DNA of 64,000 nucleotides from Actinomyces ruminis. Its GTDB lineage: Bacteria > Actinomycetota > Actinomycetes > Actinomycetales > Actinomycetaceae. Of this stretch, positions 1-64,000 are shown piece by piece. Where the stretch lies: the NCBI RefSeq assembly GCF_002154335.2, contig NZ_MTPX02000028.1:1-64000 (forward strand), in the 5' to 3' direction. A program made the translations under genes and the position numbers. The notes beneath the pieces are model-generated. The model saw nothing but the letters and a program-made list of their open reading frames with translations. It searched no databases and was not told where the DNA came from. Numbering within the stretch: position 1 is the stretch's first letter; every line of letters starts with the position of its first letter.

Positions 1-1
1 A

Positions 2-82
2 GAACGCGGACTCCACCACGACACCACCCTGACCAACAACTACCGCCAATGGCTCAACACCCACCCACCCCTAACCACTTGA
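2..82 (+). CDS. C-terminal tail of an unidentified protein (cut by window edge)
   Basis: An open frame enters from the left edge and stops at TGA 80-82, giving 26 residues rich in Thr, His and Asn (contains NNYRQWLNTHPP). The composition differs from the Ala/Gly/Arg-rich neighbours and its third-base choice is less G-biased, as often seen in mobile-element genes. Too little is visible to name a family; a transposase tail is possible but unproven. Confidence 0.3.
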   Translation, partial: ERGLHHDTTLTNNYRQWLNTHPPLTT

Positions 83-300
83 CAACCATAGGAGCATCAA
101 TGTGCGCCCGTAATGCGTCGGCGGCCCGACCGCTGGCAGTGCTGGGGGCTCGGCCCGGGCGCCGAGCAACTTCGGCGCAGGGGGCGGGGCGCTCAGGGGG
201 GTGCTCTGGTAGCGCTCGGGTGGCGTGCGGGGTGTGTTCGGGCGGCTTCCAGGGGCGGGGCGTAATCCAGGTCATGACCGCCGCGGAATAGAACCGCCCC
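83..300. other. Gene-free stretch before the dnaK promoter
   Basis: Very G-rich sequence between the left-edge gene and the heat-shock promoter. Short open frames occur on both strands but have no ribosome binding site and no recognisable protein. I see no RNA gene or repeat in it. Confidence 0.5.
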
Positions 301-307
301 GCTCAAG

Positions 308-328
308 GTTGAGTGCATCAGACTCAAG
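308..328 (+). promoter_or_regulatory. HAIR operator (HspR binding site) of dnaK
   Basis: GTTGAGT, seven spacer bases, then ACTCAAG: a near-exact match to the HAIR consensus CTTGAGT-N7-ACTCAAG bound by HspR. An overlapping CTCAAG lies just upstream (302-307). A TTGACA hexamer follows at 345-350 and may be the -35 element. The encoded repressor HspR is the fourth gene of the operon, so autoregulation is expected. Confidence 0.9.
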
Positions 329-370
329 GTTGTGGCGTGTGGAATTGACAAGCCCCCGCTCAACCATGAT

Positions 371-391
371 CCTGAGTGCATACCGCTCAAC
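371..391 (+). promoter_or_regulatory. Second, degenerate HAIR-like site
   Basis: CCTGAGT, seven bases, then GCTCAAC resembles a HAIR with one or two substitutions per arm. It lies between the putative promoter and the dnaK start, 31 bases before the ATG. Two HAIRs upstream of dnaK are known in other actinobacteria; function here is inferred. Confidence 0.5.
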
Positions 392-421
392 TTCAACACT
401 ACGAGACATCAAGGAGCTCCC

Positions 422-2280
422 ATGGCACGTGCTGTAGGCATCGACCTCGGAACCACCAACTCCGCCATCGCCGTACTCGAGGGTGGCGAGCCCACCATCA
501 TCCGAACGCCGAGGGCGGGCGCACCACGCCGTCCGTGGTCGCCTTCTCCAAGTCCGGCGAGGTACTGGTCGGCGAGGTCGCCAAGCGCCAGGCGGTCACC
601 AACGTCGAGCGCACCATCTCCTCCGTCAAGCGCCACATGGGCACCGATTGGACCGTCGACATCGACGGCAAGAAGTACACCGCCCAGGAGATCAGCGCCC
701 GCATCCTGGCCAAGCTGAAGGCCGACGCCGAGGCCTACCTGGGCGAGAGCGTCACCAACGCGGTCATCACCGTCCCCGCCTACTTCAACGACGCCGAGCG
801 TCAGGCCACCAAGGAGGCCGGCACCATCGCGGGCCTCACGGTGGACCGCATCGTCAACGAGCCCACCGCCGCGGCCCTCGCCTACGGCCTGGACAAGGGC
901 AAGGAGGACGAGCTCATCCTGGTCTTCGACCTGGGCGGCGGCACCTTCGACGTCTCCCTGCTGGAGGTTGGCAAGGACGAGGACGGCTTCTCCACCATCC
1001 AGGTGCGCGCCACCAACGGCGACAACCGCCTGGGCGGCGACGACTGGGACGCCCGCATCGTCAACTGGCTGGTCAAGCAGGTCAAGGACAAGTCGGGCGT
1101 GGACCTGTCCAAGGACAAGATCGCCATGCAGCGTCTGCGCGACGCCTCCGAGCAGGCCAAGAAGGAGCTCTCCTCCGCGATGAGCACCGACATCAACCTG
1201 CAGTACCTGTCTATGAGCGAGGCCGGCCCCATCCACCTCGATGAGCGCCTGACCCGTGCCCAGTTCGAGGAGATGACCGCGGACCTGCTCGAGCGCACCA
1301 AGGTCCCCTTCCACAACGTCATCAAGGACGCCGGTGTGTCCCTGTCCGAGATCGACCACGTCGTCCTGGTCGGCGGCTCCACCCGTATGCCCGCCGTCAC
1401 CGACGTCGTGCGCGAGTTGACTGGCGGCAAGGAGCCCAACAAGGGCGTCAACCCCGATGAGGTCGTCGCCATTGGCGCCTCCCTGCAGGCCGGCGTCATC
1501 CAGGGCGACCGCAAGGACGTGCTGCTCATCGACGTCACCCCACTCAGCCTCGGCATCGAGACCAAGGGCGGCGTGATGACCAGGCTGATCGAGCGCAACA
1601 CGGCCATCCCGACCCAGCGCTCCGAGGTCTTCTCCACCGCCGAGGACAACCAGCCGTCGGTGCTGATCCAGGTCTACCAGGGCGAGCGCGAGTTCGCCCG
1701 CGACAACAAGCCCCTGGGCACCTTCGAGCTGACCGGCATCGCCCCGGCCCCCCGCGGCATTCCGCAGATCGAGGTCTCCTTCGACATCGACGCCAACGGC
1801 ATCGTGCACGTGTCCGCCAAGGACCGCGGCACCGGCAAGGAGCAGTCGATGACCATCTCCGGCGGCTCCGCCCTGCCAAAGGAGGACATCGACCGCATGG
1901 TCAAGGAGGCCGAGGCCCACGCCGAGGAGGACAAGAAGCGTCGCGAGGAGGCCGAGACCCGCAACATGGCGGAGCAGCAGGCCTACTCCATCGAGAAGCT
2001 CCTGAAGGAGAACAAGGACAAGCTCCCGCAGGACGTCAACTCCGAGGTGTCCGCCGCCGTCGACGAGCTCAAGAAGGCCCTCGAGGGTACGGACATCGAG
2101 CCGGTCAAGGCCGCCCAGGAGAAGCTGAACGAGGTCGCCCAGAAGATCGGCCAGGCCCTGTACGCCTCCGAGCAGGCCGCCCAGGCCGCCGGCGGCTCCG
2201 ACTCCCCCCAGGCGCAGTCCTCCTCCGAGGACGACGACGTCGTGGACGCCGAGATCGTCGACGACGAGGACGCCAAGTGA
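422..2280 (+). CDS. dnaK: Molecular chaperone DnaK (Hsp70), one-base frameshift near 502
   Basis: Hsp70 ATPase chaperone that refolds proteins with DnaJ and GrpE. The ATG at 422 follows AAGGAG (411-416) and begins [20 protein letters not shown], the classic phosphate-binding loop. After about 27 residues the frame breaks: CATCC-GAACGCC lacks one C compared with the expected codons for [12 protein letters not shown]. From there the rest runs uninterrupted in another frame, with DLGGGTFD, the [10 protein letters not shown] motif, the [11 protein letters not shown] linker and an acidic C-terminus ([17 protein letters not shown]). Total about 619 residues, normal for the family. DnaK is very unlikely to be dead here, so a sequencing deletion is the simplest reading. 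Confidence 0.97.
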
Positions 2281-2966
2281 GCACCGACCCGGACAAGCGC
2301 CCGGAGGAGGGCTCTGAGACGCAGCCGGGGCACGGCGCCGACAACGGTCAGAACCGGCCCGCCGACGCCGCCGACGCCGGCGCGGTCGACCCGGCGCTGG
2401 CCGACGAGATCGAGTCCGCTTTCGACGGCGTCGACCTGGGCTCCGCGGCCCAGGCCGACGCCGCCCCGGCGGGGGCAGAGAGCGCGGAGACCACCGAGCT
2501 CGAGGCTCCCTCCGAGCTGGAGCAGGCCCGGGCCCAGGCCGCCCAGGCGGCCGACGACCTGGCCCGCGCCCGCGCGGACCTGTACAACCTGCAGCAGGAG
2601 TACCAGGGCTTCGTGCGCCGCTCGCGCGAGAGTGCGGCCGGACACCGCGAGGCGGGGCAGGCTAGCGTCGTCGAGACCCTGATCCCGGTCCTGGACGAGA
2701 TCGAGCTGGCCCGCCAGCACGGCGACCTGACCGGCACCTTCGCCACGATCGCCGGCAAGCTGGAGCAGATCCTGGCCGACAAGTTCGGCCTGGAGCGCTT
2801 CGGCGAGGTCGGGGAGCCCTTCGACCCCAAGCTGCACGAGGCCCTCATGGCCACCGAGTCCGCGGAGGTCACCGAGCCGAGCATCGCGCTGGTGCTCCAG
2901 CCCGGTTACAAGCTCGGCGAGCGCGTGGTCCGGGCGGCCCGCGTCCAGGTCGCCAACCCGGCCTGA
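2277..2966 (+). CDS. grpE: Nucleotide exchange factor GrpE
   Basis: GrpE dimer that releases ADP from DnaK; 229 residues. The GTG start at 2277 overlaps the dnaK TGA by three bases, implying translational coupling. The first ~85 residues are acidic and low-complexity, then a long helix ([20 protein letters not shown]...) leads into the conserved core with DNLQQEY-like, RQHGDLTG and the C-terminal wing ending in [16 protein letters not shown], the usual GrpE terminus. Start choice is supported only by the overlap because no strong ribosome site is visible. Confidence 0.95.
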
Positions 2967-3019
2967 GGTGGTATCCGCAACGAATAACAGGAGCAGCAGG
3001 AACACAGGAGGCGGTGAGC

Positions 3020-4045
3020 ATGGCCAGTCAGGACTGGATGACCAAGGACTTCTATGCGGTTCTCGGCGTTGCCAAGGACGCCGACTCAGCCGCCATCAAG
3101 AAGGCCTACCGCGCGCTCGCCAAGAAGTACCACCCCGACCGCAATCCCGGTGACGCCGCCGCGGCGGAGAAGTTCAAGGAGATCGGCGAGGCTTACGCCG
3201 TGCTGTCAGATCCCAAGGAGCGTCAGCAGTATGACGCCATCCGCTCCATGGCCGGTGGTGGCGCCCGCTTCACCTCCGGCTCCGGGGGTGCCGGTGCCGG
3301 CTTCGAGGACATCTTCTCCTCCATGTTCGGCGGCGGCGGACCCAATGTGCGCTACTCCACCTCCGGCGGTGCCTCCCAGGAGGACCTGGAGGACCTGCTG
3401 CGCATGTTCGGCGGCGGGGCGGGCGCCGGGGGCGGGCGGCGCGCACGTGGCCCCTTCGGCTTCGGCGGCTTCTCCTCCCAGCCGCAGCCGGTCAAGGGGC
3501 CGGATGTGCTCACCAATGCCACGCTCTCCCTGCGCGACGCCGTGGCCGGGACGCTGGCCGAACTGACCGCCGACGGGCGCACCATCACCGTGCGCATCCC
3601 CGCCGGCGTGCATGACGGACAGAAGATCCGCCTGCGCGGCAAGGGGCGCCCCGGCACGAACGGTGGTGAGAACGGGGACATGGTGGTGACCATCTCGGTG
3701 GCCAAACACCCGGTGTACTCGATCGACCCGGTCAACCCCGCCAACCTGCGCATGGATCTGCCGGTCACTCTCAAGGAGGCGGCCCTCGGTGCCACCGTCG
3801 AGGTGCCCCTCCTGGACGGCAAGACCAGCCGCGTGCGCATCAAGCCCGGAACCTCCTCCGGCACCGTGCTGCGCCTGCGCGGCAAGGGCGTCGCCACTGC
3901 TAAGAAGACCGGCGATCTGCTGGTGACCGTGCAGGTGGCCGTACCCAAGAAGCTGTCCAAGGATGCCAAGGCCGCCCTGGAGGCCTTCGATGCGGCGATG
4001 GAGTCCGATCCGCGTGCCAACCTTGCCCGGGAGGCGGCTCGGTGA
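3020..4045 (+). CDS. dnaJ: DnaJ-family co-chaperone without zinc finger
   Basis: J-domain co-chaperone that stimulates DnaK ATPase; 341 residues. AGGAGG at 3006-3011 is eight bases before ATG 3020, better placed than the in-frame GTG at 3014. The N-terminus carries DFYAVLGV and the HPD triad in KKYHPDRNPGD, then a Gly/Phe-rich linker (about residues 75-150) and the two C-terminal substrate-binding domains (RIPAGVHDGQKIRLRGKG). No CxxCxGxG repeats are present, so it is a type II (CbpA-like) protein, as is common for the DnaJ beside hspR in this group. Confidence 0.95.
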   Translation: MASQDWMTKDFYAVLGVAKDADSAAIKKAYRALAKKYHPDRNPGDAAAAEKFKEIGEAYAVLSDPKERQQYDAIRSMAGGGARFTSGSGGAGAGFEDIFSSMFGGGGPNVRYSTSGGASQEDLEDLLRMFGGGAGAGGGRRARGPFGFGGFSSQPQPVKGPDVLTNATLSLRDAVAGTLAELTADGRTITVRIPAGVHDGQKIRLRGKGRPGTNGGENGDMVVTISVAKHPVYSIDPVNPANLRMDLPVTLKEAALGATVEVPLLDGKTSRVRIKPGTSSGTVLRLRGKGVATAKKTGDLLVTVQVAVPKKLSKDAKAALEAFDAAMESDPRANLAREAAR

Positions 4046-4551
4046 GTGCGCGGCGGCTGACCGGACAGGGCGTCGACTTCCTCGCCGAGGACGCCGACGA
4101 GCGGGCGGTCTATGTCATCTCCGTGGCCGCGGAGCTGGCTGGCATGCATCCGCAGACTCTGCGGCAGTACGACCGGCTCGGGCTGGTCACACCCGCCCGC
4201 ACCTCCGGGCGGGGGCGGCGCTACTCGCACCGCGACGTGCAGCGGCTGCGGCGCGTGCAGGCCCTCAGCCAGGAGGGCATCAACCTGGAGGGCATCCGCC
4301 GCATCCTCGAGCTGGAGCGGCGCGTGGAGCGGTTGGAGGAGGAGAACCGTTCCCTGCGCGCCCGCCAGGCCGCCGTCGAGCGGGTCTTCGCCGCGGCCGC
4401 CGACGGCGAGGTGCAGGTGGTGCCGGTTACTCCCGGGCGGCGTGCCCGCCTGCATGCGGATACGCCCGGCGCTGCAAGCGAGACCGTTGGCGGTTCGACC
4501 CGGCCCAGTACCGCCATTGTGGTGCGCCGCACCTGGGCGGACCGACTGTGA
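4042..4551 (+). CDS. hspR: Heat-shock repressor HspR (MerR family)
   Basis: Transcriptional repressor of the dnaK operon and clpB through HAIR sites. 169 residues; GTG start overlaps the dnaJ stop by four bases (GTGA). The helix-turn-helix core reads VISVAAELAGMHPQTLRQYD, followed by RGRRYSHRDVQRL and a coiled helix ERRVERLEEENRSLRARQ, all typical of HspR. The C-terminal ~50 residues are low-complexity and variable in the family. HAIR sites at 308-328 and 12420-12440 are its expected targets. Confidence 0.95.
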   Translation: MSARRLTGQGVDFLAEDADERAVYVISVAAELAGMHPQTLRQYDRLGLVTPARTSGRGRRYSHRDVQRLRRVQALSQEGINLEGIRRILELERRVERLEEENRSLRARQAAVERVFAAAADGEVQVVPVTPGRRARLHADTPGAASETVGGSTRPSTAIVVRRTWADRL

Positions 4552-4626
4552 GAGGGCACTCCCGGCCCGGGTACAGCGCGGTAGGCTGATCGCGTTACCG
4601 CAACACGAAGTGAAGGAATGCGTGCA

Positions 4627-5101
4627 ATGACCCAGTCGCCAAACTCCGGACAGCCGTATATCCCGCCGTCTGCCGGCTCCGCCTCGGGCAGCTACAACCC
4701 GCAGCAGTACCCCCCGCAGGGTCAGCAGCCGGCCCCGTACCGCCCGCCAGGCGCAGCCCGCTCAGGCGGCCCCGGCCCAGTACCAGCCGGCCGCCTACCA
4801 GGCCGGCTCCTACGCGCAGCCCGCCGCGCCCAAGGCCGACTCCTTCATGACCAACCTGTTCGACGGCGCCCGCGACTTCGCCTCCAAGTACGGCAAGACG
4901 ATCTTCATTGTGGGCTTCGTGCTGTCCGTGGCCGACTGGATTCTTAAAGCCATCAACTTCACCTACTTCGACTTCGGCGACTTCCTGCTGGACCTGCTGA
5001 AGGCGGCGCCAGAGGCCCTGGTCAAGATCCTGATCCTGCGGCTCATTATTGAGATCGCGGCGAAGATCGGCGCCCCCAAGACCGACACCCCGGCCGCCTG
5101 A
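4627..5101 (+). CDS. Gln/Pro-rich protein with DUF4282-like membrane domain, frameshifted near 4748
   Basis: Start ATG 4627 is chosen over 4618 because AAGGA (4613-4617) is nine bases upstream; a TAGGCT -10-like box lies at 4582-4587. The first ~40 residues are a Tyr/Pro/Gln-rich tail (YNPQQYPPQGQQ). The frame then shifts (one extra or two missing bases in CGCCCGCCAGG), after which the protein continues AQPAQAAPAQYQPAAYQAG and a domain FMTNLFDGARDFASKYGKT with two hydrophobic segments. The layout resembles actinobacterial DUF4282 proteins; function unknown. Family assignment is by eye. Confidence 0.7.
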
Positions 5102-5127
5102 CGGCGCCGGCTCATAACGGAGGACCG

Positions 5128-5253
5128 GTGGCGGACTACGAGACCGACGACGGCGAGCCCCGCTACGGCAAGCGCCTGAGCCCGGAGGAGTTAGCCGCCT
5201 ACCTGCGTGAGCAGGGCATAGACCTCCGGCCGGGACCGGCTCCGCCGGTGTGA
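5128..5253 (+). CDS. Small conserved-looking protein, 41 residues
   Basis: GTG 5128 follows GGAGG (5119-5123) at good spacing and encodes a 41-residue acidic-to-amphipathic peptide beginning MADYETDDGEPRYGKRL and containing SPEELAAYLREQGID. Its final codons GTGTGA contain the GTG start of the next gene, a four-base overlap that implies coupling. It has no signal peptide or membrane segment. No family recognised. Confidence 0.65.
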   Translation: MADYETDDGEPRYGKRLSPEELAAYLREQGIDLRPGPAPPV

Positions 5254-5771
5254 ACGGGCCTGCGTCGGCCACCCGCTGGGGCGGTGGCGCTTCGACGCTC
5301 GGGTCCGGCCGCCCGGCGCGCCGGTGGCGCACCTTCGGCGTCGGTCTGGTGCTCATGTTGGTGATGGCGCCCCTACTGCTGCTGGCCGGCGTGCTGACCG
5401 TCCTGGACGGCTCCCTGACCCAGAGCACAACGCTCGGCGAGGACGGGGTGGTCTACCTGGAATCCGACACGGCGACCGCCCTGTACGGCACTTCCGCGGC
5501 GGCACTGGTCGGCTGCACGGTCGCCGACCCCGAAGGCACCGCGGTCAACCTGGACGCTCCCGAACCGGGCGTTCCCTACGTCACCTTCACGCCCGCGCGC
5601 AGCGGACCCTATACCGTCACCTGCCCCGCGGGCACCGCCGGCCTGGTGGTGGGTCCGCCCATGAACTTCAGTCACGTTCCACTGGCAGCGGCGCTGATAC
5701 TGGGTGCAGGCGCGGTTGGCCTGTCCGGGTTGGTCGTCGCCGTTGTCGGGGTCATCCGGGCCCGCCGCTGA
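5250..5771 (+). CDS. Two-pass membrane protein of unknown function
   Basis: 173 residues, GTG start inside the previous gene's stop (GTGTGA). A basic N-terminus (RPARRWRT) precedes a hydrophobic helix about residues 33-53 (LVLMLVMAPLLLLAGVLTVL), then an extracytoplasmic beta-rich domain of ~85 residues, and a second helix near the C-terminus (LAAALILGAGAVGLSGLVVAV) ending with ARR. The topology suggests both termini inside. No named family recognised. Probably co-transcribed with the 41-residue gene. Confidence 0.8.
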   Translation: MNGPASATRWGGGASTLGSGRPARRWRTFGVGLVLMLVMAPLLLLAGVLTVLDGSLTQSTTLGEDGVVYLESDTATALYGTSAAALVGCTVADPEGTAVNLDAPEPGVPYVTFTPARSGPYTVTCPAGTAGLVVGPPMNFSHVPLAAALILGAGAVGLSGLVVAVVGVIRARR

Positions 5772-8101
5772 TTAGCCGGCCAGCCTCCGCCAGGCGAACT
5801 CGTACTCCAGGGCCTGCATGTAGGCCCGTTGTGCGTTGGTGGATGCGCGTCCGTGCCCGCCCTCGCTGTTCTCGAAGTAGGTCACGTCCTGGCCCAGTGC
5901 CAGCATGCGATAGGCCATGGTGCGGGCGTGGGCCGGATGCACTCGGTCATCGCGCGTGGAGGTGATCAGCAGCACCGGCGGGTAGGTGCGCCCCGGCTGC
6001 AGCAGATGGAAGGGGGAGAACTCGCGGATGAACTCCCACTGCTCCGGATCGTCCGGGTCGCCGTACTCCGCCTCCCAGGAGGCGCCCGCCAGCAGATGGT
6101 GGTAGCGGCGCATATCCAGCAGGGGCACCTCGCACACCACCGCGCCCACCAGTTGCGGGTAGCGGGTGAGCATGACGCCCACCAGCAGGCCGCCATTCGA
6201 GCCGCCCTGCACCGCCAACTGCCGCGGCGTGGTCACGCCGCGTTCCACCAGCGCCCGGGCCACGGCCGCGAAGTCCTCGTAGACCCGATGCCGGTTCCGC
6301 TTGAGCCCCGCCCGGTGCCAGGCCGGCCCATACTCGCCGCCACCGCGAATGTTCGCCACCACGTAGGTGCCGCCGCGCTCCAGCCAGGCGCGGCCGGTGA
6401 TCGGCAGATAGTTGATACCGAGCGAGACCTCGAAGCCGCCGTAGCCGTACAGGAGCGTCGGCGACGGCAGCGGACTGCCCGCGTCGTCGAGCCGGGGCCG
6501 GCCGATCTGGAAGTACGGCACCCGCGTGCCGTCGTCCGAGACGGCCACGTGCTGAGTAACGACCACTCCGCGCGCGTCGAAGCGCGCGGGCGCGGCCCGC
6601 AGCACCTCGACGCCGTCCAGCTCGCCGTCCGGGCCCAGTTCCCCGACCGCGAGCGTGGTGGGACGGGTGAAGGAGGAACTGGTCAGCCACAGCCGGTCGT
6701 CCTCCAGGGGATCGACGGCGCTCGCGGACACGTTCAGCAGGGCTCGCCCGGGCCGCAGCAGGGTCGGGTCTGCGGCTGCGGGACTCGGAGAACCGGCCGA
6801 GGCGGTGAGGCCCCCGGGCGCGGCTGCCGGTGCCGAGGGGGCCTGCGGGGCCACGGGCGCGGCGGCGTCGCCGAGGAGAGCTCCCAGCCGGGGGCGGTGC
6901 CGCGACCAGGGGCCGACGCCGTCCGGGTCGGCGGGGGTGAGCACCTCCAGCGTGGTGACGCAGTCGTCCAGGAGCGTGAGCACCAGGTGATGGGCGGTGA
7001 CGGTGAAGCCGCTCAGGGAGGTGGCCGGCGTCGGAGTGAATAGCACTGTCAGCCGATGCGCGCCGTCGAGGAAGGCGTCGATGGGGGCGGCCAGGAGCGA
7101 ACCGGCCGGGTAGATGCAGTCCGTGGTGACCTCCCAGTCCTCGCGCAACTCGATCAGCAACAGGTCCCAGGCGGGGGTGACCGTCGCTGACGCGGGCACG
7201 TCCACGTGCAGGGCACCCGGCGCCACCACCGTGTCGGCACCGGCCAGGTGGCGGTCGGCGTCGGCGGCCGAGAACGTCGGGGCGCCGTCGGGCAGCAGCC
7301 ACAGCTCCTCGGTGTAGAAGTCGGGGTGGGTCAGCAGCCAGGTGCGCCCCCAGCGGTCGCGGTAGGCCCAGGCGCCGTCGTCGTCGGCTGCGGCGGTGAG
7401 CAGCACTTCCGCTTCCTGCGGGCCTTGTCCGCGGCGCAGTCGGCGCACCTGTCGCGGGTAGCCGGCGGGGGATAGGGAACCGGTGCCGAAGTCGTCGGCC
7501 AGCAACACCGTCTCGCCGGCGTCGTCGGCCCAGGTCAGGAAACCCTTGGAGCGTCGCGGTGGAAGCCGGCGTCGCCGTCGGGGTCGGTGGGGACGAAGCG
7601 GCACGAGTCCAGGTCGAACTCGCGCGTGACGTCGGTGTCGGCACCGCCCGCGGACAGCGTGACCAGGGCACGGCGGCCGGCGTGCGGGCCGGTACGCAAC
7701 ACCGCGGCGCCATGCCACACCCAGGCGGTGTCCTCCTCCTCACCGAGCGCATCGAGGTCGAGCAGCACCTCCCAGTCGGTCTGTTCACTACCAGCGGGGG
7801 AGCCGGCCCGGTATGAGTCCCAGGTGGTGCGCCGCCACAGGCCGCGTGGGTGGCCGGCGTCGGTCCAGAAGTTGTACAGCGCGCCGACCGCCTGGCCGAC
7901 CCGGGGAATCCGATCCGGGGCGTCGAGAATCGTCTCGATGTCGGCGCGCAGCTCGGCGAACCCGGGGGCGTCGTCGAAGGCGGCGCGGGTGGCGGCATTA
8001 CGCTGCGCCACCCATGCGAGCGCCCGCTCCCCCTCGATCTCGTCAAGCCAGTCGGGGACGGGCTCGAGCGTGGACGGAGGGGAGGCGGGCGCGGTAGTCA
8101 C
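5772..8101 (-). CDS. Prolyl oligopeptidase family serine peptidase (S9), one frameshift near 7556
   Basis: Cytosolic S9 peptidase of about 776 residues that cleaves short peptides, usually after proline. GTG start at 8101. The N-terminal part (PDWLDEIEGERALAWV) matches the start of the beta-propeller gate; a one-base shift near 7556 (expected FHxRRSKGFLTWADD) moves into the main frame. The hydrolase domain shows the catalytic Ser in QGGSNGG, Asp in TSTRDDRVHP and His in NSEGGHGRAS, all in the expected order. There is no signal peptide. The stop lies one base from the convergent membrane-protein gene. Confidence 0.9.
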
Positions 8102-8149
8102 CTGACCGACTCTACGGCCGGTCGGTGCCTGAGGATGCCACAGCGGGCA

Positions 8150-8332
8150 TCAGTCGTTGCCGATGGCCTTGTCGGCGGCGTCGCGAGCGGAGTCGACCTG
8201 GGAGTCGAACTTGCCGCCGGTGACCTTCTTGGCGGCCTCCGCGGCCTTGTCCAGGACCGTGTCGGAGACCTCCTCGACCTTGTCGGAGCTAACGACGCCC
8301 TCGGCCTTCTTCTTCAGGTCATCAAGTCCCAT
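8150..8332 (-). CDS. MT0933/Rv0909-like small helical protein
   Basis: 60 residues starting MGLDDLKKKAEGV; GAAAGGAAG lies five bases upstream, so this ATG is preferred over an in-frame one at 8377. The sequence is lysine-rich and helical with a GGKFDSQVDSARDAADKAIG tail, the pattern of the MT0933 (PF14013) family, which databases label as antitoxin. No partner toxin is visible beside it; the nearest genes are a peptidase and lipoproteins, so an antitoxin role is doubtful. Confidence 0.7.
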   Translation of the reverse strand: MGLDDLKKKAEGVVSSDKVEEVSDTVLDKAAEAAKKVTGGKFDSQVDSARDAADKAIGND

Positions 8333-8400
8333 AGCGCTTCCTTTCGTCGACCAACGGGAAGCCGGGCGGCGTCCCATTCGTGCAGTATGACACGTGCGGA

Positions 8401-9104
8401 TCAGAGGGAGGCGAGCATGGCGTCGGAGATTTCCTTGAGCTGTTCCTCGGAGTCGGTGACGATCACCGCCGCGTAGTAGGCGTCATCACCGTCCGACACG
8501 GCGAAGGCGGAGAGGTGGTACTGCGTGCCGTACTCGGTGGCGCTTAGGGTGATGATGGCGGCGTCGGCGCCGCTGCCGGAGGTGGTCTGCTCGTAGCCGG
8601 TGATATCGGCGTCTTCGTTTTCTGCCAGTGACCGCATCTGTTCCTCGGACGGCAGGGCGCCCTCCCCGTCGATCCGGCCCAGGACGAGGTACGGCGCGAC
8701 ATCGGCGTCTGCGGAGGTGTCAACGCTGGTAAGCGGCGTGTCCTCCTCCAGATCGTCGATGACCTCGTCCTCGGATTGATCGAGTGCCTGCGCGATGCGT
8801 CCAACCAGCTCGGTGTCGGAGGTGTTGGCGGAGGTCAGAGTATCCCAGTCGGAGGGGACGGCCACGGAGACGCTGTACTCCGGGACCTCCACCAGGGTGA
8901 AGCCCTCTGGAACGGCATTTTCATCGGCGTCGGCCGTGGTGTCAGCGTCGGCGTCCGCGGTTGCGGTGACCTGCTGGTCGGAGCCTGGTCGGCGGCGTCG
9001 TCGGAGCTGGAGGAGCAGGCAGACATCGAGATGGTCAGGGCAACGGCGGTCAGACCGGTGGCGGCCAGAGTCAGCGGGCGGTGCAGGCGGATGGAACGGG
9101 CCAT
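8401..9104 (-). CDS. Lipoprotein paralogue 1 of 5, one-base frameshift near 8986
   Basis: First (most downstream) of five tandem secreted lipoproteins. ATG 9104 follows GAAGGAG. The signal peptide ends MSACSSSSDDAADQ, Cys being the probable lipidated residue. After DDAADQ one C appears missing (GAGCCTG against GAGCCCTG in the paralogue at 11536-12270); restoring it gives GSDQQVTATADADADTTAD and joins the mature domain VPEYSVSVAVPSDWDTLTS. The mature domain ends ITDSEEQLKEISDAMLASL-like. The fold and ligand are unknown; LpqN/LpqT-type lipoproteins are a possible relative. Confidence 0.8.
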
Positions 9105-9196
9105 TTGGCAGGTCTCCTTCATGGTTGTGTTGGATTGGGATCGGTGCTGGTTTGGATGGCGGTCGGTAGGCGAGTGGTTACGGATCGTATTCGGCC

Positions 9197-9904
9197 TCAG
9201 GCCGAGCCAAGAACGCCGTCGATGATTTCCTGGTTAAGCTCAGCAGAGCTGGTGCCCACGTGGACGGCTACGGTTCGCGTGTCCGGTGCGGTGAACTCCA
9301 CGACGGTGGCATGGGCGACCTCGCCGGTGCTGTCTACGTTGACGCTATACGTCTGTATCACCGCTTCGGCTCCCGCCTCAGTGGTCGTAGTGGTGTAGTC
9401 ACCTAGCTCCGTGGAGATGTCGTCATTGTCGGGATACATGGAGCCGATGGTCTCCGCAAAGTCGTTCTCGGTTGACAGGCCGGTGCCGACGGGACGGACC
9501 GTGACGGTCATACTTCCGGTCAGCTCGGTGGTGTCGAGGATGTAGAGAGATGTGTTCTGCAGTGTGCTGATGATGGTGTCTGTCGACTGCCCCGTGGCGG
9601 TGGCGGTGGAACTCACCAGTTCTTCGTCGGCGGCGTCGGACTCGGTCAGTACCTGCCAATCGGCCGGAACAGGAATGACGAGCTCGGTCTCCGGCACCTC
9701 GATAGGCGTATAGGACATCGCGGTCGCGTCTTCGGTGGGTGTTGCACTTGCAGACGACGCGACCGCGGCGGTGGCGGATACGGATGCCGTGGCTGCGGTG
9801 TCGTCAGAGTCGGAGCCGGATGAGCAGGCGGACATGGAGGCGGTCAGGGCGACCGCGGTCAGACCGGTGGCGGCCAGGGTGGCCAGGCGGGTGGAACGGG
9901 TCAT
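9197..9904 (-). CDS. Lipoprotein paralogue 2 of 5
   Basis: 235 residues from ATG 9904 (AAGGAA upstream). Signal peptide ALTASMSAC gives an N-terminal lipid-modified Cys, followed by a Ser/Ala/Thr linker and a mature domain with the shared pattern IEVPETELVIPVPADWQVLT, an acidic DAADEELV segment and a C-terminal helix ELNQEIIDGVLGSA. The same order of elements recurs in all five neighbours, showing local gene duplication followed by strong divergence. Confidence 0.85.
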   Translation of the reverse strand: MTRSTRLATLAATGLTAVALTASMSACSSGSDSDDTAATASVSATAAVASSASATPTEDATAMSYTPIEVPETELVIPVPADWQVLTESDAADEELVSSTATATGQSTDTIISTLQNTSLYILDTTELTGSMTVTVRPVGTGLSTENDFAETIGSMYPDNDDISTELGDYTTTTTEAGAEAVIQTYSVNVDSTGEVAHATVVEFTAPDTRTVAVHVGTSSAELNQEIIDGVLGSA

Positions 9905-9976
9905 GGGTGATTCCTTCATGAGCAGGTATGGGTGGATGGCTCGGTTATCGAGCGTGTGGCGGGCTGTGCTCGACGG

Positions 9977-10648
9977 CTAGAACAGCGGGACCGCGCTATT
10001 GACCAGCTCCTGCGCTCGCTCGGCGGATGCGTCGGTGGAGACCGTCACGGTGACCGTGCCGTTCTCCCCCGGGGCGATCGTGTGGATAGCGGCAACGTAC
10101 TGCTGGGTCTCGCCCTGGTTCAGGGTGTAGCTGACTGTCGTGTAGGTGCCGGACGCTGACATCAGGGTGGTGCCGTCAAAGTCGGTGTACTGGATGCCGC
10201 TCTCTTCGAGTTCCTGTATGAAGTACTCCTTCATGCGCAACTCGGCGCTGTCGTAGTCGACCTGGCCGGTGATCTCCGTGGTTTCGCCGGAGTCCGCGGG
10301 GCTGGCGCCGATGACTTGGTAGGTCCCGAGCTTCTGCCGCACCGTGTCCGCATTCTGGCCCGTGGCCTGGACGTAGGCGTCCACGAGCTCGTCGTCGTCG
10401 GCGTCGTCGCTGGTGAGGGACGCCCAGTTGGACGGGATCATGACCACGTAACTGCCGTCGGGAAAGTCGACAAAGGTGTGGGCGCTGGTGGGGGTTGGAC
10501 TCGGCTCCGGAGTGGGCGAGAGCGTCTCCTGCGCGGTTGCCGTGCTGGCGTCCTCCGCATTGTCGGAGCCGGAGCAGGCGGCGAGCGATGCCGCCAGCAC
10601 GCCGGCGAAGGCGGCGGTCAGGCCGGTTCTACGGGACAGGTGGGTCAT
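9977..10648 (-). CDS. Lipoprotein paralogue 3 of 5
   Basis: 223 residues; AAGGA precedes ATG 10648. The N-terminus MTHLSRRTGLTAAFAGVLAA with LAAC lipobox has a twin-arginine-like RR, unlike paralogues 1, 2 and 5. After a Thr/Pro linker (LSPTPEPSPTPTS) comes the shared core VDFPDGSYVVMIPSNWASLT, DDADDDELVDAYVQATGQNAD and a final helix SAERAQELVNSAVPLF. It is closest to paralogue 4, which starts almost identically. Confidence 0.85.
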   Translation of the reverse strand: MTHLSRRTGLTAAFAGVLAASLAACSGSDNAEDASTATAQETLSPTPEPSPTPTSAHTFVDFPDGSYVVMIPSNWASLTSDDADDDELVDAYVQATGQNADTVRQKLGTYQVIGASPADSGETTEITGQVDYDSAELRMKEYFIQELEESGIQYTDFDGTTLMSASGTYTTVSYTLNQGETQQYVAAIHTIAPGENGTVTVTVSTDASAERAQELVNSAVPLF

Positions 10649-10716
10649 GGGAGTCCTTCGCGGTTGACTACGCGGCTATTGCCTGGAACGGCGGCTTGAG
10701 GTCGAGGCCACCGGGG

Positions 10717-11412
10717 TCAGATGGAGCTGAGGATCGCGTCGGCCAGTTCCTGGGCGCGCTCTGCGGAGTCGGTGCTGGTGATGGTGAAAACGATGATCCC
10801 GGTGGCCTTGGGGTTGAGTACGTTGATCATGGTCGTGTACTGCGCCTGGACCAGATCCAGGGAGTAGGACATGAGCCTGGCCTCGGCGCCGCTGCCCGTA
10901 GTCGCGGTGCTGATGCTGATGTCATCGGGCTTGAGACCGTATTCCTCCATGTCGGCGGAGATCTCCTCCTCCGAGCGCAACTCGGTCGCGTGGCTGTCGG
11001 TCTGGACGTCAAGCTCTTCGGTTATGCCGGAGTCCGCGCCGCTGGCGGCAATCACGGTGTACGCATCGAGCTTCAGCCGCACGGTGTCTGCATCCAGGCC
11101 CGTGGTCTGAATGAAGGCATTGACGCGCTCGTCGTCGTCGGCGTCGTCGCTGGTGAGTACGGTCCAGTCGGAGGGAACCGCGAAGGCGACGTTGGTGTCC
11201 GGGATCTCCACGGCGGTGTACCCGTCGGGGATGGTCACGGCTGAGGCTGAGCCGTCGTCCGCGTCCGCCGTAGCTGTGGCCTCGCCGGTCTCCTGGCCGG
11301 TGGCGGTGTCGGCGCCCTCCGCATTGTCGGAGCCGGAGCAGGCGGCAAGCGAGGTTGCCAGTGCGGCGGCGAATGCCGTGGTCAGAGCGGTTCTGCGGGA
11401 TAGCCGGGTCAT
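10717..11412 (-). CDS. Lipoprotein paralogue 4 of 5
   Basis: 231 residues; the leader MTRLSRRTALTTAFAAALAT...LAAC and the mature start SGSDNAEGADTATGQE are near-copies of paralogue 3, as is the untranslated region (GGACTCCCATGACC), showing a recent duplication. The core VEIPDTNVAFAVPSDWTVLTS, DDADDDERVNAFIQTTGLDAD and C-terminal SAERAQELADAILSSI keep the family pattern. Probably anchored to the outer face of the membrane. Confidence 0.85.
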   Translation of the reverse strand: MTRLSRRTALTTAFAAALATSLAACSGSDNAEGADTATGQETGEATATADADDGSASAVTIPDGYTAVEIPDTNVAFAVPSDWTVLTSDDADDDERVNAFIQTTGLDADTVRLKLDAYTVIAASGADSGITEELDVQTDSHATELRSEEEISADMEEYGLKPDDISISTATTGSGAEARLMSYSLDLVQAQYTTMINVLNPKATGIIVFTITSTDSAERAQELADAILSSI

Positions 11413-11535
11413 GGGAGTCCTTCGCGGTTGGCTACGCGGGTGTTGCCTTGATCAGCGGCTGGAAGCCGTTGGGGTAGGAACGCCGGTTGCGCTCCTACCC
11501 CAACGGTAACGAATTAGGTGTCAGTATGTTGCGAG

Positions 11536-12270
11536 TCAGATGGAGCCGAGGATCACGTCGGCCAGTTCCTGGGTCCGCTCGGCATCGTCGGTGCTGATGG
11601 CGATGAGCGCCAAGTCGTCACCGCCGTTGGCGTAGACGACCACGTAGGTGCCCTCGGTGGTCGGCCCGCCATCGATCGGCAGAGTGTAAGTCTCCACGAC
11701 GGCGTCCTGGCCACTGGCGGTGGTCGTCTCGGTGTAGGTACCGGGCTGGAAGACCATGCCCGCGTCCTCGTTGTTCTGATTCTCCAGCAGGGCGACCATG
11801 TCGTTCTCGGAGGGCATGCTGCTGAAGCCCTCGGCGATCTCTACGTTCAAGTTCTCGGCGTAGTCGCTGGTGCCGCTGGTGTCCATGGTGTACAGGGCGA
11901 GGGAGTCGAGCATGGCGATGGTTTCGTCCTCGGTGCGGCCGAGGGTCGTGGCCAGGGCGGAGACGAACTCGGTGTTGGCGACGGTGTCGCTGGTGAGGGT
12001 AGTCCAATCGGAGGGGACGGCGATGGACAGCTCGGCGCCGGGCACCTCGGTGAGGGTGTAACCGTCGGGCACGGTCGGCTCGGCGGCTGCTTCGGTCTCG
12101 TCGGTGCTGTCGGAGCCGGCGTCCGTATCGGCCGCGGCGCTGACCTGCTGGTCGGAGCCCTGATCCGCGGCGTCGTCGGAGCTGGAGGAGCAGGCGGACA
12201 TGGACGCCGTCAGGGCGACGGCGGTCAGGCCGGTAGCCGCGATAGTGGTTAGGTGGGACAGACGGGACAT
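11536..12270 (-). CDS. Lipoprotein paralogue 5 of 5 (operon-proximal)
   Basis: 244 residues from ATG 12270. Leader ATGLTAVALTASMSAC and mature start SSSSDDAADQGSDQQVSAA match paralogue 1 closely, so the five genes fall into two leader types (1, 2, 5 and 3, 4). Core: VPGAELSIAVPSDWTTLT, TVANTEFVSALATTLGRTED, and C-terminal DDAERTQELADVILGSI. It is the first gene transcribed if the five form one unit. Its 5' end diverges from clpB. Confidence 0.85.
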   Translation of the reverse strand: MSRLSHLTTIAATGLTAVALTASMSACSSSSDDAADQGSDQQVSAAADTDAGSDSTDETEAAAEPTVPDGYTLTEVPGAELSIAVPSDWTTLTSDTVANTEFVSALATTLGRTEDETIAMLDSLALYTMDTSGTSDYAENLNVEIAEGFSSMPSENDMVALLENQNNEDAGMVFQPGTYTETTTASGQDAVVETYTLPIDGGPTTEGTYVVVYANGGDDLALIAISTDDAERTQELADVILGSI

Positions 12271-12419
12271 GGGAGATTCCAATCTCTGCTGGGACTGTGT
12301 GTAACAAACACGCTACTCGAAGAACCGTTGATAACGAAATGGGTAGGGTTCCCCTGGGAGAACTACCCGCCCATGCGGGCAGTGATTTGAGACACACTCG
12401 GTGGGTCGGCGTTCATAAA

Positions 12420-12440
12420 GTTGAGTGGAATAGACTCAAG
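12420..12440 (+). promoter_or_regulatory. HAIR operator (HspR site) of clpB
   Basis: GTTGAGT-GGAATAG-ACTCAAG, the same half-sites as the dnaK HAIR, 69 bases before the clpB ATG. TTGAGA at 12387-12392 with TCATAA at 12413-12418 may be the promoter, although spacing is long (20). Puts clpB in the HspR regulon, as known in Streptomyces and Bifidobacterium. Confidence 0.9.
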
Positions 12441-12509
12441 GTTGCGTCGGTTGAGGCGTGCAGAACTCCGGACCGTCTGCGTCCGGGCATCCACGTCAAG
12501 GAGGTCCCT

Positions 12510-15212
<2,703 letters not shown>

Positions 15213-15294
15213 CCGGTCAGCACCAGGCCGTGCCGGGCCCGAGCGCTGCAACACGGCGCCCGGGTCCGGCGCACACCAGTGCGAGAATGGGGTC

Positions 15295-16002
15295 ATGTCT
15301 TCTACCTCGGCCCATTCTCAAGCCGCCTCACCCGCGACCACTACTGCCGCTTCAGGTGGACGCTGGCGCGGCCCCGGCCGTCCGCCGGCGGGCAGTGAGG
15401 ACAAGCGTGAACGCATTCTCAACGAGGCCGTCGCCCTGTTCGGCGCCCATGGCTACGCGGGCACCTCGCTCGCGGATATCGCGGCCGCCGCCGAGATCTC
15501 CAAGGCCGGCCTGCTGCATCACTTCTCCTCCAAGGAGGCGCTGTTCGCCCAGGTGCTTGCGCGTCGCGACCGCGAGGACCGTGCGAGCCTGCTGGGCGAT
15601 GAACAGCTCAAGGACGATCCCTGGAGCTTGCTGGACGCCTTCGTGGCCCTGGTTGAGCACAACACCCGCCACCGCGAGCTGGTGGCGATCTACACGGCAA
15701 CGACGCCGGCCGTTCTGGCCGCCGACCACCCGGCGCACGCCTGGCTGGCCCAGCACCTGGCGGAGTCCATCGCGCAGATCGAGGCGAGCCTGGAGCGGGG
15801 CAAGGTCATCGGCACGGTGCGTCTTGAGGCGCCCTCGCGTCTGATCGCGCGCTCGGTGGTGGCGCTCAGTGATGGGCTGCAGATCCAGTGGCTGTGCGCG
15901 ACCACGCCCGACACGGCTGCGGCGTCGAACGTCGGTACCGGGATGGTCGACGAGATGCGCCTGTACGTGGAGGACCTCAAACAGCGCTGGCGGATCGACT
16001 GA
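15295..16002 (+). CDS. TetR/AcrR-family transcriptional regulator
   Basis: 235 residues. After a disordered Ser/Ala/Thr start, the DNA-binding domain covers about residues 38-85: RERILNEAVALFGAHGYAG, TSLADIAAAAEISKAGLLHH, FSSKEALF. The remaining all-helical domain binds an unknown ligand. The ATG at 15295 sits six bases after GAGAAT (15283-15288), so the mRNA is probably leaderless. No divergent target gene is adjacent; clpB lies upstream on the same strand. Confidence 0.9.
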   Translation: MSSTSAHSQAASPATTTAASGGRWRGPGRPPAGSEDKRERILNEAVALFGAHGYAGTSLADIAAAAEISKAGLLHHFSSKEALFAQVLARRDREDRASLLGDEQLKDDPWSLLDAFVALVEHNTRHRELVAIYTATTPAVLAADHPAHAWLAQHLAESIAQIEASLERGKVIGTVRLEAPSRLIARSVVALSDGLQIQWLCATTPDTAAASNVGTGMVDEMRLYVEDLKQRWRID

Positions 16003-16054
16003 TTCTCCCCGCGCCGCCAACGCCAGCTCAGTCGCACCAACACACGCGAATCCG

Positions 16055-16397
16055 CTAGGTGGGCCAACCGATGTCCTCGAGTTCACGGTCGGGAAGTACT
16101 GGCAGCACTTGGTCGGGGCCGGCGCCTCGGGAAACCAGCCACGGCTCTCCTCGGCTCGGGCGTCGGTGACGATCATGACTTCCTCGGCGAACGGGCAGTC
16201 CGGGTCGTCAAACATGGAGATCGCCACCCGCACGTCGTCAACGTCGTCCCGGGAGAGAAGCTCCTCAAGGACGGCGCATGCCTGCTGGGGGTCGGGCATG
16301 TCCTGCGGCTCTCCGTCGAGCACCGCGTTGGCCATGATGCTGCCGGTGACGTGGTTGCCCTCGAAGAACTCCTCCAACGTCAGCAGCGGCGGTGCAT
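16055..16397 (-). pseudogene. Small conserved immunity-like protein, two frameshifts
   Basis: Inferred 114-residue protein on the minus strand. ATG 16397 leads, after one missing base, into PPLLTLEEFFEGNHVTGSI; the middle reads ACAVLEELLSRDDVDDVRVA and MFDDPDCPFAEEVMIVTDAR. A second one-base break near 16125 restores VLPVLPDRELEDIGWPT and the TAG stop at 16055-16057. The pattern EEFFEGN...GSI...DDVRV...WPF/CPF..V.V.T recurs in uncharacterised actinobacterial proteins found near toxins; I recall no name. It faces the toxin-immunity genes at 16455-18348. Confidence 0.55.
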
Positions 16398-16454
16398 GGT
16401 TTGTGAAACCTCGGTGTTACCGTTCTGGTATCGGGTAGGGTCGGGGTTATGAGG

Positions 16455-17250
16455 ATGGACAAGGCCACCCGGCATGAGGCGTGGCTGCACGCCACCCCGC
16501 AGTGGGTGGACTCGGAGATAGACGAGATGTTGGAAGAGGCTGGTCGCCCATGGGGGTGGGCCAGCAGGCCAGCGAGCAGCACCTGGAGCGATTCAAGGAA
16601 GTGCTGCCGGCCTCGGTGCTGCAGCTGTGGCGCCGCTTCGGCTTCGACGGCTTCGGCCAGGGCCGCTGGTGGTTCACCGACCCCCTGGAGTGGCAGCCAG
16701 TAGTGGACGCCTGGCTCGAGGACACCGAGGTGCCCTTCCCCGAGCAGAAGTGGTGGTGCCTGTCCCGCTCCGCCATGGGCGACATGGAGCTGTGGGGGGA
16801 GGTCTCCGGCCCCGCACTTACCATCACCCCCACCCTGGCTGGATACGACCACACGCCAGAAGCGCAGGCAGGATGTCCGACCCGGTGATGCGCGAGCGCA
16901 TGGGCTGCACCATCATGACCTCAGAGTTGGAGGATACGTTCGAGGATGATCACACCGGCGAGCTGCTGGTGGACTGGGCGATTGAGCACCTGGGCACCCT
17001 GGGCCCGGGCCAGGTCTACGGGCTGACCCCCGCCTACTGCTTCACCGGCAAGACCAGCACCAGCCAGGTGGGCATCGAGGACGCGGTAGCGCACCTGACC
17101 TTCCTCGCCCAGGCCCAGGAGCACCAACTAGTGGAGGACTTCTCCGACGCGGTCGCCGGCATAGCCGCAGGCATCGCCGCAGACAGTCAAGGTGTCGGCA
17201 GCCAAGACCGCTCTGTGGACCAAGACGATACCGACGCCTCGGGAAACTGA
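16455..17250 (+). pseudogene. GAD-like/DUF1851 immunity protein (Tdi1-like), two frameshifts
   Basis: About 265 residues in three frames. Start ATG 16455: DKATRHEAWLHATPQWVDSE. After a missing base near 16550: LERFKEVLPASVLQLWRRFG, FDGFGQGRWWFTDPLEWQP, then FPEQKWWCLSRSAMGDMELW. After another near 16868: MSDPVMRERMGCTIMTSE, LVDWAIEHLGTLGPGQVYG, LTPAYCFTGKTSTSQVGIED. The first half matches the GAD-like domain (FGFxGFGxGRxWxxxPxEW), the second DUF1851, the two-domain make-up of Tdi1-type immunity proteins that neutralise Tde1 DNase toxins. The toxin starts six bases after its stop. Confidence 0.65.
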
Positions 17251-17256
17251 GTCTTG

Positions 17257-18348
17257 ATGCCCCCACACCCCAACAACCCCAGCCCTGCCAACAACGCCGT
17301 CCCGGGCTTGGTGGCTGCGGATATGTTCACGCCGGGTCGTGCCGGGGGCAGGGACGTGCTGGTGTGGGAAGGCAGCGCGGCCGCCCCGGCCAGTCCGCTG
17401 CCCTGGCACTCGAGCACGCCGGTGGAGGTCTTCTTCCACACCGGGCACAGGCCCGGCACCCGGGCGCTGCTCCAGGAGTTCACCCGCCAGCTGGACCGCC
17501 AGCTCTCAGCCCTGTCACTCCTGTCCGCCCAGCGCCTACTCGAAGGCATACGCACCTACCGGGAACAAGGCCGCGAGCCCACGTCCGAGTCTGTCAGGAA
17601 AGCCCGCAAGGACTTCATGAAAGACGTTATGCGCGAACTGCGGGACAAATACCAGTTCTCAAAGAAGGATGCGCGTGCCAAGACGGCCGAGATCAATGAT
17701 GCGCTGGTGGTGTTGCATGAGTCGGATCAGGTGACGTTCGGTCCTTCGCAGCCGGGGTTGAGTGCGGATGGCTACCCGTCGATGGGGCATGGGCCGGTCA
17801 ACTCCTCCATCGGCTCCCAGGGCAAGCCCATGGCCACCGCACTCGAACAAGCAGCCCTAGCCGTCCCCGCCGAGCAGCGCGCTGGCGTACGCATCCTGAT
17901 ACGGGCAGTACTCACAGACAGTCCCGAACTGGCCAAGCAGCTGCGCACTGGCCAGGCGGCGTTGGAGCCCCGCTCTCAGACTCAGAAGACGTCAACCAGT
18001 CCCAGAGCACCGCCCTGGACCCCCACCAAGGTCGCCACCGACATCGCCAACAACACCACCCCCTGGCAACCACGACCCACCGACACGCAAACGCAGACAA
18101 CCACTCCGCCTCAGCGGCAGCTCACCCACGACGCGCCAACCCTGCAGCCCTCCCCGCCGACATCCAGACCCGGCCGGGACCCCGAGAACTCCGCTGCCCT
18201 ACGCAAACCACGCGCCGCCCGCAAACGCACCCCCGAGGACATCAAGACCGCCATCAACACCCACGCCCAGCAAATCCGCCAGAACGCCCGAACACCACAA
18301 ACCACCAGAACTCACACCAACCCCAAACATCCAAGACTCAGCCGATAG
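17257..18348 (+). CDS. Ntox15/Tde1-like DNase toxin domain protein with long Pro/Thr-rich tail
   Basis: 363 residues from ATG 17257, six bases after the immunity gene. Residues ~55-200 look like polymorphic toxin type 15: EFTRQLDRQLSALSLLSAQR, RTYREQGR, an HxxD motif at His154-Asp157 (VLHESDQV) and GHGPVNSSIGSQG (~178-189). In Tde1 of Agrobacterium the HxxD motif is needed for DNase activity. The tail (~210-363) is Pro/Thr/Gln-rich and ends in basic residues; toxin domains of this kind are normally C-terminal, so this extension is odd. No secretion signal or N-terminal delivery domain is seen, so this could be a detached cassette. Confidence 0.65.
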   Translation: MPPHPNNPSPANNAVPGLVAADMFTPGRAGGRDVLVWEGSAAAPASPLPWHSSTPVEVFFHTGHRPGTRALLQEFTRQLDRQLSALSLLSAQRLLEGIRTYREQGREPTSESVRKARKDFMKDVMRELRDKYQFSKKDARAKTAEINDALVVLHESDQVTFGPSQPGLSADGYPSMGHGPVNSSIGSQGKPMATALEQAALAVPAEQRAGVRILIRAVLTDSPELAKQLRTGQAALEPRSQTQKTSTSPRAPPWTPTKVATDIANNTTPWQPRPTDTQTQTTTPPQRQLTHDAPTLQPSPPTSRPGRDPENSAALRKPRAARKRTPEDIKTAINTHAQQIRQNARTPQTTRTHTNPKHPRLSR

Positions 18349-19027
18349 CCGGCTGTTGTGTCCTGGATAGGAAGGATCACTGCGCATGGGGCAGGGGAAG
18401 CTCCTGCTGGGGTTGAGGGATCGGGCGATGAGGATGACGTTGGAGGCTCTGGCTGACGCAGCGAGGTTGATGGGGAGCGATCAAGTGGATCCGTCGGCGA
18501 GCTGGGCTAGTTCTGCGTACGTGGGTGCGGCGGGCGGAAGTGGGCCGGGGAGCACGGTCCGGGATCACCACGAGCGTCGCTGATTGCATTCAAAGGGTCT
18601 GGAGGAGGGCCGCGGGTCGGGACGGGCCAACGCGATCTTGAGGAGTGCGTCGGCTGTTTTCGCGACCGGTGCTCGCACCGCCCGTCCCGATGATCCGCCG
18701 TTACGTGGAGTCCGCCAGGGGCCTGTGCTGATTTGCCAGGTGCCGGGCCAAGGACGCCCCACACAATCGCTCTGCACCCAGGCAGCAGAGCCTCTCTGAT
18801 CTCGCGGACCGTCGCTTCTGTCAATCAGGGCTTATACAGACCATTGAACACGCCCCGCCGGACCGCGATGAGAGGGAAGCCTGGCCACACCACCACTACA
18901 CGCCCAGCGGCGGATGAACATCACGGGCATTGGCCGCCGCGTCGCCTGATGCTGGACCGCCCGCTCCCGCCCAGCCGGACGTGCTTCCAGGCGCGCATCG
19001 ACTGTGGACAGACGCCGAACCACCCCG

Positions 19028-19164
19028 AGTTTGGACCGTCCACGTCGGTTTGGACCCCCTACGTCGGTTTGGACCGCCCACGCGGCATGCAACAGCGGTC
19101 CAAACAGACTTTCGCGGTCCAAACAGAGGAAAGCGGTCCAAACAGACTTTCGCGGTCCAAACAG
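19028..19164. repeat. Bipolar array of 19-nt repeats (three forward, four inverted)
   Basis: GTTTGGACC-type units start at 19028, 19047 and 19066, exactly 19 bases apart. After a 12-base gap the inverted unit GGTCCAAACAGACTTTCGC and variants start at 19097, 19116, 19135 and 19154, again 19 bases apart. Units share the 9-10 bp core and vary elsewhere. The two arms can pair with each other in several registers. Confidence 0.85.
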
Positions 19165-19260
19165 GGGAGGTCGGCAGTGGGAATCCCCGCGACACGCCGG
19201 TCTGGAGCACCACGTTCGCGCCGATAACGCGCGATAACTCACCCTCGAGCCGCCAGGGCG

Positions 19261-19295
19261 AAAAAAGAGGCCCCGCGCCATCGGCGCGGGGCCTC
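19261..19295 (-). terminator. Strong intrinsic terminator reading leftward
   Basis: GAGGCCCCGCGCC (19267-19279), loop ATC, GGCGCGGGGCCTC (19283-19295): a perfect 13-bp stem. On the minus strand it is followed by six T (19266-19261), so it ends transcription coming from the right. No leftward protein gene is evident upstream of it. Confidence 0.85.
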
Positions 19296-19607
19296 GGTCG
19301 GACTTTGGGGGCGCGGTCCCTGAAACGCGTCAACCCCAAACGCACCGGCACGTCATCGGAGTCCCTGAACCTCCTCGATGCCGCGAGCGTTCCGACATGC
19401 GTAATCATATGCCGTCCCGCGTGGTTAATCCATCCAGGAAAGCCCGGAATTCTGCGGGAGTCCGGTAACGGATGGGTTGCGGTTGGCTGGGGGTGTGCCA
19501 GCCGGAGCCGGATGCGCGCGGAACTCCGGGGTTCACCCCGTCGCTCAGCAGATGGCACACAGGCTGTCCTACGGACACTGTGAGTCGCGCTGTGCCAGGA
19601 TCGGGGC

Positions 19608-21773
19608 ATGAGCAACCCGGAGCGCACCGACAGCACTGGCCCCGCCGATCCCCGCGCGGACGCGCATCCCGATTTCGTCTTCCACTCCGCCTACGACCAG
19701 GGCTTTGCGCGGGTGGCCGCCGTAACCCTGCCGGTGAGCATGGGTGATCCCGCCGCCAATGCGACCGCTGTGGTGGAGCAGGCCCGCGCCCTCGCCGCCG
19801 ACGGCGTGGTTCTGGCGGCCTTCCCCGAGCTGACCCTGACCGGCTACTCCATCGACGATCTGCTCCTGGACGACTTGCTGACCGCCAACGTGCTGGCCGC
19901 ACTCGAAACCATCCGCGCTGCGAGCGCCGATCTCTTGCCGGCACTCGTCGTCGGTGCCCCCCTGCGCGTGGGCGACCGACTGCTCAACTGCGCCGTCGTC
20001 ATCCAGGGAGGGGCGGTGCGCGGCATCGCCCCCAAGTCATACCTGCCCACCTACCGCGAGTTCTACGAGTCCCGGCACTTTGCCGCCGGAGTTGGCAATC
20101 TGCCCACCACTGTCCGCCTGCCCGGTGTCGGCCCCGATGCCGACGGCGTGAGCGTGCCGCTCGGGGCGGACCTGCTCTTCTCCGTGGAGGACGTGCCCGG
20201 GCTGGTCTTTCACGTAGAGATTTGCGAGGACATGTGGGTGCCGGTACCGCCGTCGTCCATGGCGGCTCTGGCCGGCGCCACCGTGCTGGTCAACATCTCC
20301 GGCTCCCCGGTCACCGTGGGCCGCGCCGAGCAACGCCGCCTAATGGCCCGCGCCTCCAGCGCCCGGGACCTGGCCGCCTACGTATACGCCGCCGCGGGGC
20401 AGGGCGAGTCCTCCACCGACCTGGCCTGGGATGGGCAGACCTTCGTCTACGAGAACGGCACCCTGTTGGGCAAGACCGAGCGCTTCCCCGACTGCCCGCG
20501 CGCCACGATCGTCGACGTCGACCTGGAGGGTCTGCGTGCCGAGCGTTTGCGCCAGGGCACCTTTGACGACAACCGCCGCACCTTCGCCCGCGGTGGCGCG
20601 GCCCCCACCAATCCCGACGCCTTCCGCGCGGTGTGCATCCCGCGGGACGCGCTGACCGCGCCCCGCACCGACATCGGGCTGCGCCGTGAGGTCAGCCGCT
20701 TCCCCTTCGTTCCCAACGACCCCGACCGCCTGGCCCAGGACTGCTACGAGGCCTACAACATCCAGGTGGCCGCCCTGGAGCAGCGGCTTCGCGCCATCGG
20801 CAACCCCAAGATCATCATCGGCGTCTCCGGCGGCCTGGACTCCACCCATGCCCTCATCGTCGCCGCGCGCGCCATGGACCGGCTCGGCCGCCCGCGCACC
20901 GACATCCACGCCATCACCATGCCCGGCTTCGCCACCTCCGCCGCCACCAAGCACAACGCCCTCGCCCTGGCCGACGCGCTCGGCTGCCATGTGGAGGAGC
21001 TGGACATCCGGCCCGTCGCCGAGCAGATGCTCACCGCCATGGACCACCCCTACGGGCGCGGCGAGCGCGGCCGGGAGGTCTATGACGTCACCTTCGAGAA
21101 CGTGCAGGCCGGGCTACGCACCGACTTCCTGTTCCGCATCGCCGGCGCCCGCGGCGGCATCGTGCTGGGCACCGGCGACCTGTCCGAGCTGGCCCTGGGC
21201 TGGTGCACCTTCGGGGTGGGCGACCAGATGGCTCACTACGGCGTCAATGCGGGCGTGCCCAAGACGCTCATCCAGCACCTGATTCGTTGGGTGGTGTCCG
21301 AGAAGCTCTTCTCCGACGAGGCCAGTCAGGTGCTGCTGGCCGTGCTGAACACCGAGATCAGCCCCGAACTGGTGCCGGCCAGTGCCGGTGAGCCGATCCA
21401 GTCCACGCAGGCGCGCATCGGTCCCTATGCGTTGCAGGACTTCACCCTGTGGCACGTGCTGCGTCGCGGCGAGCGCCCCTCCCGCATCGCCTTCCTGGCG
21501 GAGAAGGCCTGGGCCGACCCGGCCGTGGGCCAGTGGCCGGCCGGACTGCCGGAGGAGGAGAGGGTCGCCTACAGCCTGGCCGACATCCGCAAGTGGGAAC
21601 TGGTCTTCTTCCGGCGCTTCTTCTCCAGCCAGTTCAAGCGCTCGACGCTGCCCAACGGCCCCAAGGTGGTCGGCGGCGGCACTCTGTCTCCGCGCGGCGA
21701 CTGGCGCATGCCCTCCGACGCCAACGCCGGCCCGTGGTTGGCCGAGATTGAACGCAACGTTCCCGAGATTTGA
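19608..21773 (+). CDS. nadE: Glutamine-dependent NAD+ synthetase
   Basis: Last step of NAD biosynthesis: amidates deamido-NAD using ammonia released from glutamine. 721 residues, normal for the two-domain form. Nitrilase-type glutaminase domain first, with triad Glu74 in AFPELTLTGY, Lys in PKSYLPTYREFYE (~142) and Cys in EICEDMW (~206). The synthetase domain has the ATP-pyrophosphatase loop SGGLDST (~408) and GTGDLSELALGW. ATG 19608 lies six bases after CAGGAT (19596-19601), suggesting a leaderless message. Frame intact. Confidence 0.97.
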   Translation: MSNPERTDSTGPADPRADAHPDFVFHSAYDQGFARVAAVTLPVSMGDPAANATAVVEQARALAADGVVLAAFPELTLTGYSIDDLLLDDLLTANVLAALETIRAASADLLPALVVGAPLRVGDRLLNCAVVIQGGAVRGIAPKSYLPTYREFYESRHFAAGVGNLPTTVRLPGVGPDADGVSVPLGADLLFSVEDVPGLVFHVEICEDMWVPVPPSSMAALAGATVLVNISGSPVTVGRAEQRRLMARASSARDLAAYVYAAAGQGESSTDLAWDGQTFVYENGTLLGKTERFPDCPRATIVDVDLEGLRAERLRQGTFDDNRRTFARGGAAPTNPDAFRAVCIPRDALTAPRTDIGLRREVSRFPFVPNDPDRLAQDCYEAYNIQVAALEQRLRAIGNPKIIIGVSGGLDSTHALIVAARAMDRLGRPRTDIHAITMPGFATSAATKHNALALADALGCHVEELDIRPVAEQMLTAMDHPYGRGERGREVYDVTFENVQAGLRTDFLFRIAGARGGIVLGTGDLSELALGWCTFGVGDQMAHYGVNAGVPKTLIQHLIRWVVSEKLFSDEASQVLLAVLNTEISPELVPASAGEPIQSTQARIGPYALQDFTLWHVLRRGERPSRIAFLAEKAWADPAVGQWPAGLPEEERVAYSLADIRKWELVFFRRFFSSQFKRSTLPNGPKVVGGGTLSPRGDWRMPSDANAGPWLAEIERNVPEI

Positions 21774-21925
21774 GGGCGGCAGGGTGCTAGTGTGTGCTAA
21801 GTCATAGACGATCGTCACTTTTGTGGCCGGTGACTGCTTGTCGGCCACCGACGTGACGCCGTCGCTATGGCCGCAGTATCCGCGCAGCACCGTCCCCGCG
21901 GTGCCTCACTGGCAGGAGTCCGCCC

Positions 21926-22378
21926 TTGCAGTCATCAGTCGCAGTAATCGTTGCGGCCCACGGTCATTTGGCGGAGGGGTTGCTCAACTCCGCCGCCATG
22001 ATCGCCGGTCCGCAGGATGACGTCGTACCCATCAGTTTTGATCCCGGTGAAGGACCGGACGACCTGTTGGCCAAATACGCCGATGCCGTCGACTCCTCCG
22101 CCTCGGGCCAGTACCTCATCCTTGTGGACCTGCTCGGCGGCAGCCCCTACAACGCTGCCGCCCGCTTCGCCGCCACCCGCGACGACGCCGACGTCGTCAC
22201 CGGGGTGAACCTGCCCATGCTCATCGAGGTCCTGGGGCGCCGCCTGGCCGGCGGCGACCTGGCCGAGTTGATCGAGGTCGCCAAGACCTCGGGCGCTGGC
22301 GGCGTCAAGGTCCTGTCCGAGATCTTCACCCCACCCACCACCACCGATTCCGACGACGACGAAGGAGACGAGCTCTGA
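21926..22378 (+). CDS. PTS mannose-family EIIA component
   Basis: 150 residues; TTG start at 21926 supported by CAGGAG seven bases upstream. Cytosolic phosphocarrier that takes phosphate from HPr. VAVIVAAHGHLAEGLLNSA holds the phospho-accepting His (about residue 12); LILVDLLGGSPYNAAARF and GVNLPMLIEVL are typical of EIIA-Man. A stretch of Asp/Glu at the C-terminus ends in a one-base overlap with the IIB start. First gene of a IIA-IIB-IIC-IID operon. HPr and EI are not in the window. Confidence 0.93.
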   Translation: MQSSVAVIVAAHGHLAEGLLNSAAMIAGPQDDVVPISFDPGEGPDDLLAKYADAVDSSASGQYLILVDLLGGSPYNAAARFAATRDDADVVTGVNLPMLIEVLGRRLAGGDLAELIEVAKTSGAGGVKVLSEIFTPPTTTDSDDDEGDEL

Positions 22379-22870
22379 TGGACATCAAGCTCCTGCGCAT
22401 CGATTCCCGCCTGGTCCACGGCCAGGTCGCCAACAACTGGGCCGGCGCCCTGGGGGCCGAGGCCATCCTCGCCGTCTCCGACGCGCCGCCAACGACGAGC
22501 TGCGCAAGACGCTCATGCTCCAGACCGGCGGCGGCAAGGTCAAGGTCCACGTGCTGACCGTCGCCAAGGTGCCCGCGTCTACAAGAACCCCAAGTACGAG
22601 AACCTCAAGGCCGTCATCGTCGTGGAGACCCCGGCCGACATCGTGCGCCTGCTCGACCTGGGCATCAAGGCCGATGAGGTCAACGTCGGCGGCATGACCT
22701 TCAAGCAGGGCACCAAGGCCCTGTCCCAGGCCGTCTACGTCTCCGACGAGGATGTCAAGAACTTCCAGGAGATCGACTCCCGCGGCATTACCCAGTACAT
22801 CCAGCAGGTCCCCTCCTCCGGGCGCACCGGCCTCATGGAAACGCTGAAGTCCAAGGGCTTCGTCAGCTGA
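22378..22870 (+). pseudogene. PTS mannose-family EIIB component, two frameshifts
   Basis: Phosphorylates the sugar as it is imported. ATG 22378 begins DIKLLRIDSRLVHGQVANNW, with the active His in RLVHGQV (about residue 15). One G appears missing near 22487 (GCGCCGCC for GCGGCCGCC) before ANDELRKTLMLQTGGGKVKV, and another near 22571 (GTGCCCGC for GTGGCCCGC) before RVYKNPKYENLKAVIVVETP. The rest (NVGGMTFKQGTKALSQAVYV) is intact to TGA 22870. With both bases restored it is a normal ~165-residue IIB-Man. Confidence 0.85.
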
Positions 22871-22907
22871 TCTCTCCCCTCATCCATCCCCACCAGGAAG
22901 CACTCTC

Positions 22908-23763
22908 ATGCATGAAATCGGTGCTGTCCAGATCATCCTCGTGACCCTCGTGGCCTTCCTCGCCGGTTGCGACTCGGTGCTGGACGAACGCATGTTCTAT
23001 CGACCCATCATCGCCTGTACCCTCACCGGGCTCGCCCTGGGCGATCCGACCACCGGCATCATGGTCGGCGGCAGCTTGAGCTGCTCAGCTCGGCTGGATG
23101 AACGTCGGCGCCGCCATGGCGCCCGACGCCGCACTGGCCTCCACCATCTCCACCGTCATCGCCATCGCCGGCGGCCAGACCCACGAGGAGGCCATCGCCG
23201 TCGCCGTCCCCCTGGCCGTCGCCGGCCAGGCCCTGACCATCTTCGTGCGTACCGTCAACGTGTTCTTCGCCCACCAGGCCGACCGCTTCGCGGAAGACGG
23301 CAATATGCGGGGCATTCAGATCATGCACTTTATCGCACTTTCCCTGCAGGGCCTGCGCGTGGCCATCCCCACCGCAGCCGTCGCCGCCGTCGCATCGGGT
23401 GACGCCGTGGCGCGCGCGCTGGGGCTGATACCCGACGTCGTCACCGAGGGCCTGCAGATCGCCGGCGGGTTCATCGTCGTCGTCGGATACGCCATGGTCA
23501 TCAACATGATGCGGGCGCGCAAGCTCATGCCGTTCTTCTTCATCGGCTTCATCGTGGCCCAGTCCATGACGACTCTGGACACCGGCATCACTCTGGTCGC
23601 CCTGGGCATCATGGGCGTGTGCCTCGCTTTCATCTACGTGCAGCTCAACCCCGACTTCCACGAGTCGGTCCAGTTGCCGCGTCCCGCCCCCGCGGCCGTG
23701 GGCGGCGGCTCCGGCGGTCTGGACGATGACCTGGACGACGAACTCGACGATGAGCTCGACTGA
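22908..23763 (+). pseudogene. PTS mannose-family EIIC membrane component, two close frameshifts
   Basis: Sugar channel subunit. ATG 22908: MHEIGAVQIILVTLVAFLAG and a DERMFYRPIIACTLTGLALG segment; then two bases are missing within about 15 nt (23078-23092), where LELLSLGWMNVGAAMAPDAA is expected. From NVGAAMAPDAALASTISTVI the frame is open to the end, with several hydrophobic helices (IPTAAVAAVASGDAVARALG, FIVVVGYAMVINMMRARKLM). The C-terminus is a run of Asp/Glu/Leu. Sits 37 bases after IIB and 32 before IID. Confidence 0.85.
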
Positions 23764-23795
23764 CCGCGGCAAGGAACAGGGAAGGAAACACGACC

Positions 23796-24662
23796 ATGTC
23801 CACTGAAATCGACGCCGCTGCTGACACCGGCCGCATGCTCACCGACCGCGACCTGCGGAGCATGTACTGGCGCTCTACGTTCCTGCTGGGCTCCTTCAAC
23901 TTCGAGCGCATGCAGGCCATGGGCTTCTGCATCACCCTCATGCCGGCGATCCGGAAGTTCTACCCGTCCAACAAGACCGAGCAGGCGGCCGCCCTCAAGC
24001 GGCACCTGGAGTTCTACAACACCCACCCCTGGATCTCCTCGGTGGTCTTCGGCGTCACCGCCGCCATGGAGGAGCAGCGCGCCAAGGGCGAGGACATCGG
24101 TGATGACACCATCACCAACGTCAAGGTCGGCCTCATGGGCCCGCTAGCCGGCGTCGGTGACCCCATCTTCTGGGGCACTGTCCGGCCCGTGCTCGGTGCC
24201 CTGGGCGCCTCCTTGGCCCTCACCGGCTCGGGCAGTGCGTGGCTTGGCCCGCTCATCTACTTCCTCGGCATCAATATCATTCGCATCCTGGTGCGCTGGT
24301 ACGGCCTGAAGTGGGGCTATGAGCGCGGCACCGCGATGGTTAGCGAGGTCGGCGGCGGCCAACTCAAGCGCATCACCCAGATCGCCGCCATCACCGGTCT
24401 GTTCGTCATGGGCGCTCTGGTGGCCAAGTGGACGACGATCAATTTCCCCGGGGTGATCTCCTCGGTGACCGCGGACGACGGCACCGTCACCCAGACCACC
24501 CTGCAGGACATCCTCGATCAGTTGCTGCCCGGCGTCGCCGCCCTGGGGCTGACCTTCTTGTGCATGTGGCTGCTGAACAAGAAGATCAACGCCCTGTGGA
24601 TCATCCTCGGCATGTTCGCCATTGGCATCCTCGGGGCCTGGACCGGCTGGCTCGGCCTCTAG
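23796..24662 (+). CDS. PTS mannose-family EIID membrane component
   Basis: 288 residues; GGAAGGA precedes ATG 23796. Found only in mannose-type PTS, where IIC and IID form the transporter. LTDRDLRSMYWRSTFLLGSF and FNFERMQAMGFCITLMPAIR are the family's N-terminal signature; GLMGPLAGVGDPIFWGTVRP is the conserved centre, and several membrane helices follow to the C-terminus. Substrate may be mannose, glucose, glucosamine or N-acetylgalactosamine; the sequence alone does not decide. Confidence 0.95.
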   Translation: MSTEIDAAADTGRMLTDRDLRSMYWRSTFLLGSFNFERMQAMGFCITLMPAIRKFYPSNKTEQAAALKRHLEFYNTHPWISSVVFGVTAAMEEQRAKGEDIGDDTITNVKVGLMGPLAGVGDPIFWGTVRPVLGALGASLALTGSGSAWLGPLIYFLGINIIRILVRWYGLKWGYERGTAMVSEVGGGQLKRITQIAAITGLFVMGALVAKWTTINFPGVISSVTADDGTVTQTTLQDILDQLLPGVAALGLTFLCMWLLNKKINALWIILGMFAIGILGAWTGWLGL

Positions 24663-24672
24663 CCCCACCCGC

Positions 24673-24734
24673 CGAGATCGGTAGAGACAACCGTCGAGGT
24701 CGGTCGAAGTTGCACACTTCGGTCGACCTCGACG
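24673..24734. repeat. Dispersed repeat with hairpin after the PTS operon
   Basis: Two CGAGRTCGGT units 22 bases apart (24673, 24695). From 24692 the sequence also folds on itself: CGTCGAGGTCGGTCGAAGT (24692-24710) against ACTTCGGTCGACCTCGACG (24716-24734), with two mismatches and a five-base loop. A related copy of the first 39 bases occurs at 63707-63745. It may also work as the operon's transcription terminator. Confidence 0.7.
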
Positions 24735-24751
24735 TCTTGTCTGTGACCGAG

Positions 24752-24781
24752 TTGTGACTGTTTGGGTAGTTCGGCTAGCGT
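24752..24781 (+). promoter_or_regulatory. Promoter of a leaderless gene
   Basis: TTGTGA (24752-24757), 18-base spacer, TAGCGT (24776-24781), then six bases to ATG 24788. No ribosome site lies between, so transcription probably starts at or next to the A of the start codon. Confidence 0.6.
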
Positions 24782-24787
24782 AGCCGC

Positions 24788-25261
24788 ATGATCATTTGGC
24801 GTGGCGGCGGCATACTCGCCGCTTTGTTTCTGGTCCTGGGTGGCGGAGGCGGCGCCGCCGTGGCATCGGCCTTCTCAGAGGAGGAGTCGGTGACCATGCT
24901 CTGCATGGGCATCGGCTTCCTGATCTTCGGCGTCATCGGCTGGTTCGTGGGACAACGAATCAACGTGACGGGCCCGGCCGAGAAGGCGAAGCATCACGTG
25001 CGTGCCTATGAGCAGGAGCTATACAACCGGGTGCAGGCCGGCGCCTTCCAGGCGGCGCCCGGGACCCCCGCACCGAGCAGCGCCGCCGAGGCGCAGCAGC
25101 AGGTCGGCTACCTCGTCGCGCAGCGGCGGTCCCAGGCGGAACAGGCCCTGCGCAACCGGCACACCATGTTCTGGATCCCCGTGCAGTACTGGGGCGTCAT
25201 CGAAGCCGCCGGCGGTGCCGCGCTGCTGGTGGCGGCACTCATCCGCGTCATCTTCGGCTGA
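24788..25261 (+). CDS. Small membrane protein of unknown function
   Basis: 157 residues with three hydrophobic helices: residues ~7-29 (GILAALFLVLGGGGGAAVAS), ~36-55 (MLCMGIGFLIFGVIGWFVG) and at the C-terminus (AAGGAALLVAALIRVIFG). Between helices two and three is a soluble section with a short Pro/Ala linker and a conserved-looking QVGYLVAQRRSQAEQALRNR helix. No family recognised. Message appears leaderless. Confidence 0.75.
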   Translation: MIIWRGGGILAALFLVLGGGGGAAVASAFSEEESVTMLCMGIGFLIFGVIGWFVGQRINVTGPAEKAKHHVRAYEQELYNRVQAGAFQAAPGTPAPSSAAEAQQQVGYLVAQRRSQAEQALRNRHTMFWIPVQYWGVIEAAGGAALLVAALIRVIFG

Positions 25262-25366
25262 GCGGCCGTCCCACTTCAATTCATTCTCTCCCGAGTCCCG
25301 GCGCGCTTCCCGCCCGCAGTCAGTAAGCTGTTACCCAGCACATAACTCGGCCTGGCAGGAGCAGTA

Positions 25367-26164
25367 GTGCGCCAACTCATCGCCACCGACCTGGACGGCA
25401 CGGTCCTGTTCGACCGGCGCGTCTCGGACGCCGACCTGGACGCCATGCAGCGCTGGCGGGATGCCGGCAACTTGCTCGTGGTCGACACCGGTAAGTCCGT
25501 CTTCGCCACCCGCAACACCCTCACCCCCGTCGGCCTCGACTTCGACTACGCCGTTACCTTCACCGGCGCCGTGCTGATCGACGGCGACTATCGGGTCCTC
25601 TCCGCGCGCTACCTGCCCGACGGTGTCGCGCACGAGATCGCCAGTTTTCTGCAGGGCGTCGACGGGCTCACGGTTTTCGCCACCACCATGGAGGCCGACC
25701 ACATCCTGTCCGACACCTACCACGAGACCTCCCCGATCCTGGAGATCTTCCTGCCCATGGACCTGGAGGAGATGCCGGATCATCGCTTCATCGGTGTGCC
25801 CATGCGGGTGCGCGACGACGCCGTGCGCGAGCGCATCGTCGCCGACCTCACCGAGCGCTGGGCGGATCAGATCGAGGTAGTGCGCAATCAGGAGTTCCTC
25901 GACGTCATCCCCGCCGGGGCCACTAAGGGCGCCGGCCTGATCGACCTGGTGGACACGCTCACCGGCGCCGACGGGCCACTGCCGGGCGAGCGGATCGAGA
26001 CCTGGAGTGTCGGCGACTCCTGGAACGACATCCCCATGCACGCCGTCGCTGACCACGCCATCTGCCTGCCCTGGTCCCCGCCCGACGTCGTCGCCGCCTG
26101 TGAGCGGTCGGTGGGTTCCATGGCCGAGCTGATCGATGGGCTGCTCGAGGAGGCAGGACGGTGA
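25367..26164 (+). CDS. HAD-superfamily hydrolase, Cof/sucrose-phosphatase type
   Basis: 265 residues; GTG 25367 follows GGCAGGAG. Motif I is IATDLDGTVLFD (nucleophile Asp and acid Asp), motif II is in VVDTGKS, the lysine in AGATKGAGL (~188) and motif IV in SVGDSWNDIPMHAVADHAI. A C2-type cap lies between motifs II and III, as in sugar-phosphate phosphatases. The next gene overlaps it by four bases (GTGA). Substrate unknown; PTS genes nearby suggest a sugar phosphate but the link is weak. Confidence 0.85.
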   Translation: MRQLIATDLDGTVLFDRRVSDADLDAMQRWRDAGNLLVVDTGKSVFATRNTLTPVGLDFDYAVTFTGAVLIDGDYRVLSARYLPDGVAHEIASFLQGVDGLTVFATTMEADHILSDTYHETSPILEIFLPMDLEEMPDHRFIGVPMRVRDDAVRERIVADLTERWADQIEVVRNQEFLDVIPAGATKGAGLIDLVDTLTGADGPLPGERIETWSVGDSWNDIPMHAVADHAICLPWSPPDVVAACERSVGSMAELIDGLLEEAGR

Positions 26165-26658
26165 GCGGCGTCGGCGGGCGGGTGCGCGACTGGTTCAACG
26201 GCGGCGACCCGGACGGGCGGGCCAAGCTTCGCGCCTGGGCCCGCGGTCACGACGGCCGCTCCGAGGGCTACACCTACGGCATGATGGGTCCCGCCATCGG
26301 GCTGTCCGTCCTCGCGGCACTGCTGTACGCGCCGACTAAGGGGTACGGCAGCATCGTGGCGCTGGTGCTGGCCATCTTCCTGCTGCTGGGGCGGCAAATG
26401 ATCGAGCGGCAGGTTGCTCGGGACGCCGCCGACCTGAAGGAAGCCGAACGCCAATACGTGCGCACCCGCAATCCCGAATACCTCGACTTCACCGAGCTGC
26501 GCGCCGGCGGCATGCTGGAGGACAACAAGATGCTCACCCCGGACACCCGCGCCTGGTTGGGGGAGCGGATCGAGTGGGCGCGCGCGGAGAAGGACAAGCG
26601 TGCCAAGCGGGACCGGCGCAAGGGCCGCGGTGGGCGCAACCCCGGAGGCAAGCAATGA
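26161..26658 (+). CDS. Membrane protein with charged C-terminal tail
   Basis: 165 residues; GTG start overlaps the previous stop. Two helices at about residues 42-58 (MGPAIGLSVLAALLYAP) and 62-78 (GSIVALVLAIFLLLG), then a soluble region (YVRTRNPEYLDFTELRAGGM) and a strongly basic end (KDKRAKRDRRKGRGGRNPGG). It sits in an overlap-coupled trio between two HAD phosphatases. No family recognised. Confidence 0.75.
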   Translation: MSGVGGRVRDWFNGGDPDGRAKLRAWARGHDGRSEGYTYGMMGPAIGLSVLAALLYAPTKGYGSIVALVLAIFLLLGRQMIERQVARDAADLKEAERQYVRTRNPEYLDFTELRAGGMLEDNKMLTPDTRAWLGERIEWARAEKDKRAKRDRRKGRGGRNPGGKQ

Positions 26659-27325
26659 ATAACGTCGGCCGCTACGTGCGCGGCGTCCTGTGGGACATGG
26701 ACGGCACGCTCATCAACTCCCAGCCTTCTGGGATGAGGCCTTCCGTCGTCGCTGCGAGGCGGCCGGCGGCACCGTCACCGACGCGCAGGTCGCCGCCCTG
26801 GAGGGCGCCTCCATCCGCCGCACCCACGAACTGATCGCCGCCACCGGAGCGGCCTCCGGACCCGACGACCCGGCGGCCGCAGCGATCTTCACCGGCATGG
26901 CGGCCGACGTCGAGGCGGCCGTTCGAGCCGATCCGCCGCTGGTGCCAGGCGCCCGGGAAATCACCCAGACGCTGCTGGAGGTGGGGCTGGCGCAGGTGAT
27001 CGTCACCCAGTCGCCGCGGCCGATCGTCGAGGCGGTCGCCCACGCGCTGGGCGACGTGTTCGCCGGCCTGATAACCGGCGACGACGGCCTGCCCGGCAAA
27101 CCCGACCAGGCTCCCTACGCCGCCGGCATGGACCTGCTGGGACTAAGCGCCGACCAGTGCGTCGTCGTCGAGGACTCCGCCACCGGCGCCGCCTCGGCCC
27201 GCTCCAACGATCTGCGGGTGATCCAGATCGGCGGGCACAAGCACTTCCCGGCCGACCCCGGGCTCGTCGTCGTCCCGGACCTTAAGGCCGTGACGCCGCA
27301 TCTGCTGCTGTGGGCCGAGCCCTGA
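26655..27325 (+). CDS. HAD-superfamily phosphatase (phosphoglycolate phosphatase-like), one frameshift
   Basis: ATG 26655 overlaps the preceding stop (ATGA). GVLWDMDGTLINSQP contains the catalytic DMDGT motif; a C appears missing near 26723 (CAGCCTTCTGG for CAGCCCTTCTGG), after which FWDEAFRRRCEAAGGTVTDA continues to the end. Later motifs: VIVTQSPRP (motif II), GKPDQAPYAAGMDLLGL (Lys) and CVVVEDSATGAASARSNDL (motif IV). About 223 residues with a small helical cap. Substrate unknown. Confidence 0.85.
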
Positions 27326-27358
27326 GCCCGTTGCCGTCGCCGCGACTGCCGGTACGGA

Positions 27359-27808
27359 TCACTCTCCGGAGAAGCGGTACACGTTTGTCTCGCGCAGCTT
27401 GAAGCCGGCGCGACGGTACAGGCGGTTGGCCGCCTCCCGGCTGGGACGCGAGGTGAGATCGACGGTGCGGGCACCCAGCGACTGGGCGTAGGCGACCGCG
27501 GCCTCCACCAGGGCCTGACCGGCACCCTGGCCGCGCGCATCGCCGTCGACGACGACGTCCTCTACCCAGGCGCGCAGCCCGGTGGGGATGGTGAAGGTCG
27601 CCAGGGTCAGCATCCCCAGGATGGGGGTGGAGCCGTCGGCGAGCGGGGTGTCGGGGCGGAAGGCGAACAGGTACACGCCTGGCTGTGCGACCAATGCCTC
27701 GCACTGCTCGGCGGTCAGGGCCGGGGCGCTGCGGGACAGCTGGGGGATGAGGCGCTCCATCGCCTCAACGAGTTCGGGGGTGGACTGGCTGACGACGTCG
27801 ACGCTCAT
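27359..27808 (-). CDS. GNAT-family N-acetyltransferase
   Basis: 149 residues. The acetyl-CoA-binding region is VEDVVVDGDARGQGAGQALV (R/QxxGxG/A loop), followed by SREAANRLYRRAGFKLRET, the usual C-terminal strand-helix of the fold. Upstream is a helical N-terminus (TPELVEAMERLIPQLS). Acceptor substrate cannot be predicted. Converges with the HAD phosphatase gene, 33 bases apart. Confidence 0.88.
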   Translation of the reverse strand: MSVDVVSQSTPELVEAMERLIPQLSRSAPALTAEQCEALVAQPGVYLFAFRPDTPLADGSTPILGMLTLATFTIPTGLRAWVEDVVVDGDARGQGAGQALVEAAVAYAQSLGARTVDLTSRPSREAANRLYRRAGFKLRETNVYRFSGE

Positions 27809-27879
27809 TACTTCTCCTGTCCGGGTGGGGTGGGCTTCCAGGAAGAGCGTAGCGGTTGGTGACGTACGGGGCGCGGCGA

Positions 27880-29341
27880 TTACTCGGCGGTCGGGTCCAT
27901 GATTACGCCCTCAATCAGTACCAGTCCGGTGATCTGGTCGAAGACGCGCAGCGCGAAGGGATGGTCCACGGTGAATTCCACCGGCTGGTTCACCTCAGCT
28001 GGCGCGGCGACGGCGACGTCGACTTCCGTGAGCGCCCCGGCCACGGTGCCCTCCTCGCCCACCATGAGCCGGACCTGCTGCACCGCCTGGTCTACGGACA
28101 GCCCCTCCCCGATGTGCTCCAGATGGTCCAGCTCAATGCCTTGGGCCTCCAGGAAGGCGAGCAGGTTCACGGGGCCGGGTTGCAGGTCGAAGGTGGGCAG
28201 GGCGAGTCGCACCTCTTGCTGCTCCTCGAAGGCCTCGGTCTCCAGAGCCGCCGAGGCTTGCTCCCAGGTACCTGCGGGCAGGTCTGCCGGGGTGGTTCCG
28301 GCGTCGGGCAGGATCACGTCCAAAACCGTTCGACCGCTGCCCTCGGCGTACTGCAGGCGCACGGCCTGCCAGCCTCGCCCTGCACGTACGGGAGGAAGAA
28401 GTCCTCGTGCATGAGCCGGGCGGTGACGGTTGAGCCGTCCGCCAGGGTGAAGTCCTGCTCGGTGGTGTCGTTCGCGTCGAAGGGCGAGGCCCATTTTGCG
28501 GCGAACAGCAGGGCGTTTTGCAGGACAAGCCGTGTGTCCTCGGTGATCTCGATGCCGGAGGACTTGATCAGCCCGCCGGTGTGGTGTTCGGCCCAGGCGT
28601 CCAGGGTGGCCTTGGCACGGTCCTGGGTGGAGTGTTCGGTGGTGGCGGCATACCACTCGCGGGCGGCATCCAGATAGGACTGCTCCACGCCGGGGTTGTC
28701 TCCAACCAGCAGCACCCGGTTGGCGATGTGCAGCAGTGGGGGCTCTGGAATCATCTTGGGATTGAAGTTGTCCAGGGCCTTCTCATCGGGTTCGTAGTAG
28801 ACGAGCAGTTCGTTCTGCAGCGCCGACCAGGTGGTGTCGCGAATGGTGCCCGCATTCGCGGCGGGGGAGGCGGCGGTCGGGTCGGCGTCGCCGGTGCTTG
28901 TCGCGCTTGAGTCATCGCTGCCGACGACTCCGAGTAGGGCGTTCACACCGTCGGCGGGGGTGTCGGAGCGGCGTAGAGCAGGGCGATGGCCAGGGCCATT
29001 CCGACCGGGCAGGTCAGGGCGTTGTTGGCGGGCTCCTCTCGCAGGCGGAAGCGCAGCAGGGCTTCGCTCAGAGCGGCGCAGGCGGCGACGGCGTCCGGTG
29101 CGGCCGGGGCGTCTTCAAGGGGGATTTCACGGTGGGTGGCGTCGGTGTCGTAGGCCTGGGCCTGGGCGGAGCTGCCGAGTATGCCGCAGCCGCCCAGGGC
29201 CGCCAGGGCGGCGATGGCGGGCGGAAGGGCCAGCGCCCGGCGGCGAGACAGGCCATGAGCGGTCGGAGCCTGGGCCGGGCAGGCAGGGGCTGCGGGACCG
29301 ACCGATGCGGATGGACTGGATGAAGCGCCGTTGCTCGCCAT
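27880..29341 (-). pseudogene. Lipoprotein serpin (serine protease inhibitor), two frameshifts
   Basis: About 486 residues on the minus strand from ATG 29341. The leader has LSRRRALALPPAIAALAALGG then Cys, so it looks like a Tat-type lipoprotein signal. A break near 28965 (AAPTP then expected ADGVNALLGVVGSDD) and another near 28375 (VQGEAG then expected WQAVRLQYAEGSG) interrupt it. Serpin features: NVLL-type core NALLFAAKWASPFDANDT, LPTFDLQPGPVNLLAFLEAQ, VDVAVAAPAEVNQPVEFTVDHPF (hinge and distal strand; FxVDHPFxxxI motif). Predicted to block host or microbial proteases at the cell surface. Confidence 0.8.
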
Positions 29342-29404
29342 GCCGCGAGGCTACGTGACATGGCAGCACAGGTCCATGGGTAGGTGTGCCCAGATAGGTC
29401 GCAT

Positions 29405-30643
29405 CTACCGGTCTCGGCGGAGGGAAACTAGGACCTCGGCGTGATCGGTGTGGGGAAACATGTCGAACAGCCGTGCCCGCTGCACGCGCAGCGACGGCAT
29501 CTGCTCCAGGTCCTTCGCCAGGCTCTCCGGGTTGCACGAGGAGTACAGCACCCGCTCCACCCCCGAGGCCTCAATACGTGCGGCCAGCTCCGCGCCGATG
29601 CCGCGCCGCGGCGGATTGACCACCAGCAGGTCCGGCATCGCTCCGGCTCCCGGGTCCAGCACCGCGGCGTCCCCGGCCTCGAACCGTACCCGCTCCTCGG
29701 GCAGGCGCATCAACCGAGCACTGGCCCGGGCGCCGTCGATCGCCGAGGCCGAGACCTCTACCCCGAGCACGCTTCGGCTCGGTCCTGCCAACGCGAGGGC
29801 GAAGCCGCCGACCCCGCAGAACAGGTCCCACACCCGGGCCGGGCCGGAAAGCGCGGCATCAGCCCAGTCGCGGGCGGTCGCGTACAGCTGCTCGGCGATG
29901 GCGGTGTTGGTCTGGAAGAAGGAGCGCGTCGGTAAATACAGGGGCAGCTCACGTGTGCCCGGAGTCGGCAGACGCAGCCGCATGAGCAGGCGGTCGTCCG
30001 CAGTGAGCACGACCTCCTCCGGTCCCTCGATGATCGCCTGGTGCACCGGCTGAATGTTGGCGCTGAGCACCGCCAGCGTCGGCAGTTCCCGCTGCAGAAC
30101 CGGCAGGGCCGCGCGCAGGTCTGCCATGTGCCGGCGGCTGCGCAGCACGAAGCGCACCATCAGGTCCCCGTCCGGGGAGGCCGTCACCAGCACGTGCTTG
30201 AGCTCGCCGCGCCGCGCCGACACGTCGTAGGGCGTAAGCCCGAGCGCCGTGATGGTGCGCGCGAGCACCGGCAGTGCCGCCTCGATCTCGGGCACGTGCA
30301 GGGGGCAGGTGCGCAGGTCGACGCCGTGTCCGCCCGGCCCGAGGATGCCCAGAATCGGGTCGGGCGCCGTCCCCGCGACCACCATCTTGGCCTTGTTGCG
30401 GAAGCGCTGCGGCGCACTCGCGGCCGGCGACTCCCACACCCCGGCCGGGATGGGGTTCGCGCCGGCGGACAGCAGCGCGGCGATCCGGGCCTGTTTGCGG
30501 GCCAGCTGCGCGGGCAGCGGCGTCGACATGTGCGGGCAGGAGCGGCAGGTGCCGGCCTCGTGCAACGGGCACAGCGACGTCGACCCGGCCGATGCAGCCG
30601 GGGGCGTGCTGATGGACGTGCGTGCGGGAACCACGGGTCGCAT
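29405..30643 (-). CDS. 23S rRNA (uracil-C5)-methyltransferase, RlmC-like
   Basis: 412 residues from ATG 30643. Uses S-adenosylmethionine to methylate a uracil in rRNA. An iron-sulfur cluster site is formed by C25, C33 and C36 ([12 protein letters not shown]) and C113 (RTCPLH). The methyltransferase half has [15 protein letters not shown] (SAM loop), NPPRRGIG and the catalytic Cys in [13 protein letters not shown] near the C-terminus. This arrangement is that of RlmC/TrmA-type enzymes; target base is by analogy. Diverges from ispF. Confidence 0.88.
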
Positions 30644-30750
30644 TGTCCGGCCGTATCCCGCCGTCTCGTCAAGGCGGCGGGTGTTCCCCGCGACGCGCGG
30701 GGCGGAGGAGCCTGCACGGGCCCCAGGGAATACGCGGCAGACTGTGGCGC

Positions 30751-31329
30751 ATGAGTGATGCACCTGAGAGCGAGATTCCGGCGCGGCGCACCGCCCGCCA
30801 CGCGGCCGATGCCGCCGCCTACCGCGCGCAGATCGCCCAGTGGGCACCGCGCACCGGCATCGGCACCGATGTGCACGCCTTCGCCGACCCGGACTCCGGC
30901 ACCCCGATGCAGTTGGCCTGCCTGAACTGGCCCGACGAGGTCGGGCTGGCGGGGCATTCCGACGGCGACGTCGTCGCCCACGCCTGCTGCGACGCCCTGC
31001 TGTCCGCCGCGGGCCTGGGAGACCTGGGCAGCAACTTCGGCACGGACGCGCCGGAGTGGAAGAACGCCGCCGGGGCCGCGCTGCTCGCCGAGACCGCCAA
31101 GCGGGTACGCGAGGCCGGCTTCGAAATCGGGAACGTCGCCGTTCAACTGGTCGGTGCCCGCCCGCGTGTGGCCCATCGCATGGGGGAGGCCACTGCCGCC
31201 TTGAGCGACGCCGCCGGCGCCCGGGTGACCTTCTCGGCCACGACGACCGACCATCTGGGCTTCCTCGGCCGTGAGGAGGGACTGGCGGCCATCGCCTCTG
31301 CCCTGGTCTGGCCGGTGCCGCAGGCCTAG
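30751..31329 (+). CDS. ispF: 2-C-methyl-D-erythritol 2,4-cyclodiphosphate synthase
   Basis: Fifth step of the MEP isoprenoid pathway; trimer with a zinc site. 192 residues, a little long because of a ~35-residue N-terminal extension. GIGTDVHAF carries the metal-binding Dx[21 protein letters not shown] gives the third ligand His; [20 protein letters not shown] is the C-terminal signature. Monofunctional (no IspD fused). ATG 30751 is seven bases after CAGACT (30738-30743), so a leaderless start is possible. Confidence 0.95.
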
Positions 31330-31380
31330 CCGCCACCTGGCGAGCACGGCCGGACTTGCCGCACCCGCTAGGCTGCGGGG

Positions 31381-32904
31381 GTGAGCACCTCCGCGAATGA
31401 CGCGCGTCCCGCGCTGAACCTGCGCCTGTATGACACGGCCGCTCAGGCCGTCGTACCTCTGGCGCCCACCGTCACGCCCGGCACGGTGGCGATCTACCTG
31501 TGTGGTGCCACGGTCCAGGGCTCCCCGCACATCGGTCACATGCGCTCCGCCATCGCCTTCGACGTGCTGCGCCGCTGGCTGACCCGCTGCGGACAGAACG
31601 TGATCCTGATCCGCAACGTCACCGACATCGACGACAAGATCCTGGCCAAGTCGGCGGCCGCCGATCCGCCCGTGCCCTGGTGGGCGTGGGCGCAGCGGCA
31701 CGAGCGCGAGTTCGACGCCGCCTACCGGGCCCTCGGCGTGCAGGCCCCCACCTACGAGCCGCGCGCCACCGGCCATATCCCCGAGATGATCGACCTGGTG
31801 CAGCGGTTGCTGGACGCCGGGCACGCCTACACCGGTCAGACGGGCAATGTCTACTTCGACGTGCGTTCCCTACCGGACTACGGCTCACTAACCAACCAGA
31901 GCGTCGACGACCTGGCCACCACCGAGGACGATGCCCAGATCGATGCGGACGTGGAGGCGGACAAGCGCGACCCGCGCGACTTCGCCCTGTGGAAGGCAGC
32001 CAAGCCCACCGAACCGGCCGACGCCGCCTGGGACGCCCCCTGGGGCAGGGGCCGGCCCGGCTGGCACCTGGAGTGCTCGGCCATGAGCAGGCGGTATCTG
32101 GGGGAGTCCTTCGACATCCACGGGGGCGGCATCGACCTGCGCTTCCCGCACCACGAGAATGAGCAGGCCCAGTCGCACGGTGCCGGCTGGGGTTTCGCCC
32201 GCCACTGGGTGCACAACGCCTGGGTCACCATCAAGGGCGAGAAGATGAGCAAGTCGCTGGGCAACTCGCTGGTGGTCTCCGAGCTGCTCAAGCGCTACGA
32301 CCCGGCGGTGCTGCGCCTGGCACTGGGCACCGTCCACCACCGCTCCACCGTGGAGTTCTCCGAGGAGACCCTCGCCGACGCCGCCGCCCTGTGGGAGCGG
32401 CTCTCCGGAGCGATCGCGCGCGCGCTGGAGGTCACCGCCCCCGCCGACGGCGGCCCGAGCCCGGTTGACGCCCCCGCCGAGTCGGTGCGCGCGCGGGACC
32501 TGCCTGCGCAGTACGCCGCCGCCATGGATGATGATCTCAACCTCGCCGGCGCCATGGCCGTGGTCCACGCCAGCCTCAAGGCGCTCAACACGGCCCTGGC
32601 CGCGCCCACCCCCGATCTCGACGCCGTGTCCCAGGCGGCCCTGGACCTGCGCGCCCAGTTGGACGTGCTCGGCCTGGACCCCCTCGCCGAGCCCTGGCGC
32701 GATCGCGTGCTCGGTGCCGGCGGCAGCGCGGACGACGCCGCCATGCGCGCCCTGGACCGGCTGGTGACCGGGCTGCTGGAGCAGCGCGCACAGGCCCGTG
32801 CCGCCAAGGACTGGGCGCAGGCGGACGCGTTGCGCGACGAACTGTCCGCGGCCGGCGTCGTCGTCGAGGACAGTGCGGCGGGAGCCCGCTGGCACCTGGC
32901 CTGA
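31381..32904 (+). CDS. cysS: Cysteinyl-tRNA synthetase
   Basis: 507 residues, GTG start six bases after TAGGCT (31369-31374). Class I synthetase: zinc ligand C41 in LCGATV, HIGH-type motif in GSPHIGHM (50-53), second zinc Cys in HLECSAMS with HHENEQAQS, and KMSKS in [11 protein letters not shown] (~288). The DALR-type C-terminal domain follows ([20 protein letters not shown]). Full length with no break. The ispF-cysS-rlmB order is common in actinobacteria. Confidence 0.98.
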
Positions 32905-32977
32905 GTCCTAAGCCCGGCCCGCAACACCATTCATAATCGCGGCCGTCGGCCGCCAACCGCAGAACAGGAGGCCCGCG

Positions 32978-33973
32978 ATGCCGGGAAACGACCAGCGCCA
33001 CGGCGCCATGCGCAAGCAGGGCAAGAAGATGGGCCCGCTCAAGGGCTCCGGCGGGGTGCGCCGCCGCGGCCTGGAGGGACGGGGACCCACCCCCAAGGCA
33101 GAGGACCGCGTCGGTCACCCGAAGGCGCGCGCCAAGGCCCGGGCCGAGTCCCGCGCCGCTCAGCACACGCACGCCGGGCGCCTGGATGAGGCCAGACGGC
33201 GCTTCGGCGTGCCGGGGGACCATGAGATCGTCTGCGGCCGCAACGCCGTCGCGGAGGCGGCTCGCGCGCGCGTGCCCATCGCCCGCGTGTTCATGGCGGC
33301 CTCCGCCCAATCCGATGAGCGCCTCAACGCCGTGGTGCGGCGGGCTGCCCTGGTTGGGGCACCGGTGGTGGAGGCCACCAAGCTCGACCTGGAGGCCCTC
33401 ACCGAGGGTGCCGCCCACCAGGGGGTTGCCATTGAGGTGCCCGCCTACGAGTACGTGCTCGCCCGCGACCTGCTGGAGCGTGCCCGCGACGCCGGGCACA
33501 CCCCCCTGCTGGTGGCGCTCGACCAGGTCACCGACCCCCACAACCTCGGGGCGGTGCTGCGCTCGGCCGGGGCCTTCGGCGTCGACGGTGTGATCGTGCC
33601 GGAGCGCCGCTCCGCGGGTGTGAACGCCACTGCCTGGAAGGTGTCTGCCGGTGCCGCTGCGCGGGTGCCGGTCGCGCGGGAGACGAACCTGGTGCGCAGC
33701 CTGCAGGCGCTCAAGCGGGAGGGTTGCTTCGTCGTCGGCCTGGACGGGCGGGCGACCACGCCGGTGGAGGAGTTGAATCTGGCGGACTCTCCGCTGGTGG
33801 TGGTCACCGGCGCGGAGGGCAGCGGACTGTCGCGGCTCGTGCGCGAGACCTGTGATCTGCTGGTCTCCGTCCCGATCGCCGGGACGGTGGAGTCTCTCAA
33901 TGCCGCCGTCGCCACCGGCATTGCCCTGTACGAGGTTGACCGGCTGCGCCGCCGGGCCGAGGCCGGCAAGTAG
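32978..33973 (+). CDS. rlmB: 23S rRNA 2'-O-methyltransferase RlmB (TrmH/SpoU family)
   Basis: 331 residues; AGGAGG precedes ATG 32978. A very basic ~70-residue N-terminal extension (KGSGGVRRRGLEGRGPTPKA) is typical of actinobacteria. Substrate-binding domain begins at EIVCGRNAVAEAARARVPI; the SPOUT knot shows DPHNLGAVLRSAGAFGVDGV, SAGAAARVPVA, VVVTGAEGSGLSRLVRE and VPIAGTVESLNAAVATGIAL. Methylates a guanosine 2'-OH in 23S rRNA by analogy with E. coli G2251. Confidence 0.92.
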   Translation: MPGNDQRHGAMRKQGKKMGPLKGSGGVRRRGLEGRGPTPKAEDRVGHPKARAKARAESRAAQHTHAGRLDEARRRFGVPGDHEIVCGRNAVAEAARARVPIARVFMAASAQSDERLNAVVRRAALVGAPVVEATKLDLEALTEGAAHQGVAIEVPAYEYVLARDLLERARDAGHTPLLVALDQVTDPHNLGAVLRSAGAFGVDGVIVPERRSAGVNATAWKVSAGAAARVPVARETNLVRSLQALKREGCFVVGLDGRATTPVEELNLADSPLVVVTGAEGSGLSRLVRETCDLLVSVPIAGTVESLNAAVATGIALYEVDRLRRRAEAGK

Positions 33974-34102
33974 CCCCGGGCGATCCGGCCGGGCTCCCCG
34001 GGCTGACCGGGAGGCTCTATGCTGACACAATGGTGGTGTCCCCGCCCGTCGCGTAGACGGGCCGGCGGACGACGGTCGTCACCATCCGACTAGGAGGCCT
34101 TC

Positions 34103-35342
34103 ATGGCTCAAGACCCCGCACAGCGCTGGAACCGCACTGAGGGAGTGCTCGTCGTGCCCGGAACCCAGCCGGACGCGGTTGCTGCGCGCCTGGCGGCGGA
34201 GCGGGTGGTTGCTCGCCTCGAGTGGTATCCGGCGACCTCCCACCTGCTGTCTCTCACCCTGCTGGCCGACGCCGACGGGCGCGTAGCCGTCACCCCGCCG
34301 TCCCGCGGCGGCGTGACGGCGGGGATTCGCATCAGCGAGCTGGTGGAGTCCCTCGCCCGCGAGTTCTCCGGCGACGTCACCATCGGTCCGGCCTCCTTCA
34401 ACGCCCTGCCCGCCGACGTCGCCCTGCCGACCGTTACCTCGGAGGCGCCGGACTGCTCCCGCACCGTGGTCGTCTCCCCGCTTAGCGCCTACATGGTGCC
34501 GCTGCAGGCCACTCTGCTGGAGCGGCCGCTGGCCGTCACCTCCTTGCCCGCGCTCGACCGGCGCATCGTCATGTACTCCGGCGAGGGCAATCAGTTGGGC
34601 GCCTTCGGCTGGGATCAGGAATCCCTGCCGGCCCTGGTGTTGACCGTGGACGCGCGGGACATTGCGGTGCGCGCCGTCACCACCGGGGAGAGCGAGGACG
34701 ACGCCGTCTTCTCCTGGGGGATGACGTCGCAGTACGTGTGGGGCGGCGTGGCCGAGCCGGGCCCGGCCCTGCGCGCCCTGGTGGACGAAATGCTCACCGA
34801 CTCTACCGACGTGTCGCTGGTGGCTGCGGCCGTGCCCGGGGCCGACGCGGAGGCAGTGGCGGAGGCCTTCTCCACGCCCGGTATCGACGGCCTGGTTGCC
34901 TGATCGATGCACTCGGCCTGCCCGACTGGGTGGCCTCGGTGCTGACCGGCCGGCTGGCGCCCACGGAGGCGCCCGGCGCCGTGGTGCACGAGCCGCGGGG
35001 CCTGTCCAACGCCGTGGGGCGTTCGGTTGGGCTCATGCTGCAGGATCCGGAGGCTCCTGGTTCAGCCTTCTGGCAGACCTACATCCGCGTGGTCACCGAG
35101 CGGCCCTGGCTCATGCGCGCCGGCGTTGCCCTGGAGGCCGGGTTGGTGGACTGCTGGTCGGCACGGCGGTGCGGCGCCGCGACCGCACCGGGGCGGTACA
35201 CCGCGGGCTGCTGACCACGGGCGTGGTGCTGCTGGTCGACGCGGTCACCGAGGCCTCCCTTGCCTCCTGGACCCGGCACCGGGAGCTGCGGCGCCGCGCG
35301 GACGAGGAGATGGCGCTGGTAGCCGAGGAACTTGGCGCCTGA
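34103..35342 (+). pseudogene. Protein of unknown function, about 413 residues, two frameshifts
   Basis: GGAGG precedes ATG 34103. The first 266 residues are open (TEGVLVVPGTQPDAVAARLA, MYSGEGNQLGAFGWDQESLP) and stop at TGA 34901 only because one C is missing in GTTGCCTGATC; restoring it gives GLVALIDALGLPDWVASVLT. A second missing G near 35148 restores LVGGLLVGTAVRRRDRTGAV and the end SWTRHRELRRRADEEMALVA. The C-terminal ~60 residues contain a hydrophobic segment and a charged helix. No family recognised. Confidence 0.7.
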
Positions 35343-35352
35343 CCTAAAGCGG

Positions 35353-37655
35353 CTAAAAAGGCGGAATCTCGTCGAGCAGTGGCGCCAGGCCGAGGTCGTG
35401 CAGGGCCTGCGGGTAGGCGGTGGTCTCGAAGGCACCGACGGGCTGGCCGGGCCGGGGACCGCGGCTGGTGACCCGCGGGGGTCCGCCACAGCGGTTGGCG
35501 GCCTGAGCACTGAGGTCGAGGCCGTGCTGGAGGCGGCCCACAACGGCGTCGTCGACGGCCGCGGTCAGGTGCGCGGGGACCTGTTGGGCGGGGACGCTCA
35601 GCTGGCGAGGGCCGATCTTGTGGGCCAGCAGGGTGATGCCCCCGTCCGGGCTGCGCCGGTAGCGGGCCCCGGTGGGAGTACACCAGGTCAGGTCGCCGGC
35701 GTCGGTGCGCGTGAGGCTCCAACCGGGCGTGTGCTTGAGCCGGTGGTGGGCCTGGCACAGGGTGGTGAGGTTAGTCAGGCTGGTCGCCCCGCCGTCGGCC
35801 CAGGGTTGGATGTGGTCCGTGTCGCAACGGGTGGCGGGGATGGTGCAGCCCGGGAACGTGCAGGAGTTGTCCCTGGCCTGCACCAGTTCGCGCAGGGAGG
35901 CCGGGGGCCGGTAGTGGGTGCGGCCCACGTCGAGCACGGTCCCCGAAACCGGGTCGGTGACCAGTCTGCGCCAGACGCCCCCGGCGGCGAGGGCGCGGGC
36001 GACGGCGGCGGGCACCGCCACGCTGTTAACGCCGATGGTGACTTCGGCCGCCGCAGGAGCGGCACCCGCGGCCGCATCGGTGAGAGGAACAGGGCCATGA
36101 CCGTCCCCAACCGCGGGCAGACTGCTCCCGGCGCGCGTGGGTGAGTCTGCGCGACCCGCAGTGGGCAGACTGCTCCCGTCGGTAGCGGGCATTTCGGGCA
36201 CACTTCGCCCCTCTAGTCTTGCTCCGGCACATGCGGACCGATCGGCGGCGTTGGCGGTGGTCGGCGGGCCAACACCAGTACCAGCGCCGTCAAGGAGCAG
36301 ATGGTCCAAGGGGACGGTGACGTCGACATTGATGGTGATCCCAGGTGACGGGAAGACGGCCTCTACCCCGGAGGCGTCCACCACGGGCGGCCGGGCTCCA
36401 CCAGGCTGCTGAGCCCGGCCAACAGCCCCGCTAACGGCACCCCGTCGGGCAACAGCTGTGCGCCGGTCGACACGGGTGCTCCACCGCTCGTGCTCGCACT
36501 CCCGGGGACGGTGAAGGGCAGCCGGCAGGCGGCGTACTGGCTGCCTTGCAGGGTGCGCAGCGTCATGCCGGTGATGGCGTCGGCCCGTAGCTGCGCCGGG
36601 GAGCGTTCATCTCCGGCTGCCCGGGCGGACGCGGCGATGGCGTCCAGAGTCGCATCCAGCAGGAACGCGTCCAGGCTAGGCAACAGCAACCGCATTTCAT
36701 GAACGCCCTCGCCCGCCTGGCGGGGCCGCGTGACATGCCTGCGGGCCAGGTTGCGCTTACGGCGGTTGCCGGCGCCGTCGGGGTCCAGCGCGGCCAGGGC
36801 GCGGTCAATATCCTTGGCCAGCTGCGACGTCGTTCTACGGGAGGCGCGGGGCAGGACCCGCTCCTGCACCGCCCTCGACACCTCCGCACCGGTCCCCTCC
36901 AGGCGCCGAACGACCAGGGCGGTCTTGCCTGCGTCCAGCAGACCGGCCCGGTGCAGCGCCTCGGTGGCCGCGAACTCGGGCTGAAGCAGGGCCTCGCCTC
37001 GATCCAGTATCCGACAAGCGCCCTGACGGGTGGTGCCGAGTCGGCAGGCGATCTCACCGCCGGTGGTGAAACGCCGCTCCTCCTCGGTCACCAGACACTC
37101 GGGGCGCCCGCCCGGCCCCCAGGGGGCTGCACCGCGGTTCATCTCCGGCGTGCGGGCAAGGCAGGCAGCCGCCGCACTTTCGCACCATGACGCCCAGGAG
37201 ACCAGCCGGTGGCATGCCGCCACCAGTTCGCTGAGCACCTGCCCGCCCAGCGCGGCCAGGCGATCGAGGCCGGTACCTTGGCCCCAGTCCACGCCCTGCT
37301 GCGCGGAGGTCTGCGCCAGGATGCGGTCGGCCGGGCTCGTGATGGTGTTGAACAGTTCGCCGGTGTCGGGAATCCCCAGTAGTCCGGCCAGCTCCGCGGC
37401 GCCAACGGCATCCGCGGCGCGCGCGTCTGCTGCGGCCTCTCCGGCGGCGGAGTCGGCCGCCTCATCGTCGGAATTGGTGGGGACCAGCATGCCGGCCAGC
37501 AGGCCCTCAACCAGGCTCGCCAGTTCTGCACCTGCGGGCACTTCCGCCAGACGCTCGATCAGAGCCGCGGACTCCCGCTCGGCGCCGGGCGGCACCATCC
37601 GATCCGACGGGGACGCCCCGCCGGATCGCCGCTCAGCACCATTGCCTTCGTACAT
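35353..37655 (-). CDS. DUF222 / HNH endonuclease-domain protein, one frameshift near 36375
   Basis: About 767 residues, minus strand, ATG 37655. The long N-terminal part is DUF222-like (LAALGGQVLSELVAACHRLV; RFTTGGEIACRLGTTRQGAC; LLDAGKTALVVRRLEGTG). A missing base near 36375 separates it from the C-terminal half, which holds an HNH motif: CTFPGCTIPATRCDTDHIQP and NLTTLCQAHHRLKH, with paired Cys for zinc. Proteins of this build (REP13E12 type) are abundant in actinobacteria, often in multiple copies. Nuclease activity is predicted, biological role unknown. Confidence 0.88.
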
Positions 37656-37751
37656 GCTGCCACGGTATCGCGCGGCACCGACACGAATTCGGGCCCCTTA
37701 ACTCACGGTGACGTGCCGAGCCGCGGTGAGCGGATCCGTAGACTGCGAGCC

Positions 37752-38504
37752 ATGGTCCGGTCGCTACCGTTGTCACTGGTGATCAGCATGCTCGGGGCGC
37801 GCGAGGACGCCGGTGTGGCCACACCGCCCGACGACGCCGCCTATGGCGCGCTGATCGGTGAGGCGGCGATCCGGGGACTGACACTGGTACCCCCGGCCGA
37901 TTACGCCGGGCTGGCCATCGAGGAGGGATGGTGGGGCCGACCGCCCGGAGCGGCGGATGACTTCGTTGGTGACGGCGCCGTCGGCTGGTTCCAGGTCGGG
38001 GTGTCACGGGACCTGACCCCCGGCAGCATCAGTCTGATCTGCGAGTGTGCCTATGCCGCCTGCCGGGACGTTGGCCCATTCGCGTTCCAGGGGCTGGTGC
38101 TGCGATTCCTCTCGGAGCGGGTCGCATACGACCACTCCTTCGCCACCTACATTGCGGAGCGACTGCCAGCGCACGGCGAGGCTGCCATGAAGCCGGTGAC
38201 GATCACCACGGAGGTGCGGGAGGGGACTCGGGATGACGCAGTGCGCGTCTTACTCGACTCCGCCGACGAGCTGCTGTCTCTGCTGGCTGATGCCGCGGGC
38301 TGGGAGCTGCGCCACGAGGTGTTGGGCTCGCCGCGCGTCGGCTCGGGGCGAGCACAGCTGTGCATGCGAGTGCCCTACTGGTCGCACACGATGGCGGCCT
38401 TCCTGTGCGCGCTGGTGCTGGCGGCCGACGACGTCGGACTGCTCACCGGCGTGCGCGTGACTCTGACTCGCTCAGCAGTAGGCCCTCGGCGAAGGAGGGG
38501 GTGA
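37752..38504 (+). CDS. Protein of unknown function
   Basis: About 250 residues. I prefer ATG 37752, seven bases after TAGACT (37739-37744), over the upstream in-frame GTG 37713. The sequence has an acidic, tryptophan-containing middle (AIEEGWWGRPPGAADDFVGD), CECAYAACRDVGPFAFQG and a C-terminal strand-rich half (MKPVTITTEVREGTRDDAVR). No signal or membrane helix. Its last ~60 bases overlap the end of the isomerase gene on the other strand, which is unusual; a missed base near the 3' end could explain it. Confidence 0.6.
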   Translation: MVRSLPLSLVISMLGAREDAGVATPPDDAAYGALIGEAAIRGLTLVPPADYAGLAIEEGWWGRPPGAADDFVGDGAVGWFQVGVSRDLTPGSISLICECAYAACRDVGPFAFQGLVLRFLSERVAYDHSFATYIAERLPAHGEAAMKPVTITTEVREGTRDDAVRVLLDSADELLSLLADAAGWELRHEVLGSPRVGSGRAQLCMRVPYWSHTMAAFLCALVLAADDVGLLTGVRVTLTRSAVGPRRRRG

Positions 38505-39678
38505 TCGGCAGGCGGCCGACGAGCATCGCCTGGAGGGCGTGGTAGATGTCGGGCTTGCCCGACCACGTGGACGAGATTGATCGCTCATCCGAGTGGAGTT
38601 CCTCGCGCCACTGGCCGGGATCCTCAATCAGGTGCTTTCGGGCCCAGGCGGCGTAAATATCGACGTCATGCTCGTAGGAGTCGTCCCCGGTGGCCTGTCG
38701 CAGTGTTTCCGCGGCGCTGATGCCCTCGCACAGCACCCAGGACAGGCGCTCGCGGACCACGGGGTGCCCGTGAAAGTCCACCGTGTACACGAAGCCCTGA
38801 CTGCCGTCCGTGCCCCACCCCTCCTGCAACGCCTGTCGGTACATGCGCTTCGGAAGGCTGTCCAGCAGCGGGTCGAAGCCGATGCCCGCGGCGGAGCACG
38901 CGGTGCGTAACTGAACCATCAGCCGCGCCCACTCCAGCCAGTGCCCCACCACAGACCCGTAGGGGCGGAAGGCGTCGGTGGGGCGGTCCCGGTTGTAGTC
39001 GAGGACGGCGCGCCAGGAGGAGTCGAAGTGCTCGGGCAGGCGGAAGGCGTGGGTGACCACCGCCTGCGCGATCCGACTGGTGATTCGCACGGCCCGTCGC
39101 AGGTGCAATGGCTCACGGGTGGCCGAGTAAGCCGCCAGCAGCGCCTCCACCGTGTACATGTTCGCATTCGCCCCGCGGTAGGGGTCGACGGCGAGGGTCT
39201 CGCGCTTACGAGCGTCCACCACCATTCCGGCGTCTTCGTCCCACCACAGCCGCTCGAAGGTGAGCAGGGCCGCATCCAGTAGCTCCTGTGCCCGCGGCAC
39301 CTCCGCCAGCAGCGCGGAGGCGGCGGCCAGGATGACGAAGCTGTGGTCGTAGGAGCGTAGCGGTCCCGGGAGAGGTGTGCCGTCCATGTCGACGGCGCGG
39401 AACCAGGCGCCGGTTGAGGCATCGTGCAGTGGACTGTCCAGGAGACGGGCGATGCCGTGTGCGGCCAGGGCTGCGCAGTCCGGGTCGCCCATGAGATGGC
39501 CCAGGGCGAAGCAGTGGGTCATGCGGCCGGTGATCCACAGGTGCACGCCGCGACCGACGTCGATGTTGCCGTCGTCGTCCAACCACCCGAATCCGTGCTC
39601 GATGCGGGAGCGCTTGCCGAAGGCGAGCAGGCTCCAGGCCTGCGCATCGAAGAGCTGGCGGGTGGTCAGCGTGGTCAT
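38443..39678 (-). CDS. AGE/YihS-family sugar isomerase or epimerase
   Basis: 411 residues; GGAGG precedes ATG 39678. An (alpha/alpha)6-barrel of the N-acylglucosamine 2-epimerase superfamily: HGFGWLDDDGNIDVGRGVHL, WITGRMTHCFALGHLMGDPD, SYDHSFVILAAASALL, RGANANMYTVEALLAAYSAT, FRPYGSVVGHWLEWARLMV and STWSGKPDIYHALQAML. The length and motifs fit the YihS branch, which interconverts aldoses and ketoses (mannose-fructose, or sulfoquinovose-sulfofructose). Pairs with the DeoR gene upstream and the divergent importer, aldolase and kinase genes. Substrate is not proven. Confidence 0.85.
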   Translation of the reverse strand: MTTLTTRQLFDAQAWSLLAFGKRSRIEHGFGWLDDDGNIDVGRGVHLWITGRMTHCFALGHLMGDPDCAALAAHGIARLLDSPLHDASTGAWFRAVDMDGTPLPGPLRSYDHSFVILAAASALLAEVPRAQELLDAALLTFERLWWDEDAGMVVDARKRETLAVDPYRGANANMYTVEALLAAYSATREPLHLRRAVRITSRIAQAVVTHAFRLPEHFDSSWRAVLDYNRDRPTDAFRPYGSVVGHWLEWARLMVQLRTACSAAGIGFDPLLDSLPKRMYRQALQEGWGTDGSQGFVYTVDFHGHPVVRERLSWVLCEGISAAETLRQATGDDSYEHDVDIYAAWARKHLIEDPGQWREELHSDERSISSTWSGKPDIYHALQAMLVGRLPITPSFAEGLLLSESESRARR

Positions 39679-39738
39679 TGACTCCTCCTCGACCCAGGGC
39701 GGGGCCCGACCAAGCGTGGCACGGACGCCGGTTCAGTT

Positions 39739-40544
39739 TCAATAGGGCGTATCCGGGGTGAGCACCTGAACCGAGTTGGCACTCAGTGCGGCCGCGAGCT
39801 CGGCACTCGGCTGCTCGTTGGTGATCAGGTAGTCGGCGATCGCAAGCTCGCCGATCGCCGCGAAGAGACGACGGTCGAACTTGGTGGAGTCGGCGAGGAT
39901 GGCCACACGGCGGGCGCGGGCGGCCATCTGCCCGAGCATGGCGGCCTCGTCCAGATTGGAGGTGGAATAGCCGCCGACGTCGACGGCGCCGACGCCGATG
40001 AGGGCGAGGTCGACGTGAATGTCGTTCTCCACTCCGGAGATGGCGGAGGCGAAGGCGACCGGCCGATGGTGACTCGCCCCGAGAGCCGGACGTGTCCGCC
40101 GATGACGTACACATCCCGGCACGCCTCCGGATTGATCTCCACCGGCAGCGCCAGGTTGTTGGTGGCGATGATCAGTTCCCGCTTGTCGGTCAGGTGGTGG
40201 ACCAGTGACAGTGCCGTGGTACCCCCGTTGATGAACAGGACGTTGCCGTCCTGCACCAGCCCGGCGGCGACCTTGCCGATGCGCTCCTTCTGCGAGGACT
40301 GCAGGCGTGCGCGGTCGGTCAGGTTCGTGTCATGCCAGGGGACGGCGGAGTTGGACATGGCGCCGCCGTGCACGCGGATGAGCAGGCCGTCGGCGTCGAG
40401 TTGATCCAGGTCGCGGCGGATGGTGTCGGCCGAGACGCCGAAGTGGTCGGCCAGCGCCGTCACCGTCACCTGGCCCATCCGGTTGACGTAGCCGGCGATC
40501 TCGGCCTTCCGCCCTCCAGGGAGGCGGGGTACGACGTCGTTCAT
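39739..40544 (-). CDS. DeoR-family transcriptional regulator of the sugar locus, one frameshift
   Basis: About 268 residues from ATG 40544. Winged helix-turn-helix at residues ~12-60: AGYVNRMGQVTVTALADHFG, VSADTIRRDLDQLDADGLLI, RVHGGAM. The sensor domain reads VLFINGGTTALSLVHHL and ATNNLALPVEINPEA. Near 40065 one C is missing after RVTIG; restoring it gives PVAFASAISGVENDIHVDLA and DSTKFDRRLFAAIGELAIAD. DeoR proteins usually sense a sugar phosphate. Likely represses both itself and the divergent transport operon. Confidence 0.88.
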
Positions 40545-40567
40545 GGCAGAAGTCTATGCGGCATACA

Positions 40568-40685
40568 TGCGACTTCAAGCCAAGCGTTACGGCATCGTTG
40601 CCCAATCAGTGCAGACAGTCGCAAGAAGTCGCACTAGTCTCTGTCTCGGACATCAGGAAACAGCGGAAACCCGCATGATGTCGCA
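40568..40685. promoter_or_regulatory. Repeated AAGTCGCA motifs: candidate DeoR operators
   Basis: The divergent intergenic region holds TGCGACTT (40568-40575), AGTCGCA (40617-40623), AAGTCGCA (40626-40633) and ATGTCGCA (40678-40685). The two central copies are spaced 10 bases apart, one helical turn, and the last sits 28 bases before the solute-binding-protein start. DeoR-family repressors bind such short direct repeats. Confidence 0.6.
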
Positions 40686-40712
40686 ACTCATGTCAATGAT
40701 GATGGAGTAACA

Positions 40713-41999
40713 ATGCTGATGCGTAGGCGTGAATTCGGACAGATGGCGGCCGTCATGACCGCACTGGCGGCGGCCGGCCTGGCCGGGTGCAGTGGTGGTT
40801 CCGGCGGCGCGGGCGACGGCGGGGAGGTGACGCTGGAGTTCACGCAGTGGTGGGAGCCCGAGCTCCCCGACGGGGCGCTGCGGGCGTTGATGGACCAGTT
40901 CGAGCAGGCCAATCCCGGGATCAAGGTCGAGCTCCTCTCCGGGCCCTATGCCTCGACCAAGGAGCAGCTGGTCGCCGGGGCCGCGGCGCACACCATGCCG
41001 GACGTCGTCGGCCTGGACGGCGCCTGGGTGAGTGACTTCGCCCAGCAGGGGGCGATCGCCGACCTCACCGCCCTCATGGCCGAGCAGGGATACGACGACG
41101 CTGAGCTCGCCAGCCAGATCCAGATCGACGGCGCGACCTACATGATCCCCGTGGTCAACTTCGTCTACCCCATGTTCGCCAACATGGATCTGCTGAAGCA
41201 GGCCGGAGTCTCGGAAATCCCCTCCACGCGCGAGGAGTTCGTGGCCGCGGCGAAGGCCGTCGCGGCCACGGGCGGGGACATCTCCGGTTGGGCGCTGCCG
41301 CTGTCGTTGGAGGCTCCCAACGGGATCCAGAACGATGTCATGTCATGGGTCTGGGCCTCCGGCGGCTCGATGCTCACCGAGGACGGCAGACCGAACCTGC
41401 AGGGCAACGCGGACGTCAAGAGCGCCTGCGAGTTCATCAAGGGCCTGTGGGACGCGGGCGTCGTCTCCCCGGGCGCCTTCACCATGAAGGAGCAGGACAA
41501 GGTCGAGGACTTCACCAACGCGCGCGTCGGCATGATGATCGACTCCCTCGCACACGTGAACACCATCCGTGAGGGCAACCCGGACCTCGACTTCGGAATC
41601 TCCGCCCTGCCGGCGGTGAGCGGCTACACCGGCGACCGCGGCATGCCGTACGCCTCCTGGGGCATCGGCGTCTCCGGCACCACCGAGCACCCGGAGCAGG
41701 CCTGGAAGCTGGTCGAGTTCCTGATGTCCGCAGACATCAACGCCGTGCTCGCCGACGACGCCAAGGCCTTCCCGGGCAACGGCACGGCCACACCGGACTA
41801 CGTGGAGAAAGACGAGCTGTTCAAGCAGGCCTTCGACATCTGGAGTTCGGGCACGCCCGCCAACGAGTTCACCGGACTGCCGGTCTCCGAGACGCTCATG
41901 CGCAAGTTCGACGAGCAGTTCCAGACCTACCTCAGCGGCGACATCGACGTCGACACCATGCTCGCCAACGCCCAAAAGGCGTGGGACGCGGAGTTCTGA
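40713..41999 (+). CDS. ABC sugar transporter solute-binding lipoprotein
   Basis: 428 residues. Leader MLMRRREFGQMAAVMTALAA then LAGC gives a lipobox; the RR makes a Tat route possible. Mature domain has the family-1 extracellular binding-protein pattern: VTLEFTQWWEPELPDGALRA, FEQANPGIKVELLSGPYAST, MPDVVGLDGAWVSDFAQQGA, GIGVSGTTEHPEQAWKLVEF. Captures a sugar or glycoside outside the membrane for the two permeases downstream. The ligand cannot be read from sequence. Confidence 0.93.
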   Translation: MLMRRREFGQMAAVMTALAAAGLAGCSGGSGGAGDGGEVTLEFTQWWEPELPDGALRALMDQFEQANPGIKVELLSGPYASTKEQLVAGAAAHTMPDVVGLDGAWVSDFAQQGAIADLTALMAEQGYDDAELASQIQIDGATYMIPVVNFVYPMFANMDLLKQAGVSEIPSTREEFVAAAKAVAATGGDISGWALPLSLEAPNGIQNDVMSWVWASGGSMLTEDGRPNLQGNADVKSACEFIKGLWDAGVVSPGAFTMKEQDKVEDFTNARVGMMIDSLAHVNTIREGNPDLDFGISALPAVSGYTGDRGMPYASWGIGVSGTTEHPEQAWKLVEFLMSADINAVLADDAKAFPGNGTATPDYVEKDELFKQAFDIWSSGTPANEFTGLPVSETLMRKFDEQFQTYLSGDIDVDTMLANAQKAWDAEF

Positions 42000-42008
42000 G
42001 GCCGGGCG

Positions 42009-42946
42009 ATGCGCTCCACCGATGCCGTCGGCGCGTCTCGGGCGCAACCGGCGCAGACGCCGCCTTACTGGCGGCGTCTGGCCGACTCCCTGGTGCCCTA
42101 CGCGTATCTGTCTCCCACTCTGATACTGCTCATCGTGCTGATGGTCGTCCCCATCGTCATGGTGATCGGGTACTCGCTGATGGACGCCGTCATCACCGCC
42201 GGGGAGTCTCACTTCGTGGGGATGGCGAACTACATCGAGATCCTCACCAGCGGTGCGTTCCGCACGGCGCTGGCCAACACCTTCTGGTTCGTGGCCGTCA
42301 GCGTCGTCGCGCACATGCTGATAGGGCTCGGCTTCGCCATGCTGCTGAACTCCGAGGCGGTCTCCGCCGTCACCAGGACCGTCTTCCGCACGCTGTTCGT
42401 ACTGCCGTGGCTGCTGACCGTGGCGATCATCGCCATCCTGTGGCGGCTGCTGCTCAACCCCAACGGGGTGGTCAACGCGATCCTGTCCGCCCTGGGCGTG
42501 GTCTCCGGACAGCACGAGTGGCTCGCCGATCCGGACATCGCTCTGGCCGCGGTCACCTTCATCAACATCTGGGCCGGGTACCCGTTCTTCATGATCTCGA
42601 TCCTCGCCGGCCTGCAGGGCATCCCGAAGGACCTGTATGAGGCGGCCGAGGTTGACGGCGCCGGTGCGATTCGGCGGTTCTGGTCGATCACTCTGCCGCA
42701 GCTGCGGCCGATCATCATCTCCATGGCGCTGCTCGACGTCATCTGGACCTCGCAGCAGTTCGCCTCATCTGGATGACCACTGGTGGCGGCCCCCTCAACC
42801 GGACGGAGATGCTGTCCACCTTCACCTACAAGCTGGCCTTCTCCGAGTACGACTTCTCGAGCGCGTCAGCCAGCGCGGTGATCGTGCTGATCCTGTCCAT
42901 GATCCTTGCGTTCTTCTACGTGCGCAGCCAGCAGGCGAGGGAGTAG
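42009..42946 (+). CDS. ABC sugar transporter permease (MalF type), one frameshift near 42768
   Basis: About 312 residues. Six membrane helices starting SLVPYAYLSPTLILLIVLMV. The cytoplasmic EAA loop is ILAGLQGIPKDLYEAAEVDG, where the ATPase docks. After SQQF one C appears missing (GCCTCATC for GCCCTCATC); restoring it gives ALIWMTTGGGPLNRTEMLST and the final helix VIVLILSMILAFFYVRSQQA. Starts nine bases after the binding-protein stop and ends four bases before the next permease. Confidence 0.9.
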
Positions 42947-42950
42947 CGCC

Positions 42951-43802
42951 ATGAGCACTTTGACTACCAAGCAGCGGCGTCGCCTGGCGACCAAGGCGGG
43001 CGTCTGGGCGGGCCTCCTGATGGGGGCGGGCTTCGCGGCGCTGCCGATCTTCTGGATGCTGGTGTCATCCTTCAAGCCGAATGCGAAGATCTTCGCCACC
43101 CCGCCGCGAATCATTGAGGAGGGCTCCTCCTTCGCCGCGTACGTCTCCATCGTCCACGACCCGGAGAAGATCCGCTTCTTCGTCAACAGCTACTTCGTGG
43201 CGCTGTCGGTGACCGCGTTGACGCTGACGGTGGCGATCCTGGCCGCCTACGCCTTCAGCCGGTTCGAGTTCCCGGGGAAGCGGATCTTGAACGTGCTGGT
43301 GATCTCCGTGCAGGCGGTGCCGCCGATCACCCTGCTGATCCCCTTCTTCGGGCTCATGGTGACGCTGAAGCTGTACAACACCTACCAGGGTCTGATTCTG
43401 ACCTACATGGTGTTCACCCTTCCCTACGCCATCATCATGCTCACCGGGTACTTCAACACCCTGCCCCGGGAGCTCGACGAGGCGGCGAAGGTGGATGGCA
43501 CCAGCTCCTTCGGGGCGCTGTGGAGGGTGCTTGTCCCGATCTCCATCCCCGGGATCGTGTCGGTGGGCATCTACACCTTCATGATCGCCTGGAACGAGTA
43601 CCTGTTCGCACTGACCCTCACGCGCACGAATGACATGCGCACGGTTCCGATCGGTATCCAGCTGCTCATGGGGCAGCACTCGTATGAGTGGAACGAGATG
43701 ATGGCAATGTCCGTACTCGGCTCGATTCCCGTAGTTCTCCTCTTCATTTTCTTCCAGCGCTACTTCATCGGAGGGATGACCGCTGGATCCGTCAAGAACT
43801 GA
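42951..43802 (+). CDS. ABC sugar transporter permease (MalG type)
   Basis: 283 residues from ATG 42951. Six helices with a first one at ~15-35 (WAGLLMGAGFAALPIFWMLV). The EAA loop reads GYFNTLPRELDEAAKVDGTS, and the periplasmic start FKPNAKIFATPPRIIEEGSS is typical of MalG-like subunits. The C-terminus (FIFFQRYFIGGMTAGSVKN) carries the standard motif. Second permease of the importer; the operon has no ATPase, so it likely uses the MsmK/UgpC-type subunit at 48545-49672. Confidence 0.93.
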   Translation: MSTLTTKQRRRLATKAGVWAGLLMGAGFAALPIFWMLVSSFKPNAKIFATPPRIIEEGSSFAAYVSIVHDPEKIRFFVNSYFVALSVTALTLTVAILAAYAFSRFEFPGKRILNVLVISVQAVPPITLLIPFFGLMVTLKLYNTYQGLILTYMVFTLPYAIIMLTGYFNTLPRELDEAAKVDGTSSFGALWRVLVPISIPGIVSVGIYTFMIAWNEYLFALTLTRTNDMRTVPIGIQLLMGQHSYEWNEMMAMSVLGSIPVVLLFIFFQRYFIGGMTAGSVKN

Positions 43803-43835
43803 GCTTGACGCACCCCACAGAAAGGTTCTATTCAA

Positions 43836-44696
43836 ATGCTGGTTACAGGCAGTGACATTCTCAACGTCGCCAACGCGCATCACTTCGCGGTGCCGGCGTT
43901 CAACATCTCCTCGTACTCGATGCTGCGCGCGGTGGTGGACGTCTGCGAGGACAAGCGCTCCCCGCACATCATCGCCATCCACCCCGACGAGCTGCGCCAC
44001 ATCCGCCCGGCGATGCTCGCCTCCATCATCCGGATCGCCCACGAGTCCTCGGTGCCGACGGCGATCCACCTCGATCACGGCGCCAGCTATGAACAGGTGC
44101 TGCTGGCGATTCAGGCGGGCTTCACCTCGGTGATGATCGACAAGTCCTTCGCGCCCTTCGAGGAGAACGTGGCCGAGACGGCGCGCGTGGTCCACGCGGC
44201 CCACGCCGTCGGCCTGTCCGTGGAGGCCGAGCTGGGCACCATCGGCGTGTCCGACAAGTACGGGGAGACCGGCACGGAGGAGATCCTTTACACCGACCCC
44301 GATGACGCCGCCCGGTTCATTGAGGCCACCGGCGCGGACTCCCTCGCCATCGCCATCGGCACCCGCCACGGCCTGTACCCCTCCGCGGTCAAGCCCGCGC
44401 TGCGCCTGGATCTGCTGGGGGAGATCAAGTCTCGCCTGGGCATCCCCCTGGTGCTGCACGGCGGGTCGAACAACTCCGACACCGAGATCGCCGGGGCCGT
44501 GCGCGGCGGCATCAACAAGATCAACATCTCCTCCGACATCAAGGCCGCCTACTTCGTCAAGATGCGCCAGGTGCTTCAGGACGTCCACCTGCGCGAGCCG
44601 AATGTGATCGAGCCGCCTTGCGAGGAGGCGCTGCGGGACTGTGCGGCGCAGAAGATCGACCTGTTCGAGTCCGCCGGCAAGGCGGAGCTGTTCTGA
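43836..44696 (+). CDS. Class II (zinc) ketose-phosphate aldolase
   Basis: 286 residues; AAAGG precedes ATG 43836. Class II fructose-bisphosphate/tagatose-bisphosphate aldolase family: HLDHG (78-82, zinc and catalytic residues), EAELGTIG (130-137), GTRHGLYP (175-182), LVLHGGSN (195-202) and INKINISSDIKAAY. Cleaves a ketose phosphate to dihydroxyacetone phosphate plus an aldehyde. With only one kinase beside it, a ketose-1-phosphate (possibly with a modified C6) fits best. Substrate unproven. Confidence 0.9.
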   Translation: MLVTGSDILNVANAHHFAVPAFNISSYSMLRAVVDVCEDKRSPHIIAIHPDELRHIRPAMLASIIRIAHESSVPTAIHLDHGASYEQVLLAIQAGFTSVMIDKSFAPFEENVAETARVVHAAHAVGLSVEAELGTIGVSDKYGETGTEEILYTDPDDAARFIEATGADSLAIAIGTRHGLYPSAVKPALRLDLLGEIKSRLGIPLVLHGGSNNSDTEIAGAVRGGINKINISSDIKAAYFVKMRQVLQDVHLREPNVIEPPCEEALRDCAAQKIDLFESAGKAELF

Positions 44697-44738
44697 GCGG
44701 TGCCCTGAGCTCATCCGGGGCCGAACAAGGAGAGTGAG

Positions 44739-45931
44739 ATGGCAGAGCGGATCGTCCTCGGGCTCGGCGGGACCGTCGACTATGAGCTGCAGTGGGACGC
44801 AGACACGTTTCAGCGGCTCGTTGACTCCCAGGCATACGCCTGGCCGAGCTCGAGGACCTTCCGTGTTCGCGCGCCGATGGCGAGCGGGGGATCGTACTGA
44901 CGGTGCTGCGGTCCATGCGGCAGTCCCGGGGATGCGAGTGCTACGTGGCCGATAAGCGGGCGCTGCTTGCCTTCGCCGGCCGCTTCGCCTACGAGGTCAC
45001 CCTGGGTGGCACCTGCGTTCGCGCGGCGTTGGCCATGGAGCGGATCGGCGTCGCCTCGACGGTGCACCTGGTCTCTATCAACGACGACGTCCGCCGCCTC
45101 CTGCCGCCCGCCGTCGAGTGGGTGTGCAGCGCCGAGACGGATTCGCTTGACCCGCACGTGATCGTCCAGTATCCGGCGGGGGCTGCGGTGCGCCTGGTCG
45201 ACGGGGAGGTGACCGCCCGGCGTCCCAACCGGGTGATCGCAGTCAACGACGCGCCCAACGAGCGCCTGCGGCTGAGCCCGGAGCTGCCCCGGGTGCTGGC
45301 CTCGGCCCAGGCGGTCCTGATCTCCGGCTTCAACACCATGAAGTCGGCCGCCGAGCTGCGGGCGCGACTGGCCGAGCTGGAGGCCGCGCTGGCCGCGGTG
45401 CCGCCCGGCGCCGTCGTCGTGTATGAGGATGCGGGCTTCCACGACGACGCCATGCGCGAGGTGGTCCTGGAGGTGATCCCACGCCTGGTGGATCTGCACT
45501 CCCTGAACGAGGACGAGGCGCGGCAGTACCTCGGCCGTGCCGTCGACCTGGAGGATGCGGCGCAGGTAACCGCCATGATGGTGGAGCTGCACCGGCGGCT
45601 TGGGGCTCCAGCGGTGATGGTGCACACCAGCCGCTACGCGGCGGTGATCGGGGAGCGCGCCGAGCTGTTCCGCGATGCCGCCGCGGCCGGCTGCCTCATG
45701 GCCTCCACCCGCTTCCTGCACGGGGACCGCTACGGGGCCGCGGAGTATGCGGCAGTCGGCCGAGCACCGCGGGATGAGGCCGGGGCGCGCCTGGCCGCCG
45801 CCCCCGAGCCCGCCGAGGCGGGGGTAATGATCGCCCCCGGCTTCGCGGTGAGCACCGCCTCCCCGACGACCATCGGCCTGGGCGACGCCTTCATCGGCGG
45901 CGTCGTAGCGCACCTGGCGCGGGCGCTATAG
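44739..45931 (+). CDS. Ribokinase-superfamily sugar kinase, closest to ADP-dependent PFK/glucokinase; one frameshift
   Basis: About 397 residues; AAGGAGAG precedes ATG 44739. Starts ERIVLGLGGTVDYELQWDAD. One G is missing near 44834 (CCCAGGCATACG); restoring it gives VDSQGIRLAELEDLPCSRAD and joins the long frame. The pattern SMRQSRGCECYVADKRALLA, FAYEVTLGGTCVRAALAMER, VLISGFNTM and the terminal GLGDAFIGGVVAH (catalytic Asp) resembles the ADP-dependent phosphofructokinase/glucokinase branch more than PfkB. That branch is mainly archaeal and eukaryotic. Likely phosphorylates the ketose made by the AGE-family enzyme. Confidence 0.7.
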
Positions 45932-45938
45932 GTCGCGT

Positions 45939-46056
45939 GTCCAGATTCGGGACAAACGCCGCCAGTGCGCCCGAGCCTGCTCCCAAGATCCGCGTGATTC
46001 CAACGATCTCCGAAATGCCCATCGGTGCGCAACGGTCGTTTGTCCCGGATTTGGAC
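45939..46056. repeat. 20-nt inverted repeat enclosing 78 bases
   Basis: GTCCAGATTCGGGACAAACG (45939-45958) and its inverted copy CGTTTGTCCCGGATTTGGAC (46037-46056) agree at 18 of 20 positions. They frame a 78-base unique segment. The core resembles the GGACAAAC/TTTGGAC words in other gaps of this window, but exact identity with the 19-nt array at 19028 is limited to TTTGGAC. Confidence 0.7.
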
Positions 46057-46125
46057 AACTCCGCGTGCTTCGTGTCCTCAGGCCCTCCACACGCGTCTGG
46101 GCTTGGGGCTTAATCGGGTGCATTC

Positions 46126-46186
46126 CACGACCTTGGGGTACGTTCCACGACCACCCCGGGGTCGTGGAACGTACCCCAAGGTCGTG
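46126..46186. repeat. Perfect 27-bp palindrome with 7-base loop
   Basis: The left arm 46126-46152 starts CACGACCTTGGGGTACGTTC and ends CACGACC; the right arm 46160-46186 is its exact reverse complement; loop ACCCCGG. Within each arm CACGACC occurs twice, so slipped pairings are possible. There is no T tract, so it is not a classical terminator on either strand. Confidence 0.85.
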
Positions 46187-46339
46187 ATTCGACATCACGG
46201 CTGCCTTATGGAGTCCATCCCGTACATCCTGGAAGCTCCTGGACGCCCCGCCGGAGGACATCCAGGGTTCCCCGCTCGCATCGGCGGCGTGGTAGCGCAC
46301 CTGGGCGCGAATGTCGCGACCGGAAGACGCTCAGGACGG

Positions 46340-46912
46340 TCACGTTCCGCCTTGGTGTCGGCGGCCGCGGCGCCGTGCCTCCTTGCTGATGGCTCGCCAC
46401 TGCTTGGGATGCAGCGGGTGATCGGTGGGCAGGGTCTTCCAAGTCTTCCAGCTGGAAGGTTTTGCCGGGCCGGCGAGCAGTAGGCCCGCCGCGCGCAGGG
46501 GCTCCGTCAGTCCCTCCATAACATCAATGGCGAAGTACTCTGGGCGGCTCCAGAAGGTTCCAGAATTGAGGGAGAAGTGCCAGCAGATGAGTTCGCTGGC
46601 CGTCGCGTAGCCGTGCAGCGGACGGGCAATGACCGCCATGCGCACGCGTCCGTGCTGGCGGCGTATCCAAGGGAGAACAAGTACGAACGGAAATACCTCG
46701 GTAAGGTAATCAGCCAAGAAAGTGGTGGCCTCGCTGCCTTCGCTCAGGACCACACCGGTCCACGGTCCCCGTTCGGCCAGTACTGAGTCCAGGTCCCAAG
46801 GCTCCAGGGCGAACCCCTGCGGTGCCAGGTGGTCGATGACGAAGCGCACCGCGTCCCGCGGCGGCGTCGCCACCTCGAAGCGGCGCATAGGCTGCGTCTC
46901 AAGCCATCCCAT
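46340..46912 (-). CDS. Protein of unknown function, 190 residues
   Basis: ATG 46912 follows AAGGA. Tryptophan-rich soluble protein: FALEPWDLDSVLAERGPWTG, VLVLPWIRRQHGRVRMAVIA, ICWHFSLNSGTFWSRPEYFA; the C-terminus is basic (SKEARRRGRRHQGGT). No signal peptide or membrane helix. No family recognised. The gene lies next to the DUF4032 gene on the same strand but 62 bases upstream of its stop, so it is probably transcribed after its own start. Confidence 0.6.
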   Translation of the reverse strand: MGWLETQPMRRFEVATPPRDAVRFVIDHLAPQGFALEPWDLDSVLAERGPWTGVVLSEGSEATTFLADYLTEVFPFVLVLPWIRRQHGRVRMAVIARPLHGYATASELICWHFSLNSGTFWSRPEYFAIDVMEGLTEPLRAAGLLLAGPAKPSSWKTWKTLPTDHPLHPKQWRAISKEARRRGRRHQGGT

Positions 46913-46974
46913 GGTCAGGGTCCTTGATGCCGACGTGCCGACGATGCTGCGCGCTCGTCAATGGAACCGGGGGG

Positions 46975-48348
46975 CTACTCGCCCTTGAACTTCATGCCGG
47001 CGGTGAAGCCCATGGGGTTGAGTTCGAAGGCGTTGGCCGTGGCCTCGTCGAGCGCGGCGAAGTCCGCGTCGTCCTCGGGCACCGGCTCCTCGTCGTCGAA
47101 GATGGCCTCCATCTCCTGGGTGTCCCCCAGCGACAGGTAGGACTCCTCGTCCCAGTGCTGCGGAAGCACGGTGCGCACGTAGTCGTCCACGGCCTCCTGG
47201 GTGGTCACGTCGTGCTGGCGCTGCTCGGACATGTACCAGCGGTGCTCCAGCACCTCGTGGAAGATCTCGGCCGGCTCCAGCTTGCGGCGCAACTCCATGG
47301 GGACGGCGGCGAGTGTGGGCTCGAACACCTCGGTCAGCCAGGCGTGCGCCACCTGCTCCACCGGCTGGTCCTTCCGGCCGGTGACGGTGCGGAAGGTCTG
47401 CAGATCGTTGAGCATGCGCTGGCCCTGGCGCTCCTGCACATCCAGGCCGGTCAGCCGCATGATCTGGCGGTGGTAGTGGCCGGCGTCGACCACCTTCGGC
47501 TGGATGATCATGCGCGTGCCCGAGCCGTCCGCCTCGGTCTTCATGGTCAGTTCTCCGACGTCGAAGCCCAGTTCGTTGAGCTTCTCAATGCGGGAACGCA
47601 CCCGCCACCGCTCGCCCAGGTCGAAGGCCTCCTCGGCGGTGAGCACGTCCCACAACTCGGTGTAGCGGCTGACGATCCGATCGCCCACCTCGATGGTGTC
47701 CACGCTCGGCTCCAGCAGCGCGCCGGCCTGCAGGTCCATCAGCTCGCCGATGATGTTCGTGCGGGCGATGTCGATGTCGTACAGGCGCTTGCCGTCGGTC
47801 AGTCCCTCGGTGTGCAGCTCGCCGGTTTCGGCGTCCACCAGATAGGCGGCAAAGGCGCCCGCGTCGCGGCGGAACAGCGTGTTGGACAGGGAGACGTCCC
47901 CCCAGTAGAAGCCCAGCAGGTGCAGCCGCACCAGCAGCACGGCGAGGGCGTCGATCAGCCGGGTGGCGGTCTCGGGGCGCATGTACTGGCTGAACAGTGC
48001 CCGGTAGGGCAGGGAGTAAGACAGGTGCTCGGTGACCAGCACCGAGTTGAGCGCCGAACCGTCCAGGGCGGTGCGGCCGGTGATGACCGCGGTCGGCGTC
48101 ACGCAGGGGGCGCCCAGGCGGAGCAGGTCGCGCAGTAGCTCGTACTCGTGGTGGGCGACGGACTCGCCGATCTCCTTCACGGCGATGACGCGTTCGGAGA
48201 GGTTAACGAAGCGCACGATGTGGCGTGAAAGCCCCCGCGGGAGGGCGGCGAGTACCTCGGCCGGCCACTCCTCCAATGGAATCTCCCACGGGAGATCGAG
48301 CAGCGCCGGGTCAATCGTGGCCGCGGTGATCTGCATGGACTGGGGCAT
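46975..48348 (-). CDS. DUF4032 protein with kinase-like fold
   Basis: 457 residues. The N-terminal half resembles lipopolysaccharide-kinase/Rio-type folds: VIAVKEIGESVAHHEYELLR (possible ATP-binding Lys and Glu), LLVRLHLLGFYWGDVSLSNT (catalytic-loop-like Asp) and AAYLVDAETGEL (metal-binding-like Asp). The C-terminal half carries the DUF4032 signature (VDAGHYHRQIMRLTGLDVQE, EIFHEVLEHRWYMSEQ). Widely present in actinobacteria as a single gene; activity not established. Acidic tail. Confidence 0.88.
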   Translation of the reverse strand: MPQSMQITAATIDPALLDLPWEIPLEEWPAEVLAALPRGLSRHIVRFVNLSERVIAVKEIGESVAHHEYELLRDLLRLGAPCVTPTAVITGRTALDGSALNSVLVTEHLSYSLPYRALFSQYMRPETATRLIDALAVLLVRLHLLGFYWGDVSLSNTLFRRDAGAFAAYLVDAETGELHTEGLTDGKRLYDIDIARTNIIGELMDLQAGALLEPSVDTIEVGDRIVSRYTELWDVLTAEEAFDLGERWRVRSRIEKLNELGFDVGELTMKTEADGSGTRMIIQPKVVDAGHYHRQIMRLTGLDVQERQGQRMLNDLQTFRTVTGRKDQPVEQVAHAWLTEVFEPTLAAVPMELRRKLEPAEIFHEVLEHRWYMSEQRQHDVTTQEAVDDYVRTVLPQHWDEESYLSLGDTQEMEAIFDDEEPVPEDDADFAALDEATANAFELNPMGFTAGMKFKGE

Positions 48349-48485
48349 GGGCGCATTCTCTCAGGTCCGCCGCGATTCACTCGACGACGGCGCCGGGTTG
48401 TTGCAGGCGATGCCGATCGCCTTGGGGCTCAATAGTTCACGGCGAACCATACCTGTGGTTTCGATGCTCGCCGTCGACCTGTGGC

Positions 48486-48520
48486 TGAGCCCCGCTCCTC
48501 GTACGGAGGAACGGGGCTCA
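48486..48520 (-). terminator. Intrinsic-type hairpin after the ABC ATPase gene
   Basis: TGAGCCCCG (48486-48494) pairs with CGGGGCTCA (48512-48520), with a further GAGGA/TCCTC core. It lies 25 bases after the stop of the minus-strand ATPase gene (48545). There is no long T run, as common in actinobacterial terminators. Confidence 0.6.
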
Positions 48521-48544
48521 ACTCACAGTCTCGCCGGGGGCGAC

Positions 48545-49672
<1,128 letters not shown>

Positions 49673-49895
49673 AAGGGGTATCCCTTCACCGGCAGGTACG
49701 TGCCGGACGATCCGTGGTGAAAGGTGCCGATGCGTGTCCGCATTGACACGTGCCGGGGCGGTTGCTCCGGGTAGGACTAACTTTGTCATACGACAATGCC
49801 GTCCGGGTAGTCAGAAGCGGACCGGAAAACGCTCAAAGGCTTGTGAATCCACTCACGTCAGCGATGCCCGGGGCGCCTCCCGGTACTGTGTCGCC

Positions 49896-51826
49896 ATGCC
49901 GCAGAGTCCCAACAGCGCCACCCCCGCCGCCCTCGCTGGGCTGCGCGCGGGCGCCGACGTCGGCGGCTACCAGCTGGTGCGCCGCCTGGGTGCCGGCGGC
50001 ATGGGCGTGGTCTGGGAGCCGTCGACGCGACGGCAACCGCGTCGCCATGAAGATCCTCCACCCGCAGATCGCGGCGGACCCGACGGCCCGCCGGCGCCTG
50101 GACCGCGAGGCTGCCGTGCTCGCCCGCGTCAAGGACTCGCGCGTGGCCCGCATCCTGGACATCGAGACCGGCGACGGCGCGGACGGCGCCGGTGTCACCT
50201 TCGTCATCACCGAGTTGATAGAAGGCCCGACTCTCCAGCACGAGATCGACCATGCGGGCGTGTACCGGCTGGACACCGACATTCGCGACCTGTCCGACCT
50301 CGCCCACGGCCTGGTCGACGCGCTGGCCGCCGTGCACGCCGCCGGCGTCATCCACCGCGACCTCAAGCCCTCCAACGTGATGCTGGGCGCACAGGGGCCG
50401 GTCCTGATCGACTTCGGCATCGCCCAGGTGGCCGACGACGTCCGGCTGACCCAAACCGGCCAGGTCACCGGCACGCCCGGTTTCATCCCGCCGGAGATGC
50501 TCGATGGCGGCGAGCCCAACCCCGACGTCGACTGGTACGCCTGCGCCGGCGTCCTGCTGTTCACCATTACCGGCCGGCCGCCCTTCGGCTCCGGCCCCTG
50601 GCAGGCCGTCTTCCGTCGTGTGTACGCAGGCACCCCGGAACTGGGCGACCTGGAACAGACCCAGCCGGCCCTCGCTCGCGCCTTCACCGCGGCCCTCGCC
50701 CCCGATCCCGCCGACCGCCTGCCTGTCCCCGACCTGCTGCGCGTCCTGGATGAGATCGCCGACGGCGGCGACGGCCAGACGGCCCTGGCCCAGGTGCTGC
50801 CGGACATCGAGGCCGATGCCGACGCTGCGGCTGCTCCCAGGCCCACCGAGGCGGACACCAACACCGGCACCTATGGGGCCATCTACTCTTCCTATTCGCC
50901 CGCCGGCAGCGCCGGGAGTCCGGGATCCGGCGGAGTGCCCGGCTCCGGCTACGGGGTGGTGAACTCGTCGTCGCCCCCCGGAGGATACGGAATCGTGGCG
51001 AGCCCCGCCCCGCAGGCCGAAGCCGCTCAGCCGGCGCCTTCCGAAGGCGCACTAGCGGCGCCGAGGCCCGCCTCGCTGCCTCCCTCCGGCCCGGCGTCCC
51101 GCTGGGACGGAGCGGCGCCGCCATCATTCGCGCCCGTCCAGTCGGCGCCCCCCGGCTACGGGGACACCCACCCCGCGGGCCCGGTGCAGCCTCCATGCCT
51201 GGTCCCGGGGCGGTGCCCGAATGGGCGCTGGAGCCCCGGCGTCATCGCACCGTTGCCGCCTTGTTCTTCCTGATGCTGGTGGCGCTGGCGTTGCCAATTC
51301 CCGGTTGGGTGGCCATCGGCTTCACGCTGCTGGTTGTGATTGCCGGGACCGTCGGCCGGGCCGACGACGCCCGCCGTTGGCGGCGCCTGCGCATGGGCTA
51401 CGCCTCCGCCGCCGATAACTCCCGCATGTGGCGTCCACCCCCTGGTACCTGCTGCGCTCCCTGGTCGCCAGCGGCGCCGCCTGCGCGGTGGGGGGCGTCG
51501 TTGCCGTGGTGGTGTTCTATTTCTCCGGTAGGGCGTTGGGCTTCGCTTCGGACACCCCTCCCAGTCTGCTCACCTCGTGGACCAACTACCACCGGGTAGG
51601 GCTGTGCCTGATGCCGGTGGCGACCGCCTACATGCTGGTGACGTGGTTCGTGCCCTGGGGTGCGCCCACCCGTCGGGGCGGCGCCCGCCTGATCGGCCTG
51701 GTTCTGCGCAGCCGCTCGAGTCGGCGCATCGGCTGCATCGTGTTCGCGCTCATCGCGGTGGCCATCGTGTTTCTGTTCGCCGTTGGCGCCATCCCCCTGG
51801 CTCGCTTGGCCCCCTTCAGCTTCTAA
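49896..51826 (+). pseudogene. Membrane-anchored Ser/Thr protein kinase, four indels
   Basis: About 644 residues. ATG 49896 is six bases after TACTGT (leaderless). GYQLVRRLGAGGMGVVWE is the ATP loop; two G appear missing near 50020 before ADGNRVAMKILHPQIA (catalytic Lys). Then HRDLKPSNVML, DFGIAQV and GTPGFIPPEMLDGGEPN mark the kinase core. A Pro/Gly/Ser-rich linker (~residues 310-430) leads, after breaks near 51197 and 51427, to four hydrophobic helices (FFLMLVALALPIPGWVAIGF; ACAVGGVVAVVVFYFSG; IGCIVFALIAVAIVFLFAVG). No PASTA repeats, so it is not PknB. Confidence 0.85.
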
Positions 51827-51989
51827 GCGCCTTCCCGCCCCGGAGGTCGGGCGGCGGCACGCGGGTCGACGGCGTGAGGCAGGCCGCATTTGACAGCCGT
51901 GTCATCCTGGCGGTTCACAGGCAGAATGCTTAATGTGCTAGGCGCCGCGTGACTGGCGGCGGCATCGAACCCGAGTTGAGGAGTTGCTT

Positions 51990-52826
51990 GTGGCCTCAAA
52001 CCAGCCACGTCCTACCAAGGCCGAGCGCCGCGAGGCGGCGCGCGCTAAGGCCCGGGCCATGCGCGAGGAGCAGGAGCGCCGCGAGCGGCGCGCCCGAATT
52101 ACTCGTCGTAGCCTGCTCGGCATCGGCGGGCTGGCCGTTGCCGGGACGGTGGCCGCGGTGGTGATCACCGGGCGCGATGAGGGTGCTCTGGGGGGAAAGA
52201 TCGTGACGGACCTGGCCAGCGGTGATGGATTCCCGGCAACCATTCGTGCCGACGGCTCGCTCGTCTTCGGCCCCGACCTCATGCCCGGCACCAGTACGGA
52301 CGGCGCCCAGAACCTGCACATCTACTTCGACTACGCCTGCCATTACTGCGCCAACTTCGAGGAGCTCCACAAGACGGAGATCGAGACACTGCTGGGCGAC
52401 GGCACGATCAACCTGGTGCTGCACACTTCGAGGTTCCTCGATAGCAGTTGGAGCAATATGGTGTGCAACGCCATGGGCGTCGTCCTCGATCAGGACCCGG
52501 CCTCCGCGTTCGCCTTCCACCATGCGGTCATGACCCGCTTCTCTGAGATTTACGCCTCGCAGGACGCCTCGGCCATCACCGCCGAGTCGGTTACGCAGGC
52601 CGCTACCGAGGCGGGAGTCAGCGACGACGTGGTCGAGCAGATCGCCTCCGCCATCACTGCGAATACCTACGGCGCCTGGCTCGACCTCTGTGACCAGACC
52701 TTCTCGGAGGCCTCGATCTCCGGCACGCCGACGGTCTGCCTGGGCACCGAGAAGCTCGAACTGGGCGATATCGCCACCGCGACCGGCATCACCGACCACA
52801 TTCAGGGCGCCGCCGCGGCCGACTAG
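51990..52826 (+). CDS. DsbA-like thioredoxin-fold protein, membrane-anchored
   Basis: 278 residues. GTG 51990 is chosen because GAGGAG (51978-51983) lies six bases before it. A long basic cytoplasmic stretch (KAERREAARAKARAMREEQE) and RRSLLGIGGLAVAGTVAAVV anchor it in the membrane. Outside is a thioredoxin fold with the redox CxxC as YFDYACHYCANFEELH and the cis-Pro loop SGTPTVCLG. Other Cys residues (NMVCNAMG, DLCDQTF) are present. Likely catalyses disulfide formation in exported proteins. Confidence 0.88.
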   Translation: MASNQPRPTKAERREAARAKARAMREEQERRERRARITRRSLLGIGGLAVAGTVAAVVITGRDEGALGGKIVTDLASGDGFPATIRADGSLVFGPDLMPGTSTDGAQNLHIYFDYACHYCANFEELHKTEIETLLGDGTINLVLHTSRFLDSSWSNMVCNAMGVVLDQDPASAFAFHHAVMTRFSEIYASQDASAITAESVTQAATEAGVSDDVVEQIASAITANTYGAWLDLCDQTFSEASISGTPTVCLGTEKLELGDIATATGITDHIQGAAAAD

Positions 52827-52868
52827 ACGTCGGCGCAGTAGTCAAGCGTCGGGTAAGCTCGCCCACGC

Positions 52869-52944
52869 GCCGCGTTAGCTCAGCTGGTAGAGCAGCTGTC
52901 TTGTAAACAGCAGGTCGTCGGTTCGAGTCCGACACGCGGCTCCA
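52869..52944 (+). tRNA. tRNA-Thr (anticodon TGT)
   Basis: GCCGCGT (52869-52875) pairs with ACGCGGC (52934-52940); D arm TAGCTCAGCTGGTAGAGCA; anticodon stem GCTGT/ACAGC with loop CTTGTAA giving TGT; T arm with GGTTCGAGTCC; discriminator T and encoded CCA at 52942-52944. Reads ACA codons. Confidence 0.97.
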
Positions 52945-53048
52945 ATACTTTCCCGCACGGTTACCCCGCACGATCACGCGGACAGCACTCCGGGTCGGCG
53001 TCTGTGACACCTATTGAGACCCGCATAGCGGCTCGCGGCGCACAACGA

Positions 53049-53067
53049 TAAGGTCAGCCTTACCTGT
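53049..53067. promoter_or_regulatory. DtxR/IdeR-like iron box
   Basis: TAAGGTCAGCCTTACCTGT, compared with the consensus TTAGGnnAGnCTnnCCTAA, agrees at all positions of the central AG and CT pairs, AGG and CCT. It lies 35 bases before TAGCCT (53102-53107), a -10-like box upstream of the DUF364 gene. Suggests metal-dependent repression. Confidence 0.55.
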
Positions 53068-53121
53068 GAAGTGCGGCTCGGTTCTGCGGCCGAGTCTTGT
53101 CTAGCCTTAAGGAGAACCGCG

Positions 53122-53895
53122 ATGGTCAGTCCCTGGGAAGTCTACGAAGCTCTCATCGACGACCTCCCCGACGGCGTCGCCGTCGTCGCCTCCGACCGCG
53201 GCCCGCGCTGGACTCGCGTGCTCAACTCCGTTGACGGCCTGGGCTCTGCCTGGTCACTGACCGCGACCACGCGCCCGGCCGCCTGCGCCGACATCTCCGA
53301 CGCAGGTCGGCCCCTGCGCGACGTCGCCGCACTGGTCAAGAGTTGGAACCTCGCCGAGGCAAGCGTCGGGCTGGCCGCCATCAACTCCTGGTACTCGCGT
53401 TCCGAGGTCGCCGCCTCCCACGGATTCGTCCCCACCGGTGACGGCCTGACCTGGGCTCAGGTCTTCGACCCATACCGTGACGCCGTCGCCGACAAGACAG
53501 TGGCGATCATCGGCCACTTTCCCTTCGCCGGCCGTGCCCTGGGGCGGGCGGGCGAAGTGTGGACGCTGGAGCGGGATCCCCGGCCCGGCGACTACCCGGA
53601 CTCGGCCTGCGAGTACCTGCTTCCGCAGGCCGACTACGTGTTCATCTCCTCCTCGAGTCTGGTCAACAAGACCATGCCACGGTTGATTGACCTGGCCGTC
53701 GGCGGCGGGGCGCATACGGTGTTGGTGGGACCCTCCACCCCCATGCATCCGCTGTTCCTCGACCTCGGGGTCGCCACCGTAACGGGATTCGTGCCCGCGC
53801 TCTCCGTGCGCAGTGGCGTTGACCTGGAGAAGCTGGGCGCCTCCGGTGAGATCGGCCCCGGCACGCGCATGCACCTGCACGCCGTCGGGCAGTGA
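53122..53895 (+). CDS. DUF364/DUF4213 (Rossmann-like, heavy-metal chelation-type) protein
   Basis: 257 residues from ATG 53122, with AAGGAG (53109-53114) upstream. The N-terminal ~85 residues fit DUF4213 ([47 protein letters not shown]); the C-terminal part is a Rossmann-like DUF364 domain ([54 protein letters not shown]). Family members bind metals or are linked with iron and cobalt handling; activity is not established. The DtxR-like box upstream supports a role in metal homeostasis. Confidence 0.85.
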
Positions 53896-53967
53896 CCTGC
53901 TGTCCACGGTCCGCGGGGCGGCTCCACCCGTGCCGCGGGGCTTTGATACGAGACTCGCACGCGGGCC

Positions 53968-54643
53968 TCAGGGCAGACGCCAGTCGACCGGCGTCGCCCC
54001 ATGCGCTCCAGTTCCGCGTTCGCTCGTGAGAATGGGCGCGACCCGAAGAAGCCCCGTGAGGCGCTCAGTGGCGAGGGATGGGGGGAGGCGATGATCGGCG
54101 TCGCCCCCAGCATGGGGGACAGCGACTGCGCCGGCCGCCCCCACAGAATCGCCACCAGCGGCTGGTTCCGCGCCACCAGTGCCTCAATGGCCCGCTGGGT
54201 GACCTCCTCCCAGCCCCAGCCTCGGTGCGAGGCCGGTTTGCCCGGCTGCACGGTCAACACCCGGTTGAGTAGCATGACCCCCTGCAGCGACCACGGCGTC
54301 AGGTCCCCGGAAGACGGGCGGGCGACGCCCAGGTCGTTAACCAGTTCGGTGTAGATGTTCTCCAGGCTCCGCGGCGGGCGCACGCCCGGCTGCACCGAGA
54401 AGCTCAGCCCCATCGGGTGACCCGGCGTCGGGTAGGGGTCCTGCCCCACGATCAGCACCTTCACGTCGTCGAGTGGGTAGGTGAAGGCACGCAGGACGTC
54501 GGTGCCCGCGGGCAGGTAGCCGCGGCCGGCCGCGATCTCCTCGCGCAGCTTCGCGCCGATCTCGTGGATGGTCGGCTCCACTGGCGCGAGCGCCTGAGCC
54601 CAGGAGGGTGGATGATCTCGGACAGGGGCTTCGGTTCGGTCAC
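53968..54643 (-). pseudogene. ung: Uracil-DNA glycosylase (family 1), two frameshifts
   Basis: About 225 residues. ATG 54643: [13 protein letters not shown], then one missing base near 54602 before [20 protein letters not shown]. The core has the water-activating motif [17 protein letters not shown], the uracil-binding region [20 protein letters not shown] and the minor-groove loop [20 protein letters not shown]. Near 53987 a G is missing; restoring it gives [17 protein letters not shown] and the TGA at 53968-53970, a standard Ung end. Removes uracil from DNA. Confidence 0.92.
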
Positions 54644-54726
54644 GCCAAGAGCCTAGCGCCGCTCCGGCCTCGGGGTGTCGGCGCGCATTAGCCGCCGCCG
54701 CGTCGACCTCCCGGTATTCTCGCGGT

Positions 54727-55326
54727 GTGAGCCGCTACGACTACCCCGACGACGAGTTCGACGCCGACGCCGACGGCCCGGTGCCCGTCGGGGTTCATCG
54801 CGCCCAGGTGCCCGCCTGGCGCAGCTGGATTCCCCTACTGGCCATCCTGATCATCGTGCCGCTGCTGGCGTGGGGTGCGGTGGGACTGCTCGGGCGCCAC
54901 TCCGGTGGGACGGGTACCACCGCCACCGCCACTGCCGCCGTCCCCGCCGATGACAGCGCCGACACCGCCGCCACGCAGGCCGGGCAGGCCACCGCAGAAC
55001 CGACCGCGCAGCCCACCGAGGAGCCGACCGGCAGCGCCGACTTCACCACCGGCATCACCGTGCACAACGGCACCGACACCACCGGTCTGGCCACCCGCAC
55101 CGGCGACAAGTTGAATAACGCCGGCTTCACCTCCGTGACCGTCTCCCAGGGCATATACAGCGCCGCCGAGCCGGCCTACACCACCGTCTACTACGCCTCC
55201 GCCGACCAGGCGGCCACCGCGCAGGCCGTCGCTGACGTGCTCGGGGCGGGTGAGTTGGTTGAGTCCGCTGCGGAAGCCCAGTCCAATCCGATCGTGGTGG
55301 TCCTGCGCAGCGACTACCAGGAGTGA
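54727..55326 (+). CDS. LytR C-terminal-domain (LytR_C) membrane protein
   Basis: 199 residues; GTG 54727 is six bases after TATTCT (54715-54720), so leaderless. Acidic cytoplasmic start, membrane helix ~residues 36-56 ([20 protein letters not shown]), a Thr/Ala/Glu-rich linker, then the LytR_C domain: [60 protein letters not shown]. LytR_C domains occur with cell-wall polymer ligases but here stand alone. The next gene overlaps its stop. Confidence 0.85.
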
Positions 55327-56623
55327 TCCGCCGCGGCGCCTTCCCCGGCGCACGCTGCTGCTCGGCATCCCCGTGGCGGCCGCCGTGGTGGGCGGGGTGG
55401 CTCTGCTGCCGTGGCGGCCGCCACGCCCCGCGCTGCTGAGCGGGGGCGTGTGGGTGCGAGGCGACGGCGTCGCCGTGGTGCTGCCGCCCGAGCAGACAGG
55501 ACGCCAGACTTCGCTGGCTCCCGAAATCCGCCGGAATCTGAATGCGGCCACGCTGCCGGCCGGCCGCTGGGAGGAACTCGCCCGTACGGCGCTGATTGAC
55601 CTGCTGTCCCTGACCGGGCCCGTGCTCGCCGACCCCGGTGCCCCTGACTCCGGCACCGCGACCCGTTTTCCGTCCGGCGGCGTCGTGGCCGGCCCGGTGA
55701 GCATCTGGCGCTACGTCTGGCCGCGGGACGCCTCCTTCGCCGCTGCGGCGTATGCGGCGGTCGGGCTTGAGGCGCAGGCTCTCGACGTGCTGGCACAGCT
55801 GGCGACCCTGCAGCGCGGCGACGGCGGCTTCGAGGCGCGCTACACGGCCACGGGGGTGGTACCCGACGACCGCCCCGCCCAATCCGATGGCGCCGGCTGG
55901 TTCTTGTGGGCGGCGGGCCGCCTGCTCGCCGACGGGGCGGATGCCGGCGAACTCGGGAAGCGGCTCGGGGTGGCACTCGCGCGGGCCTGCGTCTTCCTGC
56001 TGGCACTCACGGACACGCCCTCGCATCTGCCGGCCGCGTCGCCCGACTACTGGGAGGTGGAGGAGCGGACGGTCACGCTGGGGACGGCGGCGCCCACCCT
56101 GCTGGGTCTGGAGGCCGCCGTCGCGCTCGCGGCAGCGGGGCTCAACGTGGGCGCTGACGCCGAACTGCTGGAGGTGCGCGTTACGACGGTGCGTGCGGCC
56201 ATGGAGCGCGGCTTCGCACCCGGATGGGGGCGGCACGTGCGCGGGAACGACGTCGACGCGGCCATCGCGCTCGTCGCCCCACCGTTCACCCGCGCGCTGG
56301 ATGGCGTCGCGGCGGTAAGGGACGGGGCGGTGGCCCGCATGTCTCGGCCGGCCGGCGGAGTGGCACCCGGAGAGTCGTGGCGCGACGACGGGATCTCATG
56401 GACGCCGGAGACCGCCCTGCTGGCCTGGTCGGCAGCCGGTCTGGGCCGCGACGAGGAGGCGCGCACGCTGCTGGACTGGTTGGAGGCGCACCGCACGGAT
56501 GCCGGCGCGCTGCCCGAGAAGGTGCGGGCCGACGGCCTGCCCGCGGGTCCCGCCCCGTTGGCCTGGACCTGTGCTCTCGTGCTGTTAACCGCGGTGGAAC
56601 TCCACCGAGACCGGCACCAGTGA
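55323..56623 (+). CDS. GH15-like (glucoamylase-type) exported protein, early frameshift
   Basis: About 433 residues. GTG 55323 overlaps the previous TGA (GTGA); one base seems missing in CCGCCGCGGCG, since the long frame carries RRLPRRTLLLGIPVAAAVVG, a signal or anchor with an RR pair. The (alpha/alpha)6 domain begins VSIWRYVWPRDASFAAAAYA (WPRD motif of family 15), and continues LATLQRGDGGFEARYTATGV, GAGWFLWAAGRLLADG and SWRDDGISWTPETALLAWSA. Probably hydrolyses alpha-glucosidic bonds outside the membrane; no starch-binding domain. Confidence 0.75.
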
Positions 56624-56676
56624 CGTGCCGAGAGCTCTTTCACACCCCGTTTCGGGCCGACGGCGAACCTGAGCGC

Positions 56677-56703
56677 CTTGCACTCAAGGGTTGAGAGTGC
56701 CAG
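56677..56703 (+). promoter_or_regulatory. CIRCE element 1 (HrcA site) of groEL
   Basis: CTTGCACTC, nine bases, GAGTGCCAG: the CIRCE inverted repeat with changes in the outer bases. Its spacer AAGGGTTGA creates ACTCAAGGGTTGAG, similar to the CTCAAGGTTGAG word in the dnaK HAIR. Confidence 0.85.
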
Positions 56704-56711
56704 CATTGCGG

Positions 56712-56738
56712 TTAGCACTCGGACCCGGAGAGTGACAA
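56712..56738 (+). promoter_or_regulatory. CIRCE element 2 (HrcA site) of groEL
   Basis: TTAGCACTC, nine bases (GGACCCGGA), GAGTGACAA: the left arm is an exact match to the CIRCE consensus. Eight bases separate it from element 1. Two CIREs upstream of groEL are seen in several actinobacteria. Confidence 0.9.
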
Positions 56739-56805
56739 AGCCGCTCTCCGGATCCAGTGAACGACCCAGGCCGGCAGGTGAGGGTCGGCGTCGGACGGGA
56801 CATGA

Positions 56806-58494
<1,689 letters not shown>

Positions 58495-58582
58495 TCGGCT
58501 GCCCGGTCGGTTCGGCCGGCGTGGTTCGCCGGTAGGCGCGCGCTCCGCGCGGCCGGCGAGCCACCGGCCCCATCACGACGAC

Positions 58583-58622
58583 GGCGGGCCGTCCCCCTGC
58601 GCAAGCGGGAGGGCGGCCCGCC
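58583..58622 (+). terminator. Intrinsic terminator after groEL
   Basis: GGCGGGCCG (58583-58591) pairs with CGGCCCGCC (58614-58622), with additional CCC/GGG pairing inside and a GCGCAAGC apex, followed by TGTCGTTT. Starts 88 bases past the groEL stop. Confidence 0.75.
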
Positions 58623-58725
58623 TGTCGTTTGCGCGAAGCCGTGCTGCTCAGACGTTCAGCGCCGGGCCGGTAGCAATTCACAGCTCGCCCTTGCCGAGGA
58701 CATCGACGCAGTATTGGATGGGCAT

Positions 58726-59115
58726 ATGAGTCGGACGAATGCCAACGCCCTCACCGGGCGAGTACTCGCGGAGGTGCCGCCCTTCCTGCTGGTAGGGCTT
58801 GGAGGACTACTGCGGGTCTCGGACGGTCCCCTGTGGGCGGCGAGTCTGCTGGTCGGCGGCGGAGTGCTGTGGCAGGTGCTGGTGCTGGCGAAGACTCGCG
58901 GTGAGAGCGACGCCGACGGGGTCCGAGTCAACAACCTGGGGCGCCTGGCGGTGATCGCTCTGTTGCTCCTGCTCGGCAATTGGGGTGCTCTCACGGGTGG
59001 GCTGGCGCTGCTGACCCTGTTCCTGGGGGTGTGCGTGGCGCTGCGGTGCTGGCGCTACCCCGACGGTCCGCAGCCCGTACGACGCCGCGAGTTCAATCCC
59101 CTGCGGGGCGTGTAG
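58726..59115 (+). CDS. Small multi-pass membrane protein
   Basis: 129 residues from ATG 58726. At least three hydrophobic helices: ~15-31 (VPPFLLVGLGGLLRVSDG), ~35-54 (LWAASLLVGGGVLWQVLVLA) and ~72-105 (RLAVIALLLLLGNWGALTGG, ALLTLFLGVCVALRCW), then a short basic tail. No family recognised. Its stop lies 48 bases from the WXG100 gene on the opposite strand. Confidence 0.7.
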   Translation: MSRTNANALTGRVLAEVPPFLLVGLGGLLRVSDGPLWAASLLVGGGVLWQVLVLAKTRGESDADGVRVNNLGRLAVIALLLLLGNWGALTGGLALLTLFLGVCVALRCWRYPDGPQPVRRREFNPLRGV

Positions 59116-59163
59116 CCGGCCTGCTCTCCCGGCAAGCGGGCCGCCGCCGTCGGGCGCGCCGGC

Positions 59164-59469
59164 TCAGGCGGGCGGGGCCTGGTAGCTGAAGCGGCCGGAG
59201 TTGGCGGTCTCGGCGTCGTCGTAGGAGACGGCCGACTGGTCCAAGGCCTGGCTGATCGCATCCAGGCTCGCCTGCACCTGTAGTGCGGTGACGTGCCAGT
59301 CGGCGGCGCAGGCGGCCATGGAGTCGGAGGCGCTGCCCGTCCACGATGACTGGAGCAGCGCGATGTCCCCCTGCATTCCGTCCACCTCCGTCTGGATGGT
59401 GGAGATGCGAGTGCGGGCACGCACGGCGGTGTCGGTGACGGCTTGGGTGTCGACGGCGAAGACGGGCAT
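59164..59469 (-). CDS. WXG100-family protein (type VII secretion substrate)
   Basis: 101 residues from ATG 59469, with GAAAGG upstream. Helix-turn-helix hairpin of ESAT-6-like proteins: VTDTAVRARTRISTIQTEVD, turn SSWTGSASDSM with the WxG motif at ~residue 43, then MAACAADWHVTALQVQASLD. The C-terminus ASYDDAETAN-like ends in a Pro/Ala tail. No type VII secretion machinery or second WXG gene is in this window, so it is an orphan here; the secretion genes must be elsewhere. Confidence 0.85.
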   Translation of the reverse strand: MPVFAVDTQAVTDTAVRARTRISTIQTEVDGMQGDIALLQSSWTGSASDSMAACAADWHVTALQVQASLDAISQALDQSAVSYDDAETANSGRFSYQAPPA

Positions 59470-59786
59470 GACTAAACCTTTCGGTGAGATGGTCCAGGGC
59501 GCCTGTGGCCCGGACCTGTGGGCGGCACCGCGGCCGCGGCGCCTGAAATCACCGTATGGATCACGCGGCCCCGCCCGCATCCGCCGTCGTCGACCTCTGT
59601 GGATTCACCCTGCACGAACCATGCCTGTGGACGCCGGTGGCCGTCGCCGAAGCGAATGTCCAAAACCGGCAGTAACGGCCCGCCAGAGTGAACCGGCCCG
59701 GCGTGAAACGTTGGAATGACGCCGATCGCGATTCGCCGTCGGCGGGCGTGAAGGGCGTTCGTGCCGATTCTGGACAGTTTGCCGCC
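59470..59786. other. Intergenic region between WXG100 gene and HD-domain gene
   Basis: 317 bases with no supported gene. It should contain the promoter of the WXG100 gene near its right-hand part. I see no repeat or RNA. Confidence 0.5.
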
Positions 59787-61010
59787 TCAGTCGGCGGAGG
59801 AGCCGAGGATCGGTTCGGTGATGGGGGCGAACTCGCCCGTGCGCGCCTCCCGCAGCGCCTTGGCCTCTTCGCACTTGGCGCGCAGCTTCTCGGCCAGCTT
59901 GGCGCGCTCCGCCTCCGCCGCGCTGGCACGGTCGGTCGGGCCCTCCTCGCCCGGACGCGGCTTGGACAACAGCTGGTCGAGCTCGTCCGCGCACGACTCC
60001 AGGGACGTCGTATGCACCTCATCCGGGTTTCGGGTGGTGCGGCGAGGTGCGCGCGCCGCCTCCGGTGGTGTGGACGTGGTGCGCGCGGGTGTGGTGGGCC
60101 GACTTTCGGGAGGAACAGCGGCGGCGTCGGCGGCCGCCTCCAAGCCGCCCAGCTGCATGGACTGCTCCGGCGTACCGGCCCCACGGGCCTCCTGATGCCC
60201 GGCCCCACGCTCCATGGACGACGTCGTCATGGCGCTGGCTTCGGGCTGTGCCTGCTCATCGGCCTCGGCGTCTCCGGTCGGCCCGGTGGGGTGGGGCTGC
60301 GGCGCGGACGGTGGCAGTTGCGCCAGCTTGTTCTCCAGGTGGCGCTTCTCCGCCTCCAGGTTCTCCCGCGCCGGCAGCTCCCAACGAGCCCCTAGCGGGG
60401 AGGAGAACAGCGCCTCGCGGTCCAGCAACCGGGTGATGATCGCCAGGCGCGCGCGCAGGAAGTCCTCCAAGGGAATATGGGCGTACTCCTCACGTACCGC
60501 CTCCCGGTAGCTCTTGTACTGCTGCGGTTCTACGGCCAACGCCCCCAGGTCAGCATCGGAGAGGGCCTGGGCGTCGATGTCATTCTTGGCAAGGTTGTGG
60601 CGCTTGAGGTTCAGGATGAGCGCGCACACGCGGTCTACGGTCTGGTCGGGCACACCGAGCGCCTGCAGGCTCTTGGCGGCGTAGGCGGCGGAGGCCACCT
60701 CGTCCTCGCCACCGTTGCGCCGATACGTCGACTCCTGGGCGGTACAGAACACGCACCCGTGGTACCAGGCGGCCAGGCGCATGACGTCGGGGTTGTGGGA
60801 CTCGTCGGCCAACTCGTCGACGCGCGCCAGCATGTTGATGACGTGCTTGAGGTTATGGAAGTGCCGGTCCGGGCTCGTCCAACGGGCGACGAGCTCTTCC
60901 CCAGCAGTGCGGATCTGCTCGACCGGCGCGGTAGCGCCGACCGCCTTCGCACTGCGTACGAACGCGGGGAGCAACCACTGGGGGGCGTCGATCACGTCCA
61001 TTTGGCTCAT
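59787..61010 (-). CDS. HD-domain-like protein with long disordered tail
   Basis: 407 residues; GGAGG precedes ATG 61010. The first ~210 residues resemble the HD-superfamily phosphohydrolases of COG4339: SPDRHFHNLKHVINML (metal-ligand-type His), AAWYHGCVFCTAQESTYRRN (HG pair) and later LILNLKRHNLAKNDIDAQAL. The second half is low-complexity, Pro/Ala/Glu-rich, then a charged helix (RAKLAEKLRAKCEEAKALRE). Substrate unknown. Such N-terminal domains usually are ~200-residue proteins, so the tail is unusual. Confidence 0.75.
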   Translation of the reverse strand: MSQMDVIDAPQWLLPAFVRSAKAVGATAPVEQIRTAGEELVARWTSPDRHFHNLKHVINMLARVDELADESHNPDVMRLAAWYHGCVFCTAQESTYRRNGGEDEVASAAYAAKSLQALGVPDQTVDRVCALILNLKRHNLAKNDIDAQALSDADLGALAVEPQQYKSYREAVREEYAHIPLEDFLRARLAIITRLLDREALFSSPLGARWELPARENLEAEKRHLENKLAQLPPSAPQPHPTGPTGDAEADEQAQPEASAMTTSSMERGAGHQEARGAGTPEQSMQLGGLEAAADAAAVPPESRPTTPARTTSTPPEAARAPRRTTRNPDEVHTTSLESCADELDQLLSKPRPGEEGPTDRASAAEAERAKLAEKLRAKCEEAKALREARTGEFAPITEPILGSSAD

Positions 61011-61205
61011 GAGAAAGCCTCCAAGATGAGATGAAACGCAGCCATGGTAGGACTACCGGCTGCGAACTTGAAGCCCACGGGGTGTTCTACCCGCCACCTT
61101 TAGCGGCGCGGGGACTCCGGGCCGCTGCCATAGCGACCGGTCTCGGTGCGTCATTAGTGCCGGTATCGGTGCGTTAGTAGTGCCGGGCTCGCGGGAGGGG
61201 CGGGG

Positions 61206-62870
61206 TCACTTCGGGGTGACGTCGGGTGCGGTCGCCAGGGCGGGCAACTCGATGTGCACGGTGGCGCCGCCGCCCGGAGTTCGGTCCATGCGCACGGTGC
61301 CGCCGTGACGGGCGACGATGGCCGACACGATCGACAGCCCCAGCCCGGAGCCGCCGGTCTCCCGGTTGCGGGAGGTGTCGGCCCGGTAGAAGCGCTGGAA
61401 GACCTTCTCGGCGTCCGCCTTAGCCACACCCGGCCCATGGTCGCGCACCTCGACGACGACGGTCGGTCCCTGCGGCTCGTGCGCCCGGCCGACGGGCCCC
61501 CGGCTCGGGGTGGGACGGTCGGTGGGCCGGACCGCGCCGGGTGCGAGTGGCCGGTCCACCGTGCCGACGGCGATCTCCACCGGGGAGCCCTCCGGCGTGT
61601 GCCGGGTGACATTGCCCAGCAGATTGGTAAGCACCTGGGACAGTCGGTCCCGGTCGCCCAGGACCATGGCGGGACGAGCCTCGCCGTCGGTGTCGGAAAG
61701 CGGGATGAGCGCGCAGTCGCGGTCGGGGGCCAGCACCATCATGTCCGTCAGTGCTCCCGCCGCAATCTGGGTCAGGTCAACCGGTTCCATCGTCATTTCC
61801 CGGCCCTCATCCATACGAGCCAGTTGCAACAGGTCGTCAACCAGCCGCCCCATGCGGGAGGCCTCCGACTCGATCCGTCCCATGACCTCGGCGGTGCGCT
61901 CGGGCGGTACGCCGCCCATGCGGTACAGCTCGCCGTAGCCGCGGATCGCGGCCAGGGGCGTGCGCAGCTCGTGGGAGGCGTCGGAGACGAAGCGGGTCAT
62001 ACGCTCCTGGGCCACCATCTGCACGTCGAAGGCCTGTTCATTCTGCTGCAGCATGGTGTTCAGGGCGCGTTGCAGGGAGCCGACCTCCGTCGTCGGCGGC
62101 TCGGTGACCGGGACACGGGCGGACAGGTCACCGCTGGCGATCTGCCCGGCCACTCCCTCGATCTGCCGCAGGGTGCGGAAGGAGCGCCGTACCAGGTACG
62201 CGGCGGCCATGGCTCCGAGCAGAATCACGGACACGTCCGTCAGCGCAACCACCAGTCGTGTTTTCTCAACCGTCTCCATTACGTCGCTGAGCGGCAGGGC
62301 GATGGCGACGACGCCAATGTGCTCGCCGCTGGTGCTGTCATTGATCGGTAGGACGATGGCTCGCCACTGGTGGTGCAGCTGGTCGGAGTCGACCGTGAAC
62401 AGCTTTGGATCGGAGGCCTGCGCGACGGCTTCGTCCACCGACAGGGTGCCGATCACAGGTGAGCCATACTTGGCGGCCGTGTCGGGGGAGATCATCTGGC
62501 CGCTCTCGCCGTCGAGATACTGGGCCTCCACGTAATAGGTGGAGGGCATGGCGGAGTTGTTGCTGGAACGGCTGGTACTGAGGGCCGTCAGCCCCTGGGT
62601 GCCGATGGCCTGTGCGGTGGCGCGCAGCTGGTCGTCCACCTGGCCGACCAGCTGGTCGTGGAGCAGCGAGGTGACGGAGGCCGAGGAGACGAGCAGCCCG
62701 ACGGTCAGCAGGCCGGTGGTGATCAGGGCCAGTCGGCTGCGCAGCGGTTGAGCGCGCCACGCCCGCTTGACGTCGGTCAGTAGGTGCCAGCGTCCGCGGC
62801 GGACCGGCCGGTACTGGCGTCCAGTGGGTGGGCGGCGCACCGTGTCCATCACGGTGGCGCGCACGCTCAA
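61206..62870 (-). CDS. Sensor histidine kinase (two-component)
   Basis: 554 residues if the TTG at 62870 is used (overlaps the regulator's stop; GTG 62864 or ATG 62849 are alternatives). Helix one ~45-65 (LALITTGLLTVGLLVSSASV), a ~130-residue external sensor, helix two ~205-225, HAMP (LRQIEGVAGQIASGDLSARV), phospho-His in SDASHELRTPLAAIRGYGEL (~300), N box LGDRDRLSQVLTNLLGNVTR, G boxes DHGPGVAKADAEKVFQRFY and GGSGLGLSIVSAIVARHGG. Layout as in TcrY/MprB-type kinases. The stimulus is unknown. Confidence 0.93.
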   Translation of the reverse strand: MSVRATVMDTVRRPPTGRQYRPVRRGRWHLLTDVKRAWRAQPLRSRLALITTGLLTVGLLVSSASVTSLLHDQLVGQVDDQLRATAQAIGTQGLTALSTSRSSNNSAMPSTYYVEAQYLDGESGQMISPDTAAKYGSPVIGTLSVDEAVAQASDPKLFTVDSDQLHHQWRAIVLPINDSTSGEHIGVVAIALPLSDVMETVEKTRLVVALTDVSVILLGAMAAAYLVRRSFRTLRQIEGVAGQIASGDLSARVPVTEPPTTEVGSLQRALNTMLQQNEQAFDVQMVAQERMTRFVSDASHELRTPLAAIRGYGELYRMGGVPPERTAEVMGRIESEASRMGRLVDDLLQLARMDEGREMTMEPVDLTQIAAGALTDMMVLAPDRDCALIPLSDTDGEARPAMVLGDRDRLSQVLTNLLGNVTRHTPEGSPVEIAVGTVDRPLAPGAVRPTDRPTPSRGPVGRAHEPQGPTVVVEVRDHGPGVAKADAEKVFQRFYRADTSRNRETGGSGLGLSIVSAIVARHGGTVRMDRTPGGGATVHIELPALATAPDVTPK

Positions 62871-63613
62871 CTCGCCTTGGGTTCGCGCAGCATGTAGCCG
62901 ACGCCGCGGCGCGTCTGGATCAGCGGGGTGACCGGCTGGCCGTCGGCTCCGGAGATCTGGTCCACCTTGCGGCGCAGGTAGGAGATGTAGGACTCGACGA
63001 TGGCGGCGTCACCATTCCAGTCGTACTCCCACACGTGGTCCAGGATCTGGGACTTGGACACCACGCGGCCGGCGTTGAGCATGAGGTAGCGCAGCAGCTT
63101 GAACTCGGTGGGGGACAGGTCCACCTCGACGCCGGCGCGGTGCACCTCGTGGGCGTCCTCATCCAGGGTCAAGTCGGCCACGCGCACCATGCCGTCGTCC
63201 TCGCCCTCCAGGGCGCGGGTGCGGCGCAGGATCGCGCGGATGCGGGCCACGACCTCCTCCAGACCGAAGGGCTTGGTGACGTAGTCGTCGCCGCCGACGG
63301 TCAGGCCCTGCACCTTGTCTGCCATGTCGTCGCGGGCGGTCAGGAACAGGATCGGAATGGTCACGTCACGCTCGCGCAAGCGGCGGGCAACCGTGAACCC
63401 GTCCATGTCCGGCAGCATGACGTCCAGCACGATCAGGTCGGGATCGGCCTCCTCGGCGCCGCGCAGGGCGCCGTTGCCGTCCGCCGCCGTAAGCACCTCG
63501 AAGCCGGCGAAGCGCAGCGAGGAGGCGAGCAGATCGCGAATATTCGGCTCGTCGTCAACCACGAGGAGGCGGGCCTCGTGGGACGTCTGCTGAGAATCGT
63601 GAGTGCGGTCCAT
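62867..63613 (-). CDS. OmpR-family response regulator
   Basis: 248 residues from ATG 63613. Receiver domain: acidic pair at D20-D21 (LLVVDDEPN), phosphorylated Asp64 in IVLDVMLPDMDG, Lys114 in DDYVTKPFG. The winged-helix domain has VDLSPTEFKLLRYLMLNAGR, VVSKSQILDHVWEYDWNGDA and SYISYLRRKVDQISG, ending RRGVGYMLR. Translationally coupled to the kinase gene. Resembles TcrA/TcrX-type actinobacterial regulators. Targets unknown. Confidence 0.96.
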   Translation of the reverse strand: MDRTHDSQQTSHEARLLVVDDEPNIRDLLASSLRFAGFEVLTAADGNGALRGAEEADPDLIVLDVMLPDMDGFTVARRLRERDVTIPILFLTARDDMADKVQGLTVGGDDYVTKPFGLEEVVARIRAILRRTRALEGEDDGMVRVADLTLDEDAHEVHRAGVEVDLSPTEFKLLRYLMLNAGRVVSKSQILDHVWEYDWNGDAAIVESYISYLRRKVDQISGADGQPVTPLIQTRRGVGYMLREPKAS

Positions 63614-63706
63614 GCCGCCACTGTGCACGGCGACTCTGGGAGTCACCTGGATGTCAGGTGGGAGTGTGGAATGTGTTTTCTCGGCCGCTCCGCCGCCTTC
63701 CTTCAC

Positions 63707-63763
63707 CGAGGTCGGTAGATATAACCAGCGAGGTCGGTTGAAGTTACGTGCCGAGGTCGGTTG
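63707..63763. repeat. Dispersed CGAGGTCGGT repeat, three units
   Basis: CGAGGTCGGT starts at 63707, 63729 and 63752 (22- and 23-base steps). The first 39 bases agree with 24673-24711 at about 33 positions. It lies between the start of the response regulator and the end of the next minus-strand gene. Confidence 0.75.
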
Positions 63764-63770
63764 CTATGGC

Positions 63771-63803
63771 GGCGGGGCCACCTTTCGGGAGGCCGGCCCC
63801 GCC
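63771..63803 (-). terminator. Hairpin after the right-edge gene
   Basis: GGCGGGGCC (63771-63779) pairs with GGCCCCGCC (63795-63803) around ACCTTTCGGGAGGCC. It lies ten bases beyond the stop of the minus-strand gene at 63813. No T tract follows. Confidence 0.5.
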
Positions 63804-63812
63804 ACCCAGGGG

Positions 63813-64000
63813 TCAGATGAACTTGAGCGGGTCGAATTCGGTAAGCGGAATGATGCGGACTCGCGGCAGCGCAATGGTGAAGGCATCGACGTCCGTCTCC
63901 AGGTCGTAGACGGTCAGCCCGCGTGACTCCAGCGAGGCGAGCTGGGTGTTGAGGAACTCCCGGAAGCACAGCACATCGACCTGGGCGCCCGCATCCAGGA
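63813..64000 (-). CDS. C-terminal end of an unidentified protein (cut by window edge)
   Basis: The last 62 residues of a minus-strand gene whose start lies beyond the window; TGA is at 63813-63815. It reads LDAGAQVDVLCFREFLNTQL, ASLESRGLTVYDLETDVDAF and ends RIIPLTEFDPLKFI. The alternation of hydrophobic and charged residues suggests a soluble alpha/beta fold. No family recognised from this fragment. Confidence 0.7.
   Translation of the reverse strand, partial: LDAGAQVDVLCFREFLNTQLASLESRGLTVYDLETDVDAFTIALPRVRIIPLTEFDPLKFI

Follow-up and report, generated by a model that had tools for sequence, protein, structure and literature searches.

The window, a stretch of 64,000 nucleotides from Actinomyces ruminis (contig NZ_MTPX02000028.1), carries five lipoprotein genes, designated A to E, together with clpB and the dnaK-grpE-dnaJ genes (Table 1). 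The MerR-type gene that follows dnaK-grpE-dnaJ is taken as hspR by its position. Two HAIR-like inverted repeats are present. The one before clpB ends 69 nt ahead of the ATG, and the motif embedded in it follows the SigH/SigR-type promoter consensus (PMC3489674).

Table 1. Lipoprotein genes and neighboring features, in window positions.
Feature	Coordinates	Strand	Remarks
Lipoprotein gene A	11536..12270	minus	244 aa; clpB-proximal; lipobox MSAC
Lipoprotein gene B	10717..11412	minus	231 aa; lipobox LAAC
Lipoprotein gene C	9977..10648	minus	223 aa; lipobox LAAC
Lipoprotein gene D	9197..9904	minus	235 aa; lipobox MSAC
Lipoprotein gene E	8401..9104	minus	leader (ATG 9104) not in the frame of the body (8404-8988)
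clpB	12510..15212	plus	divergent from gene A
HAIR-like inverted repeat (HspR operator type)	12420..12440	plus	embedded GGAAT-N18-GTT (SigH/SigR promoter type) toward clpB
Second HAIR-like repeat	308..328	plus	upstream of dnaK
dnaK-grpE-dnaJ and MerR-type gene	376..4551	plus	dnaK frame change near 504 (single-base deletion relative to A. succiniciruminis)
Prolyl oligopeptidase (S9) gene	5772..8101	minus	two frames, change near 7554 (single-base deletion relative to A. succiniciruminis)
Small gene, PF14013 domain (MT0933-like antitoxin)	8150..8377	minus	downstream of E

Used as a query against its own genome, gene A returned eight matches, comprising A to E (E in two pieces, the main pieces of the five at E-values of 2e-148 to 4e-7) and two weak N-terminal ones, and the bodies of B to E share 21-36% identity with the body of A. 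The five tandem minus-strand genes recognized in the initial annotation are therefore homologues, although E is not a single open frame. Since dnaK and the S9 peptidase gene break frame likewise, the frame change in E is more likely a draft error than the mark of a pseudogene; intact orthologues of E occur at loci L041, L042, L043, L045, and L046. Phase variation is not favored, given the same two frame changes and the lack of a long homopolymer at the site in E.

A basic, hydrophobic leader ending in MSAC or LAAC, recognized by eye and with a simple pattern, precedes the bodies of A to D and is present in the leader frame of E. The two leader classes previously proposed are visible in these sequences, with TGLTAVALTxSMSAC in A, D, and E and RRTxLTxAF...LAAC in B and C, and the shared motifs claimed with them (VPxDW, an acidic stretch, and a C-terminal SAERxQEL helix) are real. 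The family alignment covers 46 members. These derive from 48 profile hits, from which we left out the E leader fragment and L056:7781-8695, a protein with a transmembrane-like segment and no lipobox. The proline and tryptophan of VPxDW are the sole invariant columns, so that there is no conserved catalytic set. The net charge of the five bodies ranges from -12.6 to -20.7 per 100 aa, compared with -10.5 to +4.2 for 23 other products of the window, which were hand-picked and are mostly not secreted.

Predicted fold and family membership

The predicted models of A and C (pLDDT 88.4 and 88.2) have their elements in the same order, and both match the cyanobacterial PsbP 2xb3 in fold, with Foldseek E-values of 1.1e-5 for A (Z 14.7, 143 aligned, rmsd 2.5) and 1.2e-4 for C (Z 13.8, 138 aligned, rmsd 2.7). 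In the model of A, the PsbP/Mog1-like domain is the body from about residue 63. A and C thus appear, by whole-domain alpha-beta fold, to belong with PsbP/Mog1/LpqN-like proteins, one fold at 21% body identity. Some paralogue pairs, such as A-D, are far more alike in leader than in body, as would be the case if only the leaders were related and the bodies were not. That reading has next to no chance of being correct: the predicted structures do not differ in topology between A and C, the two members folded, and a body-only profile, built including the five genes, matches all five. The suggested comparison with LpqN also returned a fold match (6e5d; Z 10.6 for the model of A and 10.5 for that of C), as did the immunity protein Tsi3 (Z 10.0-11.2).

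In sequence searches the bodies found no convincing Pfam or NCBIfam family. No Pfam profile of the PsbP/Mog1 superfamily was matched by the 46 leader-free members, for which the 20 families at E <=0.1 (best 0.004) were all others, and a PF10738 search of the A. ruminis genome gave no match, with none in the control genomes either. Full-length members matched LpqN NF052551 (9/46 at E <=0.1, best 1.8e-8) and TIGR03931, the T7SS-associated Rv3446c-type family (28/46 at E <=0.1, best 4.7e-5). When leader and linker were removed, LpqN was matched by 0/46 and TIGR03931 was unlisted for any of the 46 leader-free members; these matches therefore come from leader and linker, and membership in either family was rejected. 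Similarly, a profile of all members reached the LpqN entry of the PDB (E 0.012) through leader, linker, and VPxDW alone, and the body-only profile did not find LpqN there. TLP1_add_C, DHquinase_II, CHRD, and soxG (E 0.00098, one member) were set aside as noise, these weak names varying among members.

The PsbP fold shared by A and C gives no function. It is common to 2xb3, plant PsbP, Mog1, DcrB, and EagR/SciW, which differ from the array in their low identity to it (6-16% in structural alignments) and in the tandem, fast-changing arrangement found here; no photosystem or type VI genes were seen around the array. Actinomyces are not known to have mycolates. LpqN of Mycobacterium resembles the array proteins in being an actinobacterial lipoprotein of the same fold with a low-complexity linker, but the bodies here lack a match to its sequence family; its reported interaction partners are MmpL3/MmpL11 and a trehalose monomycolate mimic (PMC7458404). 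Within the PsbP/Mog1-like group, DcrB is described as membrane-anchored (PMC7716261).

Distribution, gene order, and core replacement

A member divergent from clpB lies upstream of that gene in 17 of the 20 fetched congeners, as well as in a pair of genomes from a single other genus, and the body was matched in 29 of the 37 same-genus genomes listed. This recurrence, together with the LpqN fold match, would suit housekeeping envelope lipoproteins linked to the heat-shock chaperone gene clpB, with LpqN-, DcrB-, or CyanoP-like roles in assembly or lipid handling, that vary through relaxed constraint and ordinary recombination with no diversifying agent. We consider that account possible but rather doubtful, as 8 of the 37 genomes have no body match and the 45 nt toward the lipoprotein genes at each locus show neither sequence conservation nor a conserved promoter.

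A HAIR core is present upstream of clpB in 19 of 20 regions (L047 has no exact core), with GGAAT and GTT spaced by 18 nt in 18 regions and by 17 nt in one. A putative HAIR operator at the clpB promoter would place clpB, and not the lipoproteins, in the HspR regulon. The element lies 61-165 nt from clpB and 98-1406 nt from the nearest lipoprotein start, a distance better kept to clpB, and six of the 17 congener loci have their nearest recognized member 624-1588 nt away from clpB; with the lipoprotein side unconserved, we do not claim co-regulation by HspR. Scans for sigma-70-like promoters and terminators gave one site (vs. 0.6 in shuffles) and two (vs. 1.6), respectively.

Copy number ranges from one to five in the window and the 20 fetched genus loci, and one locus of the other genus holds nine tandem copies (L074), bearing out the repeated duplication proposed earlier, with gain as well as loss. 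Compared between species, at one genome per species, the arrays differ in content: A-B-C-D-E in the window, A-D-E in A. succiniciruminis, A-B-C-E in A. glycerinitolerans, and A-B-F-C-E in A. ruminicola. Orthologues of B occur in A. glycerinitolerans, A. ruminicola, and G025, and one of D, among the fetched loci, in A. succiniciruminis only. Gene order is maintained across species while gene content varies.

Gene A has had its core swapped by recombination between A. succiniciruminis and A. glycerinitolerans, in flanking DNA that is nearly identical. Codons 82-224, the limits given by a segment scan whose contrast was reached in 0/200 codon shuffles, have a dS of 0.67 and a dN of 0.63, compared with 0.04 for both in the remainder of the gene and a dS of 0.03 in clpB. 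The two genomes are collinear over 29.4-67.0 kb of the A. succiniciruminis contig (95.7% identity where aligned), and the lipoprotein cluster is one of three spots in this stretch that diverge over more than one 250-base window. The A. glycerinitolerans core is placed with a G034 gene at moderate support (93/86). A further pair of close species from another clade, G022/G023, agrees in clpB plus gene 1 (92.9%) and past the array (91.7%) and has a different gene 2 region. A segment contrast unmatched by any shuffle was present in 9 of 20 orthologue pairs, three of which (one B, two E) concern leader or linker; for gene C, segment replacement is suggestive (dS 0.60 inside vs. 0.29 outside, at 27 synonymous sites). 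The core swap in near-identical flanks, the change of gene 2, and the nine copies exceed what drift in a housekeeping family would lead one to expect.

The proposed dN/dS test, carried out as pairwise NG86 ratios that ignore codon and base bias, does not show positive selection at the level of point mutations. Orthologue ratios are 0.23-0.76 in groups B to F and 0.30 for gene A against A. succiniciruminis (ClpB, 0.05-0.07), and the values for A, D, and E against that species (0.29-0.41) lie inside the distribution for 54 comparisons of other window ORFs (median 0.23), a control that includes some wrong-frame ORFs with ratios >0.8 and whose 90th percentile and maximum were therefore set aside. 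Ratios near 1 occur in gene A, and at least one such pair is the whole-core replacement, in which dS jumps as well (0.04 to 0.67). Outside gene A the ratios stay below 1, consistent with the housekeeping account. The idea that divergence reflects selection thus stands in part: duplication, core replacement, and a fast-changing folded part speak for it, but the substitution ratios do not. Diversification by recombination is demonstrated; from it we infer selection by host, phage, or ligand.

A proposed variable surface array and its possible partners

We read the locus, with somewhat better than even confidence, as a variable array, linked to clpB, of secreted lipoproteins that are likely surface binding modules for a changing partner. 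Judging by the lipobox, the proteins would be exported and then lipidated at the cysteine after the leader, and a low-complexity linker would tether to the membrane a single PsbP/Mog1-like domain, strongly acidic and devoid of conserved catalytic residues. Diversification follows two routes, the gain of members by tandem duplication or their loss, and recombination that swaps the folded core (from the second to the last beta strand) and leaves leader and linker in place together with the first strand and the C-terminal helix, the conserved ends presumably serving as homology anchors. The domain would most likely be a binding module at the surface or in the wall space, under selection by a changing partner, which might be a phage, some factor of the host, or a peptide or protein from another bacterium. 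Because the core was replaced in a close species pair while the surrounding DNA stayed nearly identical, the array proteins are candidates for an arms race with something extracellular.

The strong negative charge of the bodies would also be expected of a polyimmunity-like or decoy array, whose acidic lipoproteins neutralize cationic bacteriocins or the contact toxins of neighbors by NisI- or Tsi3-like action, an explanation that we judge unlikely. Tsi3 has the predicted fold of A and C. Polyimmunity loci of polymorphic toxin systems are likewise described as tandem arrays of distantly related paralogues (PMC3482391), and A. ruminicola is reported to make actifensin, with at least two homologues in A. 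succiniciruminis AM4 (PMC6989792). The present locus differs in its recurrent clpB-adjacent position, and no toxin gene was seen nearby: no toxin domain was found in 10 window neighbors (8 named, 2 without a Pfam match) or in 10 neighbors at three non-clpB loci (3 without), and no partner, phage, or toxin gene among the neighbors examined could be tied to it. PHROGs and PADLOC gave no convincing match, a member is present in most genus genomes listed and usually lies by clpB, unlike the expectation for immunity genes, and few known immunity proteins are lipoproteins, with one case mentioned in PMC3482391.

A bolder version of the variable array, which we hold to be decidedly improbable, would make it a heat-shock-linked Gram-positive diversity locus, in which cores are traded like cassettes while the 5' and 3' ends stay constant, and whose acidic PsbP-fold lipoproteins serve as decoys or immunity proteins against changing cationic bacteriocins or phage proteins. 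The Csa1/Lpl lipoproteins of Staphylococcus aureus also form tandem arrays, reported to expand, contract, and recombine (PMC7360770). Both systems combine copy change with recombination, but in the present array the exchange affects a core flanked by conserved ends, at a locus tied to clpB, and no staphylococcal lipoprotein family was listed in Pfam scans of the members. A literature search, thin on subscription journals, found no publication on this lipoprotein locus.

The array represents a lipoprotein family without a name in the searched copies of Pfam and NCBIfam, of known fold and recurrent chromosomal place. Members with different cores behind the same leader form natural test pairs for what PsbP-fold lipoproteins bind, and the locus offers a concrete place to seek what rumen and other Actinomyces meet at their surface.

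The array beside clpB

Five consecutive homologues, lettered A to E in reading order, lie on the minus strand of the window from 12270 down to 8401, much as the initial annotation had described. In every member a basic, hydrophobic leader with a lipobox is joined through a low-complexity linker to a body 174-182 residues long, and the two leader classes proposed earlier were recovered, the lipobox reading MSAC in A, D and E vs LAAC in B and C. One family member elsewhere (L056) is rich in proline at its N-terminus and has, in place of the lipobox, a transmembrane-like segment. A search of the organism's own genome (a draft of 3.41 Mb in 99 contigs, 82.6% complete) with gene A returned these five and two weak N-terminal matches, and the species collection holds three named relatives of this gene, in A. 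succiniciruminis AM4 (87% identity), A. glycerinitolerans (58%) and A. ruminicola (50%), which makes the organism an Actinomyces of the rumen type.

Gene E, counted earlier as one of five genes, is not a single open frame, its leader and body lying in different frames. Relative to A. succiniciruminis, single-base deletions also occur in dnaK and the S9 peptidase gene, and because an intact dnaK is to be expected, the split of gene E is likely a draft error; its orthologues are intact in five other loci (L041, L042, L043, L045, and L046). The three frame changes within ~9 kb point to probable indel errors in this draft, so that other frame-dependent readings of the window need the same check.

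Features and their coordinates (suc, A. succiniciruminis)
Feature	Sequence	Position	Remark
Gene A	window	11536-12270	minus strand
Gene B	window	10717-11412	minus strand
Gene C	window	9977-10648	minus strand
Gene D	window	9197-9904	minus strand
Gene E	window	8401-9104	minus strand
clpB	window		opposite strand, upstream of array
Small PF14013 gene, S9 peptidase gene, dnaK-grpE-dnaJ, then MerR-type gene	window		far side of array
HAIR-like repeat with embedded GGAAT-N18-GTT	window	12420-12470	clpB intergenic region, reads toward clpB
Frame changes	window	near 504, 7554, 8988	dnaK, S9 peptidase, lipoprotein E
Member lacking lipobox	L056	7781-8695	
Nine tandem members	L074	6873-15889	adjoining clpB
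Weak family match	G325:C4	111731-112237	
Divergent spots	suc	55.0-56.5 kb	lipoprotein cluster
	suc	39.0-39.5 kb	ORF L067:18190-19623
	suc	65.3-66.5 kb	

The MerR-type gene is taken as hspR. Besides the window, 17 of the 20 congener loci compared have a divergently oriented family member upstream of clpB, 205-1588 nt from the clpB start (>600 nt in six); the fetched stretches of the remaining three (L051-L053) do not contain clpB. Among four loci from other genera, the arrangement is kept in two of one genus (L074, with an array that is apparently a separate expansion, and L077, with one member) and not in L075 and L076. The GGAAT-N18-GTT embedded in the repeat at clpB fits published SigH/SigR promoters (PMC3489674). 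The core of the element is present in 19 of 20 clpB upstream regions from Actinomyces and one other genus, with a spacing of 18 nt in 18 of them and of 17 nt in one (L047 is without an exact core). On the lipoprotein side of this element, nothing conserved was found in the 45 nt compared per locus.

Orthologue types and distribution

A tree built from 46 bodies places C, D, and E in starred clades with members from more than one species, B and C together fall in a starred clade, and F, a sixth type without a copy in the window, is a clade at 91/95; type A is defined by position, its bodies being spread over several clades. Gene order is constant and content varies, with A-D-E in A. succiniciruminis, A-B-C-E in A. 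glycerinitolerans, and A-B-F-C-E in A. ruminicola.

A body-only profile (E ≤ 0.001) matched 34 of 200 family genomes, comprising 29 of the 37 same-genus genomes among those listed and five from other genera, and an order-wide draw (E ≤ 1e-5) gave matches in 14 of 297 genomes, four of them Actinomyces. The first profile, which included the leader, matched 42/49 genus genomes, with a number of these matches spanning the leader only. A weak match in another family of the order (genome G325) sits within a 2047-residue open frame and is either a giant-protein domain or a wrong frame.

Point-level change and core replacement

Divergence of the surface domain had been offered as a sign of selection. 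NG86 dN/dS across 46 lipoprotein pairs is 0.23-1.07 (0.30-1.07 within group A, 0.23-0.76 outside), compared with 0.05-0.07 for ClpB; between the window and A. succiniciruminis it is 0.29-0.41 for A, D, and E, against a median of 0.23 in 54 other ORF comparisons that include some wrong-frame ORFs. Point-level change is thus fast, and is not shown to exceed neutrality. In 24 species pairs whose ClpB proteins are ≥95.5% identical (over the first 800 codons), identity of the lipoprotein nearest to clpB is 37-90%.

Mosaic structure is the stronger signal. In gene A, comparison of A. succiniciruminis with A. glycerinitolerans shows no DNA difference over codons 31-80 and ~57% identity over codons 82-224, a contrast reached by none of 200 codon shuffles; toward the 3' end identity climbs back to 86-96%. 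Because dS and dN rise together inside codons 82-224 (0.67 and 0.63, vs 0.04 and 0.04 outside; clpB dS is 0.03), the core was already divergent when it was brought in, and was not built up one base at a time. The A. glycerinitolerans core groups with a gene of genome G034 at 93/86, under the tool's star. In the predicted model the exchanged segment begins near the second strand and extends to where the last strand ends.

Nine pairs in a scan of 20 orthologue pairs have a contrast that no shuffle reached (A four, C two, B one, E two), those of B and E in leader or linker; a gene C segment (codons 157-192; dS 0.60 inside, 0.29 outside) is suggestive only, at 27 sites. Where the contigs of A. succiniciruminis and A. 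glycerinitolerans are collinear (suc 29.4-67.0 kb), aligned positions are 95.7% identical, and three spots longer than one comparison window are divergent or unaligned; the ORF at one of these reads, by our own inspection and not through a database match, as secreted and serpin-like. A second genome pair, G022/G023, has retained clpB plus gene 1 (92.9%) and the stretch past the array (91.7%), but not the gene 2 region.

Fold and probable role

Against the body of A, those of B-E show 21-36% identity. Models of A and C, which share 21%, were built by AlphaFold with 17 input sequences from the window and the three named relatives; they have pLDDT of 88.4 and 88.2 and elements in the same order, so that these two agree in predicted structure. 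Both match the PsbP/Mog1 fold by structure comparison and Foldseek, including cyanobacterial PsbP 2xb3 (A, Z 14.7, 143 aligned, rmsd 2.5; C, Z 13.8, 138, 2.7), Jonesia 3lyd (11.6 and 12.1), Mog1 (11.0 and 11.0), Tsi3 (10.0-11.2), and LpqN, the comparison suggested at the outset (10.6 and 10.5). As modelled, the array lipoproteins would share a fold common to LpqN, DcrB, PsbP, and Tsi3. For the 46 leader-free members, the best matches were only E 0.004 in Pfam and E 0.00098 in NCBIfam. The LpqN sequence family was rejected, its model matching 9/46 full-length members and 0/46 once leader and linker were removed.

The residues invariant across family bodies are one proline and one tryptophan, which suggests a structural, not catalytic, role. 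Net charge of the five bodies is -12.6 to -20.7 per 100 residues, compared with -10.5 to +4.2 for 23 hand-picked, mostly non-secreted window gene products, and averages -15.4 in 27 rumen-clade members and -8.3 in 19 others. In its behaviour the array most resembles the tandem lipoproteins of staphylococci, described as expanding, contracting, and recombining (PMC7360770). The array proteins fit best as membrane-anchored binding modules with a changing partner, for which cationic bacteriocins may be one lead: actifensin is made by A. ruminicola, and two or more homologues are reported from A. succiniciruminis AM4 (PMC6989792).
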